This document shows positions 1 to 64,000 of a DNA stretch of 64,000 nt, one piece after another. Below the pieces are notes generated by a model. It saw only the letters and a list, made by a program, of their open reading frames with translations, had not been told where the DNA came from and searched no databases. Numbering within the stretch: the stretch's first letter is position 1; the number at the start of each line of letters is the position of its first letter. Origin of the DNA: Candidatus Schekmanbacteria bacterium (lineage in GTDB: Bacteria > Schekmanbacteria > GWA2-38-11 > J061); the NCBI GenBank assembly GCA_016219965.1, contig JACRJM010000002.1, forward strand, positions 186,001 through 250,000. Reading direction: 5' to 3'. The translations under genes were made by a program, and so were the position numbers.

Positions 1-2
1 TT

Positions 3-1175
3 GCTTTCACTGTTTTCGGGCTAATGACCTGTTATGTACTTTTCAAAGTTGATTTCCAGCAGGGCAAAACATTGAATGCTGTCCTTTTTCAAAATATGAC
101 TGCAGGATGGAATGGCTCATCAGCACAGATTTTTATTTTCTTAACTCTCTTTTCCGAAGCTGCGATTCTTTTTATAGCTGCACAGACTGGTTTTCTGGAT
201 GGTCCGAGAGTGCTTTCAAATATGGCGCTCGACAGGTGGCTGCCAACCAGATTTGCCATGCTCAGCGACCGCTTTGTAACACAAAACGGGATACTGATCA
301 TGGGAGGAGCAGCAGGCATAATGATGCTCCTTACCGGCGGTTCAGTGAGGTTCCTTATAGTCCTTTACAGTATCAATGTGTTCCTCACTTTTTTTCTTTC
401 GCAGTTGGGTATGGTGCGGCACTGGTGGGCTTCGCGCTTAACGGTTGAGAAGTGGAAGAAAAAGCTTCTGGTAAATGGTGTAGGGCTCATTCTCACTACA
501 TTTATACTTGTATCTGTTACTGCCATTAAATTCGATGAAGGTGGTTGGATAACAATTATCGTAACAGGATCACTGGTTTTACTGGCAGTTGTAATAAAAC
601 GACATTACAATAGCACGGGGGTTCTTCTCCGCAGACTTGAAAACCTTGTAGAAATCGTTGAAAGTACGACTGCTGAATCATTTGAAGATGGAAAGATCCA
701 GGAGCACCCTGACCCTGAAGGGAAGACAGCGGTACTGCTTGTGAATGGTTTTGGAGGGCTTGGACTTCACACTCTTTTTGCCATAATCCGTTTATTTGGG
801 AAATCATTTAAAAACTTTATTTTCCTTCAGGTAGGAGTCATTGATGCTGGAAACTTTAAAGGTTCAACCGAGATTGAGCATCTCCAGCAGGCAGCAAAAA
901 ATGAAGTGGACCGCTATGTAGATTACATGAAAAAGCATGGTTATTATGCTGAAGGATTTTCCTCTATAGGTATAGATATAGTTGATGAAGTAGAAAAAAT
1001 AACACCTGGAATCCTCGAACGTTTTCCTAACTCTGTATTCTTTGGCGGGCAACTTGTATTTCCCGAAGAGTCATTCATTACGCGTTTCCTTCATAACTAT
1101 ACAGTTTTTACCATACAGAGGAAATTTTATCATGACGGCATTCCTTTTATAATACTTCCAATCAAGGTTATCTGA
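3..1175 (+). CDS. APC-family amino acid permease, C-terminal part (5' end outside window)
   Basis: The frame is open from the first bases of the window, so the gene begins upstream; the ATG at 24 is only an internal methionine. The visible part has several hydrophobic helices, including the GPRVLSNMALD segment that in APC permeases follows a transmembrane helix, then about 190 mostly soluble C-terminal residues. APC permeases carry amino acids or related cations across the inner membrane. The long soluble tail is seen in large APC relatives of Desulfobacterota-like bacteria; the substrate cannot be inferred. A gap of 160 bp separates it from the next gene on the same strand. Confidence 0.7.
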   Translation, partial: AFTVFGLMTCYVLFKVDFQQGKTLNAVLFQNMTAGWNGSSAQIFIFLTLFSEAAILFIAAQTGFLDGPRVLSNMALDRWLPTRFAMLSDRFVTQNGILIMGGAAGIMMLLTGGSVRFLIVLYSINVFLTFFLSQLGMVRHWWASRLTVEKWKKKLLVNGVGLILTTFILVSVTAIKFDEGGWITIIVTGSLVLLAVVIKRHYNSTGVLLRRLENLVEIVESTTAESFEDGKIQEHPDPEGKTAVLLVNGFGGLGLHTLFAIIRLFGKSFKNFIFLQVGVIDAGNFKGSTEIEHLQQAAKNEVDRYVDYMKKHGYYAEGFSSIGIDIVDEVEKITPGILERFPNSVFFGGQLVFPEESFITRFLHNYTVFTIQRKFYHDGIPFIILPIKVI

Positions 1176-1335
1176 GGGTTCTCTCTGATATATCCCAGGG
1201 AAACATATTTTCCTCATCTTGCTATATAGAAATTCTAAAGATAAACTTTAATGTAAGACTATTAGAGTCCGATTTTCAATATTAGTTATAACAGGTTGAA
1301 TTATTTCTCTTTAAACATAGGGTTTAATATCTAAT

Positions 1336-3912
1336 ATGTACAAGAAAAACTTGAAAAATATAGTTGAAGAAATAAATGACACTCAAGATAACCCTGAACT
1401 ATTGAAAAATGGCATAGAAGATATGGAAAATAATCTGTTGGGAACTGAAGATAGCTATCGCAAATTGTTGGAAGTTGCCAGCGATGCTATTTTTGTCGCT
1501 GATGCTGAGACCGGGATAATAATTTACGTTAATAAAAAAGGTGAAGAGCTTCTTGGGAGGAGTGCCACTGAGATAATAGGTCTGCACCAGACAAAGCTTC
1601 ATCCAGACGGCAGTGATGAGATATATAAGAATTTTTTTGCCGAAGCTGTTAACAAGGGGGAAACTTCTCCTCATCTATTATATATATGCCATAGAGACGG
1701 AAGAAATATCCCTGTTGAGTCTACGTCACGCCTTACTGATATTAATGGAAAGAAGGTTATAATAGGAATTTTTCGTGATATCACTGAACGCAAGAGCGCT
1801 GAGGAAATTCTTATACGCTCCCGCCGGGAATTAGGGATAGAAACTGAGGAAAGAACGCTTGAGCTTGCGAAAGCAATAAAATTTCTCCAGACTGAAGTAG
1901 AGTTGCATAGGCATGCTAAGAATGTTATTGAACAGTTGAGACACAGAAATGAACTGATATTGAATTCTGCCGGTGAAGGAATTTGCGGTTTGGATAGTGA
2001 ACAAAAGGTGATATTCATTAATCCTGCCGGAGCAAAGATGCTGGGGTGGCAGGTTGAAGAGATAATAGGTCAAAGTTTGCATACGCTTATCCATAACACA
2101 AAAAGTGATGGGACAGATTGCGAGGCAGATGAGTGCCCAAATCTCAAAACATTAAAAGACGGAATACCCTATTGCAGATCTGATGAAGTTTTCTGGAGAA
2201 AGGATGGAAGCTCATTTCCTGTTGCTTACATAAGCACACCGATTATAGAAAGTGAAAAAATAACAGGTGTGGTTATAACCTTCAGGGATATTACTGAGCA
2301 AAAAAGGGCTGAAGATGAAGTTCTCCGCCAGTCTGCACGTACAGCGGTTCTGGCACGTGTTGCATCCCGTCTTAACTCACAGCTTGATCTTAATGAGGTT
2401 CTTCAGATGGTATGTAAGGAAACTACGAGTGCTCTTAATGTGGACGCTGCGGTAGTGCTCCTTTATGATGAAAACCATAAAGTTCTTTCCTATGCCGCTG
2501 ATTTTGGATTATCATCTGATTTTGGCAAAGTTATGAAACCTGTTCCCCGGGCCCTTTTCGATAACTTTGCGGAAGAAAAATCAATTATAGTTATTCCCGA
2601 TATCCAGGTTGTTTCAGGTTTAGTAAATGAGGAATTATATAAATCTATGAATTGTCGTACCATTATTACAGCGAGAATGGAAAATGAAAATAAACTTATT
2701 GGCCTTCTATACACTACTACGATTGGAGAGAAAAAATATTTTGATGAATATGAACAAGCTTTGCTTAAAGGGCTGGCAGATGAGGCTGCTCTGGCCATTA
2801 CGAATGCGATTCTTTTTAAGAATGCAAATGACCGCCTTGAACAGTTAAGGGCTCTTCATGAAATTGACAAAGCCATTACATCAAGTCTTGATATAGAAGT
2901 TATGTTAAATATTCTGCTTGAGCAAGCTACATTACAGCTTCATGTTGATGCTGCATCTATATGGCTTCTTGATGAGAATTCACAAAGCCTGGAATGTGCG
3001 GCTGTAAAAGGATTTCGTTTAACATCTATACCCAAAATGAAGTTAAAGCTTGGCATGGGTGTAGCTGGACAATGTGCGCTTGAACGGAAGATTGTTAGCA
3101 TCAGCGATCTCGGCAGCAGCAAATCTTCAGTGATGCCAATGCTCCAAAAAGAACAATTTGTCTCTTCCTATGCTGTTCCTCTTATTAGCAAGGGAAGTGT
3201 CAAAGGCGTACTTGAAGTATTCCACCGTTCTAACATTGATGATACACCAGAATGGCTCGCTTTTTTTGAAACACTGGCAGAGCAGGCTGCTATCGTTATT
3301 GATAACGCATCCATGATAGAGGAATTGCAGGTTTCCAACGCAGAGCTATCCCTTGCTTATGATACCACTCTTGTTGGCTGGTCCCATGCACTTGATTTGC
3401 GTGACAGGGAAACAGAAGGACATTCAAGGCGTGTTACTGAGATTACAGTCCGGTTAGCAGAAATTATGGGAATAAGCATGGAGAAAATGGTCCATATCCG
3501 CCGTGGCGCGCTTCTTCATGATATAGGGAAGATGGGAGTTCCTGATAGTATTCTTCTCAAGCCTGACAAGCTGACTGATGAAGAATGGAAAATAATGCGC
3601 AAGCATCCAATCTATGCCTATGAAATTCTTTCACCGATTGCATTTCTTCGTCCGGCTCTGGACATACCGTACTGCCATCATGAAAAATGGGATGGGACCG
3701 GTTATCCGCGGGGGCTTAGAGGTGAGCAGATTCCGTTGCCTGCAAGGATATTTGCAGTTGTAGATATATGGGATGCACTAAGATCTGACCGTCCATATCG
3801 TTCTGCCTGGGAAGAAGACAAAGTCCGTGAGTATTTACATTCCATTGCCGGTACACATTTAGACTCGGTAGTAGTTGAGAAGTTCCTTCAGATGGATTTC
3901 AAAGTAAAATAA
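1336..3912 (+). CDS. PAS-PAS-GAF-GAF-HD-GYP sensor, probable cyclic-di-GMP phosphodiesterase
   Basis: An 858-residue soluble protein with no membrane segment. Order: PAS (about 41-155, ending FRDITERKSAEE), coiled-coil linker, second PAS (about 205-330, ending FRDITEQKRAEDE), two GAF domains (about 345-490 and 510-660) and a C-terminal HD-GYP domain (about 680-855). The HD-GYP signatures are intact: HDIGK near residue 728 and HHEKWDGTGYP near 780-790, the metal and substrate residues of c-di-GMP hydrolases. PAS and GAF domains suggest control by redox state, ligands or small molecules in the cytoplasm. There is no receiver domain, so it probably senses directly. It stands alone, and its target process is not shown by neighbours. 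Confidence 0.9.
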   Translation: MYKKNLKNIVEEINDTQDNPELLKNGIEDMENNLLGTEDSYRKLLEVASDAIFVADAETGIIIYVNKKGEELLGRSATEIIGLHQTKLHPDGSDEIYKNFFAEAVNKGETSPHLLYICHRDGRNIPVESTSRLTDINGKKVIIGIFRDITERKSAEEILIRSRRELGIETEERTLELAKAIKFLQTEVELHRHAKNVIEQLRHRNELILNSAGEGICGLDSEQKVIFINPAGAKMLGWQVEEIIGQSLHTLIHNTKSDGTDCEADECPNLKTLKDGIPYCRSDEVFWRKDGSSFPVAYISTPIIESEKITGVVITFRDITEQKRAEDEVLRQSARTAVLARVASRLNSQLDLNEVLQMVCKETTSALNVDAAVVLLYDENHKVLSYAADFGLSSDFGKVMKPVPRALFDNFAEEKSIIVIPDIQVVSGLVNEELYKSMNCRTIITARMENENKLIGLLYTTTIGEKKYFDEYEQALLKGLADEAALAITNAILFKNANDRLEQLRALHEIDKAITSSLDIEVMLNILLEQATLQLHVDAASIWLLDENSQSLECAAVKGFRLTSIPKMKLKLGMGVAGQCALERKIVSISDLGSSKSSVMPMLQKEQFVSSYAVPLISKGSVKGVLEVFHRSNIDDTPEWLAFFETLAEQAAIVIDNASMIEELQVSNAELSLAYDTTLVGWSHALDLRDRETEGHSRRVTEITVRLAEIMGISMEKMVHIRRGALLHDIGKMGVPDSILLKPDKLTDEEWKIMRKHPIYAYEILSPIAFLRPALDIPYCHHEKWDGTGYPRGLRGEQIPLPARIFAVVDIWDALRSDRPYRSAWEEDKVREYLHSIAGTHLDSVVVEKFLQMDFKVK

Positions 3913-4008
3913 CCTATCTTGACATTCCAGGCAAATATAAAGTAGAGATTGATTCAAGAATATATTGATGTGTTATATTTTTCGCCCGGACAGAAAAATA
4001 ATTTACTG

Positions 4009-4839
4009 ATGGATTCCATGGATAAAAATTTTACAGACAGCCTGCTTAACCTCGCTGTAGATGCCGCAAAAGAAGCTGGAGCCGTACTGAGAGAACAGTT
4101 TGGAAAAACCCATGATATTAAATTCAAGAGAGAGATTGATGTTGTAACAGAGTCTGACCTTTTGGCAGAAAAGATAATAATTGAGAAAATCAAATCTAAA
4201 TTTCCCTCTCACTCTATTCTTACAGAAGAAGCAGGCAGTATTGATGGTTCGAATGATGTGTGCTGGGTTATAGATCCTCTCGACGGGACAACTAATTTTT
4301 CTCATGATTTTCCGGTTTTTTCTGTTTCCATAGGTATTGAGGTTGAAGGTGTTGTTATAGCGGGTGCTGTTTATCATCCCATGCTTCACGAGCTTTTTAC
4401 GGCAAAAAAGGGAGAAGGGGCATATTTGAACGGCAAAAAAATAAAGGTCTCAAATATTAGCAGCATAGGTAAAGCCCTTCTTTCAACCGGGTTTCCCTAT
4501 GATGTTCACTATTCTGCTGAAAATAATCTGAATTACTTTAGTGCATTTACTCTTAAAGCCCAGGCAATAAGACGTGCCGGTTCAGCCGCACTTGATCTCT
4601 GCTATGTGGCTTGTGGAAGATTCGATGGATTCTGGGAGATGAAACTCAGCCCCTGGGATACTGCCGCCGGAGGGCTTATTGTGCTTGAAAGCGGCGGCAA
4701 GATGACTGATTTTAAGAACAACTCATTTAATATCCGCGAAAAGGAAGTCCTTGCGACTAACGGTTTAATTCACAACGAAATGCTTGAGACTATTGCTAAG
4801 GCAGGGGAGCAGTGTCAAACTCCTCGTAAAATCTCCTGA
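4009..4839 (+). CDS. suhB: Inositol-1-monophosphatase family protein
   Basis: Hydrolyses inositol phosphates or related sugar phosphates with Mg2+; some SuhB proteins also act on rRNA antitermination. Metal-binding motifs are present: TEEAG near residue 72, DPLDGTTNF near 89 and SPWDTAAGG near 213. The frame is open to a TTG at 3949, but homology begins just after the ATGs at 4009 and 4018, so the shorter form is preferred; no strong ribosome site decides between them. The last 44 bases overlap the 3' end of the convergent K+ channel gene, so the two transcripts are antisense at their tails. Confidence 0.85.
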   Translation: MDSMDKNFTDSLLNLAVDAAKEAGAVLREQFGKTHDIKFKREIDVVTESDLLAEKIIIEKIKSKFPSHSILTEEAGSIDGSNDVCWVIDPLDGTTNFSHDFPVFSVSIGIEVEGVVIAGAVYHPMLHELFTAKKGEGAYLNGKKIKVSNISSIGKALLSTGFPYDVHYSAENNLNYFSAFTLKAQAIRRAGSAALDLCYVACGRFDGFWEMKLSPWDTAAGGLIVLESGGKMTDFKNNSFNIREKEVLATNGLIHNEMLETIAKAGEQCQTPRKIS

Positions 4840-6478
4840 GAGCTCTTTCAGTCCCAACAGTTACAAGAACATCAGTATAACACAGTTCTAAATCCGGAAT
4901 AAGATCAAGGAGTATTGTTCCGCTGTGTTCTATCCCTATTATTGTGCATCTGGTTTTTTCCCTGATTCCTGTGTCGCGAAGTGCATGACCAGCAAGCTTA
5001 GAGGATTTTACAACGAATCTTGCGACATTCAGTTTTTCGAATTCGAGTTTCCCCTTTCCTGTCACAAGACTTGCAAGCATTATTCCAGATATCATTGGAA
5101 GAGCTACTACATAGTTTGCACCAGCCTTGTAGAACTTATCAATGTTGGTAAGGATATTGCACCTGGTTATTATATATGCGTCAGGGTTAAGATTCCTGGC
5201 TACAAGCGTTGTGTATAGCGAATTGGCGTCATCATTGAGACAAATCAGGACTACCGATGCATTTTCTATCCCTGCTTTTTTGAGAATCCCGTCATCAGAA
5301 GCATTACCGACAAATAAATTTCCTATTTCAAATTCCTGTCTGTCAACAATCGCGACATTCTCGGGTATATGGGAAAGATATTTATAGATCTCCTGTCCCA
5401 CATTGCCAAACCCCACTATTATAACTTTTCCAGATTTGTTGTCAGAATATCCTTGAGCAGAAAGTGAAAGATGTCTTAGTTCTTCAATTTCTTTTTCTGT
5501 TCCGATTGCAAGTAAGATGGAAGATGGCTCTATCATAGTGTCCGAATGAAGTTCGGTTGCAAATTTCCCATTGGCCCAGATTCCTATTATCTTTGCCCCG
5601 CTTACATTGCCTATTGCTGCCTCTGAAAGAGATTTCCGGGCTATGGAGGAGTCTTTATGTACCAGTATTTCCGTAATATGGAGGTTTGCAGGAATATGCA
5701 GAGCCTTTGACAGATCCAGTGCAATGGGGAACGCGGTTTTGTATGCCATTCTTGCGCCTAGCTCATGTTTTGGGCAGGCAATCTTTGCTGCTCCGGCATA
5801 TTCGAGGTATCTTGAATTTTCAGGATTCTCTACAGTTGCTATAATCGGAAGATCGCACAACTGCCTTGCAGTCAGTATAATGCTTGCATTTTCCTCATCT
5901 TTTGACATTACAAGAATGCACCGTGCAGATGAGATTCCTGCATTTTTCAATGCCTGAGAAGAGTTTGGATCTCCCTGAATGCTTGTTATTCCCTGCTCTA
6001 AAAGATTGAAACACGTTTCCCGATCCTTTTCGATTACTATGTATGGGAAGCCGTTAATTTCAAGTTCCTCAATCAGAAAATTTACCGCCTCAGAATATCT
6101 GCAAATGATTACATGATCCTTTATGTCTTCAGAGGCTTTATGCGGCGGTTCAGTGCTCATCTTTCTTTGAAGCCATGGCACAAAAAAAATAGGGATCGTC
6201 ATGAATATCATAAGCACCCCGGAAACCTGAAGAATAATGGCAAAAATGTTCATCACCGGATGATAAAATGGCAGAAGACCGCCGTATCCGGTTGTTGTCA
6301 TGCTTTCTATTATGAATTCAAAGGATCTGAAAAAATCTATTTCTTTATGCTCCAGATTGCTGTAGAGATACTCAAAAAGTAGAGAGTAAAAAAGAATCAG
6401 CCCTGCGAGAGAGAAAAAATATTTTCTCCCCCTTGACTTGAATGCATTTTTTATTATGTCAAATTTCTTTATATCCAT
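4796..6478 (-). CDS. Two-helix potassium channel with tandem RCK domains
   Basis: Inner-membrane K+ channel subunit of 560 residues. Residues about 18-41 form TM1, a pore loop carries the selectivity filter TTTGYGG (about 60-66), and TM2 follows (about 73-100). Two cytoplasmic RCK units come after it, each a TrkA-N-like Rossmann lobe plus a TrkA-C lobe (about 105-330 and 350-555). The second has the glycine motif VGFGNVG; the first reads ICRYSEA and lacks it, so only the second looks able to bind a dinucleotide in the usual way. Architecture and length match the ligand-gated channel GsuK of Geobacter. It converges on suhB with a 44-bp overlap and diverges from the MFS gene upstream. Confidence 0.87.
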   Translation of the reverse strand: MDIKKFDIIKNAFKSRGRKYFFSLAGLILFYSLLFEYLYSNLEHKEIDFFRSFEFIIESMTTTGYGGLLPFYHPVMNIFAIILQVSGVLMIFMTIPIFFVPWLQRKMSTEPPHKASEDIKDHVIICRYSEAVNFLIEELEINGFPYIVIEKDRETCFNLLEQGITSIQGDPNSSQALKNAGISSARCILVMSKDEENASIILTARQLCDLPIIATVENPENSRYLEYAGAAKIACPKHELGARMAYKTAFPIALDLSKALHIPANLHITEILVHKDSSIARKSLSEAAIGNVSGAKIIGIWANGKFATELHSDTMIEPSSILLAIGTEKEIEELRHLSLSAQGYSDNKSGKVIIVGFGNVGQEIYKYLSHIPENVAIVDRQEFEIGNLFVGNASDDGILKKAGIENASVVLICLNDDANSLYTTLVARNLNPDAYIITRCNILTNIDKFYKAGANYVVALPMISGIMLASLVTGKGKLEFEKLNVARFVVKSSKLAGHALRDTGIREKTRCTIIGIEHSGTILLDLIPDLELCYTDVLVTVGTERALRRFYEEFDTAPLP

Positions 6479-6609
6479 TATTTTTTTATTTTATTAGAAG
6501 AGGAGTAATAATTACAACTTAATATGCCATTGAATTTGCATACAGATGTTGGAGGAGAAGACGCTGCGCATAGAATATAGAAACTTTAAAAAAGCAAAAA
6601 ACCTATTTT

Positions 6610-7923
6610 ATGGATATAGATAAAGAAAAAGAAACAGGAAAAACAGTACTGAATGTCTCATCAGAAGCAGTAGGAGATGAAATAACAACTGGCAACTTTA
6701 AAGAAGATGTTAAGTTTAGCGGAGCATTCTCTGCGCTTAAGCACAGAAACTACCGTCTCTTCTTTACAGGGCAGACAATTTCCATTACCGGGACCTGGAT
6801 GCAGAATGTTGCCCAGTCGTGGCTTGTATATGCATTAACGAGTTCTCCTCTTTATCTGGGTATTGTGAATTTTGCAGCTTCCATTCCAACATTATTATTG
6901 TCTCCTTCAGCAGGAGTAATTGCAGACCGTGTACCAAAACGGATGATGTTGGTTATGACGCAGATTTCATCAATGCTTCTTGCATTTGTCCTTGCCACTG
7001 ATGTTTTTATCGGAACTGTACGTCCCTGGCACATAGTGGTGCTTTCATTTTTCTTTGGAGCTGTAAATTCCTTTGATGCACCTACGCGGCAGGCCTTTGT
7101 AGTTGAAATGGTAGAACGTGAAGACATGGCAAATGCAATTGCGCTTAATGCTGTTATATTCAATACCGGACGCGTTATAGGGCCGACGTTAGCAGGAATA
7201 GGCCTTGCACTTCTCGGGCCGGGATGGTGTTTTTCCATTAACGGACTGAGTTTCATACCTGTAATTATTGGACTTATGATGATGAAGGTCAGGCCTTATG
7301 TCGGAGCGGCAACAAAGGACTCTCCACTCAAGCAGTTAAAGGAAGGGTTATCCTATATACGTCATAACAAAACAATTTTAACACTCCTCATGCTTGTTGC
7401 GGTTTCTAATCTGTTTGCTTTCAGCTATGCAACACTTTTGCCTGCTTTTGCAAAAGATGTATTGCATAAAGGTCCATCAGGACTTGGGATAATGAGCGCA
7501 TCTTCCGGTTTTGGAGCACTTATGGGTGCATTGATGATCGCATGGTTTGGGCATTCAAAGCGGAGAGGGATGATCCTCACATTCGGGAATCTTTTCTTTC
7601 CTCTTATGATAATCCTTTTTGCGGTGTCGAGGATTTTTTATATTTCCTGTCTGCTTTTAGTTGCTGTGGGGTGGGGTTTCATGCTCCAGAATACGACTAT
7701 TAATACATTGATTCAAACCATAGTGCCTGATGAATTGCGCGGCAGGGTTATGAGTATTTATACTCTTTTTTTCCTCGGCCTCTTTCCTCTCGGATCATTG
7801 ATGGCAGGAGCTGTTGCAGAACATGTCAGTATTCCTGCCGGTGCAGAGTTTGGTGCAGTTATAGCACTTGCCTTCGGATTATTTCTTTTCTGGCGAGCGC
7901 CCTATTTGCGGAAACTTGCCTGA
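6610..7923 (+). CDS. MFS exporter of the EntS/MFS_3 type
   Basis: A 437-residue major facilitator with about 12 hydrophobic helices. The N-terminal segment FRALKHRNYRLFF-like (here FSALKHRNYRLFFTGQ), the GTWMQNVAQSWLVY stretch and the ADRVPKR loop are typical of the family that includes enterobactin exporter EntS. Such proteins export small molecules or drugs by proton antiport in the inner membrane; the substrate is unknown. About 35 hydrophilic residues precede the first helix. No good Shine-Dalgarno sequence precedes the ATG, so the start is less certain than the product. It shares a 131-bp divergent upstream region with the K+ channel gene. Confidence 0.8.
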   Translation: MDIDKEKETGKTVLNVSSEAVGDEITTGNFKEDVKFSGAFSALKHRNYRLFFTGQTISITGTWMQNVAQSWLVYALTSSPLYLGIVNFAASIPTLLLSPSAGVIADRVPKRMMLVMTQISSMLLAFVLATDVFIGTVRPWHIVVLSFFFGAVNSFDAPTRQAFVVEMVEREDMANAIALNAVIFNTGRVIGPTLAGIGLALLGPGWCFSINGLSFIPVIIGLMMMKVRPYVGAATKDSPLKQLKEGLSYIRHNKTILTLLMLVAVSNLFAFSYATLLPAFAKDVLHKGPSGLGIMSASSGFGALMGALMIAWFGHSKRRGMILTFGNLFFPLMIILFAVSRIFYISCLLLVAVGWGFMLQNTTINTLIQTIVPDELRGRVMSIYTLFFLGLFPLGSLMAGAVAEHVSIPAGAEFGAVIALAFGLFLFWRAPYLRKLA

Positions 7924-7952
7924 TTATTTCTGGTAATTAAAAAGGTGTTTGA

Positions 7953-8038
7953 GGGAACTCCTCTCTATTTTATTTGGGTGTAGCAGTTGCAGCATTATTT
8001 TTTTTGGATGTATGCTGCGTAAATAAAAAGGAGTTCCC
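7953..8038. terminator. Nested hairpin between convergent genes
   Basis: GGGAACTCC at 7953-7961 pairs with GGAGTTCCC at 8030-8038, and inside it GCAGCAT (7989-7995) pairs with ATGCTGC (8012-8018). The element fills the 134-bp gap between the convergent MFS and porin genes and has T- or A-rich stretches beside both outer arms, so it probably ends transcription in both directions. A structured RNA remnant is possible. Confidence 0.5.
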
Positions 8039-8057
8039 CTTTGCACTTTTATTTAAT

Positions 8058-9404
8058 CTAAAATTTAACTACAGTTTCAAGAAATAGAGTTTTAACTCTA
8101 AGGTCGCTTTGATTTGCAGCAGCCTTAGTAACAGCTTTAGTATCGAAATATACTATTCCCAGAGTCGTATTCTTCAGGACCGCATAGGTTGCCGAGAACT
8201 TGCTCCCTTTTGCGTTTGTGCCCCCAGCGTGAAAATCTGAATCTGCTATCGGTGCATAGACAGCATCTTTCTCAAGCTTTCTATAATCATATGCGACCTG
8301 AAAATCTCCGGCGTTCTTTATTGCACCTATCTTTATGCCACCAAGGTAACCGGTATCAAAGTCCACATCGCTGACTAAATTTTTGACAAAATCTCCATAC
8401 AATGTGACCGGAATTATTGTCCCAAAGGCATCAAATTCAATGGGTGTAAACTCTCCTCCTAATGTGAATAGCCTGTAATCATAGGCGAAGAGATTTTTGT
8501 CATCATCACCTTCAATGAATGTGTTTGACTTCCTGATGTTCGCTGGACTTACATCTTCAATTGCAGCTCCTTTTATATTGTGAAAATCATAATATCCTGC
8601 TGCAAACTTAAGTTTTGTCCCAAACAGCGCAGCAGACGCTCCACCTTGCAGACCGTAAAGAGATTGGTCGTTTGAATCCGTTGATGACTCATCAATGGGG
8701 AAGAATCCAAAGGTCATAAATGGCTCTATATTTAGTTCTTTTTCACCAAAGGATTTTTTTGCCTGTACCACTATTCCTTCAGGTTTAACATCGGGGTCCC
8801 ATACTAGATCAGTTGTGTAGAATGGATTTTCTATTTTACCACCTATTAATCTGAGTTCAGGAATGGGCTTAATCTCAATAAATGCCTGGTCAAGCCAGAT
8901 GTTTTTGGCTGAAAACGTATCCTGCATGGTCTGGTTTGTTGATGTCTGGTCTCCTGTTCCTGTTGCAAACCTTAATCCGACCTTTACCTTGTCATTTACC
9001 ACAGTTTCAAAGCCATAGCGAAGCCTGAACCTCAGCCTCTGTCTGTCTGCAAAATTGGTATCTTCTCCGGCAATATCATCTTTCATACGGTCATAGGCAT
9101 ACCTTAACCTTACGTCACCTGAGAAGGTTGTGTTTTTTACCCATGTCGGAAGTATGGTGTTTTTCAGGACTTCCTGTGTCTTGGCCATTTCGGTTTTAAC
9201 TTCTTCTTTTACTGTTTCTTTTTGTGCCTCCTTTTGTTTACTTTCTTCTGCTTTGGTTTCAGAGAGCATCTCCTTAGCTTCCTCTTCCGTGAGAATTCCT
9301 TTCTGGACGAGTTTCTTTACAAGAATTTCGACTTCGCTTGCAAAGGAAAGGGTAGTGAAGAAAAGAAATGCAAAAAACAGGGTAAATAATCTAAACCTCT
9401 TCAA
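8058..9404 (-). CDS. Putative outer-membrane porin
   Basis: A 448-residue protein with a signal peptide ending near LSFASE, a short helical region with the GILTEEEAKEML motif, a charged coiled coil (about 50-85), then a beta-rich region to the end. The alternating pattern (GDVRLRYAYDR, RLRFRLRYGF) and the closing strand TLFLETVVKF with terminal Phe are typical of putative porins in which an N-terminal coil precedes a 16-stranded barrel. Likely a passive channel in the outer membrane. It lies just downstream of the sulfate operon on the same strand but 195 bp away, so a link to anion uptake is only a guess. Confidence 0.75.
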   Translation of the reverse strand: MKRFRLFTLFFAFLFFTTLSFASEVEILVKKLVQKGILTEEEAKEMLSETKAEESKQKEAQKETVKEEVKTEMAKTQEVLKNTILPTWVKNTTFSGDVRLRYAYDRMKDDIAGEDTNFADRQRLRFRLRYGFETVVNDKVKVGLRFATGTGDQTSTNQTMQDTFSAKNIWLDQAFIEIKPIPELRLIGGKIENPFYTTDLVWDPDVKPEGIVVQAKKSFGEKELNIEPFMTFGFFPIDESSTDSNDQSLYGLQGGASAALFGTKLKFAAGYYDFHNIKGAAIEDVSPANIRKSNTFIEGDDDKNLFAYDYRLFTLGGEFTPIEFDAFGTIIPVTLYGDFVKNLVSDVDFDTGYLGGIKIGAIKNAGDFQVAYDYRKLEKDAVYAPIADSDFHAGGTNAKGSKFSATYAVLKNTTLGIVYFDTKAVTKAAANQSDLRVKTLFLETVVKF

Positions 9405-9599
9405 TTTTTTCTCCTTTCATCAATGTAGTTGTTAATATTAATGTTACCTGTGTTAGTTAATAAGTACAGCTTGCGTCGTTAATTGTTTATTCGTGATAAT
9501 CTCCTCCTCTTTCAGATGGTTAACGTCTGTCCTCTTTTCAAAAACAATTCAAACGCGATAATGCTGTTCGGCGCAGTGTATTGTTATTTTAGAAAACAG

Positions 9600-10661
9600 T
9601 CAGTCTCTGAGAAATACCCTTATATTGCGCGGCCTGATAAAAATATTTTCTCCCTCGCTGAGAGCAAGCTCACGCGAGCGGTCCCGGGTAAGCTCTGCCT
9701 CTACCAGTTCGTTGGTGCCGGGCAGAATAAGCTCGAGGCGCGTTGTTGCCCCGGTGAGCTGAATCCTGAGCACTATTGCTTCCATTTCATCAATATGGTT
9801 TCTTATGCGGTTGACCTCAATGTCATAGGGACGGACGTAGGCAACTGCCGGTATGTTAATAGCTTCACCGTATTCAGGAAGATCTATGCTGATATTCCCT
9901 ATTTTTGCCTGTCCTTCATGTACCCTGCTATGGAAAAGATTTACATTGCCAAGAAAATTATAAACGAAAGGGGTTGAGGGTTTTTCATAAACATCTTCAG
10001 GCGTTCCTGCCTGTTCGATCTGTCCTTCGTTCATCACGACTACCCTGTCTGCTACTTCTAGAGCTTCTTCCTGATCATGGGTTACAAAAACCGATGTTAC
10101 ATGTATCTCGTCATGAAGCCGGCGCAGCCAGCGGCGCAATTCCTCTCTTACCCTTGCATCAAGGGCGCCAAAAGGTTCATCAAGGAGAAGAACTTTTGGC
10201 TCAACAGCAAGAGCCCTTGCAAGGGCTACACGCTGGCGCTGTCCTCCTGAAAGCTGTGAGGGATAACGTGAAGCAAGCTGATCAAGCTGGATAAGTTTTA
10301 GCAGCTTGTGGACTTTATCTTTTATTTCCTCCTTTGATGGACGGAATTTCTTTGGCTTCACTTCAAGCCCGAAGGCAATATTTTTAAATACTGTCATATG
10401 TCTGAATAGTGCGTAATGCTGGAATACAAAACCAACTTGCCTTTCACGGACGCGCTGTCCGGTTGTTTCAACGCCGTCAAAGAGGATTGTCCCCTGGTCA
10501 GGCCGGTCAAGACCTGCGATAATTCTTAACAGCGTTGTCTTTCCTGAGCCTGATGGCCCCAAAAGCGCAACAAGTTCTCCGGATGGAACGTCTAAAGTTA
10601 CATTCTTAAGCGCAGTGAATCCACCGAATGTTTTTGTTACATTGGAGACTTCAATGCCCAT
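9600..10661 (-). CDS. cysA: Sulfate/thiosulfate ABC transporter ATPase
   Basis: Energises sulfate or thiosulfate import at the cytoplasmic face. Walker A GPSGSGKT (about 35-42), Q-loop FQHYALF, signature LSGGQRQR, Walker [12 protein letters not shown] and switch THDQEEALE are all intact. A C-terminal regulatory barrel of the TOBE kind (about 235-353) brings it to the usual CysA length. Last gene of sbp-cysT-cysW-cysA, 13 bp after cysW. Confidence 0.93.
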
Positions 10662-10674
10662 TTTATTTCCCCTT

Positions 10675-11550
10675 TCATTGACTCACTGTTTCTTCTTTAA
10701 CCTTCCATTCCACGATGCTCTTGACTACAAGGGTTAACAGAGCCAGAAGGGCAAGAAGCGATGCCACTGCAAATGCAGCCGAGTAGTTGTATTCGTTGTA
10801 AAGTATTTCTACATGGAGAGGGATCGTGTTTGTTGCTCCCCTGATATGACCTGACACAACTGAGACTGCCCCGAACTCTCCCATCGCCCTTGCATTGCAG
10901 AGGATTGCTCCATAGAGAATTCCCCATTTTACATTCGGAAGGGTTACTCGGAAAAAAGTTTTAATGCCTGAGGCTCCTAGTACAAGGGCTGCCTCTTCCT
11001 CTTCCTTTCCCTGAGCCTGCATGAGAGGTATAAGCTCTCTTGCCACAAAAGGGAATGTCACAAAGATTGTTGCAAGGAGGATGCCCGGGACAGCAAATAT
11101 TATCTTTATTCCATTTTCGCTGAGCCATGGCCCAAACCATCCCTGTAAACCGAAAATCAAAACATATACCAGCCCGGAGATGACAGGCGATACAGAAAAG
11201 GGAAGGTCAATCAGCGTTATAAGAAGGCTCTTGCCGCGAAAATCAAATTTGGTGATCCCCCATGCTGCAACAACTCCGAATATCATATTCAGCGGGACGC
11301 TCACCAGTGCTATAATAATAGTAAGCTTTATAGCTGAAACTGCATCCGGCTCTGTTATTGCTTTAAAATAAGCATCAACTCCTTTTTCAAAAGCCTGAGA
11401 AAAAACTGCGGCAAGTGGAACAAGAAGAAATATCCCAAGAAATAAAAAAGCAGTTCCTGTTAATATCCAGCGGATGAGAGGAGGTTCATTTAATGCACCA
11501 GTCGCTGTATCAGCAGATTTGCTGTTTCTATTTTTTCCACTTTTGGACAT
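10675..11550 (-). CDS. cysW: Sulfate ABC transporter permease CysW
   Basis: Inner-membrane subunit with about six helices and the coupling loop ending in [15 protein letters not shown], the EAA motif typical of CysW. The hydrophilic N-terminus (about 30 residues) precedes the first helix at [14 protein letters not shown]. It forms the membrane channel with CysT and docks on CysA. Spacings of 13 bp to both neighbours show one operon. Its sequence differs from cysT enough to be a true partner, not a duplicate. Confidence 0.92.
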
Positions 11551-11563
11551 GCTTTATTCCCTT

Positions 11564-12397
11564 TTATTTTTGCGTATATTTCGAGCACCACCATTGCAAT
11601 ATGTTTATGGCAAAAAGGATGATAAATGAAGCCATAAGCATTACTGAGGCTATTGCGGTTGCACCCATATAATCATACTGTTCAAGTTTTGTAATGATGA
11701 GAAGAGATGTTATCTCTGATACCATTGGCATGTTTCCGGCGATAAAGATTACGGAACCGTATTCCCCGACCGCCCTTGCAAAGGCAAGGGCAAATCCTGT
11801 AAGCAGGGATGGCAAAAGTGTGGGGAATATAACACGTGTGAATGTCTGCCAGCGGTTAGCTCCAAGACAAACAGCAGCCTCTTCAACATCTGCCTCAAGG
11901 TCTTCAAGCACCGGCTGTACTGTACGGACAACAAAAGGAAGCCCTATAAAAGTGAGAGCGATAAAAATCCCTGTCGGAGTATATGCAACCTTGATTCCAT
12001 ATGCCTCAAGATATTTTCCTATCCATCCGTTCGGAGCATAAACAGCAGCAAGTGTTATCCCGGCCACTGCTGTGGGAAGGGCAAAAGGAAGATCAACGAT
12101 CGCATCAATGAGCTTTTTAAAAGGGATAGGATATCTTACAAGCACCCATGCGACAAGGATACCAAAAAAACCATTAGTCAGCGCCGCAAGAAGCGAAACT
12201 CCGAAAGTGAGCTTGTAAGAGGCAATGACACGGGGTGTTGTAACAGTTTCCAAAAAACTTCCCGCTGTCATCTGAGCTGATTTAAAGATTACGGCTGAAA
12301 GCGGAATAAGAACTATGAGACACAGATAAAAAATCGTGTATCCAAGCGAAAGGCCAAGGCCCGGGATAACGCTGTTTTGTCTAATTGAAAGTTTCAT
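11564..12397 (-). CDS. cysT: Sulfate ABC transporter permease CysT (CysU)
   Basis: Inner-membrane partner of CysW, 277 residues and about six helices. The EAA-type loop reads ARAVGEYGSVIFIAG, as in CysT/CysU proteins. It starts 15 bp after sbp and ends 13 bp before cysW, so the binding protein, both permeases and the ATPase are co-transcribed. Substrate (sulfate or thiosulfate) is inferred from the family and operon. Confidence 0.92.
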   Translation of the reverse strand: MKLSIRQNSVIPGLGLSLGYTIFYLCLIVLIPLSAVIFKSAQMTAGSFLETVTTPRVIASYKLTFGVSLLAALTNGFFGILVAWVLVRYPIPFKKLIDAIVDLPFALPTAVAGITLAAVYAPNGWIGKYLEAYGIKVAYTPTGIFIALTFIGLPFVVRTVQPVLEDLEADVEEAAVCLGANRWQTFTRVIFPTLLPSLLTGFALAFARAVGEYGSVIFIAGNMPMVSEITSLLIITKLEQYDYMGATAIASVMLMASFIILFAINILQWWCSKYTQK

Positions 12398-12412
12398 TAT
12401 AATATTGTGCTA

Positions 12413-13432
12413 TTATTTCCCTGCTCCGTAAATCTGGTCAAATATGCCGCCATCCTCGAAATGCTTTTTCTGAGCGGATTTCCAACCGCCAAATAGTGTA
12501 TCAATCGTAAAAAGATTTATTTTAGGGAACTGTTTCTCATATTTTTTTTCTATTGATGCGAGACGCGGACGGTAATAATTCTTCGCCGCGATTTCCTGTC
12601 CTTCCGGAGAGTAAAGGTATTGAAGATAAGCCTCTGCAGCCTTGCGGGTCCTGTGCCTGTCAACAACCTTGTCAACTACAGTTACCGGCGGCTCTGCAAG
12701 TATGCTAAGTGATGGGACAATGATTTCAAAGTTGTCTTTACCCAGTTCATTCACGGCAAGGAATGCTTCATTCTCCCAGGCGAGAAGAACATCACCTACG
12801 CCCCTTTGAACGAATGTAGTAGTTGAGCCTCTTGCCCCTGAGTCAAGGACAGGTACATTTTTATAGAGTTTGCCGACAAAATCTTTTGCCTTTGATTCAC
12901 TATTCCCTTCGTTTTTCAGGGAATAGCCCCAGGCTGCAAGATAGTTCCAGCGAGCTCCTCCTGAGGTTTTTGGATTAGGTGTTATTACTGAGACACCGGG
13001 CTTTATGAGGTCAGCCCAATCTTTAATTTTCTTAGGATTTCCTTTTCTTACAAGGAAAACAATAGTTGATGTGTAGGGGGCGCTGTTGTTTGGGAGCCTT
13101 GACTGCCAGTTCTCAGGAATAAGTTTTCCCCTTACAGCTATCTCATCTATGTCATAGGCAAGGGCAAGGGTTACGATATCAGCTTCAAGACCGTCGATAA
13201 CAGCACGAGCCTGTTTGCCTGAACCGCCGTGCGATTGTTTTACAATTACATCTTCACCTGTTTTACCCTTCCAGTATTTTGCAAAAGCAGCATTATACTC
13301 CTGATATAGTTCCCGAGTTGGGTCGTAAGAGACATTTAATAAACTTACTTCGGCAATTGATAAAGTAGAGAATCCCACTATCACGGTTAGAATGATTCCT
13401 GTTGCCAGCAGACTAAATATTTTTCTATGCAC
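12413..13432 (-). CDS. sbp: Periplasmic sulfate/thiosulfate-binding protein
   Basis: Captures sulfate in the periplasm and delivers it to CysTWA. A signal peptide (about 1-27, FSTLSIAEV) is followed by the family start [17 protein letters not shown]. Ligand-loop motifs [16 protein letters not shown] and [18 protein letters not shown] are intact. Length 339 is normal. First gene of the operon, 85 bp downstream of the Rrf2 regulator gene, with an apparent operator in that gap. Confidence 0.93.
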
Positions 13433-13479
13433 TATCTTTCCTCCTCCTTTTTTTACTTTTTAGGTTTAAAGCCTTTAAA

Positions 13480-13509
13480 GTCTATCATCTAAATAGACTA
13501 TTGAGTCAA
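13480..13509 (-). promoter_or_regulatory. sbp-cysTWA promoter with palindromic operator
   Basis: On the minus strand a TTGACT -35 (13509-13504) is followed about 17 bases later by a GATAGA-like -10. GTCTAT (13480-13485) and ATAGAC (13493-13498) form a perfect inverted repeat with a 7-base centre lying across the -35/-10 spacer and -10. A repressor bound here would block the promoter. A related palindrome sits before the Rrf2 gene. Confidence 0.5.
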
Positions 13510-13517
13510 AAAAAATT

Positions 13518-13979
13518 TTAGATGTTATATTCCAAAGAGGGCTCCTCTTTTGGTTCAAGCTTTTTGATTTTTTCCAACATATCGGCTATAGAAGTGCTAT
13601 CCAGTATATGTGCAATTGAATCGCGTACATCCTTCATTACTAATCGAATGCCGCAGGTTCTTTCGTCTATACATTCATCGCATTTTGCATAGGCAGTTTC
13701 ACTCACACAGGGAACCAGTGCAAGAGGCCCATCAAGGATTCTTACCACTCTGCCAACAGTTATAGACTCCGGAGGTCTTCCAAGGTAATATCCTCCCCCT
13801 TTCCCTTTCTTGCTTTGAAGTATGCCATTATTTTTTAGGGTAAGCAGAATTAATTCCAGAAATTTCTTGGGAATTTTCTCTTCAGTCGCAACTTTAGATA
13901 TCAAAATTGGTCCTTTCTGATATTCCTTTGCCATATATACCAGGGCTTTTAACGCATATTTTGCTTTTTTAGAAATCAT
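13518..13979 (-). CDS. Rrf2-family transcriptional regulator, probable sulfur/cysteine regulator
   Basis: A 153-residue winged-helix regulator. The N-terminus MISKKAKYALKALVYMA, the recognition region IPKKFLELILLTLKN and the wing GGGYYLGRPP are standard for Rrf2. Four cysteines (C91, C100, C103, C109) lie in the region where IscR-type members bind an Fe-S cluster, so it may respond to Fe-S or cysteine status. Position directly before the sulfate operon resembles CymR/IscR-type control of sulfur uptake. A palindrome in its own promoter suggests autoregulation. The exact ligand is not known. Confidence 0.85.
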   Translation of the reverse strand: MISKKAKYALKALVYMAKEYQKGPILISKVATEEKIPKKFLELILLTLKNNGILQSKKGKGGGYYLGRPPESITVGRVVRILDGPLALVPCVSETAYAKCDECIDERTCGIRLVMKDVRDSIAHILDSTSIADMLEKIKKLEPKEEPSLEYNI

Positions 13980-13987
13980 AGTAGTAG

Positions 13988-14038
13988 TCTATTAAATCAA
14001 TAGAGAATATATATTATAAGTCTTTCTATTTTTGTCAA
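13988..14038 (-). promoter_or_regulatory. Rrf2-gene promoter with palindromic operator
   Basis: On the minus strand TTGACA (14038-14033) is followed by AT-rich -10 candidates (AATATA at 17 bases; TATAAT at 14). Downstream, TCTATT (13988-13993) and AATAGA (13999-14004) form a perfect inverted repeat with a 5-base centre ending about 9 bases before the start codon. The TCTAT/ATAGA half-sites match those at the sbp promoter, supporting one shared regulator. Confidence 0.5.
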
Positions 14039-14154
14039 GAAAAAATATTTAGACATTACAGACAGAAAATTAGGGGATTCTTCACTGGTAATGTTTTTTT
14101 CTAAGGAAAATATGTTGATATTGCAGAAAAGTTCAATGTTCATAATCGAAAGCT

Positions 14155-14162
14155 ACGACTTC
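14155..14162. repeat. Target-site duplication, left copy
   Basis: ACGACTTC directly abuts the left terminal repeat and is identical to 17708-17715. Eight bases falls in the 8-9 bp range of IS1-family elements. Confidence 0.85.
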
Positions 14163-14182
14163 GGTAGTGGGTCAGTTTGAAA
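14163..14182. repeat. Left terminal inverted repeat
   Basis: GGTAGTGGGTCAGTTTGAAA, perfectly inverted at 17688-17707. The GGTNNTG tip resembles IS1-family ends. Matching stops after the 20th base. Confidence 0.88.
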
Positions 14183-14187
14183 AATAA

Positions 14188-15132
14188 TTAAAGAGAAACT
14201 TCTGTTGAATTTTCTTTTAGTTTATCAAATAAATTATTAAAAGAATCATATAAAGATAAATTATCTTTATTATCTTCTGTAACCTTATCTATTTTGTAAA
14301 CAGGTGATTCATGTCCATGCCTATCAATTTCATAGGTACTCATAAATAAACATTTATCCAATATAATTAATCTAAAAATAGGATGAAATTTACAATAATA
14401 TAATTGAACAGTTCTATCAGAACGTATTTTATTTAATGTTTTAAATTTATCTATAGTATTACAAATTTCTTTTTTAAGATCCTCTTTAGTATAAGGTGGT
14501 AGTATTTTTCTAAGTTGATGTATTCTTTCATTAATCACTTCATCATTGTCTGGATTCAAAATAACACTCTCAACTTTTATCCAATTTCGCTCTCTTAAAA
14601 CATCATAGAAAAGCGATTCTCCTTCTCCTTTCCCTATATATTCATAACCAGCAATTGATAAAAGTTTAATTGTTTCAGAATGAGATAATTCTTCCATTAC
14701 ATCTCTTGAATACTGCTGATTGATGGCAGCAACTCTTAATCTATCTTCATAGATTTTTTTAATTCCCGATTGTTTATTTAACAATTTAACCAACTGTATA
14801 ATTTTATCAGCTTCTGATGTTTTTAATATACCAAGATAAGATTGTATATAAAAGTGTAGGCTAAGATTAGAAGCGAATGAAAACAAAAAAGCTATTATAA
14901 ATTTTACAACAAATGAAAACGTTAGTGAACTTACAGAAATTGAAAACCTAAAAGGAACAGAGAGAGTTATTGTTCTTAATAAAGTTTCTCTCTCTGACTC
15001 TACAAGGAGACAGAGCCATATTATTATTGTCCATATAAAAATATCAAATCTTCGTGGTGATTTTAAAAATTTGGATGGTAAATTATAGAATGTCTCTATT
15101 AATCCTTGTGTGCGGGAGGGGTTTGATTCCAA
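14188..15132 (-). CDS. Passenger membrane protein of unknown function
   Basis: A 314-residue AT-rich ORF ending just inside the left terminal repeat. Two hydrophobic segments lie near the N-terminus (about 30-46 and 68-92), followed by a long charged, mostly helical cytoplasmic-looking region to the C-terminus. It starts at TTG, the only start codon near the top of the frame, with no clear ribosome site. It follows a 55-residue single-helix protein by 27 bp, and both probably come from the promoter at 15357-15385. I do not recognise the family. A membrane-anchored cargo or defence-like pair is possible, but nothing proves it. Confidence 0.6.
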   Translation of the reverse strand: MESNPSRTQGLIETFYNLPSKFLKSPRRFDIFIWTIIIWLCLLVESERETLLRTITLSVPFRFSISVSSLTFSFVVKFIIAFLFSFASNLSLHFYIQSYLGILKTSEADKIIQLVKLLNKQSGIKKIYEDRLRVAAINQQYSRDVMEELSHSETIKLLSIAGYEYIGKGEGESLFYDVLRERNWIKVESVILNPDNDEVINERIHQLRKILPPYTKEDLKKEICNTIDKFKTLNKIRSDRTVQLYYCKFHPIFRLIILDKCLFMSTYEIDRHGHESPVYKIDKVTEDNKDNLSLYDSFNNLFDKLKENSTEVSL

Positions 15133-15159
15133 GATTCAGATTGAATTATTTATCTTGAA

Positions 15160-15327
15160 TTATTCAAGAGATTTGTTTATTTTTTCAATATCAATTACTT
15201 CTGATGGAGAATTTTTTGCAAAAATTTTAGAAGATATTTTTTGCTCTAATTTATTTATAGCAGATGATGGAAAAGTAAAAATTCCAATTATTATCGCTAA
15301 TATTGAAATAATAGATACCAAGTCCAT
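15160..15327 (-). CDS. Small single-helix membrane protein, passenger gene
   Basis: A 55-residue protein with one N-terminal transmembrane helix (MDLVSIISILAIIIGIF) and a charged tail rich in Lys and Ile. The frame extends to an ATG at 15369, but that codon lies upstream of the predicted -10, while the ATG at 15327 has a good AAGGGGAG ribosome site, so the shorter form is chosen. It is the first gene of a pair with the 314-residue membrane protein. Family not recognised. Confidence 0.5.
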   Translation of the reverse strand: MDLVSIISILAIIIGIFTFPSSAINKLEQKISSKIFAKNSPSEVIDIEKINKSLE

Positions 15328-15356
15328 AGTTCTCCCCTTTGTTATTATTTGAGTAA

Positions 15357-15385
15357 ATGATACAAACATGAACCTGCTTCGTCAA
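15357..15385 (-). promoter_or_regulatory. Promoter of the passenger membrane pair
   Basis: On the minus strand TTGACG (15385-15380), a 17-base spacer and TATCAT (15362-15357). It would give a leader of about 25 bases to the ATG at 15327. Unlike the element's other promoters it lacks the CAAGCAT heptamer. Confidence 0.5.
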
Positions 15386-15447
15386 GAATTATTTAATTCT
15401 ATATACTATTTTCACATATTAGAGGGATTAACTATGTTATTTATTGA

Positions 15448-16275
15448 TTATTGTAAATTTAATATTTCTTCTATTTCCCATACATGGTCTGTTATTCCTG
15501 CTTCCATTGCTGGAGTTACTCTTAACGTCTGATGAATCCTACAGAAATTATAATACATGAAATGAAGCGATACTGCATGAATAAGGTTCTCTGCCTTTTT
15601 TGAAAAGGCATTTGTAAGCCTTGTAAATCTTCTCATACTCATACGCATTGTTAAATTTTGGCGTTCAACGAAGCTTGTCGAGGTGTGGTTCAGGTCTGGA
15701 TTGCCTTGTATCTTCATTTTAATACTTCCGGTGCATTGAGCAGGACTATATTTCCTCTCTCCTTCTCTGTCGCCTTCATTGCCATATAGTTTTATAAGCT
15801 GGCTATAATCTATCTGATAGCCGAAGGCACTTTCTACAGCTTCAAGATATGCTCTGTGTCCGTCTGTTGTTAGCTGAACTCTATTCTTTAGCCTACCTGC
15901 CAAATCTTCCATGAACTCGGTTGCTGTTTCTATGTCACGCCTTCCTATTCTCCAACTTGGAACAAGCTTTGTATCAGCGCAAATAGCTGTAAATGTCCAC
16001 ATATTGCCATAGCCGAATTGATCCTTTTTATCTTCCGGCACGTTCTTTTCTTTCGCATAACAGAAAGACCAGATTTCATCACATTGAATTTTCTTACAGG
16101 TAAGATTTACAAATGCCTTGTCTTGATATTCAGAGCAAGCTTTCCCAACATCAGCCAAGAGCTTCAATACTGTTCCTTTAGCCGCTCCTGTCATTCTGCA
16201 AGTGGCTCTGATTGAGTTACCTTCAACCAGTGCGCTTATTATCTGAACTTGTTTTTGAAGAGTTAATTTATTCAT
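15448..16275 (-). CDS. IS1-family transposase, single-ORF type
   Basis: A 275-residue DDE transposase. A helix-turn-helix lies at about 20-42 (NSIRATCRMTGAAKGTVLKL). Catalytic residues fit D66 in QCDEIWSF, D138 in LTTDGHRAY and E204 in TSFVERQN, followed by the RMSMRRFTRLTNAF segment typical of this branch. Unlike classic IS1 it is one uninterrupted frame, with no programmed frameshift needed. The ATG at 16275 lies only 6 bases after the predicted -10, so the mRNA would be leaderless and poorly translated, a plausible brake on transposition. It lies centrally in the element, transcribed away from the P63C gene. Confidence 0.92.
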   Translation of the reverse strand: MNKLTLQKQVQIISALVEGNSIRATCRMTGAAKGTVLKLLADVGKACSEYQDKAFVNLTCKKIQCDEIWSFCYAKEKNVPEDKKDQFGYGNMWTFTAICADTKLVPSWRIGRRDIETATEFMEDLAGRLKNRVQLTTDGHRAYLEAVESAFGYQIDYSQLIKLYGNEGDREGERKYSPAQCTGSIKMKIQGNPDLNHTSTSFVERQNLTMRMSMRRFTRLTNAFSKKAENLIHAVSLHFMYYNFCRIHQTLRVTPAMEAGITDHVWEIEEILNLQ

Positions 16276-16281
16276 ATATAC

Positions 16282-16310
16282 AATATACTTGACCGCTCAA
16301 GCATTGTCAA
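16282..16310 (-). promoter_or_regulatory. Transposase promoter
   Basis: On the minus strand a consensus TTGACA (16310-16305), 17-base spacer and TATATT (16287-16282). The heptamer ATGCTTG abuts the -35, and CTTGA/TCAAG form a small inverted repeat within the spacer (16289-16302). Transcription should start at or within one or two bases of the ATG. Confidence 0.65.
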
Positions 16311-16319
16311 GTGTTTTTC

Positions 16320-16402
16320 TGCAAGCATTAAAATAATAATTGACAATATATGCTTGCAAATATTATAATGCAAGCATAATCTTAACTTTGAGGTGCAAGC
16401 AT
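16320..16402 (+). promoter_or_regulatory. P63C-gene promoter and repeated operator
   Basis: Plus-strand TTGACA (16340-16345), 18-base spacer, TATAAT (16364-16369). The 9-mer TGCAAGCAT occurs at 16320-16328, inverted at 16350-16358, at 16369-16377, and at 16394-16402 over the start codon. The middle two form a perfect palindrome with a 10-base centre covering the -10. A GAGGT ribosome site (16390-16394) is partly covered by the last copy. This layout strongly suggests repression by a DNA-binding protein. Confidence 0.65.
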
Positions 16403-17393
16403 GAATGACAAAGATAGTGGAAAAGCAAAAGGTGGATATGCACGGGCAGCAACCTTAACTCCTGAAGCACGCAAAGAAATTGCAAAGAGAGCTGCTGCTA
16501 CTCGGTGGGATATTGGAGATAAAGAAAATCCAATAGCTATTAATGAAGGTGAACTACCATTTGGAGATATTACTCTTGACTGCTATGTCTTAAAAGATAG
16601 GCGACGACTATTTCATAAAAAAGCATTAGCAAAAGGCTTAGGCATGAAATCTGAAGGTGGCAATGTTTTTCTTAGAACTTTCAATAGTAAAGGACTGGGA
16701 TCAGTAATCCCACAAGAAACACGCCAAAAACTTGATAATCCTATTGTTTTCAAGACGTTACGTGGTGATCTCGCACATGGATATGAAGCTTTAACACTTA
16801 TCGAGGTATGTGATGCAATTTTTGAAGCAAAAAAACTTGGTATATTAAAACCAAATCAATATTTTTTAGCTATGCAAGCTGAAATAATAATAAGATCGTC
16901 TGCTAAAATTGGCATTATTGCCCTTGTCGATGAAGCAACAGGTTATATAAAAGATAAGAAAAAAGAAGAATACAGAGAGCTTTTCAAAGAATTTATACGG
17001 CAAGAATGTAGAGAATGGGAAAAAGAATTTCCAGATCAATTTTTTGATGTTCTTTATATGTTATATAATTTGCGGCGACTCTATAAAAATAAACATCCGC
17101 AGTTTTTTTCTAAATTTATAAGGAAATACGTTTATACGCCTCTTGCCAATAGTAATGGTGCTATCCTTGAAATGTTAGACGAAAAAAATCCTGTTATTTA
17201 TAAAAGTGGAGGAAGAAAATACAAATTATTTCAATTTTTAACTGATCAGGTTGGGATTCCTGCATTCAGGGCACATCTTTGGCAAATTATTGGTATAGCA
17301 AATGCAACAAAAACAAAAAAAGCATTCGATAAAGGATTTTCGCAAGCATTTCCGCAGTCAGGAGAACAATTACCTTTATTTGATTTAGATTAA
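16401..17393 (+). CDS. P63C-domain protein, transposon passenger
   Basis: A 330-residue protein. The N-terminus has a KGGYARAATLTPEARKEIA..AA..RW motif, shared with the small gene at the right end. The C-terminal half resembles the phage P63C domain: FIRQECREWEKEFPDQFF, a KFIRKYVYTPLA segment, FLTDQVGIPAFRAHLWQIIG and the ending AFPQSGEQLPLF. P63C proteins are found in phages and mobile elements; their biochemical role is not established. The gene starts at the ATG with a GAGGT ribosome site 6 bases away, and its stop codon overlaps that of the convergent small gene. The palindromic promoter suggests tight control. Confidence 0.75.
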   Translation: MNDKDSGKAKGGYARAATLTPEARKEIAKRAAATRWDIGDKENPIAINEGELPFGDITLDCYVLKDRRRLFHKKALAKGLGMKSEGGNVFLRTFNSKGLGSVIPQETRQKLDNPIVFKTLRGDLAHGYEALTLIEVCDAIFEAKKLGILKPNQYFLAMQAEIIIRSSAKIGIIALVDEATGYIKDKKKEEYRELFKEFIRQECREWEKEFPDQFFDVLYMLYNLRRLYKNKHPQFFSKFIRKYVYTPLANSNGAILEMLDEKNPVIYKSGGRKYKLFQFLTDQVGIPAFRAHLWQIIGIANATKTKKAFDKGFSQAFPQSGEQLPLFDLD

Positions 17394-17641
17394 GGATTCT
17401 TATTTTTTAGATTTGTCCATCGTGCTTTAGCCGCTTTTTGTGCTATCTCTTTTCTTTTTTTTGCAGATAGTTTCTCAGCACGTGCTTTGCCGCCTTTTAA
17501 TCCACCAAGACGACCGAGAGCGACAGCAGCAGGATTTTTTGCAGGAATTACCGGAGCGGATTCTTTCTTTTCTTCTGTTGTTTGATCAACTATATTCTTT
17601 GCCAGAGCATTTATATCTTGAGGTTGTTTTTGTTTCTTCAT
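17390..17641 (-). CDS. Small basic KARW-motif protein, possible element regulator
   Basis: An 83-residue, very basic protein ending in a GGLKGGKARAEKLSAKKR..IAQKAAKARW motif, close to the N-terminus of the P63C protein. The frame extends to 17677, but the promoter -10 at 17649-17654 and the promoter's position fix the ATG at 17641; the mRNA would then be leaderless. Such Ala/Lys/Arg-rich motifs are common in small DNA-associated proteins of phages and plasmids. It could be the factor that binds the CAAGCAT sites of the element, but this is inference. Confidence 0.6.
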   Translation of the reverse strand: MKKQKQPQDINALAKNIVDQTTEEKKESAPVIPAKNPAAVALGRLGGLKGGKARAEKLSAKKRKEIAQKAAKARWTNLKNKNP

Positions 17642-17648
17642 GCTTATC

Positions 17649-17677
17649 AATATAGCATGAGCGGACAAGCATTTCAA
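17649..17677 (-). promoter_or_regulatory. Promoter of the small basic-protein gene
   Basis: On the minus strand TTGAAA (17677-17672), 17-base spacer, TATATT (17654-17649), then 7 bases to the ATG. The heptamer ATGCTTG (17672-17666) sits directly after the -35, as in the transposase promoter, and the spacers are alike. Confidence 0.6.
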
Positions 17678-17687
17678 GGGGAGAGAA

Positions 17688-17707
17688 TTTCAAACTGACC
17701 CACTACC
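17688..17707. repeat. Right terminal inverted repeat
   Basis: Reverse complement of 14163-14182 over 20 bases with no mismatch; followed at once by the target duplication. Confidence 0.88.
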
Positions 17708-17715
17708 ACGACTTC
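17708..17715. repeat. Target-site duplication, right copy
   Basis: ACGACTTC, identical to 14155-14162. The remaining 116 bp to lipA hold a small CAGCA/TGCTG hairpin and the TTGGAGA ribosome site of lipA. Confidence 0.85.
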
Positions 17716-17831
17716 AAATTGCTTGCTATTTTAGGATGAAGAGAGTAAAAAATAAATCCGTTTTCTGGGAGGAAATACCAGCAACTTGCTGTAATGAAGC
17801 AGATTTTTTTTAAAGAAAATTGGAGAAATAA

Positions 17832-18689
17832 ATGTCAGGGAGACTGCCCCGCTGGCTTGTGAAAAGAGGGGTTGATATGAAGGAACTTCATGGAGTTAAA
17901 AAAATACTCCGTGAAAAAGGATTATCTACGGTCTGTGAAGAAGCACGCTGTCCTAATATTGGGGAGTGTTTTAAAAGACCTACTGCAACATTCATGATAA
18001 TGGGCGATGTCTGCTCAAGACAGTGCTCTTTCTGCTCAGTAAACAAAGGCATTCCCTCCTCGCTTGACGCTGATGAGCCGGCAAAGGTTGCAATGGCTGT
18101 GGCAGAGCTGGAATTGAAATATGTAGTCATAACTTCTGTTACGCGCGATGATCTTGCTGACGGCGGAGCGGAGCATTTTGCTAAAACGGTTTTAGAAATA
18201 AGAAAATTACGCCCCGAGACAAAAGTAGAGATATTAATTCCGGATTTTAAAGGAAGCAGGGAAGCAATTAAAACGGTTTGCGATGCAAAGCCCTATGTTA
18301 TAAACCACAACATTGAAACAGTGCCCCGTCTTTATTCTTCAGTAAGGCCCCAGGCTGATTACAGAGCTTCTCTTTCGGTTTTAAAAACTGTAAGGGAAAA
18401 TTCTAGCGAGATAATAACTAAATCAGGGATAATGGTAGGCTTTGGAGAGGAATATGCTGAGGTTGTTGAAGTCATGAAAGACTTAAGGCAGGCAGGCTGC
18501 GAAATGCTGACCATCGGGCAGTATCTTACGCCAACGAAAGAGAGCATTCCTGTCAGCGAATTCATCCATCCCGAAGTTTTCAGGATGTACGAAGCGGAAG
18601 GGAAGAAGCTTGGATTCAGGTCAGTTGCATCCGGTCCTTTTGTCAGAAGTTCCTACATGGCTGACGAGCAATTCGGAAAGGAAAGCTGA
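17832..18689 (+). CDS. lipA: Lipoyl synthase
   Basis: Radical-SAM enzyme that inserts two sulfurs into protein-bound octanoate to make lipoate. Both cluster motifs are present: [12 protein letters not shown] near residue 37 for the auxiliary cluster and CSRQCSFC near 62 for the SAM cluster. The closing [14 protein letters not shown] segment, with the serine that ligates the auxiliary cluster, is intact. Length 285 is normal. It is followed after 2 bp by the aminotransferase gene. Its upstream region was changed by the transposon insertion, so its native promoter may have been moved away from it. Confidence 0.95.
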
Positions 18690-18691
18690 AA

Positions 18692-19873
18692 ATGGCAGAA
18701 GAGTTTCACAGGATAAAGAGACTTCCACCATATGCCTTTGCAATCATAGATGAGATAAAACTCAAATCAAGGCGAAGCGGTGAGGATATAATAGACCTTG
18801 GCATGGGTAATCCTGATCTGCCGACGCCTGCGCCTATTATTGAGAAGCTTAAGGAAGCAGTTGATAATCCAAAGAACCACAGATACTCTGTTTCAAGAGG
18901 AATATATAAACTCAGGCTTGCCATCGTTGACTGGTATAGACGCAAGTATGGAGTCACCATAGATGCCGACGCAGAAGCTATCGTCACAATCGGCGCAAAA
19001 GAAGGCTTGTCCCATCTTGCCCTTGCCGTGATTGAACCCGGCGACGTTGCCCTTGTGCCAAGCCCCACATACCCGATACATTCATTCTGCATTGTCATAG
19101 CCGGGGGAAACCTTAAGAGCGTAAAGCTTTCAAGGGATTCTGATTTTTTTGAAAATCTGCTTCAGGCTTATGAAGAAAGCTGGCCGCGTCCAAAGATAAT
19201 AATAATAAGTTTTCCTCACAACCCTACAACAGTCACGGTTGATATTAGCTTCTTTGAGAAGGTCGTAGCATTTGCCAAGCAGCGGGACATTATTGTCATA
19301 CACGATTTTGCATATGCAGACCTTACTTTTGGAGATTATAAGGCGCCAAGCTTTCTTCAGGTGCCGGGTGCAAAGGACGTCGGTGTCGAGATTTATACAA
19401 TGTCAAAAAGCTACAGCATGCCCGGTTGGAGAGTTGGATTTTGCGTAGGCAACCACAGGATTATACAGGCGCTTGGAAGGCTCAAAAGCTATTTTGACTA
19501 CGGCATGTTCCAGCCCATTCAGATCGCTGCAACAGTTGCCTTAAACGAGCTTCAGCATGTTTCTGAGGAAATAAGAGACATATACGAATCAAGATGCGAT
19601 GCTTTGATTTCCGGTCTTAACAGAGCTGGATGGAAAGTAGAGAAACCTAAAGGGACTATGTTTGTATGGGCTGAGATACCTGAAGAATTCAGGAAACTTG
19701 GCTCAATGGAATTTTCAAAAAGATTGCTCACTGAAGGAAAAGTGGCAGTTTCTCCGGGTATTGGTTTTGGCCCTTACGGGGAAGGTAATGTGCGGTTTGC
19801 TCTTGTTGAGAATGAACATAGGATACGTCAGGCCGTAAGAGGTATAAAAAAGGTATTGAGCAAAGGAGCATAA
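18692..19873 (+). CDS. Class I aminotransferase, alanine/aspartate type
   Basis: A PLP enzyme of 393 residues. MGNPDLPTP near the N-terminus, SFPHNPTT for the PLP-site asparagine, and [13 protein letters not shown] with the Schiff-base lysine mark fold type I aminotransferases of the AlaC-like branch. The position between lipA and hom, with lysC downstream, suggests it works on alanine, aspartate or a related amino acid; the exact substrate cannot be read from sequence. It begins 2 bp after lipA and ends 21 bp before hom. Confidence 0.85.
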
Positions 19874-19894
19874 TCCAAAATTGCGGAGCTTCAA

Positions 19895-21199
19895 ATGAGA
19901 AAGATTTATGCAGGATTGATTGGGTTTGGAACTGTAGGGAAGGGTGTTGTAAAGATCCTTAAACAGAACCATGACATTATTGAGAAAAAGCTTGGCGCTG
20001 AACTCGTGCTTAAAAGAATCGCAGACCTTGACATTAAATCTTCGCGCGGGATTGACATAGACAAATCAATGTTAACTGCCAATGCAAAGGAATTGATAGA
20101 AGACCCTGAAATTGAAATTATTGTTGAACTTATAGGAGGGATAAATCCTGCAAAAGAATTTATCCTCGGGGCACTCGGAAATGGCAAACATGTTGCAACT
20201 GCCAATAAGTCACTTCTTGCAAAGCACGGCGTTGAGATATTCGGGGCTGCTGTAAAAGCCGGGAAAAATATAGGATTTGAAGCAAGCGTTGGCGGAGTCA
20301 TTCCTGTCATCAGGTCGCTGAAAGAGGGGTTTGCCGCCGATGAGGTGCAGTCCATTTACGGTATCATAAATGGAACATCGAATTATATACTGACCAAGAT
20401 GACAGAAGAGGGGAAGGATTTCCCTTCAGCATTAAAAGAAGCGCAGGATAAAGGTTTTGCCGAGGCTGATCCGACTCTTGATATAGGCGGCGGCGATTCT
20501 GCCCATAAAATCGCTGTGCTTGGAGCTCTTGCATTCGGGACAAACATCCCTCTTGAAGAGATACACACTGAAGGGATTACCGACATTTCACCGCTTGATA
20601 TAAAATACGCCTATGACCTAGGTTACAAAGTGAAGCTTCTTGCCATAGCCAAGAATATAGACGGCGAGATAGATATAAGGGTGAATCCGACAATGATCCC
20701 CTTTGATAATCCCCTTTCCAATGTGAATAATGAATATAATGCGATTTATATCGTAGGCAAGAATTCAGGAAGGACGATCCTTTTCGGCAAGGGCGCCGGG
20801 GAACTGCCCACCGCAGTGGCGGTTGTAGGCGACATGATAGAGATTGCAAGAGATATACTCTCCGGAGCTCAAAGCAGGATATCTCCGCTCTCATTCAAGC
20901 TTAACAATATAAGCAGAAAAAAGATAAAACCTGTAGATGAAATAACTTCAAGGTTTTACTTCCGCTTCAGTGTTGTTGACATGCCGGGAGTGCTTTCCAA
21001 GATATCAGGCATACTCGGAGATAATGGAATAAGCATTTCAACAGTAATCCAGAAGAACAAGGCGACAGACGGAAAGGTTTCGGTCGTGATAATGACTCAT
21101 GATGCCATTGAGAAAGCAGTGAGAAAATCGCTTCAGGAGATTGACCGGCTTCCCATTGTCCTTGATTCAACTGTTTCTATCAGAGTTGAGGCTGAGTGA
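19895..21199 (+). CDS. hom: Homoserine dehydrogenase
   Basis: Reduces aspartate semialdehyde to homoserine in the threonine/methionine branch. N-terminal NAD(P) motif GLIGFGTVGKGV, catalytic-core segments IINGTSNYILTKM and EADPTLDIGGGDSAHK, and a C-terminal ACT domain (about 355-434) likely to bind threonine. Monofunctional, with aspartokinase encoded two genes downstream. The aminotransferase-hom-apgM-lysC order is common in Desulfobacterota-like genomes. Confidence 0.95.
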   Translation: MRKIYAGLIGFGTVGKGVVKILKQNHDIIEKKLGAELVLKRIADLDIKSSRGIDIDKSMLTANAKELIEDPEIEIIVELIGGINPAKEFILGALGNGKHVATANKSLLAKHGVEIFGAAVKAGKNIGFEASVGGVIPVIRSLKEGFAADEVQSIYGIINGTSNYILTKMTEEGKDFPSALKEAQDKGFAEADPTLDIGGGDSAHKIAVLGALAFGTNIPLEEIHTEGITDISPLDIKYAYDLGYKVKLLAIAKNIDGEIDIRVNPTMIPFDNPLSNVNNEYNAIYIVGKNSGRTILFGKGAGELPTAVAVVGDMIEIARDILSGAQSRISPLSFKLNNISRKKIKPVDEITSRFYFRFSVVDMPGVLSKISGILGDNGISISTVIQKNKATDGKVSVVIMTHDAIEKAVRKSLQEIDRLPIVLDSTVSIRVEAE

Positions 21200-21209
21200 G
21201 GTTAGAGAA

Positions 21210-22400
21210 ATGAAATATCTGATTGTATTAGGCGACGGGATGGCTGATGTTGCACTTCCTGAACTTGGCGGGAAAACCCCGCTTGAAGCAGCCAATATTC
21301 CCAATATGGATTTTATCGCAAAGAACGGGACAAGCGGAATGGCAAGGACGATTCCAGATGGGATGAACCCTGGAAGCGATGTGGCAAGCCTTTCCGTGCT
21401 CGGCTATAATCCCGCTGAAGTCTACACAGGGAGGGCTCCTCTTGAGGCTGCGAGCATAGGAGTTAATCTTTCTCCTAATGACACAGCATTAAGATGCAAT
21501 CTCGTTACAATAGCTGACGGTAAAATGGACGACTACAGCGCCGGGCATATCGGGACCGATGAAGCATCCATTTTGATAAATGATATAAACAGCAAGCTTT
21601 CCGACTCAACCACTTCATTCTATCCTGGGAAAAGCTACCGCCACCTGATGGTCAGCAAAAGAAAGTTTAATGGGGTTAAGCTTGTTCCTCCCCATGATAT
21701 ATCGGGGCAGGCTGTTTCCGGCTACATGCCTGGCGGAGATGGCTCGGATGAGCTTAAGGTGATAATGGAGAAAGCATCTAAGATTTTAAAAGACCATGAT
21801 GTGAACAGGAAAAGGATAGCAAGGGGAGATAAGCCTGCAACTGATATCTGGCTCTGGGGTGAAGGGACAAGGCCGGCAGTTTCTCCTTTTCGTGATAAGT
21901 ATGGATTGGATGGCGCTGTGATAAGCGCTGTTGACCTTGTTAACGGCATAGGTATATATCTTGGATTTGAAGTGGTAAATGTTCCCGGTGCAACAGGATA
22001 CATTGATACAAATTATGAAGGCAAAGCAGAGAATGCACTTAAGGCTTTAAAAAAAGTTGATATCGTTTATCTTCACATTGAGGCGCCTGATGAGACAGGC
22101 CATAATGGTGATTTGAAAAACAAGATCAAGTCCATGGAGGATATTGACTTAAAGGTCTTGAAAAGAATTATAGCTGAGATGCCGCAGTTTGGCGAGTACA
22201 GGATACTGGTTATGTCTGACCATCCGACACCTGTCAAACTCCGCACACATACGTCTGACCCTGTGAATTTCTCTCTTTATGGCACAGGTGTTAAAGCCAA
22301 TGGAGCAAGTGCATTTTCTGAAAAAGAAGCTTTGAGTACGAAATTCTTTTTTAGCGATGGATACAAATTGATGGGATATTTTCTGGGCAAGAATGGGTGA
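21210..22400 (+). CDS. apgM: Cofactor-independent phosphoglycerate mutase, archaeal type
   Basis: Interconverts 2- and 3-phosphoglycerate with divalent metals. The start MKYLIVLGDGMAD, the SDVASLSVLGYNP segment with the catalytic serine, the HIEAPDETGHNG metal motif and MSDHPTPV mark the ApgM branch of the alkaline-phosphatase fold. The open frame reaches back to 21141 inside hom, but the ATG at 21210 fits the family start and has a GAGGTTAGA ribosome site. Ten bases separate it from hom. Confidence 0.92.
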   Translation: MKYLIVLGDGMADVALPELGGKTPLEAANIPNMDFIAKNGTSGMARTIPDGMNPGSDVASLSVLGYNPAEVYTGRAPLEAASIGVNLSPNDTALRCNLVTIADGKMDDYSAGHIGTDEASILINDINSKLSDSTTSFYPGKSYRHLMVSKRKFNGVKLVPPHDISGQAVSGYMPGGDGSDELKVIMEKASKILKDHDVNRKRIARGDKPATDIWLWGEGTRPAVSPFRDKYGLDGAVISAVDLVNGIGIYLGFEVVNVPGATGYIDTNYEGKAENALKALKKVDIVYLHIEAPDETGHNGDLKNKIKSMEDIDLKVLKRIIAEMPQFGEYRILVMSDHPTPVKLRTHTSDPVNFSLYGTGVKANGASAFSEKEALSTKFFFSDGYKLMGYFLGKNG

Positions 22401-22484
22401 GAAGAAATTAACTTGCAGAGAACAAAGAGAAATGCTCTGGAACTCTCTGTGATGACTATGATGATCTATCTGGAGGGATGATGA

Positions 22485-23708
22485 ATGGCACTGATAGTTC
22501 AAAAGTACGGTGGAACGTCTGTAGGCGACACCGAAAGAATTAAGAATGTTGCAAAGAAGATTATAGAGTCGAAGAAGAAGGGAAATCAGGTTGTTGTTGT
22601 TGTATCAGCGATGTCAGGTGATACAGACCGTCTTATAGGTCTTGCTCACAAGATAACTGACCTTCCTAATGAAAGAGAGATGGATGTTCTCATGTCTTCC
22701 GGCGAAAGAGTATCTATTGCACTTGTGGCAATAGCAATCAGGAGTATGGGAGAAAAAGCAGTCTCCTTTACCGGCCGCCAGGTAGGAATGCTCACTGACA
22801 AAGTTCACACCAAGGCGCGTATAGAAAAGATAAATGCCGGGCGGATAAGGGCAGCGCTTGACAGCGGACACATAGCCATTGTTGCAGGCTTTCAGGGAAT
22901 TACGGAAGAAGGGGATGTCACAACGCTTGGACGCGGCGGCTCAGACACATCGGCTGTTGCCATTGCCGCAGCGCTAAACGCAGATGTCTGCGAGATATAT
23001 ACTGATGTTGACGGAGTTTACACCGCTGACCCCAGGATAGTCCCGGGAGCAAGAAGGCTTGACAAGATATCCCATGAGGAAATGCTTGAGATGGCAAGCC
23101 TTGGAGCAAAGGTTTTGCAAATCAGGTCTGTTGAATTCGCAATGAAATATAATGTTCCTCTTTATGTATTATCGAGTTTTGCTGAAGGAGGAGGCACACT
23201 TGTCACTATGGAGGATGAAACGATGGAACAGGTTTTGGTCACTGGAGTTACACTTGCCCGCGATGATGCAAAAGTATCTATAAGAAGAGTTCCGGACCGG
23301 CCGGGTATAGCAGCATCAATATTTAAACCGCTCGCTGATGCAAGCATCGTGGTTGACATGATAATCCAGAACGTAAGCAAAGACGGTTTTACGGATATAA
23401 CTTTTACGGTCAACAAGGCTGACTGCAAGAAGGCGTTGAAGATCATGGAGCCGATAGTAAAATCTATTGGAGCTGCTGAACTCAATACAGATGAGAATAT
23501 ATCGAAAGTATCTATCATAGGCGCCGGGATGAGGAACCACGCAGGCGTTGCATCGAAGATGTTCGAATCGCTTTCAAAAGACGGTATCAATATCCAGATG
23601 ATAAGCACCTCGGAAATCAAGATATCCTGTATCGTGGAGGCAAAGTACGGTGAGCTTGCAGTAAGGATTCTCCATGATGCCTTTGCTCTTGATAAGATAA
23701 ACAGATAA
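22485..23708 (+). CDS. lysC: Aspartate kinase
   Basis: Phosphorylates aspartate, first step to lysine, threonine and methionine. Motifs: [11 protein letters not shown] at the N-terminus, the [13 protein letters not shown] nucleotide loop and [15 protein letters not shown]. Two C-terminal ACT domains (about 265-405) make it the 407-residue feedback-regulated type. GGAGGG lies at good distance before the ATG at 22485. Together with hom it covers two aspartate-pathway steps. Confidence 0.95.
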
Positions 23709-23779
23709 CAGGCAGCATTAAATAGAAAATTCGAAAACGCATGTTTTAAGGTGCGCAATTAATATGTGAGGAATATGCC

Positions 23780-25345
23780 GTGATCAAAGTTAAAAGAGCA
23801 CTGATAAGTGTTTCTGATAAAAAAGGGATAGTGGATTTTGCAAAGGGATTAAATGAACTCGGCGTTGAAATAATATCAACCGGCGGCACTGCGCGCTCAA
23901 TGAGCGAGAGCGGGATAAAAGTGCAGGAGATATCTGATTTTACAGGGTTCCCGGAGATGCTCTCGGGGAGGGTGAAGACTTTACATCCTCTTGTACATGG
24001 AGGCATCCTTGCCATAAGAGATGACGAGACCCACATAAAACAGGTTGAAGAGCACGGCATAAAATACATAGACATGGTTGTTGTAAACCTCTACCCTTTT
24101 GAGGCTACAACAGCAGATGAGAACTGCCCGCTTCCACATGCCATTGAGAACATAGATATAGGCGGACCGGGGATGATCAGGTCTGCCGGGAAAAACCACA
24201 GGTTCGTGGCCGTAGTGGTAAACCCTGATGACTATGCGAGCATCCTTGCAGAATTAAAGGGAAATAACGGCGCCCTTAAAGAAGAAACCTGCTTTGATCT
24301 TGCAGCCAAGGCTTTCTCACACACAGCAAGATATGACTCTGTGATTTCAGCTTACTTCAATGCAAGGAGGTCTTACAAAGAAGGAGAATTCCTTGCCGGC
24401 GAGTTTGCAGTAGGAGTGAGGAAGGTGCAGGAGCTGCGTTACGGGGAAAATCCCCATCAGCGGGGAGCATTCTTCAGGGTCGGAGGCGAAGACGGCGGAG
24501 TTGCCGACATGAAGCAGCTTCACGGGAAGGAGCTTTCATTTAACAACATCATAGATGCTGACGGCGCATTAAATGTTGCACTTGATTTTGATGGGATAGG
24601 CTGTGCGATAATAAAACACACGAATCCGTGCGGTGCAGCTCTTTCAAAGATATCTGTAAAAGATGCATATCTCAAGGCTTATGCCACTGATCCGGTATCT
24701 GCCTTTGGTGGGATAATCGCCATAAACAGACAGATTGACTCTGATGCAGCGCAGGAGATATCAAAGCTTTTTGTCGAAGCCATCATTGCTCCTGCTTTTT
24801 CTGATGAGGCATTGAAGATACTCACTGCAAAGAAGAATATCAGGCTTCTTACTCTTGATTTTGACAGGGCAAGAACAAAGAGAGCTGGCATGCTCGATAT
24901 AAAGAGGGTATTAGGCGGGCTTGTCATGCAGGAACGCGATGTTGCTGACCTTGACAAAAACACGATTAAGATCCCGACAAAGAGAAAACCCACAAATGAT
25001 GAGCTTGATGCGCTCCTCTTCGGATGGAAGATCGCAAAGCATGTAAAATCAAATGCCATAATATTTGCAAATAAAGACCAGCTCGTAGGTGTCGGCGCCG
25101 GACAGATGAGCCGTGTTGATTCCGTGAAGATCGCAAGGATGAAGGCACAGCTTCCAACCAAGGGAACAGCGCTCGCATCAGATGCATTCTTTCCTTTCAG
25201 GGACGGGATTGATGCGGCGGCTGAAGCCGGTATAACATCCGTAATCCAGCCCGGCGGTTCGGTAAAAGACGAGGAAGTCATTGCTGCATGCGATGAGCAT
25301 GGGATTGCCATGGTGTTTACAGGAATCAGGCATTTTAAGCACTGA
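23780..25345 (+). CDS. purH: Bifunctional AICAR formyltransferase/IMP cyclohydrolase
   Basis: Last two steps of IMP synthesis. The N-terminal MGS-like cyclohydrolase domain (about 1-200) begins IKVKRALISVSDKKGI; the C-terminal transformylase (about 200-521) has LRYGENPHQRGAF, IKHTNPCGAA and the closing RDGIDAAAEAGITSVIQPGGS and TGIRHF. A GTG start is used; the family start RALISVSDK follows immediately. It is 71 bp after lysC and may share its transcript. Confidence 0.95.
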   Translation: MIKVKRALISVSDKKGIVDFAKGLNELGVEIISTGGTARSMSESGIKVQEISDFTGFPEMLSGRVKTLHPLVHGGILAIRDDETHIKQVEEHGIKYIDMVVVNLYPFEATTADENCPLPHAIENIDIGGPGMIRSAGKNHRFVAVVVNPDDYASILAELKGNNGALKEETCFDLAAKAFSHTARYDSVISAYFNARRSYKEGEFLAGEFAVGVRKVQELRYGENPHQRGAFFRVGGEDGGVADMKQLHGKELSFNNIIDADGALNVALDFDGIGCAIIKHTNPCGAALSKISVKDAYLKAYATDPVSAFGGIIAINRQIDSDAAQEISKLFVEAIIAPAFSDEALKILTAKKNIRLLTLDFDRARTKRAGMLDIKRVLGGLVMQERDVADLDKNTIKIPTKRKPTNDELDALLFGWKIAKHVKSNAIIFANKDQLVGVGAGQMSRVDSVKIARMKAQLPTKGTALASDAFFPFRDGIDAAAEAGITSVIQPGGSVKDEEVIAACDEHGIAMVFTGIRHFKH

Positions 25346-25473
25346 TTTATAAAACCAACATTTGGTATAATACTCTGCTATTGGAGCATCTGCTCCGCAT
25401 GATGTTCTTTTTTGCGTCTGCTGGCAAAATCTTGTGTTTTCTGAACTGAATAAAATTAATCGAGGGGAAATAA

Positions 25474-25746
25474 ATGGATTTGAAAGTCTTCTTCACAGTC
25501 TTTTCCACCATATTCATAGCTGAGATAGCTGATAAAACGCAGATTGCGACTATGCTCTATGCCTCTGAAAATGAGCACAGCAAACTGACAATATTTATCG
25601 GTGCAGCCTGTGCCCTTGCTGTTACTTCTGCGATCGGTGTATTTGCAGGGAGTGTCCTTTCAAGCTTTATAAATGAAAAGGTAATGTCAAAAGTAGCAGG
25701 CATTGCATTTGTCATTATAGGGGCTTGGTCGTTCTTCCGGGGATAA
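25474..25746 (+). CDS. Half-size GDT1/TMEM165 (UPF0016) membrane protein
   Basis: A 90-residue membrane protein with three helices and a single cation-binding motif, IAEIADKTQIAT, near residue 14. Full GDT1-family Mn2+/Ca2+ transporters have two such halves; this protein has one, so it must assemble as a dimer if it transports cations. A GAGGGGA ribosome site precedes the ATG. It stands between purH and the convergent RND operon. The family link is clear; the ion is not known. Confidence 0.8.
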   Translation: MDLKVFFTVFSTIFIAEIADKTQIATMLYASENEHSKLTIFIGAACALAVTSAIGVFAGSVLSSFINEKVMSKVAGIAFVIIGAWSFFRG

Positions 25747-25772
25747 ATCGCAGAGATTATTTTGAAGAAGTT

Positions 25773-28700
25773 TTACTTTTCCCCGGCTCCCCTGAAAACA
25801 TAGAACCTGCTGCCCAGCTTTTTCTGGAAGTTGTCAAGGTAGATGTAGATTACAGGAGTGATGTAAAGAGTTATTATCTGGGAAAAGAGCAACCCTCCAA
25901 CTACGGCAAGACCTAATGGGCGGCGGGTTTCCGCCCCGGCGCCAAAGCCAAGAGCTATGGGAAGTGTTGCCATTAAAGCTGCCATGGTTGTCATCATTAT
26001 TGGACGGAACCTTATGAGGCATCCCTGATAAATGGCTTCTTCCGCGCTTTTCCCCTCTTTTCTTTCCGCTTCAAGTGCAAAGTCTATCATCATGATGGCA
26101 TTTTTCTTAACGATTCCTATGAGCATTATTATTCCTACAAAAGCGTAAAGATTTAGTTCAACGCCGAAAAGCATGAGTGTAAGAAGTGCGCCAAGTCCTG
26201 CTGACGGAAGCCCCGAGAGAATAGTCAGAGGATGTATGAAGCTTTCATAGAGTATACCGAGCACGATGTAGATCACGATTATAGCCATAAGAAGGAGAAA
26301 CCAGAACCCCCGCATTGATGATTCAAATGCCTGCGCTGTTCCCTGAAAACTTCTGCTTATTGTCGGTGGAAGCGTGACATCAGCTAATTTATGTACCTCG
26401 TCAACGGCATAGCCAAGAGGTATTCCCGGTTTAAGGTTAAAAGAGATTGTGACAGATGGAAGTTGTCCCAGGTGGTTTACGGAAAGCGGGCCAACATTTT
26501 TTGTTATTTTTGCAACAGCGCTTAATGGAATAAGCTCTCCTGATGATGAACGTATGTATAGGAGAGACAAAACTGAAGGATTAGTCTGATACTTAGGTTC
26601 AAGCTCAGTTATTACTCTGTACTGGTTTGAGGATGCAAGTATGGTTGATACCTGGCGGGCGCCGTATGAATAGTAAAGGGCATCTTCTATCTGCTCTGCT
26701 GTGACACCAAGGGTTGATGCCTTGTCCCTGTTGATCTCGACATTTACCTGCGGGTTTTTGATCTGTAAATCGCTTGTTACATCCTGAAGCCCCGGGATCA
26801 AACGAATTTTGTCTTCGAGGATCGGAGTATAGGAATAAAGCTCTTCGATGTTTGGTCCCTGCAAAGTAAATTGGTACTGGCTTTTTGTAAGCTGTCCTCC
26901 AAAGCGGACTGTGGGAAGATTCTGCATGAAAATCCTGAGCCCCGGGACATCTGCTGTTTTTATCCGAAGGTCCTGTATGATATCATCCACTGTGCGCTTG
27001 CGCTGGGAGCGGTCTTTGAGATAAATAAAGATACGCCCTGAGTTTCCGGCAAGGTTAGGCCCTCCGGAACCAACGCTTGACATGAATGAGCGGACATCTT
27101 TGTCTGTTTTTACTATATCAGCCATCTGCTTCTGGTGTTGTGCTATGGATTCAAAGGATATTCCCTGCGCACCTTCGGTAAAACAAAAGATCATCCCCGT
27201 GTCTTCGCTCGGGAAAAATCCCTTTGGAATGGCACCGAAAAGGTAGATTGTTAAAATAAGAATAATAAGTGATACTGCCAGTGTTGTTCTCCGGTGTTTT
27301 ATAGCTGTTTTCAAAGTATTGTCATAGAGACTGAACAAGGCATTAAAAAACCGTTCGGAGAGTTCGTAAATGCCGCTGTGTTTTTCCTCTTTCTTTTCTT
27401 TTAGAAACCTGCTGCAAAGCATCGGGGTGAGGCTTAATGAAACAAAACCTGATACAAGAATCGACAATCCGATGGTAACAGCGAACTCGTGCAAAAGCTT
27501 TCCTATAAGCCCTCCCATAAAGAGTACAGGGATGAAAACTGCTACAAGGGAAAGAGTCATTGAAAGTATTGTGAAGCTTATCTCCCTGGAACCGTTAAGG
27601 GCGGCTTCATACACGCTTTCTCCCTGTTCCATGTGGCGGACTATGTTTTCAAGCATGACTATGGCATCATCCACTACAAATCCGACCGAAAGGGTAAGCG
27701 CCATCAGCGAGAGGTTGTCTAAAGAATAATTAAAAAGATACATGAAGGAAAATGTTCCCACAACAGACATCGGGAGCGCCATGCTGGGAATAAAAGTTGA
27801 AGAAAGATTTCTGAGAAAAAGGAATATAACGAGCACGACAAGGCAGAGCGCGATAAAAAGGGTGTTCTTCACATCGTTTACTGAGTCCCGTATTGAGACA
27901 GAACGGTCATATATTACATTCATATCTATTGAGGCCGGCATCTGCTCGCGGAATGAGGGGAAGAGCTTTTTTATGGAATCCACGATTTCAACGGTGTTTG
28001 TTCCGGGCTGACGCAACACGGCAAGGATGATAGCCCTGTCATCAACGTACCAGCTCGCAATTTTATCGTTTTCAGTGCTGTCTATTACCCGTCCTACATC
28101 TTTTAGCCTTACCGGTGCGCCGTTGCGGTAAGCTACTATCAAAGGCTCGTAAGCCTTGGCGTTATTTAACTGCCCGGTCGCCTTTATGGTGAATGCCTGC
28201 TTGGAACCCCAGAGAGTTCCTGTGGGCAGATTTACATTGCCGCGTCGTATCGCATTTGCGACCTCATCGATTCCTATTCCCTTCGTGGCAAGGGCAGAAG
28301 GGTTAATCTGTGCCCTTACCGCATATTTTTGGGCTCCGTATATCTGTACCTGCGCAACTCCGCTTACCATTGAAATGCGCTGTCCTATAAATGTATCAGC
28401 ATATTCATTTACAACGTAAAGGGGCTGTGTTGCTGAACTAAGGGCAAGAAAAAGGACCGGCTGATCTGCAGGGTTTACTTTTGAATATGATGGCGGACTT
28501 GGCATGTCCTGCGGGAGCTGCGATGCTGCTTTTGTAATTGCAGCCTGCACATCCTGTGCGGCTGCATCTATGTTGCGGTCGAGATCGAACTGAAGGGTCA
28601 CCTGTGTGGAGCCCAGCGAGTTAGTGGAATTCATTGTACTTAAACCGGCAATCGTTGAAAACTGACGCTCAAGCGGAGTGGCGACTGCGGCTGCCATTGT

Positions 28701-28871
28701 GTCGGGGTTTGCGCCGGGAAGACTTGCTGATACTAATATTGTCGGGAAATCGACGTTGGGCAGATCGCTTACCGGAAGACGCTGATAAGAGATGAAGCCA
28801 AAGAAAAGTATAGCGAGCATGACAAGCGTTGTCATGACAGGACGCTTTATAAAAATTTCTGCAATGTTCAT
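25773..28871 (-). CDS. RND efflux pump, inner-membrane transporter (MdtB/MdtC-like)
   Basis: A 1,032-residue drug/proton antiporter of the HAE1 class. It starts MNIAEIFIKRPVMTTLVMLA, has two large periplasmic loops and about 12 helices. The TM4 proton-relay aspartates are in VGFVVDDAIVMLENI. The periplasmic region carries PGANPDTMAAAVATPLE. It follows the adaptor gene with a 4-base ATGA overlap, so translation is coupled. No outer-membrane TolC-type partner is present in the window; one elsewhere is likely. Confidence 0.93.
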   Translation of the reverse strand: MNIAEIFIKRPVMTTLVMLAILFFGFISYQRLPVSDLPNVDFPTILVSASLPGANPDTMAAAVATPLERQFSTIAGLSTMNSTNSLGSTQVTLQFDLDRNIDAAAQDVQAAITKAASQLPQDMPSPPSYSKVNPADQPVLFLALSSATQPLYVVNEYADTFIGQRISMVSGVAQVQIYGAQKYAVRAQINPSALATKGIGIDEVANAIRRGNVNLPTGTLWGSKQAFTIKATGQLNNAKAYEPLIVAYRNGAPVRLKDVGRVIDSTENDKIASWYVDDRAIILAVLRQPGTNTVEIVDSIKKLFPSFREQMPASIDMNVIYDRSVSIRDSVNDVKNTLFIALCLVVLVIFLFLRNLSSTFIPSMALPMSVVGTFSFMYLFNYSLDNLSLMALTLSVGFVVDDAIVMLENIVRHMEQGESVYEAALNGSREISFTILSMTLSLVAVFIPVLFMGGLIGKLLHEFAVTIGLSILVSGFVSLSLTPMLCSRFLKEKKEEKHSGIYELSERFFNALFSLYDNTLKTAIKHRRTTLAVSLIILILTIYLFGAIPKGFFPSEDTGMIFCFTEGAQGISFESIAQHQKQMADIVKTDKDVRSFMSSVGSGGPNLAGNSGRIFIYLKDRSQRKRTVDDIIQDLRIKTADVPGLRIFMQNLPTVRFGGQLTKSQYQFTLQGPNIEELYSYTPILEDKIRLIPGLQDVTSDLQIKNPQVNVEINRDKASTLGVTAEQIEDALYYSYGARQVSTILASSNQYRVITELEPKYQTNPSVLSLLYIRSSSGELIPLSAVAKITKNVGPLSVNHLGQLPSVTISFNLKPGIPLGYAVDEVHKLADVTLPPTISRSFQGTAQAFESSMRGFWFLLLMAIIVIYIVLGILYESFIHPLTILSGLPSAGLGALLTLMLFGVELNLYAFVGIIMLIGIVKKNAIMMIDFALEAERKEGKSAEEAIYQGCLIRFRPIMMTTMAALMATLPIALGFGAGAETRRPLGLAVVGGLLFSQIITLYITPVIYIYLDNFQKKLGSRFYVFRGAGEK

Positions 28872-30046
28872 GGCTGGTTTTGCGGCGTTGCGGAGGAGCT
28901 TTTTATTTGGACTTTTGTACCGGGAAGAAGCTGAAGCTGTCCGTCTGTTACAACCGTTTCTCCTGCAGAAATGCCGTTTCCGATTAGAGACTCATTACCG
29001 GTCGTACGAATTACTTTTACAGGACGCGAGTCAACCGTCATGTCCGGTTTGACTACAAAAACATATTCTCCCTTCTGGCCTGATTGGACTGATTCTGACG
29101 GAATGACTATGGCGTTTTTCTCTGTTGAAAGGACAAGTGTTGTGTTGACGAACTGTCCGGGCCAGAGACTCTTTGCAGGATTCTCAAATGTTCCCTTAAG
29201 ACGTATAGTTCCCGTAGCAGTATCAACGGCATTATCTATAAATGTAAGTTCACCTTCCTCAGGTGTTTGCCCATCATTAGGAATTAAAGCCTCAACCTTT
29301 AACGTTCCTGAAGATATGTTTTTCTTTATCGCGGACAGATTCTGTTCAGGTACCGAAAAAGTAACAAGTATCGGGGAAATCTTGTTAATGGTGACAAGCG
29401 AGGTATCATTGACCTTGACTATGTTTCCTGCCTTGACGTCAAGGTTGCCTGTCCGGCCTTCAATCGGGGAATAAATCGAGCAGTAACCTAGCAGTATTTT
29501 TGCATTGTCGATTGTTGCCCTGTCGGATTGAACTGATGCTTCCAGCATTTCCCTGTTTGTACGTGAACTGTCGTAGTTTTCCCTGGCTATGAACCCTTTT
29601 TCGAATAATGATTTATAGCGCTCTTCTTCTGTTGCTGAATTTTGAAGCTGTGCCTTGTCTTTTGCAAGATTGGCTTCAGCCTGATTAAGGGCTGCTTTAA
29701 AAGGACGAGGGTCTATTGAGAAAAGAAGAGCACCTTTTTTTACATCATCCCCTTCTTTAAAGTGGACAGTCATCAGCTCTCCGCTGACCAGTGTTTTTAT
29801 TGTTACGGATGAGATTGTTTCTACTGTTCCTATGGCATTTATTGTGACCGGGACATCTTTTGAAACTGCCTTTGCGACTGTCACAGCGACTATTCTCTGT
29901 CTGTTTGTTTCATCTTTTGTTTTTGATGAACAGCCCGTGAAAAATAATACTGACAGAACCCCAAAACATGCAATTAATAATAAAAAGGCAGAATGATGTT
30001 TTCTGAGATTATTGATGTATATAAAATGACCAGATCTTGATTGCAT
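28868..30046 (-). CDS. RND periplasmic adaptor (membrane fusion protein)
   Basis: Adaptor linking the RND pump to an outer-membrane channel. A hydrophobic N-terminus ends in a lipobox-like FTGC, so it is probably a lipoprotein. It then has biotinyl-lipoyl halves (GTVETISSVTIKTLVSGE and SPIEGRTGNLDVKAG), a helical hairpin (about 120-180) and beta-barrel domains. The frame extends to 30073, but the ATG at 30046 has a strong GAGGAGG ribosome site and no overlap with the upstream gene, so it is chosen. Confidence 0.88.
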   Translation of the reverse strand: MQSRSGHFIYINNLRKHHSAFLLLIACFGVLSVLFFTGCSSKTKDETNRQRIVAVTVAKAVSKDVPVTINAIGTVETISSVTIKTLVSGELMTVHFKEGDDVKKGALLFSIDPRPFKAALNQAEANLAKDKAQLQNSATEEERYKSLFEKGFIARENYDSSRTNREMLEASVQSDRATIDNAKILLGYCSIYSPIEGRTGNLDVKAGNIVKVNDTSLVTINKISPILVTFSVPEQNLSAIKKNISSGTLKVEALIPNDGQTPEEGELTFIDNAVDTATGTIRLKGTFENPAKSLWPGQFVNTTLVLSTEKNAIVIPSESVQSGQKGEYVFVVKPDMTVDSRPVKVIRTTGNESLIGNGISAGETVVTDGQLQLLPGTKVQIKSSSATPQNQP

Positions 30047-30059
30047 GGTTTTAACCTCC

Positions 30060-30716
30060 TCACCAGAATTCATAACGTCCGGAAGCTATCACAAAAACGC
30101 CTAAAAGAAAATTAGTAATCGCATGGGCAGCTATACAATCTGAAAGTTCGCGTCTGTGGTATAATACGACATTGTATATTGCTCCTGCTATTATGCCTAC
30201 AAGCCATTGGCTGTGCTCGGAGCCAAAAAGCAAAGAACTTATTATAAATGAAGTCCATGTGAAAGTTCCGAACTTTACCTTCAGAAAATCAACATTTATG
30301 ATAAAGCGAAGGACAAAAGAACGCCAGAAAAGCTCTTCCATTACGGGTACTACTATAACGCTCCCTATCATCCGGTTGAAAATAAGCCATGCGCGAAACA
30401 TACGGCTTTCAAATATGCCCGGATCATAGGATGCAGCATCGAGCTTTGGGTAGAAATCATCAAAGCCAACCCATATTATGAATACAGCTATCCCGGCAAA
30501 GAGTGCGAAAAAAGTCCACCCCATACTGAGCTCTTTATAACTTTTCCAGTAATATATGATGAGGAGTGCGGCAACCAGTGTTTTAATAGGGTAAACGTAA
30601 TATACTGACCCTTCTATCAGTCTGCTTATTTCTGTTAAAATCATAAAGGCAGTAAAGGGTATTATGTATGGATAGTATGGACGCCAGTCCGTTTTTTTCT
30701 TATCTTTTCCCTCCAC
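30060..30716 (-). CDS. CAAX-protease-related membrane protein (CPBP family)
   Basis: A 218-residue protein with about six helices. The three CPBP intramembrane-protease motifs are present: E127-E128...R132 (MEELFWRSF), FGSEH with H168, and HAITN with H198/N202. Its size and layout resemble the CAAX-related proteins tied to exosortase/PEP-CTERM systems in Gram-negative bacteria; that link is inferred, as no exosortase gene or PEP-CTERM tail is in the window. It sits 13 bp upstream of the RND adaptor and 26 bp after dtd, so it could be co-transcribed with the pump. Confidence 0.75.
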   Translation of the reverse strand: MEGKDKKKTDWRPYYPYIIPFTAFMILTEISRLIEGSVYYVYPIKTLVAALLIIYYWKSYKELSMGWTFFALFAGIAVFIIWVGFDDFYPKLDAASYDPGIFESRMFRAWLIFNRMIGSVIVVPVMEELFWRSFVLRFIINVDFLKVKFGTFTWTSFIISSLLFGSEHSQWLVGIIAGAIYNVVLYHRRELSDCIAAHAITNFLLGVFVIASGRYEFW

Positions 30717-30742
30717 ACTCTTTCTCCAGATTAATTGCCAGA

Positions 30743-31201
30743 TTAATTGACCGGATATTTCTCCGAGCTGTCTATTATTATTGTCACAGGGCCTGCGTTA
30801 ATAAGCTCTACGTCCATCATTGCTCCGAAGATACCTGTTTTTACCGGGATACCGTAAGTCGAGATTTTTTTTACGAACATCTCATAAAGAGGGATTGCCT
30901 TTTCCGGTTTTGCGGCTTTTACGAAACTAGGTCTTCTTCCTTTCCTTGTATCTCCAAGGAGTGTGAACTGGCTTACTACAAGAACCTCTCCGGAAATGTC
31001 AATGCATGAAAGATTCATTTTGCCATCGCTGTCTTCGAATATTCGCAAATTCGCAGTTTTTTCTGCAACGTAGTCCGCATTGTCTTCATTGTCATCTTCG
31101 CTTACACCGAGCAGTACGAGCAAACCTTGTCCTATTGATGAACAGAGTTTCCCGTCCACTTCCACCTTTGCATTGCTTACACGCTGGATGACAGCTTTCA
31201 T
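30743..31201 (-). CDS. dtd: D-aminoacyl-tRNA deacylase
   Basis: Removes D-amino acids (and glycine mischarged on tRNA-Ala) from tRNA. The start [17 protein letters not shown], the [17 protein letters not shown] segment and the cross-subunit NAGPVTI motif (usually NxGPVT) are present. Length 152 is typical. First gene of a minus-strand run dtd-CAAX-adaptor-RND pump with short gaps. Confidence 0.93.
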
Positions 31202-31366
31202 AAATTATTAAATAATTATTAAATATTGATTGTTAGAAAATTTTGATATTATGAAATAATTCTAAAAGCAAGGCAGATTAACAGCAATCTTTTTGGTATT
31301 GCCTTGCTCCTCCGCGCTGTGTTAATAAACGCCGGATGCAGTGAGAAACCATTTCATAAAGGTGTT

Positions 31367-31828
31367 ATGGGGAATGAGGAGAAAATAGTCTGCCAGAACA
31401 AGAAAGCCTATTATGAGTATACGATTCTTGAAAAATATGAGGCTGGCATGGTGCTTCTTGGAACTGAGGTAAAATCTTTAAGGGAAGGAAAAGGGAATTT
31501 AAAAGACAGCTATGCGACTATCAGGGATGGAGAAGTCTTTCTTTATAATTGCCATATAAGCCCCTATTCACATACCGGGCAGGAAGGGCATGAACCCTTA
31601 AGGACTAGAAAGCTTCTTCTCACGTCAAGAGAGATAAACAAGCTCTCCGGCAAAGTAGAGGAAAAAGGGCTTACCCTGGTGGCGACTAAGATTTATTTTA
31701 AAAATGGACTGGCAAAGATTGAGATCGCCCTTGCCAAAGGGAAAAAGCTCCATGACAAGAGAAAAGCGATACAGGAAAAGGAAGTAAAGAGAGAGCTTGA
31801 CAGACAGGTAAGACAGAGACGGGATTAG
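31367..31828 (+). CDS. smpB: SsrA-binding protein
   Basis: Binds tmRNA for ribosome rescue. Motifs [33 protein letters not shown] and the basic C-terminal tail ([11 protein letters not shown]...RQRRD) are all present. The ORF is open from 31304, but homology starts at the ATG at 31367 (MGNEEKIV), giving 153 residues, normal for SmpB. The tmRNA gene itself was not seen nearby. It is followed with no gap by the amidase gene. Confidence 0.93.
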
Positions 31829-32686
31829 ATGATGATAGAGAAAAAAATGAGAAGATTTAAAATAAGAATATTGGCAGTCGTAATGTTCCTGTTTTCATTT
31901 TTGCTGTTTGCAGGAATGGCAAATATTCTGTCAGCAGAGGGGAAACCGGCACAGTCAGGGAAAATTGTTGTCATAAATCCTGCACAGGGGGGGAAAGATA
32001 ATGGGATCTCTGTTGACGGAAAGGTCTTTGAAAAAGATATAGTTTTGGGTCTTGCCCTGTCGCTTAAAGATAAAGCGCCCAATTGCGGTTTTGCAGTCTC
32101 ACTTACAAGGGATAAGGATGCGGATCTTACTCTGTCCGACAGGATAACCATGGCGAATATGCGCTCCCCAATGGCTTTTATAAGCTTCCATGTAGGGGCA
32201 TCTTTTGATTCTGCTGTACGGGGGATAAAGATATATACCTGGTCGAAAAATCTGGGGATGCTTTCTCTTGGAACGGAGAAAAAATTTAAAAGCTGGACTG
32301 ACAATACTCCAGGCAGTCAGGATGCGGGTGGAGGTGAAGCATCAAATGAAACTCCCTCCGCCGCTCCAGGTACAGCACCGAAATTAAAGATAAAGCCATT
32401 AAGCGAAGTGCAGGAAGGTTCCAGTGAAGAAAGCCAGAAACTTGCATCAGCAATAAAAGATGAGATAAGCAAGCTCCCGGATATCCCATGCACCCTCGAG
32501 CATGCACCTTTGGCTGACCTAGGAGGGATTGCGGCACCGGCGGTTGTTATAGAAGTTTTTCAGGCATCTAATCCGAAAGACAAATCAGCGCTTCTCGATG
32601 AGAACATAAAAGACAGTATTGCCTCTGCAATATGTAAAGGAGTGGGTAATTATTTATCAGGGAAAAAGATTCAAAATGAAGAATAG
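31829..32686 (+). CDS. N-acetylmuramoyl-L-alanine amidase homologue with altered zinc site
   Basis: A 285-residue periplasmic protein with an N-terminal hydrophobic anchor/signal (about 11-36) and an Amidase_3-like domain. The start of the domain reads VVINPAQGGKDNG: the zinc-ligand histidine of the usual PGHGGxDxG is replaced by Gln53. The second ligand position E68 (FEKDIVL), the HVGAS histidine H121 and the final IEVFQASNP glutamate are kept. Loss of one of three zinc ligands suggests a weak or inactive enzyme, perhaps a structural or regulatory wall protein. It starts directly after smpB and overlaps the GerMN gene by 11 bases. Confidence 0.75.
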   Translation: MMIEKKMRRFKIRILAVVMFLFSFLLFAGMANILSAEGKPAQSGKIVVINPAQGGKDNGISVDGKVFEKDIVLGLALSLKDKAPNCGFAVSLTRDKDADLTLSDRITMANMRSPMAFISFHVGASFDSAVRGIKIYTWSKNLGMLSLGTEKKFKSWTDNTPGSQDAGGGEASNETPSAAPGTAPKLKIKPLSEVQEGSSEESQKLASAIKDEISKLPDIPCTLEHAPLADLGGIAAPAVVIEVFQASNPKDKSALLDENIKDSIASAICKGVGNYLSGKKIQNEE

Positions 32687-33257
32687 AGTAATTATATTTG
32701 TTGCCATAATCATTTGTGCCGGGCTTTTAAGCTGTGTAAAGGAAGAGAAGAAAAAGCCTGTCAAAACTGAAGAGGCTGTTGCAGAGAAATTGCTTGTTGA
32801 TGAAGAGTTATCTATTTTTATCCCTTCAGGAGGAGCTATTGTTCCCCATAAATCGCTATTCCAGTTTCTCCCTGAAGACGGCAGTGAAGAAAAAATAAAA
32901 GCAGTTTTAGCCCGTCTGTTAAAAGGAGATGTGAATTTTTCTACGGTCTTTCAATCTGCAGGGCAATCATCCGGGCCCGGAGCCGCCGGAATTGATGTGC
33001 TTGATGTCATAATAAGCCGCGAGAACATTGCGTACGTAGATCTAAGCAGATCTTTTATGACGAGGAACCCGACAGGCATTACATCAGAGATTGAGGCTGT
33101 CAACTCTGTTGCACTCACTGTCTTGAAAAATTTTCCGGAAATCACGGGAGTAATGATCCTGATTGACGGCAAGGAGCAGAAGACACTTGCAGGTCATGTC
33201 GATATCTCAATGCCATTTCGGCTGTCAGATTCTGATAACTCCCAGGGGGTGCAGTAA
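32676..33257 (+). CDS. GerMN-domain lipoprotein
   Basis: A 193-residue lipoprotein from the ATG at 32676. A short signal peptide ends in the lipobox LLSC, followed by a charged linker and a GerMN domain (about 45-180). The ending ILIDGKEQKTLAGHVDISMPF is typical of GerMN proteins near amidases. The frame is open to 32619 but the earlier start would be inside the amidase and spoil the signal peptide. Placement between an amidase homologue and murI suggests a role in the cell wall. Confidence 0.8.
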   Translation: MKNRVIIFVAIIICAGLLSCVKEEKKKPVKTEEAVAEKLLVDEELSIFIPSGGAIVPHKSLFQFLPEDGSEEKIKAVLARLLKGDVNFSTVFQSAGQSSGPGAAGIDVLDVIISRENIAYVDLSRSFMTRNPTGITSEIEAVNSVALTVLKNFPEITGVMILIDGKEQKTLAGHVDISMPFRLSDSDNSQGVQ

Positions 33258-33259
33258 CA

Positions 33260-34075
33260 GTGCCCGAAAGAGCAATAGGCGTCTTTGATTCAGGCATCGG
33301 GGGCCTTACGGTATTAAGGGAGATATCAAAGCTTCTGCCTCAGGAAAATCTTGTTTATCTCGGAGACACGGCACGCGTACCTTACGGCTCAAAATCTGCC
33401 GAGACAGTCCGCAGGTATGCAATACAGAATATAGACTTCCTTCTTACCAAGTATGTGAAATTCCTTGTCGTTGCCTGTAACACCGCATCTGCCTATGCGC
33501 TTGAACTCATAAGGGAGCACTATGATGTCCCGGTAATCGGGGTTATTGATCCGGGGGCAAAGGCGGCTGTGAGAGCAAGCGCGAATAAGAAAATCGGAGT
33601 GATAGGGACAAGGGCTACCATAGGAAGCGGAGCTTATGAGAAAATCATACATTCTCTGGACAGCACCGCCGAGATTTTTGCAAAGCCCTGCCCCCTCTTT
33701 GTCTCTCTTGCAGAAGAAGCGATGTTCGAAGGGGGGATAACGGACAAGGTTGTGGAATTTTATCTCAAGGAGATTAAAGAGTGCGAAGTTGACACCCTGA
33801 TTCTGGGCTGTACCCATTATCCGCTCCTTAAAAAATCCATTGCGAATTACATGGGAAAAAATGTGACACTTCTTGATTCAAGCATTGAGACAGCTTCTGA
33901 AGTGAAGAGGATTCTTATTGAAAGAAATCTTCTCAAAAAATCTTTTGAAGGACCTGGGACCTGCGACCTTTTTGTCACAGATGATTCCGAACATTTCAGA
34001 GGGGCGGCACATCTTTTTACAGGAAATGGTATAGTGAAGCTTCAGAAAATAGATCTTTATAAGGAAGAAAAATAG
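33260..34075 (+). CDS. murI: Glutamate racemase
   Basis: Makes D-glutamate for peptidoglycan. The two catalytic cysteines sit in VACNTASAYA and LGCTHYPLL, with the opening AIGVFDSGIGGLTV. Length 271 is normal. GTG start, 2 bp after the GerMN gene, with GGGGG before it. Part of a dense run of cell-wall and RNA genes. Confidence 0.94.
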   Translation: MPERAIGVFDSGIGGLTVLREISKLLPQENLVYLGDTARVPYGSKSAETVRRYAIQNIDFLLTKYVKFLVVACNTASAYALELIREHYDVPVIGVIDPGAKAAVRASANKKIGVIGTRATIGSGAYEKIIHSLDSTAEIFAKPCPLFVSLAEEAMFEGGITDKVVEFYLKEIKECEVDTLILGCTHYPLLKKSIANYMGKNVTLLDSSIETASEVKRILIERNLLKKSFEGPGTCDLFVTDDSEHFRGAAHLFTGNGIVKLQKIDLYKEEK

Positions 34076-34084
34076 GGGAGAAAA

Positions 34085-34807
34085 GTGAGAAAAGGAAAAA
34101 GAAAACCTAATGAGTTAAGGCCGGTAAAGATAACAGTAAGACCGGTAAAATATCCAGCCGGTTCGGCGCTGATCGAGGTTGGCGACACAAAGGTGCTCTG
34201 TGCTGCAAGCATACAGGAAGATGTCCCGAAGTTCCTTGCAGGAAAGGGAACGGGATGGGTGACTGCCGAATACTCTATGCTTCCTGCATCGACTAATACA
34301 AGAAATCAGCGTGAGCGCGGTGGAAAGATAAGCGGCAGGACGCAGGAGATACAAAGATTGATCGGGAGGAGCCTGAGGGCTGTAGTTGACTTTTCCCTGC
34401 TCGGCGAAAGGACAATAATGATTGACTGCGATGTTTTGCAGGCTGACGGCGGCACAAGGACCGCCTCCATCACTGGAGCCTATGTCGCACTTAAAATGGC
34501 GGCGGAAAATCTGGTCAGGAAAAAGCTTGTTGAGAAAAACCCGGTTACAGGGCAGGTTGCGGCAGTAAGCGCAGGCATTATAGGAAAGACGATTTTTCTT
34601 GATCTTGATTATGATGAGGATTCAACGGCAGATGTTGATATGAACCTTGTAATGACAGGAGACGGAAAGATTGTGGAGGTACAGGCTACCGGAGAAAGGG
34701 AGAATTTTTCCCAGTCCGAGCTTTCAAAGTTAATTGGAACAGCAGAGAAGGGGATCAATAGACTTTTTGAGTTCCAGTCGAAGGTGCTAAAGACTGCTAA
34801 AAGATGA
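34085..34807 (+). CDS. rph: Ribonuclease PH
   Basis: Phosphate-dependent 3'-5' exonuclease that trims tRNA precursors. Motifs: NELRPVKI at the start, the GTGWVTAEYSMLP segment, the GRTQEIQRLIGRSLRAVVD phosphate-site region and DCDVLQADGGTRTASITG. 240 residues, normal. GTG start with a GGGGAGAAAA leader 10 bp after murI. Confidence 0.95.
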   Translation: MRKGKRKPNELRPVKITVRPVKYPAGSALIEVGDTKVLCAASIQEDVPKFLAGKGTGWVTAEYSMLPASTNTRNQRERGGKISGRTQEIQRLIGRSLRAVVDFSLLGERTIMIDCDVLQADGGTRTASITGAYVALKMAAENLVRKKLVEKNPVTGQVAAVSAGIIGKTIFLDLDYDEDSTADVDMNLVMTGDGKIVEVQATGERENFSQSELSKLIGTAEKGINRLFEFQSKVLKTAKR

Positions 34808-34879
34808 AAATCAATGAGTCACTTGAGGTCATGGGAATTTGATGATATAAAGAATTTTTTTAATTGAGAGAAAGTTCAT

Positions 34880-37393
34880 ATGCCGGTTTATGATCCAAAA
34901 ACGATAGAAGAAAAATGGCAGAAGAGATGGAAAGAGACTGGAGAGTTTAAAACTGAAACTGACTCTTCCAAAAAAAAATACTATGTCCTTGAGATGTTCC
35001 CCTATCCTTCGGGAAGAATCCATATGGGGCATGTCCGCAATTATGTGATCGGAGATGTCATTGCCAGAGGCCGTAAGCGGCAGGGATACAATGTCCTTCA
35101 TCCTATGGGGTGGGATGCCTTCGGACTGCCGGCTGAGAATGCAGCCATAAAGAACAGGGTACAGCCTGCGGACTGGACATACGACAATATCAGGTACATG
35201 CAGGAGCAGTTGAAAAGCCTTGGACTTAGCTATGACTGGGAGAGGGAAGTTGCCACATGTTCTCCTGAATATTACCGGTGGTGCCAGTGGTTCTTCCTTA
35301 AATTCTACGAAAGAGGGCTTGCATACAGGAAAGTGTCTTCAGTCAACTGGTGCGGCTCCTGCAACACAGTGCTTGCCAATGAGCAGGTAGAGGGAGGCAA
35401 GTGCTGGCGCTGTGAAAACGATGTGATTCAGAAGCAGATGATGCAGTGGTTTTTCAGGATCACCGACTATGCAGATGAATTGCTAAAAGACCTGAAAAAT
35501 TTGAAAGGCTGGCCTGAGCGTGTTCTCACTATGCAGGAGAACTGGATAGGAAAGAGCTTTGGTACGGAAGTGGATTTCCCAATAAAAGGAGATGTAAAGA
35601 GCGGAGAAAAGGCCATCAAGGTTTTTACTACTAGACAGGACACACTCTTTGGGGCAACATTCATATCCCTTGCGCCTGAACATCCTATGGTTGAAGCTTT
35701 AATTGCCGGCCTTCCGGAAGCAGAAGAGGTAAGGAAATTTGTTGCCCGTATTGTGGCTGCTAAAAAAATCTCAAGGGATATTATTGATAAGGAAAAGGAA
35801 GGGGTTTTTACAGGCAGATATTGCATCAATCCATTGACAGGCTGGGAGATGCCGGTATATGTGGCGAACTTTGTCCTCACCGAATACGGCACTGGAGCAA
35901 TCATGGCAGTGCCGGCCCATGACCAGCGTGATTTTGAATTTGCAAAAAAATATGACATCCCGGTCAAAATTGTCATAACTCCGGCAGACAAGGATTTAAA
36001 GCCCGAAGAATTAAAAGAAGCTTATGTTGAAGAAGGTGTTCTTGTCAATTCAGGTGAGTTCAGCGGTATGAAGAGCAGCAGCGCTCTTGAGGCGATAGCA
36101 GATTTTCTTGAAAAAAAATCCATTGGCAGGAAGACTGTAAACTACAAGCTTCGGGACTGGGGAATTTCAAGACAGCGCTACTGGGGCGCTCCAATCCCGA
36201 TAATTTATTGCGACAAATGCGGTGCAGTGCCGGTCGCTGAAAAGGACCTTCCCGTTGTACTTCCTCTTGACCTTGAGCTTAAGTTTATAGGTGATTCGCC
36301 TCTAAAGGACTCTGATAAATTCATTAACACGACCTGCCCCAAATGCGGTTTGCCTGCACGGAGAGAGACTGACACAATGGATACATTCGTTGACTCATCA
36401 TGGTATTTTGCCAGATACTGTTCCCCGCGCGAGGATAAAGAAGCGCTAAAGAAGAGTGACATTGACTACTGGATGCCTGTTGATCAGTATATCGGCGGAA
36501 TTGAACATGCCATCCTCCATCTTCTCTATTCGAGGTTTTTCACTAAAGTAATGCGCGACCTCGGTCTTATGGATGTTTCGGAGCCCTTTACAAGCCTGCT
36601 TACACAGGGGATGGTAATTAAAGACGGTGCAAAGATGTCGAAATCCAAGGGAAATGTTGTTGACCCTGATGACCTTCTTAAAAAATACGGTGCTGACACT
36701 GTGAGGACTTTCTGCCTTTTTGCCGCACCACCAGAAAGGGATCTTGACTGGAGCGATGAAGGGATTGAGGGTGCTAACAGGTTTATCGGAAGGCTCTGGA
36801 GGCTTGTGGAAAGGGATATCGAAATTAAAAAAACGGTTTCTGTCGCTGGCCAGAATAATTCTAATAACAAAGAATTATCGGAGGGAGCGCTTAAACTTCT
36901 CCGGATCACCAATAGGACAATAAAAAGGGTGACTGACGACATCTTGTTAAGATATCATTTCAATACCGCTATCGCTTCGATCATGGAGGCGGTAAATGAA
37001 ATCAATTTGATAAAGGATGAAGAAATTAAAAATGATCCTTCGATGCAGCAGGCTTATGATTTTTCGGTAAAAACTCTTCTCACTCTTTTTTGGCCCGTTG
37101 CTCCCCATGTTTCAGAGGAACTTTGGGAAATGACAGGTGAACAGACACCCATATCTAAGACTGCCTGGCCATCTTATGATCCTTCAATGCTTCAAGAAGA
37201 TGAGATAACTATAGTGATCCAGATTAACGGAAAAATGAGGAGCAGGGTTCAGGTGCCGCGCGAAAGCGGAGAGGAAACCATAAAATCTGTTGTGTTAAGC
37301 GACAGCAGGGTAAAAGAATATATTGGCGACAACAATGTGAAAAAATTCATACTTGTCCCGGGAAAACTTGTAAACATAGTGATAGGAAAATGA
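34880..37393 (+). CDS. leuS: Leucyl-tRNA synthetase
   Basis: Class I synthetase of 837 residues. HMGH (the HIGH motif) appears in PYPSGRIHMGHVRNY, KMSKS in GAKMSKSKGNVVDPDD. An editing domain (CP1; about 220-420) holds the conserved TxRxD segment as FTTRQDTLFG. Zinc-ribbon-like cysteine pairs occur at CGSC/CWRC and CDKC/CPKC. The C-terminal anticodon and tail domains are complete. It overlaps lptE by 4 bases. No T-box or other leader was seen in the 72-bp gap upstream. Confidence 0.95.
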   Translation: MPVYDPKTIEEKWQKRWKETGEFKTETDSSKKKYYVLEMFPYPSGRIHMGHVRNYVIGDVIARGRKRQGYNVLHPMGWDAFGLPAENAAIKNRVQPADWTYDNIRYMQEQLKSLGLSYDWEREVATCSPEYYRWCQWFFLKFYERGLAYRKVSSVNWCGSCNTVLANEQVEGGKCWRCENDVIQKQMMQWFFRITDYADELLKDLKNLKGWPERVLTMQENWIGKSFGTEVDFPIKGDVKSGEKAIKVFTTRQDTLFGATFISLAPEHPMVEALIAGLPEAEEVRKFVARIVAAKKISRDIIDKEKEGVFTGRYCINPLTGWEMPVYVANFVLTEYGTGAIMAVPAHDQRDFEFAKKYDIPVKIVITPADKDLKPEELKEAYVEEGVLVNSGEFSGMKSSSALEAIADFLEKKSIGRKTVNYKLRDWGISRQRYWGAPIPIIYCDKCGAVPVAEKDLPVVLPLDLELKFIGDSPLKDSDKFINTTCPKCGLPARRETDTMDTFVDSSWYFARYCSPREDKEALKKSDIDYWMPVDQYIGGIEHAILHLLYSRFFTKVMRDLGLMDVSEPFTSLLTQGMVIKDGAKMSKSKGNVVDPDDLLKKYGADTVRTFCLFAAPPERDLDWSDEGIEGANRFIGRLWRLVERDIEIKKTVSVAGQNNSNNKELSEGALKLLRITNRTIKRVTDDILLRYHFNTAIASIMEAVNEINLIKDEEIKNDPSMQQAYDFSVKTLLTLFWPVAPHVSEELWEMTGEQTPISKTAWPSYDPSMLQEDEITIVIQINGKMRSRVQVPRESGEETIKSVVLSDSRVKEYIGDNNVKKFILVPGKLVNIVIGK

Positions 37394-37899
37394 AAAAAAA
37401 TCTAATACTTCTGTTTATTATACTTCTGCTTCCAGCATGCTATCACATTTCACAGGGAGGAAGCTCTTCGATAAAAGACAACATGGCTCCAGTTGCTGTT
37501 CCGATTTTCAAGAATACAACAGATCTCGAAGGGATCGAAGTCCCGGTGACTGAAGCAGTTATCAGAAAAGTAAGCCGTTACGGTGCTGACAAGGTGGTTA
37601 GTGTAGAAAAAGCAAGAACCATTATAGATGGAACTGTTATAGGTTATAACCTTTCTTCAGCAGCAATAGACAGCAGGCACAAAGTTGTGGAGTACAAGCT
37701 GAGCATCACTCTTAAAGTGAGCGTAACGGATGCACGGGATAATGAGGTATTGTATAAGAATGATTCATTTGTCGGCTCTTACGACTTTAAAGTGCCCCGC
37801 GATTCTGTTGACCGCAAGAGAGAAGAAGGCAGGGCATTGGAATATCTGAGCGAAAAAATGGCGTCAGAGCTTGTAACAGAAGTATATGAGGGATTTTGA
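37390..37899 (+). CDS. lptE: LPS-assembly lipoprotein LptE family
   Basis: A 169-residue lipoprotein (signal peptide, lipobox LPAC, then YHISQGG). LptE plugs the LptD barrel that exports LPS to the outer membrane. The PIFKNTTDLEGIEVPVTEAV segment and placement after leuS, as often in Desulfobacterota and relatives, support the call. It starts with ATGA overlap of the leuS stop. Its last codons lie in a 21-bp repeat that recurs at 41273-41293, where they would also end a protein in EVYEGF. Confidence 0.85.
   Translation: MKKNLILLFIILLLPACYHISQGGSSSIKDNMAPVAVPIFKNTTDLEGIEVPVTEAVIRKVSRYGADKVVSVEKARTIIDGTVIGYNLSSAAIDSRHKVVEYKLSITLKVSVTDARDNEVLYKNDSFVGSYDFKVPRDSVDRKREEGRALEYLSEKMASELVTEVYEGF
37877..37897 (+). 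repeat. 21-bp direct repeat, copy 1 (3' end of lptE)
   Basis: Identical to 41273-41293. It contains the codons for VYEGF of LptE and most of its stop. The two copies bracket the beta-propeller gene segment. Confidence 0.75.
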
Positions 37900-37913
37900 T
37901 AGAATTTCTGCAA

Positions 37914-40900
37914 TCATCTATTCTTTTTTCTCGTTGTCTTAACTTTTACTTCATATGGTCCATGGAATGTGCTTCCGGCTTTATTATCAATGTCTTCAAT
38001 TTTGTACCAATAAGTTCTTCCAGACTCTATATCAATATCTTTAAACGTGTATTTTGCTCCCATTGTTGCATTGCCTTTTGAGGGGATTACTTTTCTATTT
38101 AATTTTATGTAATCTCCGTCTTGTGTCTTGCTGCGGTAAATATTAAATCCAATATTATCTATCTCAGATGCTGTAATCCATTTAATAAGTACCTTTTTCC
38201 CTCTCTGCTTTAAAGTTACAGATGCCATATCTATAACAGTAGGTAATTGATTGGGAATATATGCTTCTGGATACTGCAAGTATTCTATGCCAGAGCTGCC
38301 ATTGTTAGCGAGACGAAAGCAGTAACTACAGTCACTATTTGCATTAGGTGTGCTCTTTATGGAAAATTCAACTTCTGTAAATTCGTATCGGCTCAAAGAT
38401 ATGTTACCAGTTTCATTGCCGGCATCCATTGCTTGCCCGGGATTAAAATTGATATTAGTATCAGTAATACCGTCAGGAATATTAGTAGTTAGTTCATAGT
38501 TTGTAAGAAAACTCGAATTAGCTATTTGCCAGTGTTCATCAAGGGGTTCTGAAGGTAAAGAAAACCAATTAGTAATTTCTGAACAAGTGGTAATTTTTCC
38601 CCCGTATTCCAAACTAAATTTAAAATGAGGACTGATGCTCATTTTTACAATTTTTGCAGGCCGAGTGTTAAAACCTACATAGGCGTAACCATTCCTCACA
38701 TCAATAATACTTGAACGGGATCTTTCTTCTCCGTTTTCCAAATTTAGAGTTTCCACAATAGTAAAATCTGGTAAATTTACTTTAATTATTTTAGTAGGGG
38801 AATGGTAATTGTAATTAGAAAAATACGCATACTCATTAATCGGGTCAATAAATGCTGTCCGAAAATTTGTTCCCAAGTCTGTTGAGACAATAATTGAATT
38901 GACTCGCTCAAAATTTTCCAAATCTATTTTTACGATTCGTGCATTATTTGTGTTGTTTCTGTTAGCAAAATAGGCATATTTATTATTTCTATCAATAACA
39001 GCTGAACGAAGAAAATTTTCTCCAACAGGTAAAGTTATTGATCCGATACGCGCAAATGACCTTGAAGGGTTAACATCAATTTTTATTATCTTTCCCAAAT
39101 TTGTATTTGAATTATCTGGCCCTATATCTGTGCTAAAATAAGCATATCCATTATTAGTATCCATAACTGCAGCGCCAAAATAACTTTCATCCGGATAACC
39201 TGTAAAATCAATTGCGTCAACTCTTGCAAAAGATCTATTTGGGTCTATATCAATTTTGATAATTTTCCCTGGTTTACTGGGGTCAGGGTCAAAGTCGGAA
39301 ATATGTGCTCCAAAATATGCATACCCATTAGCTGTGTCAATTACTGCACAATCTAAGTAATTTTCTCCTGTGTTCAAAGTAACTGCAGCGATACGCTGAA
39401 AATTAGATAAATCAATTTTAACGATTCTACCGGGAGAGGTATGAGTTCCGAAATAAGCAAATTTATTACCCGGGTCAAGAACAACCGTATTAGGAGCATC
39501 TTCTCCGGTATTCAAAAGTATAACACCTTCTTTTTGAAGAGTAGCAAGATTTACTCTGACAATTCTTGTAGGAGAATCTTGGCTTCCAAAGTAAGCGTAC
39601 GTACCAGTTGAATCCATTATAGATGATGAGAAATATCCTGCTCCTAAAGGCAATTCAAGTGTACCTTCGCGTATAAAACTTGCTAAATTTATTTTTGCTA
39701 TTTTACCTGGAACTGTGTGCATTCCAAGATAAAGATAGCCGGCAGAGGTATCAATGACAGATGATTGCGCAGAATCTTCGTCAGGAGTTAAATCAATTAC
39801 CGCAGCACGTGTAAAGGAATTAAGATTGAACTTAACTATTCTTGTTCCTCCGGTAGTTCTGTCGCCAACAAAATAAGCATAGTGAACTAATCCGCTGGTA
39901 TCAATCGCTGCTGTTGTCATTTTTCCGTCAATATTAGATGCGGATGAGCTTGCACTTACGGTAAAATCAGAGAGCCTTACTTTTACAATTTTAGACCAGG
40001 TCTGACCTTCCCCAAAATAGGCATATCCGTCGATTGTATCTATTGCAGATGACAGGAATCCGAGAGTTGAAGAAACACTTATGGTCGATATTTTTTGGAA
40101 GGTGTTGACAGGATTTATATCTACTTTTATGACCTTAGCCGGATTTGTGTTGAGACCGAAATAGGCAAACCCGTTTCCAGCATCAATAACACTCGTTGAA
40201 ACCTGATTTTCCCCGGTCGCGAAAGTTATGGCGCTTTCTTTTGAAAAAGTAGAAAGATTGACTTTAATTACTTTTCCGGGAGTAGTGTTGGTTCCGAAAT
40301 AAGCGTAATGAGTGCTTCCGCTCGTATCAATTACAGCGGTCTTCAGAGCGTTCTCACCGCTCCCCAGGGTTAAGGTTGCGACATGTCTAAATGTGTGTGA
40401 AGGGTTGATATCTATCTTGAATATAAGCCCGCTGCTTCCGTAGTTATTTGCGAAATAAGCATACCCTTCTATTGGGTCAATAACTGCTGACGTAAGAAAG
40501 TATTCACCGGGATTTGAATAATCAGCCAGTGAAATGGCATCCACTTTTGAAAAATCGCTGAGACGAATCTTGATTATTTCGCCAGGCGCCGTGTTAGTAC
40601 CGAAATATGCGAACCCGTTTGCATTGTCAATTACACCGCAGTCGATGTAATCCTCAGGGAAATTCATTGTTAAAAGAGCTTCCCTCTTGAATGCAGAGCT
40701 TGCGGAAGTCATTCCGAACCTGAGGCGCTTGGTTTCGTCTTTGTTTATTTTAGGAAGGGGTGTATCTTCAGGTGCAGCGAATGTTGCGCTTATTTCACTT
40801 CCGTTATCGTTTCGCCATCGGTAATGCGATTGGGAGGTGTATTCAGAAAAAGCTGAACTACAGGTAAAAATAATTAAAACAAATAAAAAAAAACAAAATA

Positions 40901-40934
40901 TCTTTTTAAGATTTTTTTCCATTTTTTTAATCAT
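37914..40934 (-). CDS. Secreted 14-repeat beta-propeller protein with C-terminal Fn3-like domain
   Basis: A 1,006-residue secreted protein. Signal peptide (about 7-30, ending SSAFS), then an N-terminal YRWRNDNGSE motif seen in surface proteins. About 14 imperfect repeats of 45-60 residues follow, each with a NGYAYFGxxxxPGKIIKI core, suggesting two seven-bladed propellers like YVTN/NHL repeats. A separate region (about 790-890) contains a Cys pair, and the C-terminus (about 905-1000) resembles fibronectin type III (FNIYRSKT...YWYKIED). No PEP-CTERM, LPXTG-like or membrane anchor is visible at the C-terminus. Function unknown; adhesion or extracellular binding is possible. It lies on a segment flanked by a duplicated lptE end. 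Confidence 0.8.
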   Translation of the reverse strand: MIKKMEKNLKKIFCFFLFVLIIFTCSSAFSEYTSQSHYRWRNDNGSEISATFAAPEDTPLPKINKDETKRLRFGMTSASSAFKREALLTMNFPEDYIDCGVIDNANGFAYFGTNTAPGEIIKIRLSDFSKVDAISLADYSNPGEYFLTSAVIDPIEGYAYFANNYGSSGLIFKIDINPSHTFRHVATLTLGSGENALKTAVIDTSGSTHYAYFGTNTTPGKVIKVNLSTFSKESAITFATGENQVSTSVIDAGNGFAYFGLNTNPAKVIKVDINPVNTFQKISTISVSSTLGFLSSAIDTIDGYAYFGEGQTWSKIVKVRLSDFTVSASSSASNIDGKMTTAAIDTSGLVHYAYFVGDRTTGGTRIVKFNLNSFTRAAVIDLTPDEDSAQSSVIDTSAGYLYLGMHTVPGKIAKINLASFIREGTLELPLGAGYFSSSIMDSTGTYAYFGSQDSPTRIVRVNLATLQKEGVILLNTGEDAPNTVVLDPGNKFAYFGTHTSPGRIVKIDLSNFQRIAAVTLNTGENYLDCAVIDTANGYAYFGAHISDFDPDPSKPGKIIKIDIDPNRSFARVDAIDFTGYPDESYFGAAVMDTNNGYAYFSTDIGPDNSNTNLGKIIKIDVNPSRSFARIGSITLPVGENFLRSAVIDRNNKYAYFANRNNTNNARIVKIDLENFERVNSIIVSTDLGTNFRTAFIDPINEYAYFSNYNYHSPTKIIKVNLPDFTIVETLNLENGEERSRSSIIDVRNGYAYVGFNTRPAKIVKMSISPHFKFSLEYGGKITTCSEITNWFSLPSEPLDEHWQIANSSFLTNYELTTNIPDGITDTNINFNPGQAMDAGNETGNISLSRYEFTEVEFSIKSTPNANSDCSYCFRLANNGSSGIEYLQYPEAYIPNQLPTVIDMASVTLKQRGKKVLIKWITASEIDNIGFNIYRSKTQDGDYIKLNRKVIPSKGNATMGAKYTFKDIDIESGRTYWYKIEDIDNKAGSTFHGPYEVKVKTTRKKNR

Positions 40935-41190
40935 AAATATTATTAATGTTATTTTCTTAAATTAGCTTGATAGTTGTTTTAATTATTTATCCTTCTGAAA
41001 AATGTTATAAGGCTTAATAATCGCAATCTTCATGCCAAAACTATTTCTTTTTAAAAAGGTTTTGTTTTTCAATTAGATAGATGTGCATATTATTTTAATA
41101 AATAGTTATTTTTAAAAAAAATGTCAAAAAATCCGACAGATTTTTTTGTATTTATTGCCAATAGCAAATAAATTCAGTGTGTTAGCTTGT

Positions 41191-41230
41191 TCAAAAACCC
41201 GACGTATTTTTCATGAAAAAAATCCGGGTT
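41191..41230 (-). terminator. Probable rpsT terminator
   Basis: AACCCG (41196-41201) pairs with CGGGTT (41225-41230), with an inner ATTTTT/AAAAAT hairpin around CATG. Read on the minus strand the outer stem is followed by T residues (CGGGTTTTTGA), as in intrinsic terminators. It is 69 bp after the rpsT stop. Confidence 0.55.
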
Positions 41231-41272
41231 CTTGATATACCGAAGTTGTTAAAGTATGCCTCTTGTCTTTAG

Positions 41273-41293
41273 CAGAAGTATATGAGGGATTTT
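41273..41293 (+). repeat. 21-bp direct repeat, copy 2 (orphan lptE 3' end)
   Basis: Identical to 37877-37897. Read in the lptE frame it encodes EVYEGF followed by TAA at 41293-41295, only 3 bp from the convergent rpsT stop, as if the original lptE had ended here. Confidence 0.75.
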
Positions 41294-41298
41294 AAACT

Positions 41299-41571
41299 TT
41301 ACTTTGCTGCAGAAAGCTGTGCAACTTTTTTTGAAAGCCTCGAAATCTTCCGTGAGCCTGTATTCCTGTGGATAATCCCTTTGCTTATAGCTTTGTCGAT
41401 TACAGGGATAGCTGTAGAAAGTGCTTTTTTAGCTTTTTCCTGATCCTTCCCTTCCACAGCTGCAATAACTTTCTTCACCTCTGTTCTGAGATGGCTTTTA
41501 ACTGTCTGATTTCTTAATCTGTTTTTCTCGCTTTGCCTGATTCTCTTTGCTGTTGACTTATCTTTTGGCAC
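41299..41571 (-). CDS. rpsT: 30S ribosomal protein S20
   Basis: A 90-residue basic protein with the S20 pattern: KSTAKRIRQSEKNRLRNQT, VIDKAISKGIIHRNTGSRKISRLSKKV. Binds 16S rRNA in the small subunit. Monocistronic, with a hairpin terminator downstream. Upstream shares a 120-bp divergent region with rlmI. Confidence 0.95.
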   Translation of the reverse strand: MPKDKSTAKRIRQSEKNRLRNQTVKSHLRTEVKKVIAAVEGKDQEKAKKALSTAIPVIDKAISKGIIHRNTGSRKISRLSKKVAQLSAAK

Positions 41572-41691
41572 AATTGTCTCCCTTTGTTAATTAGGGTTGA
41601 GTAATTATCATAATAGTTGTATTTGTCAAGCATCAAAAAGAGATAAAGGTGATATTGGGATGATAATGGGAAAAATTAATGGAGTAATGAG

Positions 41692-42894
41692 ATGGATTCA
41701 ACGGCAAGTATCAAAGTAGACTCTCGCTGCTCTAAACGTTTACTGGGCGGACATCTGTGGGTTTATGAAAGCGATATAAAAAGCACTGAAGGGGGCTATT
41801 CCGGCGGGGACATTATTTCGGTTTTGGACAGCAGGGGAAAGTTTATAGGAAAGGGATTCATTAATGACCGTTCAAAGATAAGAGCGAGGATTCTTTCTTT
41901 CACTGATGAGAAAATTGATGCCGGATTTTTTAAAAAACGAATTCAAAACGCTTTAGCGCACCGCATTTTTCTTGGGTTTCCTCCTCACAGTTCCTTCAGA
42001 GTTGTTTTCAGCGAAGGGGATCTGCTTCCCGGGTTGATTGTTGATAAATATGAAGATGTGCTTTCAGTGCAGTTTACAACTCTGGGGATGGAGCAATGGA
42101 AGGGGGAAATCATCGAGATATTGAAAGATCTTCTTTTCCCTTCAGCTATAATTGAAAGAAGTGATATAGGTGTGAGGGAAAAAGAGGGGCTTAAACAGGA
42201 AAAGGGAATCATTTATGGAAAAAAGAATGGAAAAATGGAACCTCAAAAAACCATAAAGCAGGACGGACTTCTTTTTAAAGTTGATCTCCTTGAAGGACAT
42301 AAAACCGGGTTTTATCTTGACCAGCAGGACAACAGACGCGTGATCAAGCCCTTTGTGGCAGGGAAAAAAGTGCTCGATTGTTTTTCATATAGCGGCGCTT
42401 TTTCCATATATGCGGCAGCATTCGGAGCAACAGAGGTTGTGGCAGTCGAGGACTCAGGAAAAGTGATGGATATATTGCGTGAGAATATAATGATAAACGG
42501 TTTTGAAAAAAAAATCAGGACAGAGAAAGGCGATGCATTCCAGTGGATGCGGGAAGCTTATAAAAAAGATGAACGTTTTGATTGCGTTATGCTCGACCCC
42601 CCATCTTTTGTCAGAGGAAAAGATGCAAGAGGAGGCGCATTGCGGGGGTACAAGGATATAAACATTCTTGGACTTAAACTCTTAAACGATGGCGGATACC
42701 TTGTTACTTCATCCTGTTCCCAGAGTATTTCTGCTCATAACCTTATAGAAATAGTGAAAGATTCTGCCTCTGATGCAGCGTGTTTGGTACAGTTGCTTGA
42801 AATCCGTCAGCAGGCAAAGGATCATCCAATACTTGCATCAATGCCGGAAACTCATTACCTGAATTTCATAATTGGTAAAAAAATCTCACATTAA
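41692..42894 (+). CDS. rlmI: Class I SAM-dependent rRNA methyltransferase, RlmI-like
   Basis: A 400-residue protein with an N-terminal PUA domain (about 1-80; GGHLWVYESDIKS) and a Rossmann methyltransferase domain. DCFSYSGAFSIYAA is the SAM loop, MLDPPSF the catalytic motif IV and TSSCSQSI the motif with the likely nucleophile cysteine. RlmI makes m5C1962 in 23S rRNA; the exact position in this organism is inferred. Confidence 0.88.
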   Translation: MDSTASIKVDSRCSKRLLGGHLWVYESDIKSTEGGYSGGDIISVLDSRGKFIGKGFINDRSKIRARILSFTDEKIDAGFFKKRIQNALAHRIFLGFPPHSSFRVVFSEGDLLPGLIVDKYEDVLSVQFTTLGMEQWKGEIIEILKDLLFPSAIIERSDIGVREKEGLKQEKGIIYGKKNGKMEPQKTIKQDGLLFKVDLLEGHKTGFYLDQQDNRRVIKPFVAGKKVLDCFSYSGAFSIYAAAFGATEVVAVEDSGKVMDILRENIMINGFEKKIRTEKGDAFQWMREAYKKDERFDCVMLDPPSFVRGKDARGGALRGYKDINILGLKLLNDGGYLVTSSCSQSISAHNLIEIVKDSASDAACLVQLLEIRQQAKDHPILASMPETHYLNFIIGKKISH

Positions 42895-43151
42895 TTTTAT
42901 CAAAAAACAATCCAGATTATTCCCGAGTTAACCTTTGCCATCTTTATAGTTATTGTCAACTAAGCTATTAAGTGTCGGATTCCTGAACATTGTTAGAATC
43001 ACTATTTATTATTTTTTCAATAAGATAGTTAAATAAATGAAAAAAAGTGTTTCAAGTTCTGAACAGATTTTCAATGATAACTATTGATAGAAACATTATG
43101 AATCGCTTTGTTGATAAATAATATGTTTCATATTTTCAATATGTTAATTAA

Positions 43152-43177
43152 CCAATATACAAAACATAATATATTGG
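43152..43177. promoter_or_regulatory. Inverted repeat upstream of the cytochromes
   Basis: CCAATATA (43152-43159) and TATATTGG (43170-43177) form a perfect 8-bp inverted repeat with a 10-base centre about 140 bp before the first cytochrome start. Possible activator site. Confidence 0.35.
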
Positions 43178-43228
43178 CATATCTTTTGCTAGATGATTAA
43201 AACAATATGTTTAAAAAATGGGTTCATT

Positions 43229-43245
43229 CCACTACCATATAGTGG
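43229..43245. promoter_or_regulatory. Palindrome near the cytochrome promoter
   Basis: CCACTA (43229-43234) and TAGTGG (43240-43245) flank CCATA. It lies about 70 bp before the ATG at 43315, a good place for a regulator. Regulator not known. Confidence 0.4.
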
Positions 43246-43314
43246 ACTTATTTGACGGAAAGAGCTAAATATGTGATTGGGGTGTAGTTGATCTTATATG
43301 AATGGAGGATGTGT

Positions 43315-43566
43315 ATGAAGAAATTATTGAGTATGTTTGCGGCTGTTTTTTTTACATTAACAACATTAGCGCTGTTCCAGTTTTCTGAAAGGAATGCTTT
43401 TGCAAGCGGGCAATCTATTTTTAACAGTAAATGTTCGTCATGTCATTCTGCTTCACAATTTAAGGGAATATCAAAAAGTAAATTCTTAAGGAAGGCAAAA
43501 AAGATGAGTGCAGCAAAGAAACTTACATCAAAACAGCTCACATCAATCTGGAAATATGTGAAGTAG
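43315..43566 (+). CDS. Small monoheme cytochrome c-like protein, paralogue 1
   Basis: An 83-residue periplasmic protein from the ATG at 43315, which has GGAGG 6 bases upstream; earlier starts are possible but unlikely. Signal peptide to about residue 31 (NAFASG), then a single heme motif CSSCH (C40-C43-H44). The end KKMSAAKKLTSKQLTSIWKYVK aligns with GMPAFKSL... of the next gene, so its Met could be the sixth ligand, although the proline of MPxF is missing. Electron carrier of unknown partner. Confidence 0.75.
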   Translation: MKKLLSMFAAVFFTLTTLALFQFSERNAFASGQSIFNSKCSSCHSASQFKGISKSKFLRKAKKMSAAKKLTSKQLTSIWKYVK

Positions 43567-43628
43567 AAGATCAGGCAGAAGGTTTATAAATCAACAGTAT
43601 TTAAACTTTTATATTTGAGGATAGAAAA

Positions 43629-43919
43629 ATGAAAAAGATGTTTACAACCGCAATGGTTGTGATGTTGATTGCTGCAGTTGGAGTGCTTCAGGTGGTGACA
43701 GAACAAAATGCTTTTGCGGCAAGCGGGAAAAGCCTCTACAAATCAAAGTGCCAAAGTTGTCATGGTACTAAAGGTGGAGGTGCAAGCGGCCCTGATATCC
43801 GCAGTGAATCATTTAACAGTTTCAAAAAAGCAGTGAAAAGCGGTAAAGAAGGAATGCCGGCATTCAAGAGCCTCTCAAGCACAACCATTAAAAAAATATG
43901 GAAGTTTGTCCATATTTAA
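43629..43919 (+). CDS. Small monoheme cytochrome c, paralogue 2
   Basis: A 96-residue periplasmic cytochrome. Signal peptide to about residue 31 (NAFAASG), heme motif CQSCHG (C41-C44-H45) and a GMPAFKSL Met ligand at about M76, as in class I c-type cytochromes. It clearly shares ancestry with the preceding gene and is 62 bp downstream with its own GAGGAT ribosome site. Its last 4 bases overlap the convergent U32 gene. Confidence 0.88.
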   Translation: MKKMFTTAMVVMLIAAVGVLQVVTEQNAFAASGKSLYKSKCQSCHGTKGGGASGPDIRSESFNSFKKAVKSGKEGMPAFKSLSSTTIKKIWKFVHI

Positions 43920-45160
43920 GTAAGAAGCTCTTTTTTTCTCAGGAAATCTCCTGCTGATATCTTTGACGGGATGGCGATTAAAATCTCCATCCCGTTGTTT
44001 GCTTTTAAAACCTCGCTTCCGTTTTCAAGATATAGGTTATTAACCGTGAATGTCACAGATTTCATTCCCGGAGAAATACACTCAAGCTCGTCTCCTTTTT
44101 CAATCTTATTTCGCACCTCTAATTTTGCGAATTTTTCCTGAGAGCTGTCTTTAAATCCATTTTTAGTGATTCCGGTTATTTTCCCCACAGGCAGGAACTT
44201 TCTTACATAGCGGTCATCGTAGAAAATGTAGTCGCTCTCGTCCCCTGAAATAAATCCTTCTGTGTAATTCCTGTGGCTTACTTTTAACAGTTCCTCCATC
44301 CATTCATCCCTGAAGCTGAAGTTTTCCCCCTCTTCGAAAGACCTGTCTATTATGTCCCTGTAAACCCTCACCACATTGGCAAGGTAATAAGATGTCTTGT
44401 TCCGTCCCTCTATTTTGAATGCATTCACTCCCGCCTTTATCAGGTCAGGTATCTTCCTTGCCAGACAAAGGTCTTTGGAGTTCATTATGAATGTTCCTTT
44501 TTCATCTTCTCCCACAGGGAAGTACATTCCCTGCCGTGTTTCCTCCATGAGATTGTATTTCCATCTGCAAGGCTGCGTGCAGTCACCGCGATTTGCGCTC
44601 CTGTTGTTCAGATACTGGCTAAGATAACAGCGCCCCGAATATGAAAGACACAGAGCTCCGTGCACAAAAACTTCAATCTCTATCCCCTCTACAGAGGCTC
44701 TTATCTCTTTAATCTGCAAAAGTGATAATTCGCGTGCAAGACCTGTCCTGCTTAACCCTCTTCCTTTCCAGAATCTCACTGATGAGGCATTGGTAGTGTT
44801 GGCCTGCGTGCTCAGGTGGATCGGGATTTTTATCCCTGCCACGGAAATGGCATCTATTATTCCCGGATCTGAGACAATGAGTGCATCCGGTCCTATTGCA
44901 TTTATTTCCGGAAGGATTTCGTTTAAATGTTTTATGTCATCATCAAAGGCAAAGATATTTATGGCAAGATACAATTTCTTCTTTTTGCTTTGCACGTATT
45001 TTACCGCTTGCTTCAAATCTTCTATGCTGAATTCTGATATGCTCCTTAAGCTTGCGCCTGAAAGCCCGGCATAAACTGCATCAGCTCCGAAACGTATGGC
45101 TGTCTCAAGTTTCTCGATATTTCCGGCAGGGGCTAAAAGTTCAGGTTTAGTTAGTTGCAT
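43916..45160 (-). CDS. U32-family protein, tRNA/rRNA hydroxylation type
   Basis: A 414-residue protein of the 'peptidase U32' family, whose studied members (TrhP/RlhA type) take part in RNA hydroxylation. The family signature appears as EVFVHGALCLSYSGRCYLS, followed by RGDCTQPCRWKY with more cysteines that may hold an Fe-S cluster. The N-terminal half is a TIM-like barrel (ELLAPAGNIEKLETAI). It overlaps mltG by 14 bases on the same strand. Confidence 0.85.
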   Translation of the reverse strand: MQLTKPELLAPAGNIEKLETAIRFGADAVYAGLSGASLRSISEFSIEDLKQAVKYVQSKKKKLYLAINIFAFDDDIKHLNEILPEINAIGPDALIVSDPGIIDAISVAGIKIPIHLSTQANTTNASSVRFWKGRGLSRTGLARELSLLQIKEIRASVEGIEIEVFVHGALCLSYSGRCYLSQYLNNRSANRGDCTQPCRWKYNLMEETRQGMYFPVGEDEKGTFIMNSKDLCLARKIPDLIKAGVNAFKIEGRNKTSYYLANVVRVYRDIIDRSFEEGENFSFRDEWMEELLKVSHRNYTEGFISGDESDYIFYDDRYVRKFLPVGKITGITKNGFKDSSQEKFAKLEVRNKIEKGDELECISPGMKSVTFTVNNLYLENGSEVLKANNGMEILIAIPSKISAGDFLRKKELLT

Positions 45161-46166
45161 TCTCGCTTGCCTTTTTCATCATCCTGTAATTGTTCACCGC
45201 AACAAGATGCTCTGCGTATGTGTTTGAGAATTTGTGAGCGCCGTTGCCGGAAACTACAAAAAAGAGATAACCGACCTTTGCAGGGCTCAATGCAGCCTTG
45301 ATGCAATCCTCTCCGGGGTTGCCTATCGGCCCCGGAGGAAGCCCGGTGTATTTGTATGTATTATAAGGTGAGTTATAATTCAGGTCTGCTCTTGTAATGG
45401 AAGGTGAAGATTTTTTTAGCGCATACATCACGGTAGGGTCGCATTGTAAAAGCATCCCTTTATGGAGACGGTTATGAAAAACTGCGGATACCATTTCCCT
45501 TTCCTGTTTTAAATGAGCCTCCTCTTCAATCATTGAGGCAAGGGTCAGTGTTTGATGAAGTGTGAAATTATTTTCCTTAATCATAGTTTGGAGCGCGGGA
45601 GTTATGACTTTCTTGAGCCTGCCTGTCATTGTTGTTAAAATAAATCTTTCGCCGCTCCGTTTGGTAAAGGCATAAGTGTCGGGGAATAGATAACCTTCAA
45701 GTGACGGTGCATCAAAGCCAAGCGATTTAATGAATTTTCTGTCCCTTGTGAGAGTCAGGAACACTTTCCTGTTTATGAGCCCCTTGCTTTCAAGGCGGTC
45801 AGCAACATCATCGTTTGTGATCCCTTCAGGGAAAGTTATGTAATACCTGCGGGCTTCTCCTTTTACGAGAAGTTCCATTATCTCGTAGGGTGAAAGGTTG
45901 TAGCGTATCTCATATTCCCCTGCTTTCAGTATGGTTGCCTTTTTTTCAATAGTTACCATTACCTTGAAAAGGAATGCATTTGATATTACTCCTTGGGTTT
46001 TTAATATTGCTGCGATCTTCCGGCACGAAGTTCCCTCAGGAACCTCTATTATCGCAGTTTTGGGGTTTGATGAAATGGGGGTTTTTGTGAAGATGTCGTA
46101 TATCCGGTATGACCATAAAACAGCGGCAATAATAAGTATGAGAAAAACAAGGAAAACCTTTTTCAT
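45147..46166 (-). CDS. mltG: Endolytic murein transglycosylase MltG
   Basis: Inner-membrane lytic transglycosylase that cuts nascent glycan strands. One N-terminal helix (about 3-25), a LysM-like region and the catalytic domain with LASMIEEEAHL (catalytic Glu) and VFHNRLHKGMLLQCDPTV. The ending YLFFVVSGNGAHKFSNTYAEH is typical. 339 residues, normal. It lies 2 bp after ruvX, a common pairing. Confidence 0.94.
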   Translation of the reverse strand: MKKVFLVFLILIIAAVLWSYRIYDIFTKTPISSNPKTAIIEVPEGTSCRKIAAILKTQGVISNAFLFKVMVTIEKKATILKAGEYEIRYNLSPYEIMELLVKGEARRYYITFPEGITNDDVADRLESKGLINRKVFLTLTRDRKFIKSLGFDAPSLEGYLFPDTYAFTKRSGERFILTTMTGRLKKVITPALQTMIKENNFTLHQTLTLASMIEEEAHLKQEREMVSAVFHNRLHKGMLLQCDPTVMYALKKSSPSITRADLNYNSPYNTYKYTGLPPGPIGNPGEDCIKAALSPAKVGYLFFVVSGNGAHKFSNTYAEHLVAVNNYRMMKKASENATN

Positions 46167-46168
46167 TC

Positions 46169-46594
46169 CTATTCCCTGTCTGCAGGCCCCAGCGAATCAA
46201 GATATCCCTGAAGTATGAGTATGGCTGAGACCTTGTCCTTAAGCATTTTTCTTTTTTCTCTTCTTATGTTTGCATCAATGAGGCTTCTCTCTGCCTCCTG
46301 CGTTGAGAATCTTTCATCCCACTGGACAAAGGGGATGTCAGTATTTTTTTTGATTGAGTCTACAAATGCGAGGGTCTTTTCAGCCTGCGGGCCTGCATTT
46401 CCGTGGAAGTCGGAGGGCAAACCGAATACAACCCTTTTTACCTCGAATTTTTCCATTACCGCGAGAAGTTCTTTTTCTTCTCTCCTGTCCATGTTCCTTT
46501 GAATCGTATCGAGTCCGCGCGCAATAAGCATCCCCTCGTCGCTTACGGCAACGCCGATGCGTCTGTCCCCTATGTCAAGTCCGAGTATTCTCAT
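46169..46594 (-). CDS. ruvX: Putative Holliday-junction resolvase / pre-16S rRNA nuclease YqgF
   Basis: RNase H-like nuclease of 141 residues. MRILGLDIGDRRIGVAVSD holds the first catalytic aspartate, VFGLPSDFHGNAG the central motif and WDERFSTQEAE the later one. The family matures 16S rRNA ends in E. coli. Upstream partner of mltG. Confidence 0.93.
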   Translation of the reverse strand: MRILGLDIGDRRIGVAVSDEGMLIARGLDTIQRNMDRREEKELLAVMEKFEVKRVVFGLPSDFHGNAGPQAEKTLAFVDSIKKNTDIPFVQWDERFSTQEAERSLIDANIRREKRKMLKDKVSAILILQGYLDSLGPADRE

Positions 46595-46688
46595 AAATAT
46601 CCTATTGTAAATAATTTTATTATTTTGATATTCTACATAGTTATAAATATTAATAATATCAAATTTTTAACAAATAAATATTGTTATT

Positions 46689-47177
46689 ATGAAATTAGGA
46701 GTTATTTCAGATTCTCACGACAACCTCGATGCCATAGCGCTGGCACTAAAAGTGTTTGAAAAGGAGGATGTCGAAGCCATCCTTCATGCCGGAGATATCA
46801 CGTCTCCTTTTACAGCAAGGGCTTTGGGAAATGGAGGCAAAAAGGTTTACGCAGTTTTCGGAAACTGCGATGGAGAAAAGCTCGGGTTGAAACAGGCTTT
46901 TTCAGAGATTGGCGGTGAGATCTGCGAAGACCTTATAGATTACGAATTTGATGGCAGAAGCGTTTTCATGACCCATAAGGACAGCATCGCCATCCCTGTT
47001 TCTGCTTCAGGGCACTTTGATATTGTAATCTACGGGCACACGCACAGGCATGTCGTAAAAAAAACAAAAGGTAAGCTCCTCTTAAATCCCGGCGAGCTTA
47101 GCGGATGGGTAACACATCAGAAGACACTTGCTATTTTGGATTTGGATAAACTGGACGCAAAGATAGTGAAGCTCTGA
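46689..47177 (+). CDS. YfcE/MJ0936-family metallophosphodiesterase
   Basis: A 162-residue calcineurin-like phosphoesterase. Metal motifs: SDSHDN, HAGDITS, FGNCDG and YGHTHRH. Family members hydrolyse phosphodiesters such as bis-p-nitrophenyl phosphate in vitro; the natural substrate is unknown. It diverges from ruvX across 94 bp. Confidence 0.88.
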   Translation: MKLGVISDSHDNLDAIALALKVFEKEDVEAILHAGDITSPFTARALGNGGKKVYAVFGNCDGEKLGLKQAFSEIGGEICEDLIDYEFDGRSVFMTHKDSIAIPVSASGHFDIVIYGHTHRHVVKKTKGKLLLNPGELSGWVTHQKTLAILDLDKLDAKIVKL

Positions 47178-47188
47178 TTGCCGCTTTT

Positions 47189-47806
47189 TTATCCCCCGGC
47201 TTTTCTCGCTTCTTCAATGAACTGTTTTACAAGTTCCCTGTTTTTTATTCCCGGTGCTGTTTCAAGGGAGCTTGATGCATCTACAGCATAAGGCTTAACC
47301 TTCAGGATCGCCTCTTTTATATTTCCCGGATTGAGCCCGCCGGATAATATTATCTTGCCGTATTGTTTTGCCTCTTCAACCAAAGCCCAGTTGAAGGTAA
47401 CTCCTGTTCCTCCCTGAACACCCTTAACATAGGAATCAAGGAGGAATGCAGAAACTTTAAAGTCTTTTATGGACTTAATGCTGTTTGCATCTTTTACTCT
47501 TATTGCCTTTATGACCTTCTGGGTTGCGAACGACTGGACATATTCAGGAGTTTCATCGCCGTGGAACTGAAGGACATTGAGATGGCATGTGTTATGAATA
47601 TTCAATATGGTGCTTCGCTCTTCATCAACAAATACGCCGACCGAGCTTATAAATGGCGGTATACGGCTGATTATTTGCGCCGCCGCTTCAGGCTCAATGA
47701 ACCTTTTACTTTTCCTGTAAAAAATAAAGCCCAGCGCATCTGCTCCGTTCTCAACGCAAAAAAGCGCATCTTCGATAGTTGTTATTCCGCAAATCTTGAT
47801 TTTCAT
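47189..47806 (-). CDS. trpF: Phosphoribosylanthranilate isomerase
   Basis: TIM-barrel enzyme of tryptophan synthesis. MKIKICGITT with the catalytic cysteine, GFIFYRKSKRFIEP, the QFHGDETPEY segment and the C-terminal ILSGGLNPGNI and AVDASSSLETAPGIKN are all present. No other trp genes are nearby, so this is an isolated trpF. It converges on the phosphodiesterase gene and diverges from thpR. Confidence 0.93.
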   Translation of the reverse strand: MKIKICGITTIEDALFCVENGADALGFIFYRKSKRFIEPEAAAQIISRIPPFISSVGVFVDEERSTILNIHNTCHLNVLQFHGDETPEYVQSFATQKVIKAIRVKDANSIKSIKDFKVSAFLLDSYVKGVQGGTGVTFNWALVEEAKQYGKIILSGGLNPGNIKEAILKVKPYAVDASSSLETAPGIKNRELVKQFIEEARKAGG

Positions 47807-47832
47807 AGTGCATTAATTATAGAATTCTTATT

Positions 47833-48417
47833 ATGAAAGAGCAATCACTTCGTCTTTTTATTGCCATAGACATCGGCGAAGACATCCGCAAGCAAATGTC
47901 TTCTTTAACTGCTGAACTTAAGAACATCGTTCCTGGAGTGAAGCCAGTAAACCCTGATATCATGCATCTTACAATAAAATTCCTTGGAGGCACGGATGAA
48001 AAGCTTGTCCCGCAGATCATTGATGAAATGAAAGCCTCTGTCTCCGGTATAAGTCCTTTCACTCTAAGGATTGCGGGTGCCGGTGCTTTTCCCAATCCGG
48101 AAAGAGCTCGTGTAGTATGGGTTGGCATTCACACTGACGGCAACAATGCGCTTACTCTTATAAAAGAAGAGCTCGACAAAAGGCTTTCCAGATTAGGTTT
48201 TGAGATTGAGGAACGGGACTTTAAACCCCATCTCACTCTTGCAAGAATTAAATTTCCCCAGAAGGGAGATAAAATCCAAAACTTCGTAAACAAATACACA
48301 TCTCAGGAATTTGGCACTGTGAATGTCGCCAACATCAACCTCATGCAAAGCACACTCCTCCCCTCCGGCGCAAAATATGAATGTATTGGGGAGGCGAGGC
48401 TAAAAAACAAATCATAG
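47833..48417 (+). CDS. thpR: RNA 2',3'-cyclic phosphodiesterase
   Basis: 2H-family phosphoesterase (LigT type) of 194 residues. The two HxTx motifs are HLTIKF near residue 45 and HLTLAR near 136. Hydrolyses 2',3'-cyclic phosphate RNA ends. The start LRLFIAIDI is typical. It diverges from trpF across 26 bp. Confidence 0.9.
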   Translation: MKEQSLRLFIAIDIGEDIRKQMSSLTAELKNIVPGVKPVNPDIMHLTIKFLGGTDEKLVPQIIDEMKASVSGISPFTLRIAGAGAFPNPERARVVWVGIHTDGNNALTLIKEELDKRLSRLGFEIEERDFKPHLTLARIKFPQKGDKIQNFVNKYTSQEFGTVNVANINLMQSTLLPSGAKYECIGEARLKNKS

Positions 48418-48461
48418 CATATTGGAGAAAGGCATTTTGTGTGAACGACCATTGGTTGCTC

Positions 48462-48504
48462 TTGACATGCTTATTGTAATTACAATATAATTACATTGGA
48501 GGTG
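48462..48504 (+). promoter_or_regulatory. Toxin-antitoxin promoter with palindrome
   Basis: TTGACA (48462-48467), 18-base spacer, TATAAT (48486-48491). The palindrome TTGTAATTACAA (48474-48485) sits between them against the -10, and a GGAGGTG ribosome site follows (48498-48504). Placement fits autorepression by the AbrB-type antitoxin. Confidence 0.55.
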
Positions 48505-48512
48505 ATGGAAAA

Positions 48513-48761
48513 GTGAAAGTAAATATCGTGCCAATCGGGAATTCCAAAGGGGTCAGAATTCCTAAAATATTTTTAGAGCAGTGCCGGATAAAGAATGAAG
48601 TTCTTCTGGAAATGGATGGAGAGAATATTGTCATTAAGCCTTTAAAGAAGATAGCAAGAAAGGGATGGGATGAGCATTTTAAGAAGATGAGAGATAACAA
48701 AGAAGATAAGATGCTTATTGATGATAATATGGATCTTAGCATGGAAGGATGGGAATGGTAG
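48513..48761 (+). CDS. mazE: AbrB/MazE-type antitoxin
   Basis: An 82-residue protein. The N-terminal swapped-hairpin DNA-binding domain reads VNIVPIGNSKGVRIPKIFLE; the acidic, tryptophan-containing tail (DDNMDLSMEGWEW) is the kind that blocks MazF. It starts at GTG with a strong GGAGGTG site. It overlaps the toxin gene, so translation is coupled. It probably represses the promoter just upstream. Confidence 0.85.
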   Translation: MKVNIVPIGNSKGVRIPKIFLEQCRIKNEVLLEMDGENIVIKPLKKIARKGWDEHFKKMRDNKEDKMLIDDNMDLSMEGWEW

Positions 48762-49078
48762 TTAAGCAATATGATGTTTTTCTGATTTCTCTTGATCCTG
48801 CAACAGGACATGAAATAAAAAAAGTCCGCCCCTGCATTATTATTTCCCCCGATGAAATGAACCGCAATATTTCTACGGTTATAATTGCCCCCATGACAAC
48901 TCAATCACATTTATATCCTACGCGTGTTCCGGTTAATTTTAAACGGAAAAAAGGCTGGGTCGTATTGGATCAAATACGAACTGTTGATAAAAAAAGACTG
49001 ATTACAAAACTAGGCGCTGTTGACGTCAATACCATTAAGTCTATAAAATTAGTTATAAAAGAGATGCTCGTAGATTAA
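48755..49078 (+). CDS. mazF: MazF-type mRNA interferase toxin
   Basis: A 107-residue PemK/MazF toxin that cleaves RNA. Motifs: QYDVFLISLDPATGHEIKKVRPCIIIS, TVIIAPMTTQ and VLDQIRTVDKKRL, with the catalytic region's Arg and Thr. The frame also starts at 48749; the ATG at 48755 has GGAAGG at proper distance and is preferred. It overlaps the antitoxin stop. Confidence 0.88.
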   Translation: MVVKQYDVFLISLDPATGHEIKKVRPCIIISPDEMNRNISTVIIAPMTTQSHLYPTRVPVNFKRKKGWVVLDQIRTVDKKRLITKLGAVDVNTIKSIKLVIKEMLVD

Positions 49079-49121
49079 GTCCGGAAAATAAAAATCAAAA
49101 GATATTTATGAGGATAAAACT

Positions 49122-49343
49122 ATGAAAAAACATTTCATGATATGCGTAAATAATCGCGGTTATGAAGCGTCGCTGGAAATCAGAAAACTATATGAAGTAT
49201 TGACAGATAGGGTAGCCGAGACTCATCACCAAAGAAGAGTTATTGATGAATCAGGAGAAGAGTATCTATACCCGGAAGGATACTTTGCACCTATACGGTT
49301 GCCTCATATCACAAAAGAAAAATTAGAATTGGCGACAGCATAA
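49122..49343 (+). CDS. Conserved small hypothetical protein
   Basis: A 73-residue soluble protein with a GYEASLEIRKLYEVLTD start and an ESGEEYLYPEGYFAPIRLP segment. It resembles widespread small proteins of unknown function of about this size that I cannot name. It sits 43 bp after mazF with an AGGA-containing leader and may be part of the same transcript. No zinc or nuclease motif. Confidence 0.55.
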   Translation: MKKHFMICVNNRGYEASLEIRKLYEVLTDRVAETHHQRRVIDESGEEYLYPEGYFAPIRLPHITKEKLELATA

Positions 49344-49573
49344 CATTTCACTTCTGTAAACGTCTTTTACTGTTCCGCTGATTTATTCTGTTTCTTTTTT
49401 TGCCATCTTATTTTCTTATTTTGTTATCCCTTTGAAAAAGGGGATCCAGAAATAATGAGTAAAAGTGGCTTTTGAATCATGTACGAAATGACAATCTTGA
49501 CATCGCCTTTAATAACCCCATATACTTTTATTAAGTATCTAATAAGTATAAAAAAGAATATTGGACCAATAAT

Positions 49574-49590
49574 AGGAGGAGTGACTCATT
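49574..49590 (+). promoter_or_regulatory. Strong ribosome site before an ATT start codon
   Basis: AGGAGGA (49574-49580) lies 7 bases before ATT (49588-49590), the first codon of the open frame that matches the HNH-protein family start. No ATG, GTG or TTG occurs in this frame until 50146, well inside the protein. Confidence 0.6.
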
Positions 49591-50328
49591 ACTAAGAATA
49601 TTCACGGATTAGGGCGAGATATTCCAGAATACATTCGTCGGCGAGTTCGCCAGGAATGTGGATTTGGGTGCGTCATTTGTGGTCTAGCTATCGCGCAGTA
49701 CGAACATATTGATCCGCCATTTTCCGATGCCACTGTTCACGATCCAGAGAACATAGCACTCCTGTGCGGTACGTGTCATGATCATGTAACTAGAGGTATC
49801 TGGTCAAAAGAAAAGATTCTGGAAGCGCGCAAAACCCCAAAGACGTTTGTTCAGGGCTATGCCAGGGATGCTTTTGATTTCAAAGCACCTTTCGATCTGT
49901 TCGTTGGAGATAATTGTTTTGCAGATGTCCATTGTGTTATACGAAAAAGCACTGGGGATGAATGGTTTTCGATTGAAGCGCCGGAGGATGCAGAGGCACC
50001 TCCTCTTTTAAGTGCTAAATTTTTTGCCCTAAATGGTCAACCAGAGCTTGAGATTTATCAGAACGAGTGGAGGTGCTCAACTGGTATTTGGGACCTGCAA
50101 GTATCTGGTCAGACAATTGAGGTCCGCACTGAATCTCGTAAGGTTATGCTTAGGCTGAAAGCCAGACCTCCACATGGATTAGAAATACAGTATCTTAAAA
50201 TGGTATTTCAGAATACGGGCATTTCGATAGACAATGATGGAACTGTGCTTCTGTCGGTGGATGGCACTCAGATTCAAATGAAGGGTTCAAAAGTGGCTAG
50301 CGCGGATGCAGTGTTCAATTTACCGTGA
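49588..50328 (+). CDS. HNH-nuclease-type protein with apparent ATT start
   Basis: A 246-codon frame that conventional start rules miss. The protein reads (ATT)TKNIHGLGRDIPEYIRRRVRQ, then FGCVICG, YEHIDP, HDPENIALLCGTCHDH, a zinc-binding HNH fold with two CxxC-like pairs, then a beta-rich C-terminal half (about 90-246). A family of HNH proteins with this IHGLGR start and the same two-part layout is known from mobile and accessory regions; its role is not established. ATT is a rare but real start (infC); a point change from ATG is an alternative, in which case the gene may be weakly expressed or dying. It overlaps no neighbour; the zinc-ribbon gene follows after 22 bp. Confidence 0.7.
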   Translation: MTKNIHGLGRDIPEYIRRRVRQECGFGCVICGLAIAQYEHIDPPFSDATVHDPENIALLCGTCHDHVTRGIWSKEKILEARKTPKTFVQGYARDAFDFKAPFDLFVGDNCFADVHCVIRKSTGDEWFSIEAPEDAEAPPLLSAKFFALNGQPELEIYQNEWRCSTGIWDLQVSGQTIEVRTESRKVMLRLKARPPHGLEIQYLKMVFQNTGISIDNDGTVLLSVDGTQIQMKGSKVASADAVFNLP

Positions 50329-50350
50329 ATGCCTCAAGCGAGAGGACGAG

Positions 50351-50701
50351 ATGCCAGTCTACGAATATATGTGTTTCGATTGCGGTGCGATTACTGAAGT
50401 TTTGCGGTCAATCATATTGCGGGATGATGTAACAAGTTGCGGTAGATGCGGGGCCTCAACAGAACGGATCATAAGTAGGTTCAATACGGTTGGGCCTGTT
50501 GCTCCACAAACCTTTAATCCAGATTGCCCAGGCAAATCACGAAGCACTGCCGTACGCCTGGCAGGAGGAAGTGTAAAATTTAAGAATTGTAGCTTTCGGA
50601 ACTTTCAAACGGGCATAAGTGTTGCCAAAGGATCAAAACTAAGCATGGACGGCAGCAAATTTGAAAATATTGACAAGCCCATTGAAGTTACCAATGAATA
50701 G
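50351..50701 (+). CDS. FmdB-type zinc-ribbon protein with beta-helix-like tail
   Basis: A 116-residue protein. The N-terminus MPVYEYMCFDCG and CGRCG form an FmdB-family zinc ribbon (C8, C11, C30, C33). After a short linker, the C-terminus (about 75-116) reads GGSVKFKNCSFRNFQTGISV and LSMDGSKFENIDKPIEV, which looks like two or three coils of a right-handed beta-helix. The combination is unusual. The ATG at 50351 has GAGAGGACGAG before it; the longer frame to 50306 is inside the HNH gene. Likely co-transcribed with the HNH gene. Confidence 0.6.
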   Translation: MPVYEYMCFDCGAITEVLRSIILRDDVTSCGRCGASTERIISRFNTVGPVAPQTFNPDCPGKSRSTAVRLAGGSVKFKNCSFRNFQTGISVAKGSKLSMDGSKFENIDKPIEVTNE

Positions 50702-50822
50702 AACAATAATGGGTTTGATATTTACTTTCGTGACAACATTGACATCAGCCTCATGTAATCTCGCTGAGTAAAGAAGCACAAATAAATTATAGGGCTCTGT
50801 AGCAATATAGGGGTGAAACAGT

Positions 50823-51725
50823 ATGAAATCGTTCCGTAGCGTTGTCGGTAGTGAAGTGCGCTTTTCAGTTTCGCCTCATTTCCCGTGCCCTTGCGGTAGC
50901 AGGAAATCCACTTCTCAATGTTGTTTGACAGCAACAGGTTTAAATAAGATTCCAGCTTCGACTTTACCTCCGGCTCCGAAGACAGGAGAATCTCTCAAAT
51001 CGTGTTACGCTAATTGTTTGGCTGATTGTGATCGTGAGCTGTCGCGCGAACATTATTTTTCCAACTCGCTACTTCACTACTTGAATCGAGATAATGATCT
51101 CAGAGTAGGCGGCTTACCATGGACAAAAGGCAAGGAACAGGTTTTGCCCCCAAATGCTTTCGCCTCAAAAGTACTTTGTAAACGTCACAACTCAGCACTG
51201 TCGAACTTAGATGCAATTGCCGTCCATCTATTTCAAGTCTTTGACGAAAAAGGTGCAGCTGGTAGTGGTCAGCAGTTGATCCATTTATTCAGCGGACATG
51301 ATCTCGAACGTTGGTTGCTCAAGATTCTTTGTGGAATAGCATATTCAAATAATCTATCGTTTGAGTTTGACACTGATCTTTCAATCCCGGACTATTGGTT
51401 ACGTATTTTGTTTGGCGAGGCAGAGTTTCCTAATGAACAAGGACTCTATGTGTGTAAGTCTCGTGGTTATTTATTTAAAGGACCACGTGGATTGCAACTA
51501 CGGGCAATAATAGGAAGGGGCCGGTTAACCGGAATGGGATTGTGGATTTGTGGTTACGAGCTGATTCTTTCGATGTCGGGTTTTCCATCTCGCGTATTCG
51601 ATGCGCGAGAGGTTGCGTATCGTCCATTAGAGCTCTACACTACTGGTTGTGACTTCGAGAAAAGTATTTTACTGAGTTGGAACGGCACTGCAGATCGAGG
51701 GACAATCTTTGTTACTATTGACTGA
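50823..51725 (+). CDS. SEC-C motif protein with HNH-like zinc cluster
   Basis: A 300-residue soluble protein. Near the N-terminus FPCPCGSRKSTSQCC (C22, C24, C33, C34) matches the SEC-C zinc motif. It is followed by C61/C65/C69, SREHYFS (H77) and LCKRHNSALS (C119, H122, N123), an arrangement like HNH-type nucleases with a distant second half. The C-terminal 170 residues are of no family I recognise. It may be a degenerate or divergent nuclease; the neighbouring toxin pairs and HNH gene suggest an accessory or defence role, not shown. Confidence 0.5.
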   Translation: MKSFRSVVGSEVRFSVSPHFPCPCGSRKSTSQCCLTATGLNKIPASTLPPAPKTGESLKSCYANCLADCDRELSREHYFSNSLLHYLNRDNDLRVGGLPWTKGKEQVLPPNAFASKVLCKRHNSALSNLDAIAVHLFQVFDEKGAAGSGQQLIHLFSGHDLERWLLKILCGIAYSNNLSFEFDTDLSIPDYWLRILFGEAEFPNEQGLYVCKSRGYLFKGPRGLQLRAIIGRGRLTGMGLWICGYELILSMSGFPSRVFDAREVAYRPLELYTTGCDFEKSILLSWNGTADRGTIFVTID

Positions 51726-51951
51726 GCTTGCGTTGCAGTGAGTGGGCGATGCCATACGACAGCCTTTATTCCATTAGAATACAACTAAGGATAATCATGT
51801 TACATTTCGTAGAAATGTGAGTAAAATTATGAGTAAACTTCTTGACTGGGCGATTTTTATTATGGGAGTTGCCTAAGATCTGTTTTCCCTCGATATCAAG
51901 CCATAGCAGACGCTTAAAATGTGGCGGGGAAAATATTGCATGTACGTTTCA

Positions 51952-52290
51952 TCATGCTCCTAAAATCTCGTTTAGTCCGTCGACAACCTGTGCAATGATT
52001 TCAGGCGAGATATGACCAATCCTTTTTCCTATTCTTTCTACGGAGAGAGTCCTGATTTGACTTATTTTTATCCATGATTCTTTTGGTAACAAATCAGTTT
52101 TAAGGTGTAAGGTAAGTGGGAATCCTGCACGCTGTTGCTGGCTGGTAATGGCAACTGCGATTACTGTCCCTGACCGTTCGTTGAAAATATCCTGACTTAG
52201 AATTAATACAGGACGGTAGCCTGCCTGCTCATGACCTCGCACAGGGTTGAGGTCGGCCCAACGTATTTCACCTCTTAATATTCGGGCCAT
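51952..52290 (-). CDS. mazF: MazF-family toxin of a second TA pair
   Basis: A 112-residue PemK/MazF-type protein: [38 protein letters not shown] and [17 protein letters not shown] are the MazF core blocks. It differs strongly from the first MazF here. Its ATG overlaps the 3' end of the antitoxin gene by 16 bases, the usual coupled layout. Confidence 0.88.
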
Positions 52291-52517
52291 TCAGATAGAT
52301 CCTCTGACAAGCCTTCTTCTGCCAGGGCCTTTTCAAAGCGTGGATCAAGCTTGGCACATTCCTGCGCAAGACGGCTTTTTTCGAGCCTTCCTATTTTTTC
52401 TTCAACAGCTTCCTGGATTGCCTGACTGCGGTTGTGAAATATATGTTTCCTCACAAGTCTGTCCACTTTATCTAAAATAGTTTCATCAAGTGTTATTGCT
52501 ATTTTTGCCTTGCTCAT
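52275..52517 (-). CDS. Ribbon-helix-helix antitoxin
   Basis: An 80-residue protein from the ATG at 52517 (AAGAGGT ribosome site). [21 protein letters not shown] is a ribbon-helix-helix strand and helix; [13 protein letters not shown] is the second helix. The acidic tail ending [10 protein letters not shown] probably blocks the toxin. The longer frame to 52541 begins in the -10 element and is rejected. Confidence 0.85.
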
Positions 52518-52538
52518 AGATTTACCTCTTGGTATTAC

Positions 52539-52566
52539 CATATATCATACTTTTATATTCTGTCAA
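52539..52566 (-). promoter_or_regulatory. Promoter of the second toxin-antitoxin pair
   Basis: On the minus strand TTGACA (52566-52561), 16-base spacer and TATATG (52544-52539). It lies about 20 bases before the antitoxin ATG and fixes that start. Confidence 0.55.
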
Positions 52567-52579
52567 TTTTTTTAATTAT

Positions 52580-53740
52580 CTACCTCATCTTTCGTTTGAA
52601 CATCATTAGTGACGTGAGGAAGATTGTCATTCCCAATAGTGCAAGGCAGATAATCTGGAAAGAGAGGTCTGCTGCGCCTGCCCCTTTTAACATTATGCCG
52701 CGCAGTATCTCCATGAAATAGCGGGCAGGGATTATATAAGTTGCAAGCTGAATGATTTTTGGCATGTTGCTTATGGGAAATATCATCCCTGAGAGTATGA
52801 CTGACGGCATCATTATAACAAAGGCTGTCATCATCGCCTGATGCTGTGTGCGCGAAAAAACTGATATGAGAATCCCAAGCCCCAGAGTGTTGAAAAGAAA
52901 AAGAAGCATAAGGAGAAACATGAGAAAGACGCTCCCCACTAATGGCACACCAAACCAGAAAAGGGCAATTAATATTACAGTTGATGCCATGATGAGCCCT
53001 ATTATTGTGAAAGGGATGAGCTTTCCTATTATCAGCTCAAATGCGGAAAGGGGTGTTGCTATCAACTGTTCAAGTGTCTGAAGCTCTTTTTCGCGCACTA
53101 TGGCGACGGAAGTGGATATCATTGTTATTACAAGGAGCACCATGACTATAATGCCCGGCACCATGAAGTTTTTGCTTTCAAGCTCCGGGTTGTAAAGAAC
53201 CTGCTCCTTCAAATCTATTATGTTTCCACCCGTCTTGTTAAACGAGTAATAAAGCCTGTTCCCTGAATTATAAAATTCTGTCCCGTAACGGCTCTTTAAA
53301 ATCTCTGCCGAATAGCTGTTACCTATGCGCCCTGCATAGCCTTCCGCTACCCTTGCATAATTTGAATCAACGCCGTCGACGAGTAACTGGATCTTTGTGC
53401 TATCGCCGCGGGCTATATGACGTGAAAAGCCTTTTGATATGACGAGCCCGACTTTTGTTGTTCCTGTTTCAAGGGCAAAGTCAAGTTCACGCCTTCCTCC
53501 GCTTTCACCGCGCGGAGTAAAATACCCTGATGAGTAGAACTTCCTCAGAAAATCCCTGGACTGCGCTGACTTGTCGTAATCAATATAGGCGGCAGGGACA
53601 TTTTTTATATCCAGAGTCGCCGCATAGCCAAAGACCATAAGCTGTATTATGGGAGTCATAAGCATGATGCGTAAAAGGCGCGGGTCCCTGCGTATCTGTA
53701 TTAACTCCTTTAATGCAACGCTCAATATCCTGTTTAACAT
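52580..53740 (-). CDS. ABC-2 type exporter permease, YbhR/YhhJ-like
   Basis: A 386-residue permease: N-terminal helix, a large periplasmic domain, and five helices at the end (about 190-380). ELIQIRRDPRLLRIMLMTPI and VREKELQTLEQLIATPL are conserved elements of this family. It pairs with the next permease to form a drug exporter. Last gene of the minus-strand set adaptor-ATPase-permease-permease. Confidence 0.88.
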   Translation of the reverse strand: MLNRILSVALKELIQIRRDPRLLRIMLMTPIIQLMVFGYAATLDIKNVPAAYIDYDKSAQSRDFLRKFYSSGYFTPRGESGGRRELDFALETGTTKVGLVISKGFSRHIARGDSTKIQLLVDGVDSNYARVAEGYAGRIGNSYSAEILKSRYGTEFYNSGNRLYYSFNKTGGNIIDLKEQVLYNPELESKNFMVPGIIVMVLLVITMISTSVAIVREKELQTLEQLIATPLSAFELIIGKLIPFTIIGLIMASTVILIALFWFGVPLVGSVFLMFLLMLLFLFNTLGLGILISVFSRTQHQAMMTAFVIMMPSVILSGMIFPISNMPKIIQLATYIIPARYFMEILRGIMLKGAGAADLSFQIICLALLGMTIFLTSLMMFKRKMR

Positions 53741-53746
53741 TTGAAT

Positions 53747-54880
53747 TTACTCAATGACCTTTTTAAATTTTATAAGGCTCACTATGAAGCAGAGAACCGC
53801 CAGAACAAAAAGCGGAATGACATTGCCAAGAAGGTTTGTGATATCCGTACCTTTTAAGATTATCCCTCTTATTACAGGGAGGAAATATCTTGCCGGCACT
53901 AACATTGTTATATATTGCATCCACCGAGGCATTAACTCGATGGGGAAGATGTAACCTGAAAGCAGGAATGAAGGAAGCATCGTGCCAAGAAGACTTAACA
54001 GCCACGCCACCTGCTGGGAGCGGGTTATAGACGAAATAAGTATTCCCAATGAGAGCGCAAGTAAAAGAAAGAGAAAGCATACAATGGCAAACTCAACTGC
54101 ATTTCCTCTAAAGGGCATATCAAAGACAATGAAAGCTACGGCAACGACAGTTAAAAGATTTGCAATTGCAATGCCGCAGTAAGGGATGATTTTCCCTATC
54201 AGTATCTCGTACCTTTTTAATGGCGATGCAAGCAGGCTTTCAATGGTGCCCACTTCATGCTCTTTTACGATTGTAAGCGAAGTGAGCATTGTGGTTACTA
54301 CGAGTATGATGATGGCAAGAAGGCCGGGCACGAAAAAATGGCGGCTGTCGAGATTTTCGTTATAGTAGAAGCGCGAGGCTATCTCAACAGGGCGCGTGTC
54401 CTTCGGGGCTTGCATTGCCGCACTGATAAAATATTTCCTCAGAGCTTTTTGCGAATATGCCTCTATTATTGAATTTGCATAACCTCTTACCTGATTTGCA
54501 CTGTTGTTATCAGCGCCGTCAACGATTAACCCCACTTCAGGAGATTCACCGCGGATAAGCTTTTCCCTGAAGCCTTCTTTTATTACAAGCACCATGCTGA
54601 GCTTTCCCCTGCGGAGCATTTCTTCCGATTCGATTATGCTTTTTACATCTTTGTGCTTTACGAAGAATCCGGAGTTCTCAAAGGCTGTGACAAGCCGCCT
54701 TGAGTCGTATGTCCTGTCAAAGTCGCATACTCCGAAGCTGATGTTATCTATGTCGAACTTGAGTGCAAATCCAAAAAGGATAAGCACAAAGGCAGGGTAG
54801 GCAAGCGCTATGTAGAGCACCCTGACATCGCGCAGGATGTGTATCAGCTCTTTTTGTGCGACTGCTAATATGTTTTTCAT
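53747..54880 (-). CDS. ABC-2 type exporter permease, YbhS-like
   Basis: A 377-residue homologue of the preceding permease with the same plan and the KEHEVGTIESLLASPLKRYE coupling segment. In E. coli the YbhS and YbhR permeases act with the YbhF ATPase and YbhG adaptor to export cationic drugs. It ends 6 bp before the other permease gene. Confidence 0.88.
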   Translation of the reverse strand: MKNILAVAQKELIHILRDVRVLYIALAYPAFVLILFGFALKFDIDNISFGVCDFDRTYDSRRLVTAFENSGFFVKHKDVKSIIESEEMLRRGKLSMVLVIKEGFREKLIRGESPEVGLIVDGADNNSANQVRGYANSIIEAYSQKALRKYFISAAMQAPKDTRPVEIASRFYYNENLDSRHFFVPGLLAIIILVVTTMLTSLTIVKEHEVGTIESLLASPLKRYEILIGKIIPYCGIAIANLLTVVAVAFIVFDMPFRGNAVEFAIVCFLFLLLALSLGILISSITRSQQVAWLLSLLGTMLPSFLLSGYIFPIELMPRWMQYITMLVPARYFLPVIRGIILKGTDITNLLGNVIPLFVLAVLCFIVSLIKFKKVIE

Positions 54881-54888
54881 CTTCCCAT

Positions 54889-55806
54889 TTATTTAGAAAG
54901 ATAAACGAAGATGTCTTCGATTGAAGGGGCTATCTCATCTATCCCTTCAAGCTCTATCCCTGAAGATTTAAGCTCTGCCCCTATAGCAGGCAATACTTTC
55001 TCAGGTGAGCCTGTCACTATGTGTATACTGTCGCCATAAATGTTGGAATCTTCGATGTCTGCGATATGCTTTAAAACTTCGAATGCACGGCTTAGTGATT
55101 TTGTTTTTACTGCGAATATTTTATAGGGAAGGGTTCCTGCTTTTAGTTTATCTGGGGAATCGCAGGCAAGAAGCTTTCCGTTGTTTATAAATCCTATACG
55201 CGTGCATCGTTCTGCTTCTTCCATATAATGGGTTGTTACAAAAAGGGTTGTCCCTATGCTGTTAAGTTTGTAAAGATAATCCCACATGGTGCGTCTTGAT
55301 ACAGGGTCAACTCCTGCCGTAGGCTCATCAAGGAAAAGAAGCTTCGGTCTATGAACGATTGAACAGCATAGAGCAAGGCGCTGTTTCCATCCCCCCGAGA
55401 GTTTTTCAGCCTTTGTGCTGCGGTATTGCTCAAAGCCGAATTTTTCCATTACAAAGCTGACATTGTCCTTTGCCTCATTGCGCGATGTAGAATAGATGTT
55501 GGCGTAGAAGCGCATGTTCTCATAAACGGTGAGGTCATTATAGAGCCCGAACTTCTGCGACATGTAGCCGATTTTTTCTTTTATTTTTTCCCTCTCCCGG
55601 GAAAGCGAAAAGCCCATCACATCGCCATCGCCTGATGTGGGGTTAATGATTCCGCAGAGCATTTTTATTGCTGTGCTTTTACCTGCGCCATTGGGACCAA
55701 GAAGTCCGAATATCTCACCTTCATTTATTGAAAGGTTGAGGGTGTCGACAGCTACGATGTTTTTCTCGTAGATCTTGGTAAGAGAAGATGTATTGATTAT
55801 TGGCAT
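54889..55806 (-). CDS. ABC transporter ATPase, YbhF-like
   Basis: A 305-residue ABC ATPase of the drug-exporter type. Walker A GPNGAGKST, signature LSGGWKQRLAL, Walker B KLLFLDEPTAGVD and switch TTHYME are intact. Unlike E. coli YbhF, which fuses two ATPase domains, this protein has one, so the exporter probably uses a homodimer. It lies 10 bp from the adaptor gene. Confidence 0.92.
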   Translation of the reverse strand: MPIINTSSLTKIYEKNIVAVDTLNLSINEGEIFGLLGPNGAGKSTAIKMLCGIINPTSGDGDVMGFSLSREREKIKEKIGYMSQKFGLYNDLTVYENMRFYANIYSTSRNEAKDNVSFVMEKFGFEQYRSTKAEKLSGGWKQRLALCCSIVHRPKLLFLDEPTAGVDPVSRRTMWDYLYKLNSIGTTLFVTTHYMEEAERCTRIGFINNGKLLACDSPDKLKAGTLPYKIFAVKTKSLSRAFEVLKHIADIEDSNIYGDSIHIVTGSPEKVLPAIGAELKSSGIELEGIDEIAPSIEDIFVYLSK

Positions 55807-55816
55807 TGCCCTTTTG

Positions 55817-56791
55817 TTACTTCGTCTCTACGTATGCGTCGGCGATCATTCCGGGTTTGAATGATCCGTCTTTATTATCGAGCCTTACTTTTACTTCGTA
55901 TACAAGCTTCACCCTGTCCGCCTGTGTCTGGACATTTTTTGGGGTGAACTCTGCATCTTTCGAGATGTAGATTATCTTTCCGGAAAAACGTTTCCCCGGG
56001 AAAGAGTCAATCTCGACTGACGCTTCTTGACCGAGCTTTATCCTGCCATAGTCAGTTTCAGGTATGTAGATTGTAAGCCATATATCCTGAAGGTCTGTGA
56101 TAAGGGCAACAGGTGAGCCTTCCCTTATGAATTCCCCTTTTTCTGCAAGTTTTTCTGTCACTGTCCCGTCGATAGGAGCAGTGATCTTTGCATCTCGAAT
56201 ATATTTCTCTATCATACCAAGGGCAGAACGTTCGGCATTGGTGGAAGCAAGAGCGGAATTGATGTCTTCCTTCCTGTATCCGTCTTTGAGAATAGAAAGC
56301 TGGGCTTGCGCTTCTTTTATCCTTTTATCCCAGACATTCATGTCGGTTTCAGCTTTATCGAAATCGCGTTTTGATGCCACGGCTTTTTCGTAAAGTTCTT
56401 TTATCCTTTTGTATTCGCGCTCTGCTTCATCAAAGCTGTTTTTATACTCGCTTACGATTGCTGCCTGCGATTCTATTTCAGCCTTGCGGTATCCGTTGCG
56501 CAAAAGGTCATACTTTTTTTCTTGAGCTTGAGCTCGCTGCTTTTGCGTTTCAAGGTTAATCTGCTGCTCTTCAATGTCCAATGAGCAAAGAAGGTCGCCT
56601 TTTTTGACCTGTGTCCCTTCGTCAAAGAGACGCTGCTCTATTGTACCTGCCACCTTTGAGCGAACTTCAACCTCTGTTGCTTCGATGGTCCCTGTTGCTT
56701 TGATGATTGAGCTTGCAGATTCTTTATTTTCGCAGGCTGATAGTGTGATAAGAGAAAAAAGAATAACAGATATAATACGAAATAATCTCAT
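55817..56791 (-). CDS. HlyD/YbhG-family periplasmic adaptor
   Basis: A 324-residue lipoprotein adaptor (signal peptide, lipobox LSAC). It has biotinyl-lipoyl halves (TIEATEVEVRSKVAGTIEQ and TAPIDGTVTEKLAEKGE), a long helical hairpin between them (about 75-180) and a beta-barrel domain. The frame is open to 56860, but the ATG at 56791 gives a proper signal peptide. Starts the exporter operon and diverges from hisC across 61 bp. Confidence 0.87.
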   Translation of the reverse strand: MRLFRIISVILFSLITLSACENKESASSIIKATGTIEATEVEVRSKVAGTIEQRLFDEGTQVKKGDLLCSLDIEEQQINLETQKQRAQAQEKKYDLLRNGYRKAEIESQAAIVSEYKNSFDEAEREYKRIKELYEKAVASKRDFDKAETDMNVWDKRIKEAQAQLSILKDGYRKEDINSALASTNAERSALGMIEKYIRDAKITAPIDGTVTEKLAEKGEFIREGSPVALITDLQDIWLTIYIPETDYGRIKLGQEASVEIDSFPGKRFSGKIIYISKDAEFTPKNVQTQADRVKLVYEVKVRLDNKDGSFKPGMIADAYVETK

Positions 56792-56852
56792 GATATTTTT
56801 ATAACATAAAATCCTGTTAATGGTAACAGTTTTCATATATAAACATTCTCTT

Positions 56853-57923
56853 ATGATCAAAGAAATTGTAAGAAAACAGATATTGAAGCTTAAGCCCTAT
56901 GCGCCTGAAGAGAGAGGCTTTCCGGTGATGCTTGATGCCAATGAAAGTCCCTTTCAGCTCCCGGCGGGGATAAAAGCCGGGATAATGAAAAAAGCCGGGG
57001 AGCTTGCATTCAACCGCTATCCTGACCCGCTGGGCAATGATCTTAAAAAAGCCATATCGCGTACACTCTCTGTGACTTCTGACAAGATTGTGCTTGGCAA
57101 TGGTTCTGATGAGCTGATACTTTATTTAATCGCAGCCTTCGGACGCCGCGGATATAATGTGCTCTATCCGGTTCCGACATTTTCCATGTACGGCATAATT
57201 GCAAATTGTCTTGGAAGCAATGGAACAGGAATACCGCTTACAGAAAAATTCGAACTTGACCGGAGCGCATTCATTAAGATGTTAAAGGAGAGGAAAATCT
57301 CCATAGTCTTTTTCAGCTATCCAAACAACCCCACAGGGAACTGCTTTTCACGGGAGACGATCCTTGAAACGATAAAAACATTTAAAGGGATTGTCGTAGT
57401 TGATGAGGCATACGGGGATTTTTCTGGCAAAACATTTCTGCCTTTAATTAATAAATACAGGAACCTTGTAATTTTAAAAACTTTTTCCAAGATAGGCTTA
57501 AGCAGTCTGAGGCTTGGTTATCTTATAAGCAACACTGAAGTGACAGGTATAGTAGAAAAGGTGAGGCTTCCTTTTAATGTTAATTCCTTTTCACAGGCTT
57601 GCGGCGAAGTATTTGCAAGTAAGAAAAAAACCATGCAGAAGCATATTGATGAAATAATCAAGGGGCGTGAATATCTTTTCAAAGAACTCAGGAAACTGCC
57701 GGGAATATTGCCTTTCAACAGCGAAGCAAACTTTATTCTGTTCAGGGCAGAGGGTAAAAGCAGCTTTTTACATCACGAGCTTAAAAAACGGGGAATACTG
57801 ATACGAAATCTTAATCAAAAAGGACTTTTAAACGACTGCCTTCGCGTAACAGTAGGCACGGTTTCAGAAAACCGCATTTTTATTAAAGCGATGACGGAGC
57901 TTTGTAAAAGGAGTGAGAAATGA
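56853..57923 (+). CDS. hisC: Histidinol-phosphate aminotransferase
   Basis: PLP enzyme of histidine synthesis, 356 residues from the ATG at 56853. LDANESPFQLPAG near the start, FFSYPNNPTGNCF, VVDEAYGDFSG and the Schiff-base lysine in KTFSKIGLSSLRLGY match HisC. The frame extends 11 codons upstream to 56820, past the family start. Isolated from other his genes. Overlaps the next gene by 4 bases. Confidence 0.9.
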   Translation: MIKEIVRKQILKLKPYAPEERGFPVMLDANESPFQLPAGIKAGIMKKAGELAFNRYPDPLGNDLKKAISRTLSVTSDKIVLGNGSDELILYLIAAFGRRGYNVLYPVPTFSMYGIIANCLGSNGTGIPLTEKFELDRSAFIKMLKERKISIVFFSYPNNPTGNCFSRETILETIKTFKGIVVVDEAYGDFSGKTFLPLINKYRNLVILKTFSKIGLSSLRLGYLISNTEVTGIVEKVRLPFNVNSFSQACGEVFASKKKTMQKHIDEIIKGREYLFKELRKLPGILPFNSEANFILFRAEGKSSFLHHELKKRGILIRNLNQKGLLNDCLRVTVGTVSENRIFIKAMTELCKRSEK

Positions 57924-58624
57924 CAACAGGTACAAATTTCATTGAATCAGCAAAGAAAAGTCTTCAGTCTTTGGGACTGAAACCGGTCGCGATAGAGCCG
58001 GGGTTAAAGAGGATAGAAGTTCCCGGAGGAACGATTGACCTTGAAGTGTTTGATGGTGAAAAAATCGAAAAAGTTGTTTTCTCGTCAATCAAAGTCCACG
58101 AAATGTCAGTTGCAGAAGAATCTGTCATCATCTGGCCTGCTGATTACTATGATATTCCGGTACTTTGGTGCAATCTTACTGCAATGCCCGGAATGAATGT
58201 CTCAATCCTTGATTTCATCCCGCTCATGGATATTGTAGTTTGGCCGGATTATGCGGAGCGTTATCTGAATCTTCTTCCTGAAATCAAAGAAGAGACGTTA
58301 GAGATTTTAAAAGAGACTATAACTGAAAAAGATTTCCCTCTTTCCTCGATAGTCGGTTGGACGATGTCGCCATACAGGACATTGCTCAAGCTTACTGATG
58401 AGGGTATCCCGAAAATTCCGGCAGTTCTATCGCTTTATTGTAATGCCTATACTGAATTGCTGAGGAAAGCTGTTCCTTCAACCTATGCTGAAGACAGGAA
58501 GTTTTCGAAACGGAAGAAGGAAGGAGTACGAAAACTCATGAAGGAAAACGATCCTGGCTATCCAATAATGCTTAGCATTTTCGGTGAAGAAAATACCGGA
58601 AAGGTATTTGATATAGTGTTCTGA
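57920..58624 (+). CDS. Uncharacterised protein resembling ferredoxin-dependent bilin reductases
   Basis: A 234-residue soluble protein translationally coupled to hisC by an ATGA overlap. The pattern IIWPADYYDIPVLWCNLTAMPGM followed by a short helix-strand and an acidic residue resembles the core of the HY2/PcyA bilin reductase fold, where a strand-loop like PIPFFGLDLVALPGG binds the bilin. No heme oxygenase or phytochrome gene is in the window. The resemblance is weak and by eye only; a different reductase or an unrelated alpha/beta protein is possible. Confidence 0.4.
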   Translation: MTTGTNFIESAKKSLQSLGLKPVAIEPGLKRIEVPGGTIDLEVFDGEKIEKVVFSSIKVHEMSVAEESVIIWPADYYDIPVLWCNLTAMPGMNVSILDFIPLMDIVVWPDYAERYLNLLPEIKEETLEILKETITEKDFPLSSIVGWTMSPYRTLLKLTDEGIPKIPAVLSLYCNAYTELLRKAVPSTYAEDRKFSKRKKEGVRKLMKENDPGYPIMLSIFGEENTGKVFDIVF

Positions 58625-58639
58625 AAATAGTTGTTCCTG

Positions 58640-59095
58640 TTAAGAGCCTATCAATGTATGCATTTTCATTCCGGTCATATTTTCAGTTTCTATCCTGAAT
58701 ATCTTAACACCTTTAGGGTTATCTATGTTCTTTTCATAATAAGCCATTCTCTTCTGGAGATGTGCTTCGTCAAGCCCGACCTTCTTCATGTTTGCCAGGA
58801 CAACTTTTTCAATTACCTTGAGGTCTTTTACCTGTACCATTTCCCCGTCAATGACTACCGAGTACCACTCGCTGTGATCATCCTTCCAGCAGAAAACATT
58901 GAAACAGACCTTGTTATTTTTTTTATACATCTCCCATTTTTTCCCCATGGGAAACATTGAAAGATAAACCCTCCCTTCAATATAAACGAACCCGAAAGGG
59001 ATACAGTAAGGCACATTGTTTTCTGCCAGCGCAAGGACACCATCTCCGACGGTTGTCATAAGTTTTTCAATTTCTTCATTATCCATATTTTTCAT
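58640..59095 (-). CDS. PNPOx-like FMN-binding split-barrel protein
   Basis: A 151-residue protein. GDGVLALAENNVPYCIPFGFVY and YLSMFPMGKKWEMYKKNNKVCFNVF are the flavin-binding strand pattern of the pyridoxamine-phosphate oxidase-like family. The partner may be FMN, heme or F420; a true PNP oxidase is unlikely because of its small size. It sits 15 bp after the MBL gene in the same direction. Confidence 0.75.
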   Translation of the reverse strand: MKNMDNEEIEKLMTTVGDGVLALAENNVPYCIPFGFVYIEGRVYLSMFPMGKKWEMYKKNNKVCFNVFCWKDDHSEWYSVVIDGEMVQVKDLKVIEKVVLANMKKVGLDEAHLQKRMAYYEKNIDNPKGVKIFRIETENMTGMKMHTLIGS

Positions 59096-59110
59096 GATAA
59101 TCCCCTTTTA

Positions 59111-60010
59111 TTAAATCATTCCTTCTTCTCTTAATAATATTATTACCATTGTCTGTGCAGAGCCCTCAAAGAAAATATCGGGCAGGCTTGCCACATTTCC
59201 TTTCTTGTATTCAGGTTCCAGGAGCTTTACAACTTCGCCTATCTCCTTTTTGTTTTCATAGGCTTTCAGCACGAAGTCCCTGAATGCTGCGGCGTCAGAC
59301 TTTGCTTTTCTGAAAAAATCTTTTGCATCTGCTCCCTCAATGACAGCGAAATGCCCGAGACATATGGTATCAACATCATATTTTGAGAGATTTTCAAGGG
59401 ATGAGATAAGTTTTTTGTAGCTGTAGAAAATCATAGGCATCATCTGTGTTCCTGAAAGAATAAGCCCTGCCGAGTCGCTTATGAACATTGTCTGTTTATC
59501 CCGAATATAGACGCAGGTACTGCAAGGGGAATGGCCGGGGGTTTTAATGACCTCAATCTTTATCCCATTCCCTAAGTCAAGCGGTTTGTCTTCTTCAAGG
59601 ATGACATCCACATTTATCTTCTCACTTCTTGATGCTTCGTGGTCAGGCGGAAATTTGAGGTTCAATATTTTTTCAAAATTCTCATCCATCCTTTTCATGG
59701 AATCATTGTAAACTTCTGCTGCAAGTGCTTGTGCAATTTCTTTTGTGCCTGCTATATGAAGGTTAGGGTTTTCTTTTTTCATGAGCCTTGCCATACCTAC
59801 GTGGTCGAGGTGGGAGTGGGCGAAGAGGAGATGGCTTATGTCCTGTGTTTCCACGTTAAGATTTGACAACTGACGTTTTACGATATGCCACATCATGGAA
59901 AGTCCGCCTTCAATGATGGCATAATCTTTTCCTTTTATAAGATAGACAGGGATAAAAGGAGTTCCCAGAACATGCACCGCGCCGCCTATGATACTTTTTA
60001 TTTTTTTCAT
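59111..60010 (-). CDS. MBL-fold metallo-hydrolase
   Basis: A 299-residue metallo-beta-lactamase-fold protein. The metal motif HSHLDH is at H65-H70, with later ligands in KTPGHSPCST, ISDSAGL and LGHFAV. The family includes glyoxalase II-like and lactone hydrolases; the substrate is not clear. A perfect 11-bp inverted repeat lies about 30 bp upstream of its start, a possible operator. Confidence 0.82.
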   Translation of the reverse strand: MKKIKSIIGGAVHVLGTPFIPVYLIKGKDYAIIEGGLSMMWHIVKRQLSNLNVETQDISHLLFAHSHLDHVGMARLMKKENPNLHIAGTKEIAQALAAEVYNDSMKRMDENFEKILNLKFPPDHEASRSEKINVDVILEEDKPLDLGNGIKIEVIKTPGHSPCSTCVYIRDKQTMFISDSAGLILSGTQMMPMIFYSYKKLISSLENLSKYDVDTICLGHFAVIEGADAKDFFRKAKSDAAAFRDFVLKAYENKKEIGEVVKLLEPEYKKGNVASLPDIFFEGSAQTMVIILLREEGMI

Positions 60011-60040
60011 CTTAACTTTTCTTATATGGTTGCGGGTAAG

Positions 60041-60069
60041 TTAGTCAAGATTAAGGAGATCTTGACTAA
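60041..60069. promoter_or_regulatory. Perfect 11-bp inverted repeat
   Basis: TTAGTCAAGAT (60041-60051) and ATCTTGACTAA (60059-60069) with a 7-base centre. It lies just upstream of the MBL gene and downstream of pilA. There is no T-run on the exit side of either strand that fits a strong terminator, so an operator is more likely. Confidence 0.45.
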
Positions 60070-60198
60070 AAAATATAAATTATTAATGGCATCTATCCGG
60101 GATTATATAGGGATAATTTCATAGTCAATACCGGTTCTAAATAATATGATTACTGACTAATGAGGTTGGCGTATAAGTAAAATGGTGAAAGGTAAGAA

Positions 60199-60645
60199 TT
60201 AATTATTTGTTACGTCGTCGGTAACATTGACCAGGGACATCTTGTCGTTCATTGTCCATATGTCATATGTGTTATCTGAATCTATGTTGCCGGTTGCTCC
60301 AATGGTAAAACTTTTTGTGGCTACCGCTACGTCGGCAGGCATAGTAAGTCCGCTTACCGAGCCCGCTGTTTCGGTAGCTGAAAGGAAATATTCATACCTT
60401 GTAATTCCACCTGAAACCCAACCGGTCTGAGCAAAAGTAGTGCAGAAAGCATCATGTTCTCCAAAATATGATACCTCTGCCAGGTAAATAGCTGAAAGAT
60501 TGTTTTTTGCCTCAGACTGCTTTGCCTTAGCCTGATAGGTTAAGAAATTTGGGATGGCAATTGCAGCAAGAATTCCTATGATAGCTACAACAATCATGAG
60601 CTCGATCAGAGTAAAACCTTTTGTAGCTCTTATTTTGTTGGTCAT
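60199..60645 (-). CDS. pilA: Type IV pilin
   Basis: A 148-residue prepilin. The leader [10 protein letters not shown] is cut before [22 protein letters not shown], with the G/F cleavage site and Glu5 typical of type IVa pilins. The hydrophobic helix is followed by a short C-terminal domain. Two cysteines are not obvious as a terminal disulfide. It has a near-consensus sigma-54 promoter and a GAAGGTG ribosome site upstream. The assembly genes are not in this window. Confidence 0.93.
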
Positions 60646-60688
60646 ATCAGCACCTTCTTTTTCTTTTTACAAATTAAAATCTAGTAAC

Positions 60689-60703
60689 GCAAATGTCGTG
60701 CCA
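60689..60703 (-). promoter_or_regulatory. Sigma-54 promoter of pilA
   Basis: On the minus strand TGGCACGACATTTGC (60703-60689) matches the -24/-12 consensus TGGCACG-N4-TTGC with GG and GC ten bases apart. The start codon is 43 bases further. Expected to need a PilR-type activator. Confidence 0.75.
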
Positions 60704-60874
60704 TAAAAGTAAAAGATATTGATAAGATAATTTTCATGTTAAATATAAGTGAGTTATCTGATTGGAGCAACATTGGACAGGGAAAAATATCGCATCTGAA
60801 CATTAATATAAAGACAGAAAAAGTCCGTGAAAGTGACTTTTTTTGTCATGTTTGTGGTGTTCTTAAACAGAAGG

Positions 60875-62695
60875 TTACATTTCCACTCTTGTCACAACTC
60901 CCTGAAGCTTGGCAGAGGGCAGCTTGTTGAACTGTACGAAATTGGGGGTCTGGCGCTTAATGATAGAGAAGAGTTTCCAGGCAATATTACTGGTTTCAAT
61001 ATCTTCGATACCGTAGAAAATGACTTTTTCCGTAATGCCGTTGCTCTTGAGAATTCCCTCTATATCCAATATTTCCATGTAGCCTGCTCTGATTTCGATT
61101 TCATCCAGACCAGGAGCCAGCCCGATGTTAAGGTTGGTTTCCAGTCCATAAGATTCATCTGTGCGGACAATGGAGATCAATACATTGCGCTCGTAAATAA
61201 TGTTCGAGCGGATAATGCAATGAACCAGGTAGGGGGGAATAACGCTCCACTCTCTGACGAAGAACAAGCCGGTTCCGGGGATATTTTTTTCTTTGGCATA
61301 GATCTGGCTGTAGGCTATCTTGAAGGTGTCGAAGTCAAGCGGCCTCAATGCCAGGTAAAGAGCCTGCTGCCCTTTGGTCCAAATCAGGATAGTGATGAAA
61401 GGAATGGATGCCAGAATGATCGACCAGTAGCCGCCGTGGGAAAATTTATTCAGATTGGCGATCAGAAATGCCAGATCTGCCACAGTTACCAGCAGCGCTA
61501 TCGGCACCTTCCATTTTTTGTTGGTGTGCGCGAAGATCATGGTCATCATGATTCCGGTGATGGTCATTGTACCGGTTACCGCCAATCCGTAAGCCGCCGC
61601 CAGATTTTCTGATTTTTTAAAAATCAGCATGATCATGATCACCGCTGCCATCAAGGCCCAGTTTATGGAATTGATATAGATTTGTGATTTCATGTAAGTA
61701 GAAGTGTAGCTAACCCTCAACAGCGGCAGAATACGCGTATTAATTCCCTGGTAAACTATGGAAAATACCCCGCTGATCAACGCCTGCGAGGCGATGATTG
61801 TAGCTATGATTGTCAGGATCAGAAACGGGATGTAGAGTATGGCAACTTCGTATTGAACCATGCCGAAAAGGATATTGGTAGCGTTCGGGTTATTAATGAT
61901 GAAAGCGCCTTGCCCCAGGTAGTTTACAACCAGTGCTACAAATACGAAGTACCATGCCCGGATAATTGGTTTCCGACCCAGGTGTCCCATGTCAGCATAC
62001 AGTGCCTCACCGCCGGTGGCGCAGAGAATTACCTCGGAGAGTACGAAGAAACCTGCCAGGCCGTTATCATACATAAACCGGACGGCATACCAGGGGTTAA
62101 GTGCCTTGAGAACAATGGGATGCTCAATGATTGAGAATATACCGGATAGTGTCAGTGCAAAGAACCAGACCAACATCAACGGGCCGAAGGCCCGGGCTAC
62201 CTTGTCGGTTCCCTTTCCTTGAATTATGAAGAGTCCGACGGCTATGATAGCGGCGATAAAGATCAGGATATTTTGCGAGGTATCTTCCAGCCCCGGTATC
62301 AGAGTAATACCCTCTACAGCCGAGAGGATGGAGATGGCAGGAGTAATGACTCCGTCGCCTAGCAGCAGGCATATACCTACGTAGGAAAGAAAGGTGACAA
62401 AGGCAAGCGTGCGTCCCGGTTTGATCAATCTGACGAGGATCTCTCGCAAAACAATAGTCCCACCTTCACCCTTGCGGCTCAGGCTCATGGCCAGCCAGGC
62501 ATATTCAACCATGACCAGAATTACCAGCGTCCAGACGATCAGGGAGATGATGCCGTAGATACTTTCCTGTGATGGTTTGGTGAGGATGACAATGACGGTG
62601 AGTGTGTATATCGGGCTGGTTCCGATGTCTCCAAAAACCAATCCCAGAGCTTTGATGATGCCGCCCCAGTAGGATTCTTCTTCGTGCTGCTTCAT
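60875..62695 (-). CDS. kup: KUP-family potassium transporter
   Basis: A 606-residue K+/H+ symporter with about 12 helices and a cytoplasmic C-terminal domain (about 450-606). The start GLVFGDIGTSPIYTLTV, GDGVITPAISILSAVEG and GGEALYADMGHLGRKPI are KUP hallmarks. It seems richer in G and C, with codon choices (GCC, CTG, CGG) unlike the AT-leaning neighbours, so it may have been acquired recently. Another potassium system (the RCK channel) is at the other end of the window. Confidence 0.92.
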   Translation of the reverse strand: MKQHEEESYWGGIIKALGLVFGDIGTSPIYTLTVIVILTKPSQESIYGIISLIVWTLVILVMVEYAWLAMSLSRKGEGGTIVLREILVRLIKPGRTLAFVTFLSYVGICLLLGDGVITPAISILSAVEGITLIPGLEDTSQNILIFIAAIIAVGLFIIQGKGTDKVARAFGPLMLVWFFALTLSGIFSIIEHPIVLKALNPWYAVRFMYDNGLAGFFVLSEVILCATGGEALYADMGHLGRKPIIRAWYFVFVALVVNYLGQGAFIINNPNATNILFGMVQYEVAILYIPFLILTIIATIIASQALISGVFSIVYQGINTRILPLLRVSYTSTYMKSQIYINSINWALMAAVIMIMLIFKKSENLAAAYGLAVTGTMTITGIMMTMIFAHTNKKWKVPIALLVTVADLAFLIANLNKFSHGGYWSIILASIPFITILIWTKGQQALYLALRPLDFDTFKIAYSQIYAKEKNIPGTGLFFVREWSVIPPYLVHCIIRSNIIYERNVLISIVRTDESYGLETNLNIGLAPGLDEIEIRAGYMEILDIEGILKSNGITEKVIFYGIEDIETSNIAWKLFSIIKRQTPNFVQFNKLPSAKLQGVVTRVEM

Positions 62696-62830
62696 TAAAC
62701 TACCTCAAAAAACCTATCGTCATATGTCCGCTATTGCGCTCTTCCATGTGTTTAAGAGGTTAATTAACTAATGAGAAAAGCATGGAAGGCTTAAATGGAC
62801 TGAGAAATAAAAAAATATTCTTTTTCCTCT

Positions 62831-62857
62831 ATTAAACTAAATCTAATTAAACTAAAT
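62831..62857. repeat. Short tandem repeat beside the tRNA gene
   Basis: ATTAAACTAAAT occurs at 62831-62842 and 62846-62857, 15 bases apart, directly beyond the 3' end of the tRNA. It could be an integrase arm site or only AT-rich sequence. Confidence 0.3.
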
Positions 62858-62861
62858 TAAA

Positions 62862-62935
62862 TGGGCCCGGGGTGATTCGAACACCCGACCTACGGATTAG
62901 GAATCCGCCGCTCTATCCTACTGAGCTACGGGCCC
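62862..62935 (-). tRNA. tRNA-Arg (anticodon CCU)
   Basis: On the minus strand the 7-bp acceptor stem GGGCCCG/CGGGCCC is perfect, the D arm contains GCTCAGT..GGATAGAGC, the anticodon arm has CCT in TTCCTAA, and the T arm has GGTGTTCGAATCACC. The discriminator base is A; CCA is not encoded. It lies 12 bp downstream of the integrase stop in the same direction. Confidence 0.95.
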
Positions 62936-62947
62936 ACACATTATAAA

Positions 62948-63997
62948 TCAATGAGTTGTTCTTGGTTTTAGATTTTCAGATTTTGTCTGGTGTCCAAATA
63001 GTGTCCATACAGAATCCAAACGGCTGATGGCATCCTGTACATATTCAGGCGATAAATGCGAATATCTCATAGTCATTTTAATATCCTTATGTCCCATTAT
63101 CTGCTGAACCGTTCTCAAATCCACTCCGCTCATAACCATATGCGAACCGAACGTATGCCTTAAATCATGGAACCTGAAATCTTCTATTTTTGCGCGTCTT
63201 AATGCCGCCGCAAATCCCTTTTTAATATCACCGAATGGAGTTCCAAATTCGTCTGAAAAAACAAACTGGCTCTTAACATTCTTTGAAAGAATATGCAATT
63301 CCTTAGATAGCGTTTCATTAATAGGAATTACACGTACCTCATTGTTTTTAGTCTTAATAACAGAAAGCTTCCTATTCTTAAGATCAACCTGAGACCATTT
63401 AAGATTTAAAATCTCAGACTTACGCATCCCGGTATTAAGTGCCATAACTACTATGGGCTTAAGATGATTCGAACACGCCTTAAGCAAGATCTCGACATCC
63501 TGCGCACTTAAATATCTCAACCGACCCGGAGGTTCTTTAAAAAGCTTTACCCCCTTCAATGGACTTGCTGTTACGACCTTCCACTCGACTGCTTTTGTGT
63601 ACATATGTTTTAAGCAGGAAAGTTCTCTGTTTACTGTAGCTGGAGAGACACTTTTAAGTCTCTCTGCCTTATATTTTTCAATCATCTGTGGAGTGATCTC
63701 AAAAAGGAAATGCCCTTCAAATGTTTTTTTCATCGTTGATATACTTAGACAATCGCGTTTATATGACGAGGGTTCTTTGTTTGCTCGTGAGTAGTCGAGG
63801 TATTCTTTTGTAAAATCTTCAAATACTATTTTTCGATCTGAATAGACACCGAGATATTCCTCTTTGGCAATCTTTACATGAACATCCATTAAAACCTGCT
63901 CAGCAAGCTTTTTAGAAGAGCTAACTTTTTTCCGTTTGCGTTTACCCTTAACGTAGTAATCAATGTACCAGTTGTCGCCTTTTTTAAAGATAGCCAT
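62948..63997 (-). CDS. Tyrosine site-specific integrase
   Basis: A 349-residue phage-type integrase. An N-terminal arm-binding domain (about 1-60; GDNWYIDYYVKGKRKRK) and a core-binding SAM-like domain (about 60-150) precede the catalytic domain. R192 (TGMRKSE), H277-x2-R280 (HDLRHTF), H303 (MGHKDI) and Y312 (MRYSHLS) complete the active site. The ATG at 63997 looks complete. It reads towards tRNA-Arg, so the tRNA is at its 3' side; the rest of the element would lie outside the window to the right. Confidence 0.93.
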   Translation of the reverse strand: MAIFKKGDNWYIDYYVKGKRKRKKVSSSKKLAEQVLMDVHVKIAKEEYLGVYSDRKIVFEDFTKEYLDYSRANKEPSSYKRDCLSISTMKKTFEGHFLFEITPQMIEKYKAERLKSVSPATVNRELSCLKHMYTKAVEWKVVTASPLKGVKLFKEPPGRLRYLSAQDVEILLKACSNHLKPIVVMALNTGMRKSEILNLKWSQVDLKNRKLSVIKTKNNEVRVIPINETLSKELHILSKNVKSQFVFSDEFGTPFGDIKKGFAAALRRAKIEDFRFHDLRHTFGSHMVMSGVDLRTVQQIMGHKDIKMTMRYSHLSPEYVQDAISRLDSVWTLFGHQTKSENLKPRTTH

Positions 63998-64000
63998 AGG

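What the first reader, a model, noticed from the sequence alone, without database searches (positions are those of the whole stretch)
14155..17715. Complete IS1-family transposon with passenger genes
Perfect 20-bp terminal inverted repeats, an 8-bp target duplication and an intact DDE transposase define a 3.5-kb element that carries four non-transposase genes: a TM-protein pair, a P63C-domain protein and a basic KARW-motif protein. It is a clean, apparently recent insertion. IS1-family elements with several passengers are rarely described, and the P63C cargo makes a possible phage- or element-borne function worth testing.
Basis: partly seen in the sequence, partly recalled or inferred. Interest (0 to 1): 0.75.

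Follow-up and report, generated by a model that had tools for sequence, protein, structure and literature searches.

The report
IS1-like transposon with conserved regulator gene
The 3.5-kb insert is a real jumping gene from a family found across many bacterial phyla, whose members carry swappable toxin, restriction and anti-phage genes plus a small, previously unexplained protein that probably switches the jumping on and off.

Summary
Perfect 20-bp inverted ends (14163-14182/17688-17707), the 8-bp duplication ACGACTTC and an intact IS1-like transposase bound a 3,545-bp element, single copy in its genome. It belongs to a large family: of 80 loci from many phyla, 57 could be bounded by the same ends, 47 with exact 8-bp duplications. 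All are 1.9-5.3 kb.

The 'basic KARW protein' is not cargo. It is a second backbone gene, present in 57 of 58 elements and 10 of 10 held-out full-length relatives, usually just inside the end upstream of tnp. Real cargo is exchangeable and richer in restriction, toxin-antitoxin and anti-phage genes than flanking genes.

New here: a palindromic operator, TGCTTGASCGSTCAAGYA, lies in the tnp and KARW promoters (73 sites inside elements, 2 outside). P63C genes of phages, plasmids and transposons that carry a KARW-type N-terminus have TGCTTG sites in front (22 of 24); those without it have none (0 of 7). I infer that the KARW motif is an undescribed DNA-binding domain that autoregulates KARW, tnp and P63C. 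No binding or repression was measured. P63C is probably a prophage-type exclusion gene; the membrane-protein pair is unexplained.

The parts
14155..14162 (.). left target-site duplication ACGACTTC
   Evidence: identical to 17708-17715
14163..14182 (+). left terminal inverted repeat GGTAGTGGGTCAGTTTGAAA
   Evidence: same 20-mer in relatives
14188..15132 (-). cargo, slot 2 (between the tnp 3' end and the TIR): 314-aa protein with two TM-like segments; no relative found
   Evidence: no relatives in plasmids, viral contigs or 290 genomes; AlphaFold model of no use
15160..15369 (-). cargo: 69-aa protein with one N-terminal TM-like segment, upstream of and co-oriented with the 314-aa gene
15448..16275 (-). 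IS1-like DDE transposase, 275 aa, starting at about position 43 of the IS1 model (no zinc-finger part); D66, D138, E204 conserved
16282..16310 (-). tnp promoter: -35 TTGACA, 17-nt spacer, -10 TATATT ending 6 nt before the ATG (likely leaderless mRNA)
16286..16303 (-). tnp operator TGCTTGAGCGGTCAAGTA, palindromic, lying between -35 and -10; exact match to the family consensus
16321..16401 (.). four GCAAGCA/TGCTTGC sites in front of P63C (16321, 16351, 16370, 16395)
16401..17393 (+). cargo, slot 1: 330-aa P63C protein with a KARW-type N-terminal motif; 46.7% identical over its full length to Salmonella phage ST104 orf23
17390..17641 (-). KARW backbone gene, basic 83-aa protein, predicted autoregulator (the longer frame 17390-17677 uses an upstream TTG)
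17649..17677 (-). KARW promoter: -35 TTGAAA, 17-nt spacer holding the operator, -10 TATATT, 7 nt to the ATG
17654..17671 (-). KARW operator TGCTTGTCCGCTCATGCT, 3 mismatches to the consensus
17688..17707 (-). right terminal inverted repeat
17708..17715 (.). right target-site duplication ACGACTTC

Best explanation
An autonomous IS1-like transposon with a two-gene backbone: a DDE transposase and the small DNA-binding regulator KARW. The transposase acts on 20-bp ends and makes 8-bp target duplications (shown by the anatomy of this copy and of dozens of relatives). KARW binds a palindrome with half-site TGCTTG that sits in the tnp promoter and in its own promoter, and represses both, keeping transposition rare (inferred). 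Between and beside the backbone genes lie exchangeable cargo slots filled mainly with restriction, toxin-antitoxin and anti-phage modules, which benefit the carrier or punish loss of the element (composition shown, benefit inferred). In this copy the slots hold a P63C gene, with its own TGCTTGC array and a KARW-type N-terminus, and an orphan membrane-protein pair. P63C most likely acts as a prophage-type exclusion or defence gene that autoregulates through its N-terminal domain (inferred).
For: Family: 80 relatives; shared ends and exact 8-bp duplications in 47. KARW in 57/58 bounded elements, 56/57 on the tnp strand, 48/57 starting within about 115 bp of the end, none in the flanks of bounded elements apart from a tandem second copy. 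Held out: 10/10 full-length relatives from viral contigs and plasmids of cultured strains. Independent KARW search of 290 genomes: 9 of 11 full-length hits lie in elements with tnp and at least one end (one of them decayed), 2 in remnants. KARW and Tnp distances correlate, r 0.41, best of 2,000 permutations 0.22. Operator within 3 mismatches: 33/53 tnp upstreams and 20/53 KARW upstreams against 0/530 shuffles each; 73 sites per 161 kb inside, 2 per 478 kb outside. Operator-promoter pattern in 2.9 million viral contigs: 3 hits, all in front of this tnp. TGCTTG sites in front of P63C: 22/24 genes with the KARW motif, 0/7 without, Fisher p 1.4e-5, 4e-5 after removing close relatives. Two stand-alone KARW-motif genes with neither tnp nor P63C nearby have TGCTTA..TAAGCA or TGCTTGC sites at their promoters. 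Five distant IS1-like transposases lacking KARW have no operator. Cargo: 237 PADLOC families hit against 45 in 120 length-matched flank genes; BglII, MT-A70, MmeI, HigB, PIN, PemK, Fic, ImmA-like. Cargo differs between elements whose Tnp are 90-93% identical.
Against: No binding, repression or transposition was measured. The operator-KARW association is correlational and the sequences are related; close relatives were only partly removed. Two KARW-motif P63C genes lack sites (Kuwabara; L167). About a third of tnp promoters, many of them alphaproteobacterial, keep at most a TGCTTGAC half-site. KARW-less IS1 relatives are distant, so absence of the operator there is weak evidence. The KARW model has no PDB fold match. 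P63C function is untested, and the membrane pair has no relatives.
Confidence: 0.68

Rival explanations
1. The operator is bound by the transposase's own N-terminal helix-turn-helix, as IS1 InsA is known to repress its promoter (my knowledge); KARW does something else, such as acting as a histone-like architectural partner at the ends.
For: The transposase has an N-terminal HTH-like region (weak hit to terminase small-subunit HTH); the operator lies at tnp; IS1 precedent.
Against: TGCTTG sites also precede phage and plasmid P63C genes and two stand-alone KARW-motif genes where no transposase is near. The common factor is the KARW motif. KARW-less IS1-like transposases lack the operator.
Confidence: 0.17
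2. KARW is the antitoxin or immunity partner of the cargo, kept because losing it is costly.
For: Small basic proteins next to toxins are often antitoxins; many cargo genes are toxin-like.
Against: KARW is conserved while the cargo is unrelated from element to element and often brings its own antitoxin (HigB with HTH proteins, RES-Xre in L095). KARW keeps its place by the end rather than next to a given toxin.
Confidence: 0.08
3. Ordinary IS1-type insertion that picked up neighbouring genes by chance; the cargo has no common theme.
For: Many cargo ORFs have no family hit (34 of 60); insertion sequences with occasional passenger genes (tIS) are known (PMC7986276).
Against: KARW is near universal, no cargo-free full-length copy was seen, the operator is shared across phyla, and cargo is enriched in defence models over matched flank genes.
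Confidence: 0.07

Closest known systems
IS1 family (NF033558 / PF03400)
   Same: Best family match of the transposase; relatives in cultured bacteria are annotated 'IS1 family transposase'; ends begin GGT; 8-bp duplication
   Different: Scores below both curated cut-offs; lacks the N-terminal zinc-finger part; single ORF; 1.9-5.3 kb with extra genes in every full-length copy seen
IS1595 family and tIS elements (Siguier 2009, cited in PMC7986276)
   Same: Related transposase superfamily; insertion sequences that carry passenger genes
   Different: IS1595 model scores far lower (23.3 against 56.5 bits); no conserved KARW gene or shared operator is known to me
Tn3-family transposons with toxin-antitoxin passengers (PMC7157771)
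   Same: Toxin-antitoxin passengers tied to a transposition module and proposed to regulate it
   Different: Unrelated transposase; here the conserved extra gene is KARW and the cargo also includes restriction-modification and anti-phage systems
PD-lambda-2 and RosmerTA anti-phage systems (PMC9519451, PMC10440598)
   Same: Cargo of several relatives matches their PADLOC models (PD-Lambda-2_B in 7 proteins, RmrA in 5)
   Different: Not present in the window's element; activity untested here
P63C-domain phage proteins (phrog_2384, ST104 orf23)
   Same: Full-length homologues of the window's P63C protein, including the KARW-type N-terminus
   Different: Here borne by a transposon; phage copies lie in immunity or integrase regions

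Membership tests
IS1 family | transposase passes the curated IS1 model | tested here: not met
   NF033558 56.5 bits of 100; PF03400 23.3 of 24.1; still the best family
IS1 family | short target duplication (8-9 bp) and inverted ends beginning GGT | tested here: met
   the IS1 values are from my own knowledge
IS1 family | N-terminal zinc-finger part and InsA/InsB frameshift | tested here: not met
   protein aligns from model position 43 and is one open frame
IS1595 family | transposase passes the IS1595 model | tested here: not met
   NF033547 23.3 bits of 75
KARW transposon family (this report) | shared 20-bp ends, IS1-like Tnp, KARW gene, TGCTTG operators | tested here: met
P63C proteins | PF10546 domain above cut-off | tested here: met
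   63.3 bits of 26.1
Sequence-specific DNA-binding domain (KARW motif) | binds a defined DNA site | not testable with these tools
   comparative support only
Anti-phage defence gene (P63C) | lowers phage plating | not testable with these tools
   context only

The most novel reading that the evidence does not exclude
The KARW motif is a new class of sequence-specific DNA-binding domain with half-site TGCTTG, used as an autoregulator by a cross-phylum family of defence-carrying IS1-like transposons and, fused to P63C, by prophages and plasmids, so that transposon and prophage P63C genes may share one regulatory code.
Probability: 0.6. Interest if true: 0.82.

Novelty: new variant of a known kind. 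Interest (0 to 1): 0.72.

Why it matters
If right, it adds a widespread small vehicle that moves restriction, toxin-antitoxin and anti-phage genes between phyla and is mostly annotated piecemeal ('IS1 family transposase', 'histone H1', 'hypothetical protein'). It gives a likely function to a common small-protein motif, ties it to a precise DNA site that a simple binding assay can test, and offers a search handle (ends + KARW + operator) for unknown defence genes: 34 of the 60 cargo proteins scanned one by one have no Pfam match.

Tried and rejected
Relatives of the 314-aa membrane protein: none in plasmids, viral contigs or 290 genomes; its single-sequence AlphaFold model has pLDDT 38 and was not used; my impression of a phospholipase-D-like tail was not testable and is dropped. 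P63C as a BstA homologue: considered after reading PMC8585504, not supported (that paper describes only a KilA-N-like domain by remote homology). KARW fold search: no PDB match; sequence searches of the PDB: none for KARW, Tnp or the membrane protein. Empty site: joined flanks have no counterpart in the three nearest genomes. Third TIR-like site in the genome (3 mismatches) taken as chance. My regular expression mislabelled L008, Lodos, Pkon1, Deinococcus and Kuwabara as lacking the KARW motif; the counts quoted (22/24, 0/7) use the sequences as read by eye. One search was a mistaken call. Literature: no paper found that describes IS1-type transposons with a conserved KARW gene or these ends; only open-licence papers are held, and ISfinder could not be searched.

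Full report
CHECK. The ends (20 bp, perfect), the 8-bp duplication ACGACTTC and the open transposase are at the stated coordinates. The 20-mer is found exactly only at these two places in the whole genome and the element is single copy. Element GC is 32.7% in a 42-45% neighbourhood.

FAMILY. A scan of one genome per species with the transposase returned 80 loci from many phyla: Aminicenantes, Deltaproteobacteria, Nitrospirae, Omnitrophota, Acidobacteria, Zixibacteria, Patescibacteria, Planctomycetes, Alpha-, Beta- and Gammaproteobacteria, Chloroflexi and others. A script found the same ends around the transposase in most that are not cut by a contig end. I bounded 57 plus the window; 47 of the 57 have an exact 8-bp duplication and one a 9-bp one. 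Lengths are 1.9-5.3 kb, and none is a cargo-free insertion sequence. Relatives also sit on plasmids of cultured Mesorhizobium loti, Methylocapsa, Hoeflea and Acidiphilium and on viral contigs. In 145 sampled genomes, 5 (the window's own included) have this transposase.

BACKBONE. The small basic gene is in 57 of 58 bounded elements, on the tnp strand in 56, and in 48 its conserved part starts within about 115 bp of the outer end; the flanks of bounded elements hold none apart from a tandem second copy. All ten full-length relatives found later, and not used to build the profile, have it. Searching 290 genomes with the KARW profile alone gave 11 full-length hits: nine in elements with tnp and at least one end (one decayed), and two in remnants. 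Its sequence has an N-terminal D-N-LA-IV-AT block and a C-terminal GG-KGGKARA-L-R-EIA-KAA-ARW block. AlphaFold gives helices at 10-21, 37-49, 51-57 and 60-81, mean pLDDT 82.5, pTM 0.39; no solved fold matches.

CARGO. Two main slots, KARW-[slot 1]-tnp-[slot 2]-end, and a rarer one outside KARW. Pfam hits in relatives include BglII with MT-A70, MmeI, an N4/N6 methylase with Mrr, HigB, PIN, PemK/MazF, Fic, NYN, SocA/Panacea, AbiEii-type ATPase, ImmA/IrrE peptidase, DUF3800 and P63C. Of 120 cargo proteins, PADLOC matched 237 families, led by PD-Lambda-2_B (7 proteins), RmrA (5) and capP (5); 120 length-matched genes from the flanks of the same loci matched 45 families, each in one protein (one protein can match many families, so the member counts are the fairer comparison). 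PD-lambda-2 is a HigB/HigA-peptidase three-gene anti-phage system (PMC9519451) and RmrA the protease antitoxin of RosmerTA (PMC10440598). Elements whose transposases are 90-93% identical carry different cargo (L008/L009, L053/L055), so cargo is exchanged.

OPERATOR. Aligning tnp upstream regions showed a palindrome, TGCTTGASCGSTCAAGYA, usually filling the 17-nt spacer between TTGACA and TATAAT. Within three mismatches it is in 33 of 53 tnp upstreams and 20 of 53 KARW upstreams, against 0 of 530 shuffles for each; over whole loci there are 73 sites in 161 kb of elements and 2 in 478 kb of flanks. The full operator-promoter pattern occurs three times in 2.9 million viral contigs, each time in front of this transposase. 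The -10 box usually ends 6-8 nt before the tnp ATG, so the mRNA is probably leaderless and weakly translated (inference). In the window the tnp operator is an exact match.

WHO READS IT. P63C proteins share the KARW C-terminal block at their N-terminus. In front of P63C genes I counted TGCTTG[AC] or its complement in -200..+90. Of 24 genes with the block (7 in transposons, the rest in phages, plasmids and one genome; Proteobacteria, Gordonia phages, Deinococcus), 22 have at least one site, most three to five; of 7 P63C genes without the block, none has (Fisher p 1.4e-5; 4e-5 after removing four close relatives). Two further KARW-motif genes with neither tnp nor P63C nearby have TTGACA-A-TGCTTACCCTGTAAGCA-TATAAT (L142) or two TGCTTGC sites (L143) at their start. 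Five distant IS1-like transposases without KARW have no such operator. The factor common to all positive cases is the KARW motif, so I infer that it is the DNA-reading part. This is comparative evidence, not a binding experiment, and relatedness among sequences is only partly removed.

P63C. The window's protein is 46.7% identical over its full length to ORF23 of Salmonella phage ST104, which lies directly downstream of the cI repressor. In Gordonia phage Kuwabara it follows the immunity repressor, in Petra it lies in the integrase/repressor cassette, in 611R6 and Pkon1 beside Arc-type genes, and on two plasmids beside restriction or methylase genes. These are positions of genes expressed from a resident prophage, where exclusion genes are common (my knowledge). 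I rate an exclusion or defence role at about 0.45.

LIMITS. No empty site, no experiment, no ISfinder comparison; KARW's role as repressor rather than activator or architectural factor is inferred from operator position. The 314-aa and 69-aa membrane proteins remain unexplained.

Noticed in passing
L058:4115-9712: Two identical 2,795-bp elements in tandem, separated and flanked by the same 8-bp sequence TGTGGTTC; could be a recent rearrangement, an insertion into its own duplication, or an assembly artefact.
   Followed up: partly
L008 and L028 (= L137): Contigs that are the element from end to end plus one base; suggests several copies at different sites in the sampled population.
   Followed up: no
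L091:379-1332; L182 around 9497-9677: Internal deletion derivatives that keep an end, or both ends and a duplication, with only a fragment of tnp: likely non-autonomous copies.
   Followed up: partly
L142:5180-5602 and L143:5084-5245: Stand-alone KARW-motif genes without tnp or P63C, with TGCTTA..TAAGCA or TGCTTGC sites at their own promoters.
   Followed up: partly
L092:2075-2284: The KARW gene of the Mesorhizobium loti plasmid element is annotated 'histone H1'.
   Followed up: no
L156 and L157: P63C genes on plasmids lie beside an LlaMI-type restriction endonuclease gene and between an AAA ATPase and a DNA methyltransferase gene.
   Followed up: no
L150:753-1796 and L167: Two P63C genes carry a KARW motif but no TGCTTG site upstream; both have a longer N-terminus, and may read another site.
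   Followed up: no
L136:5143-5343: Decayed KARW gene without ends or tnp in a genome of the same order as the window: sign of an older element.
   Followed up: partly
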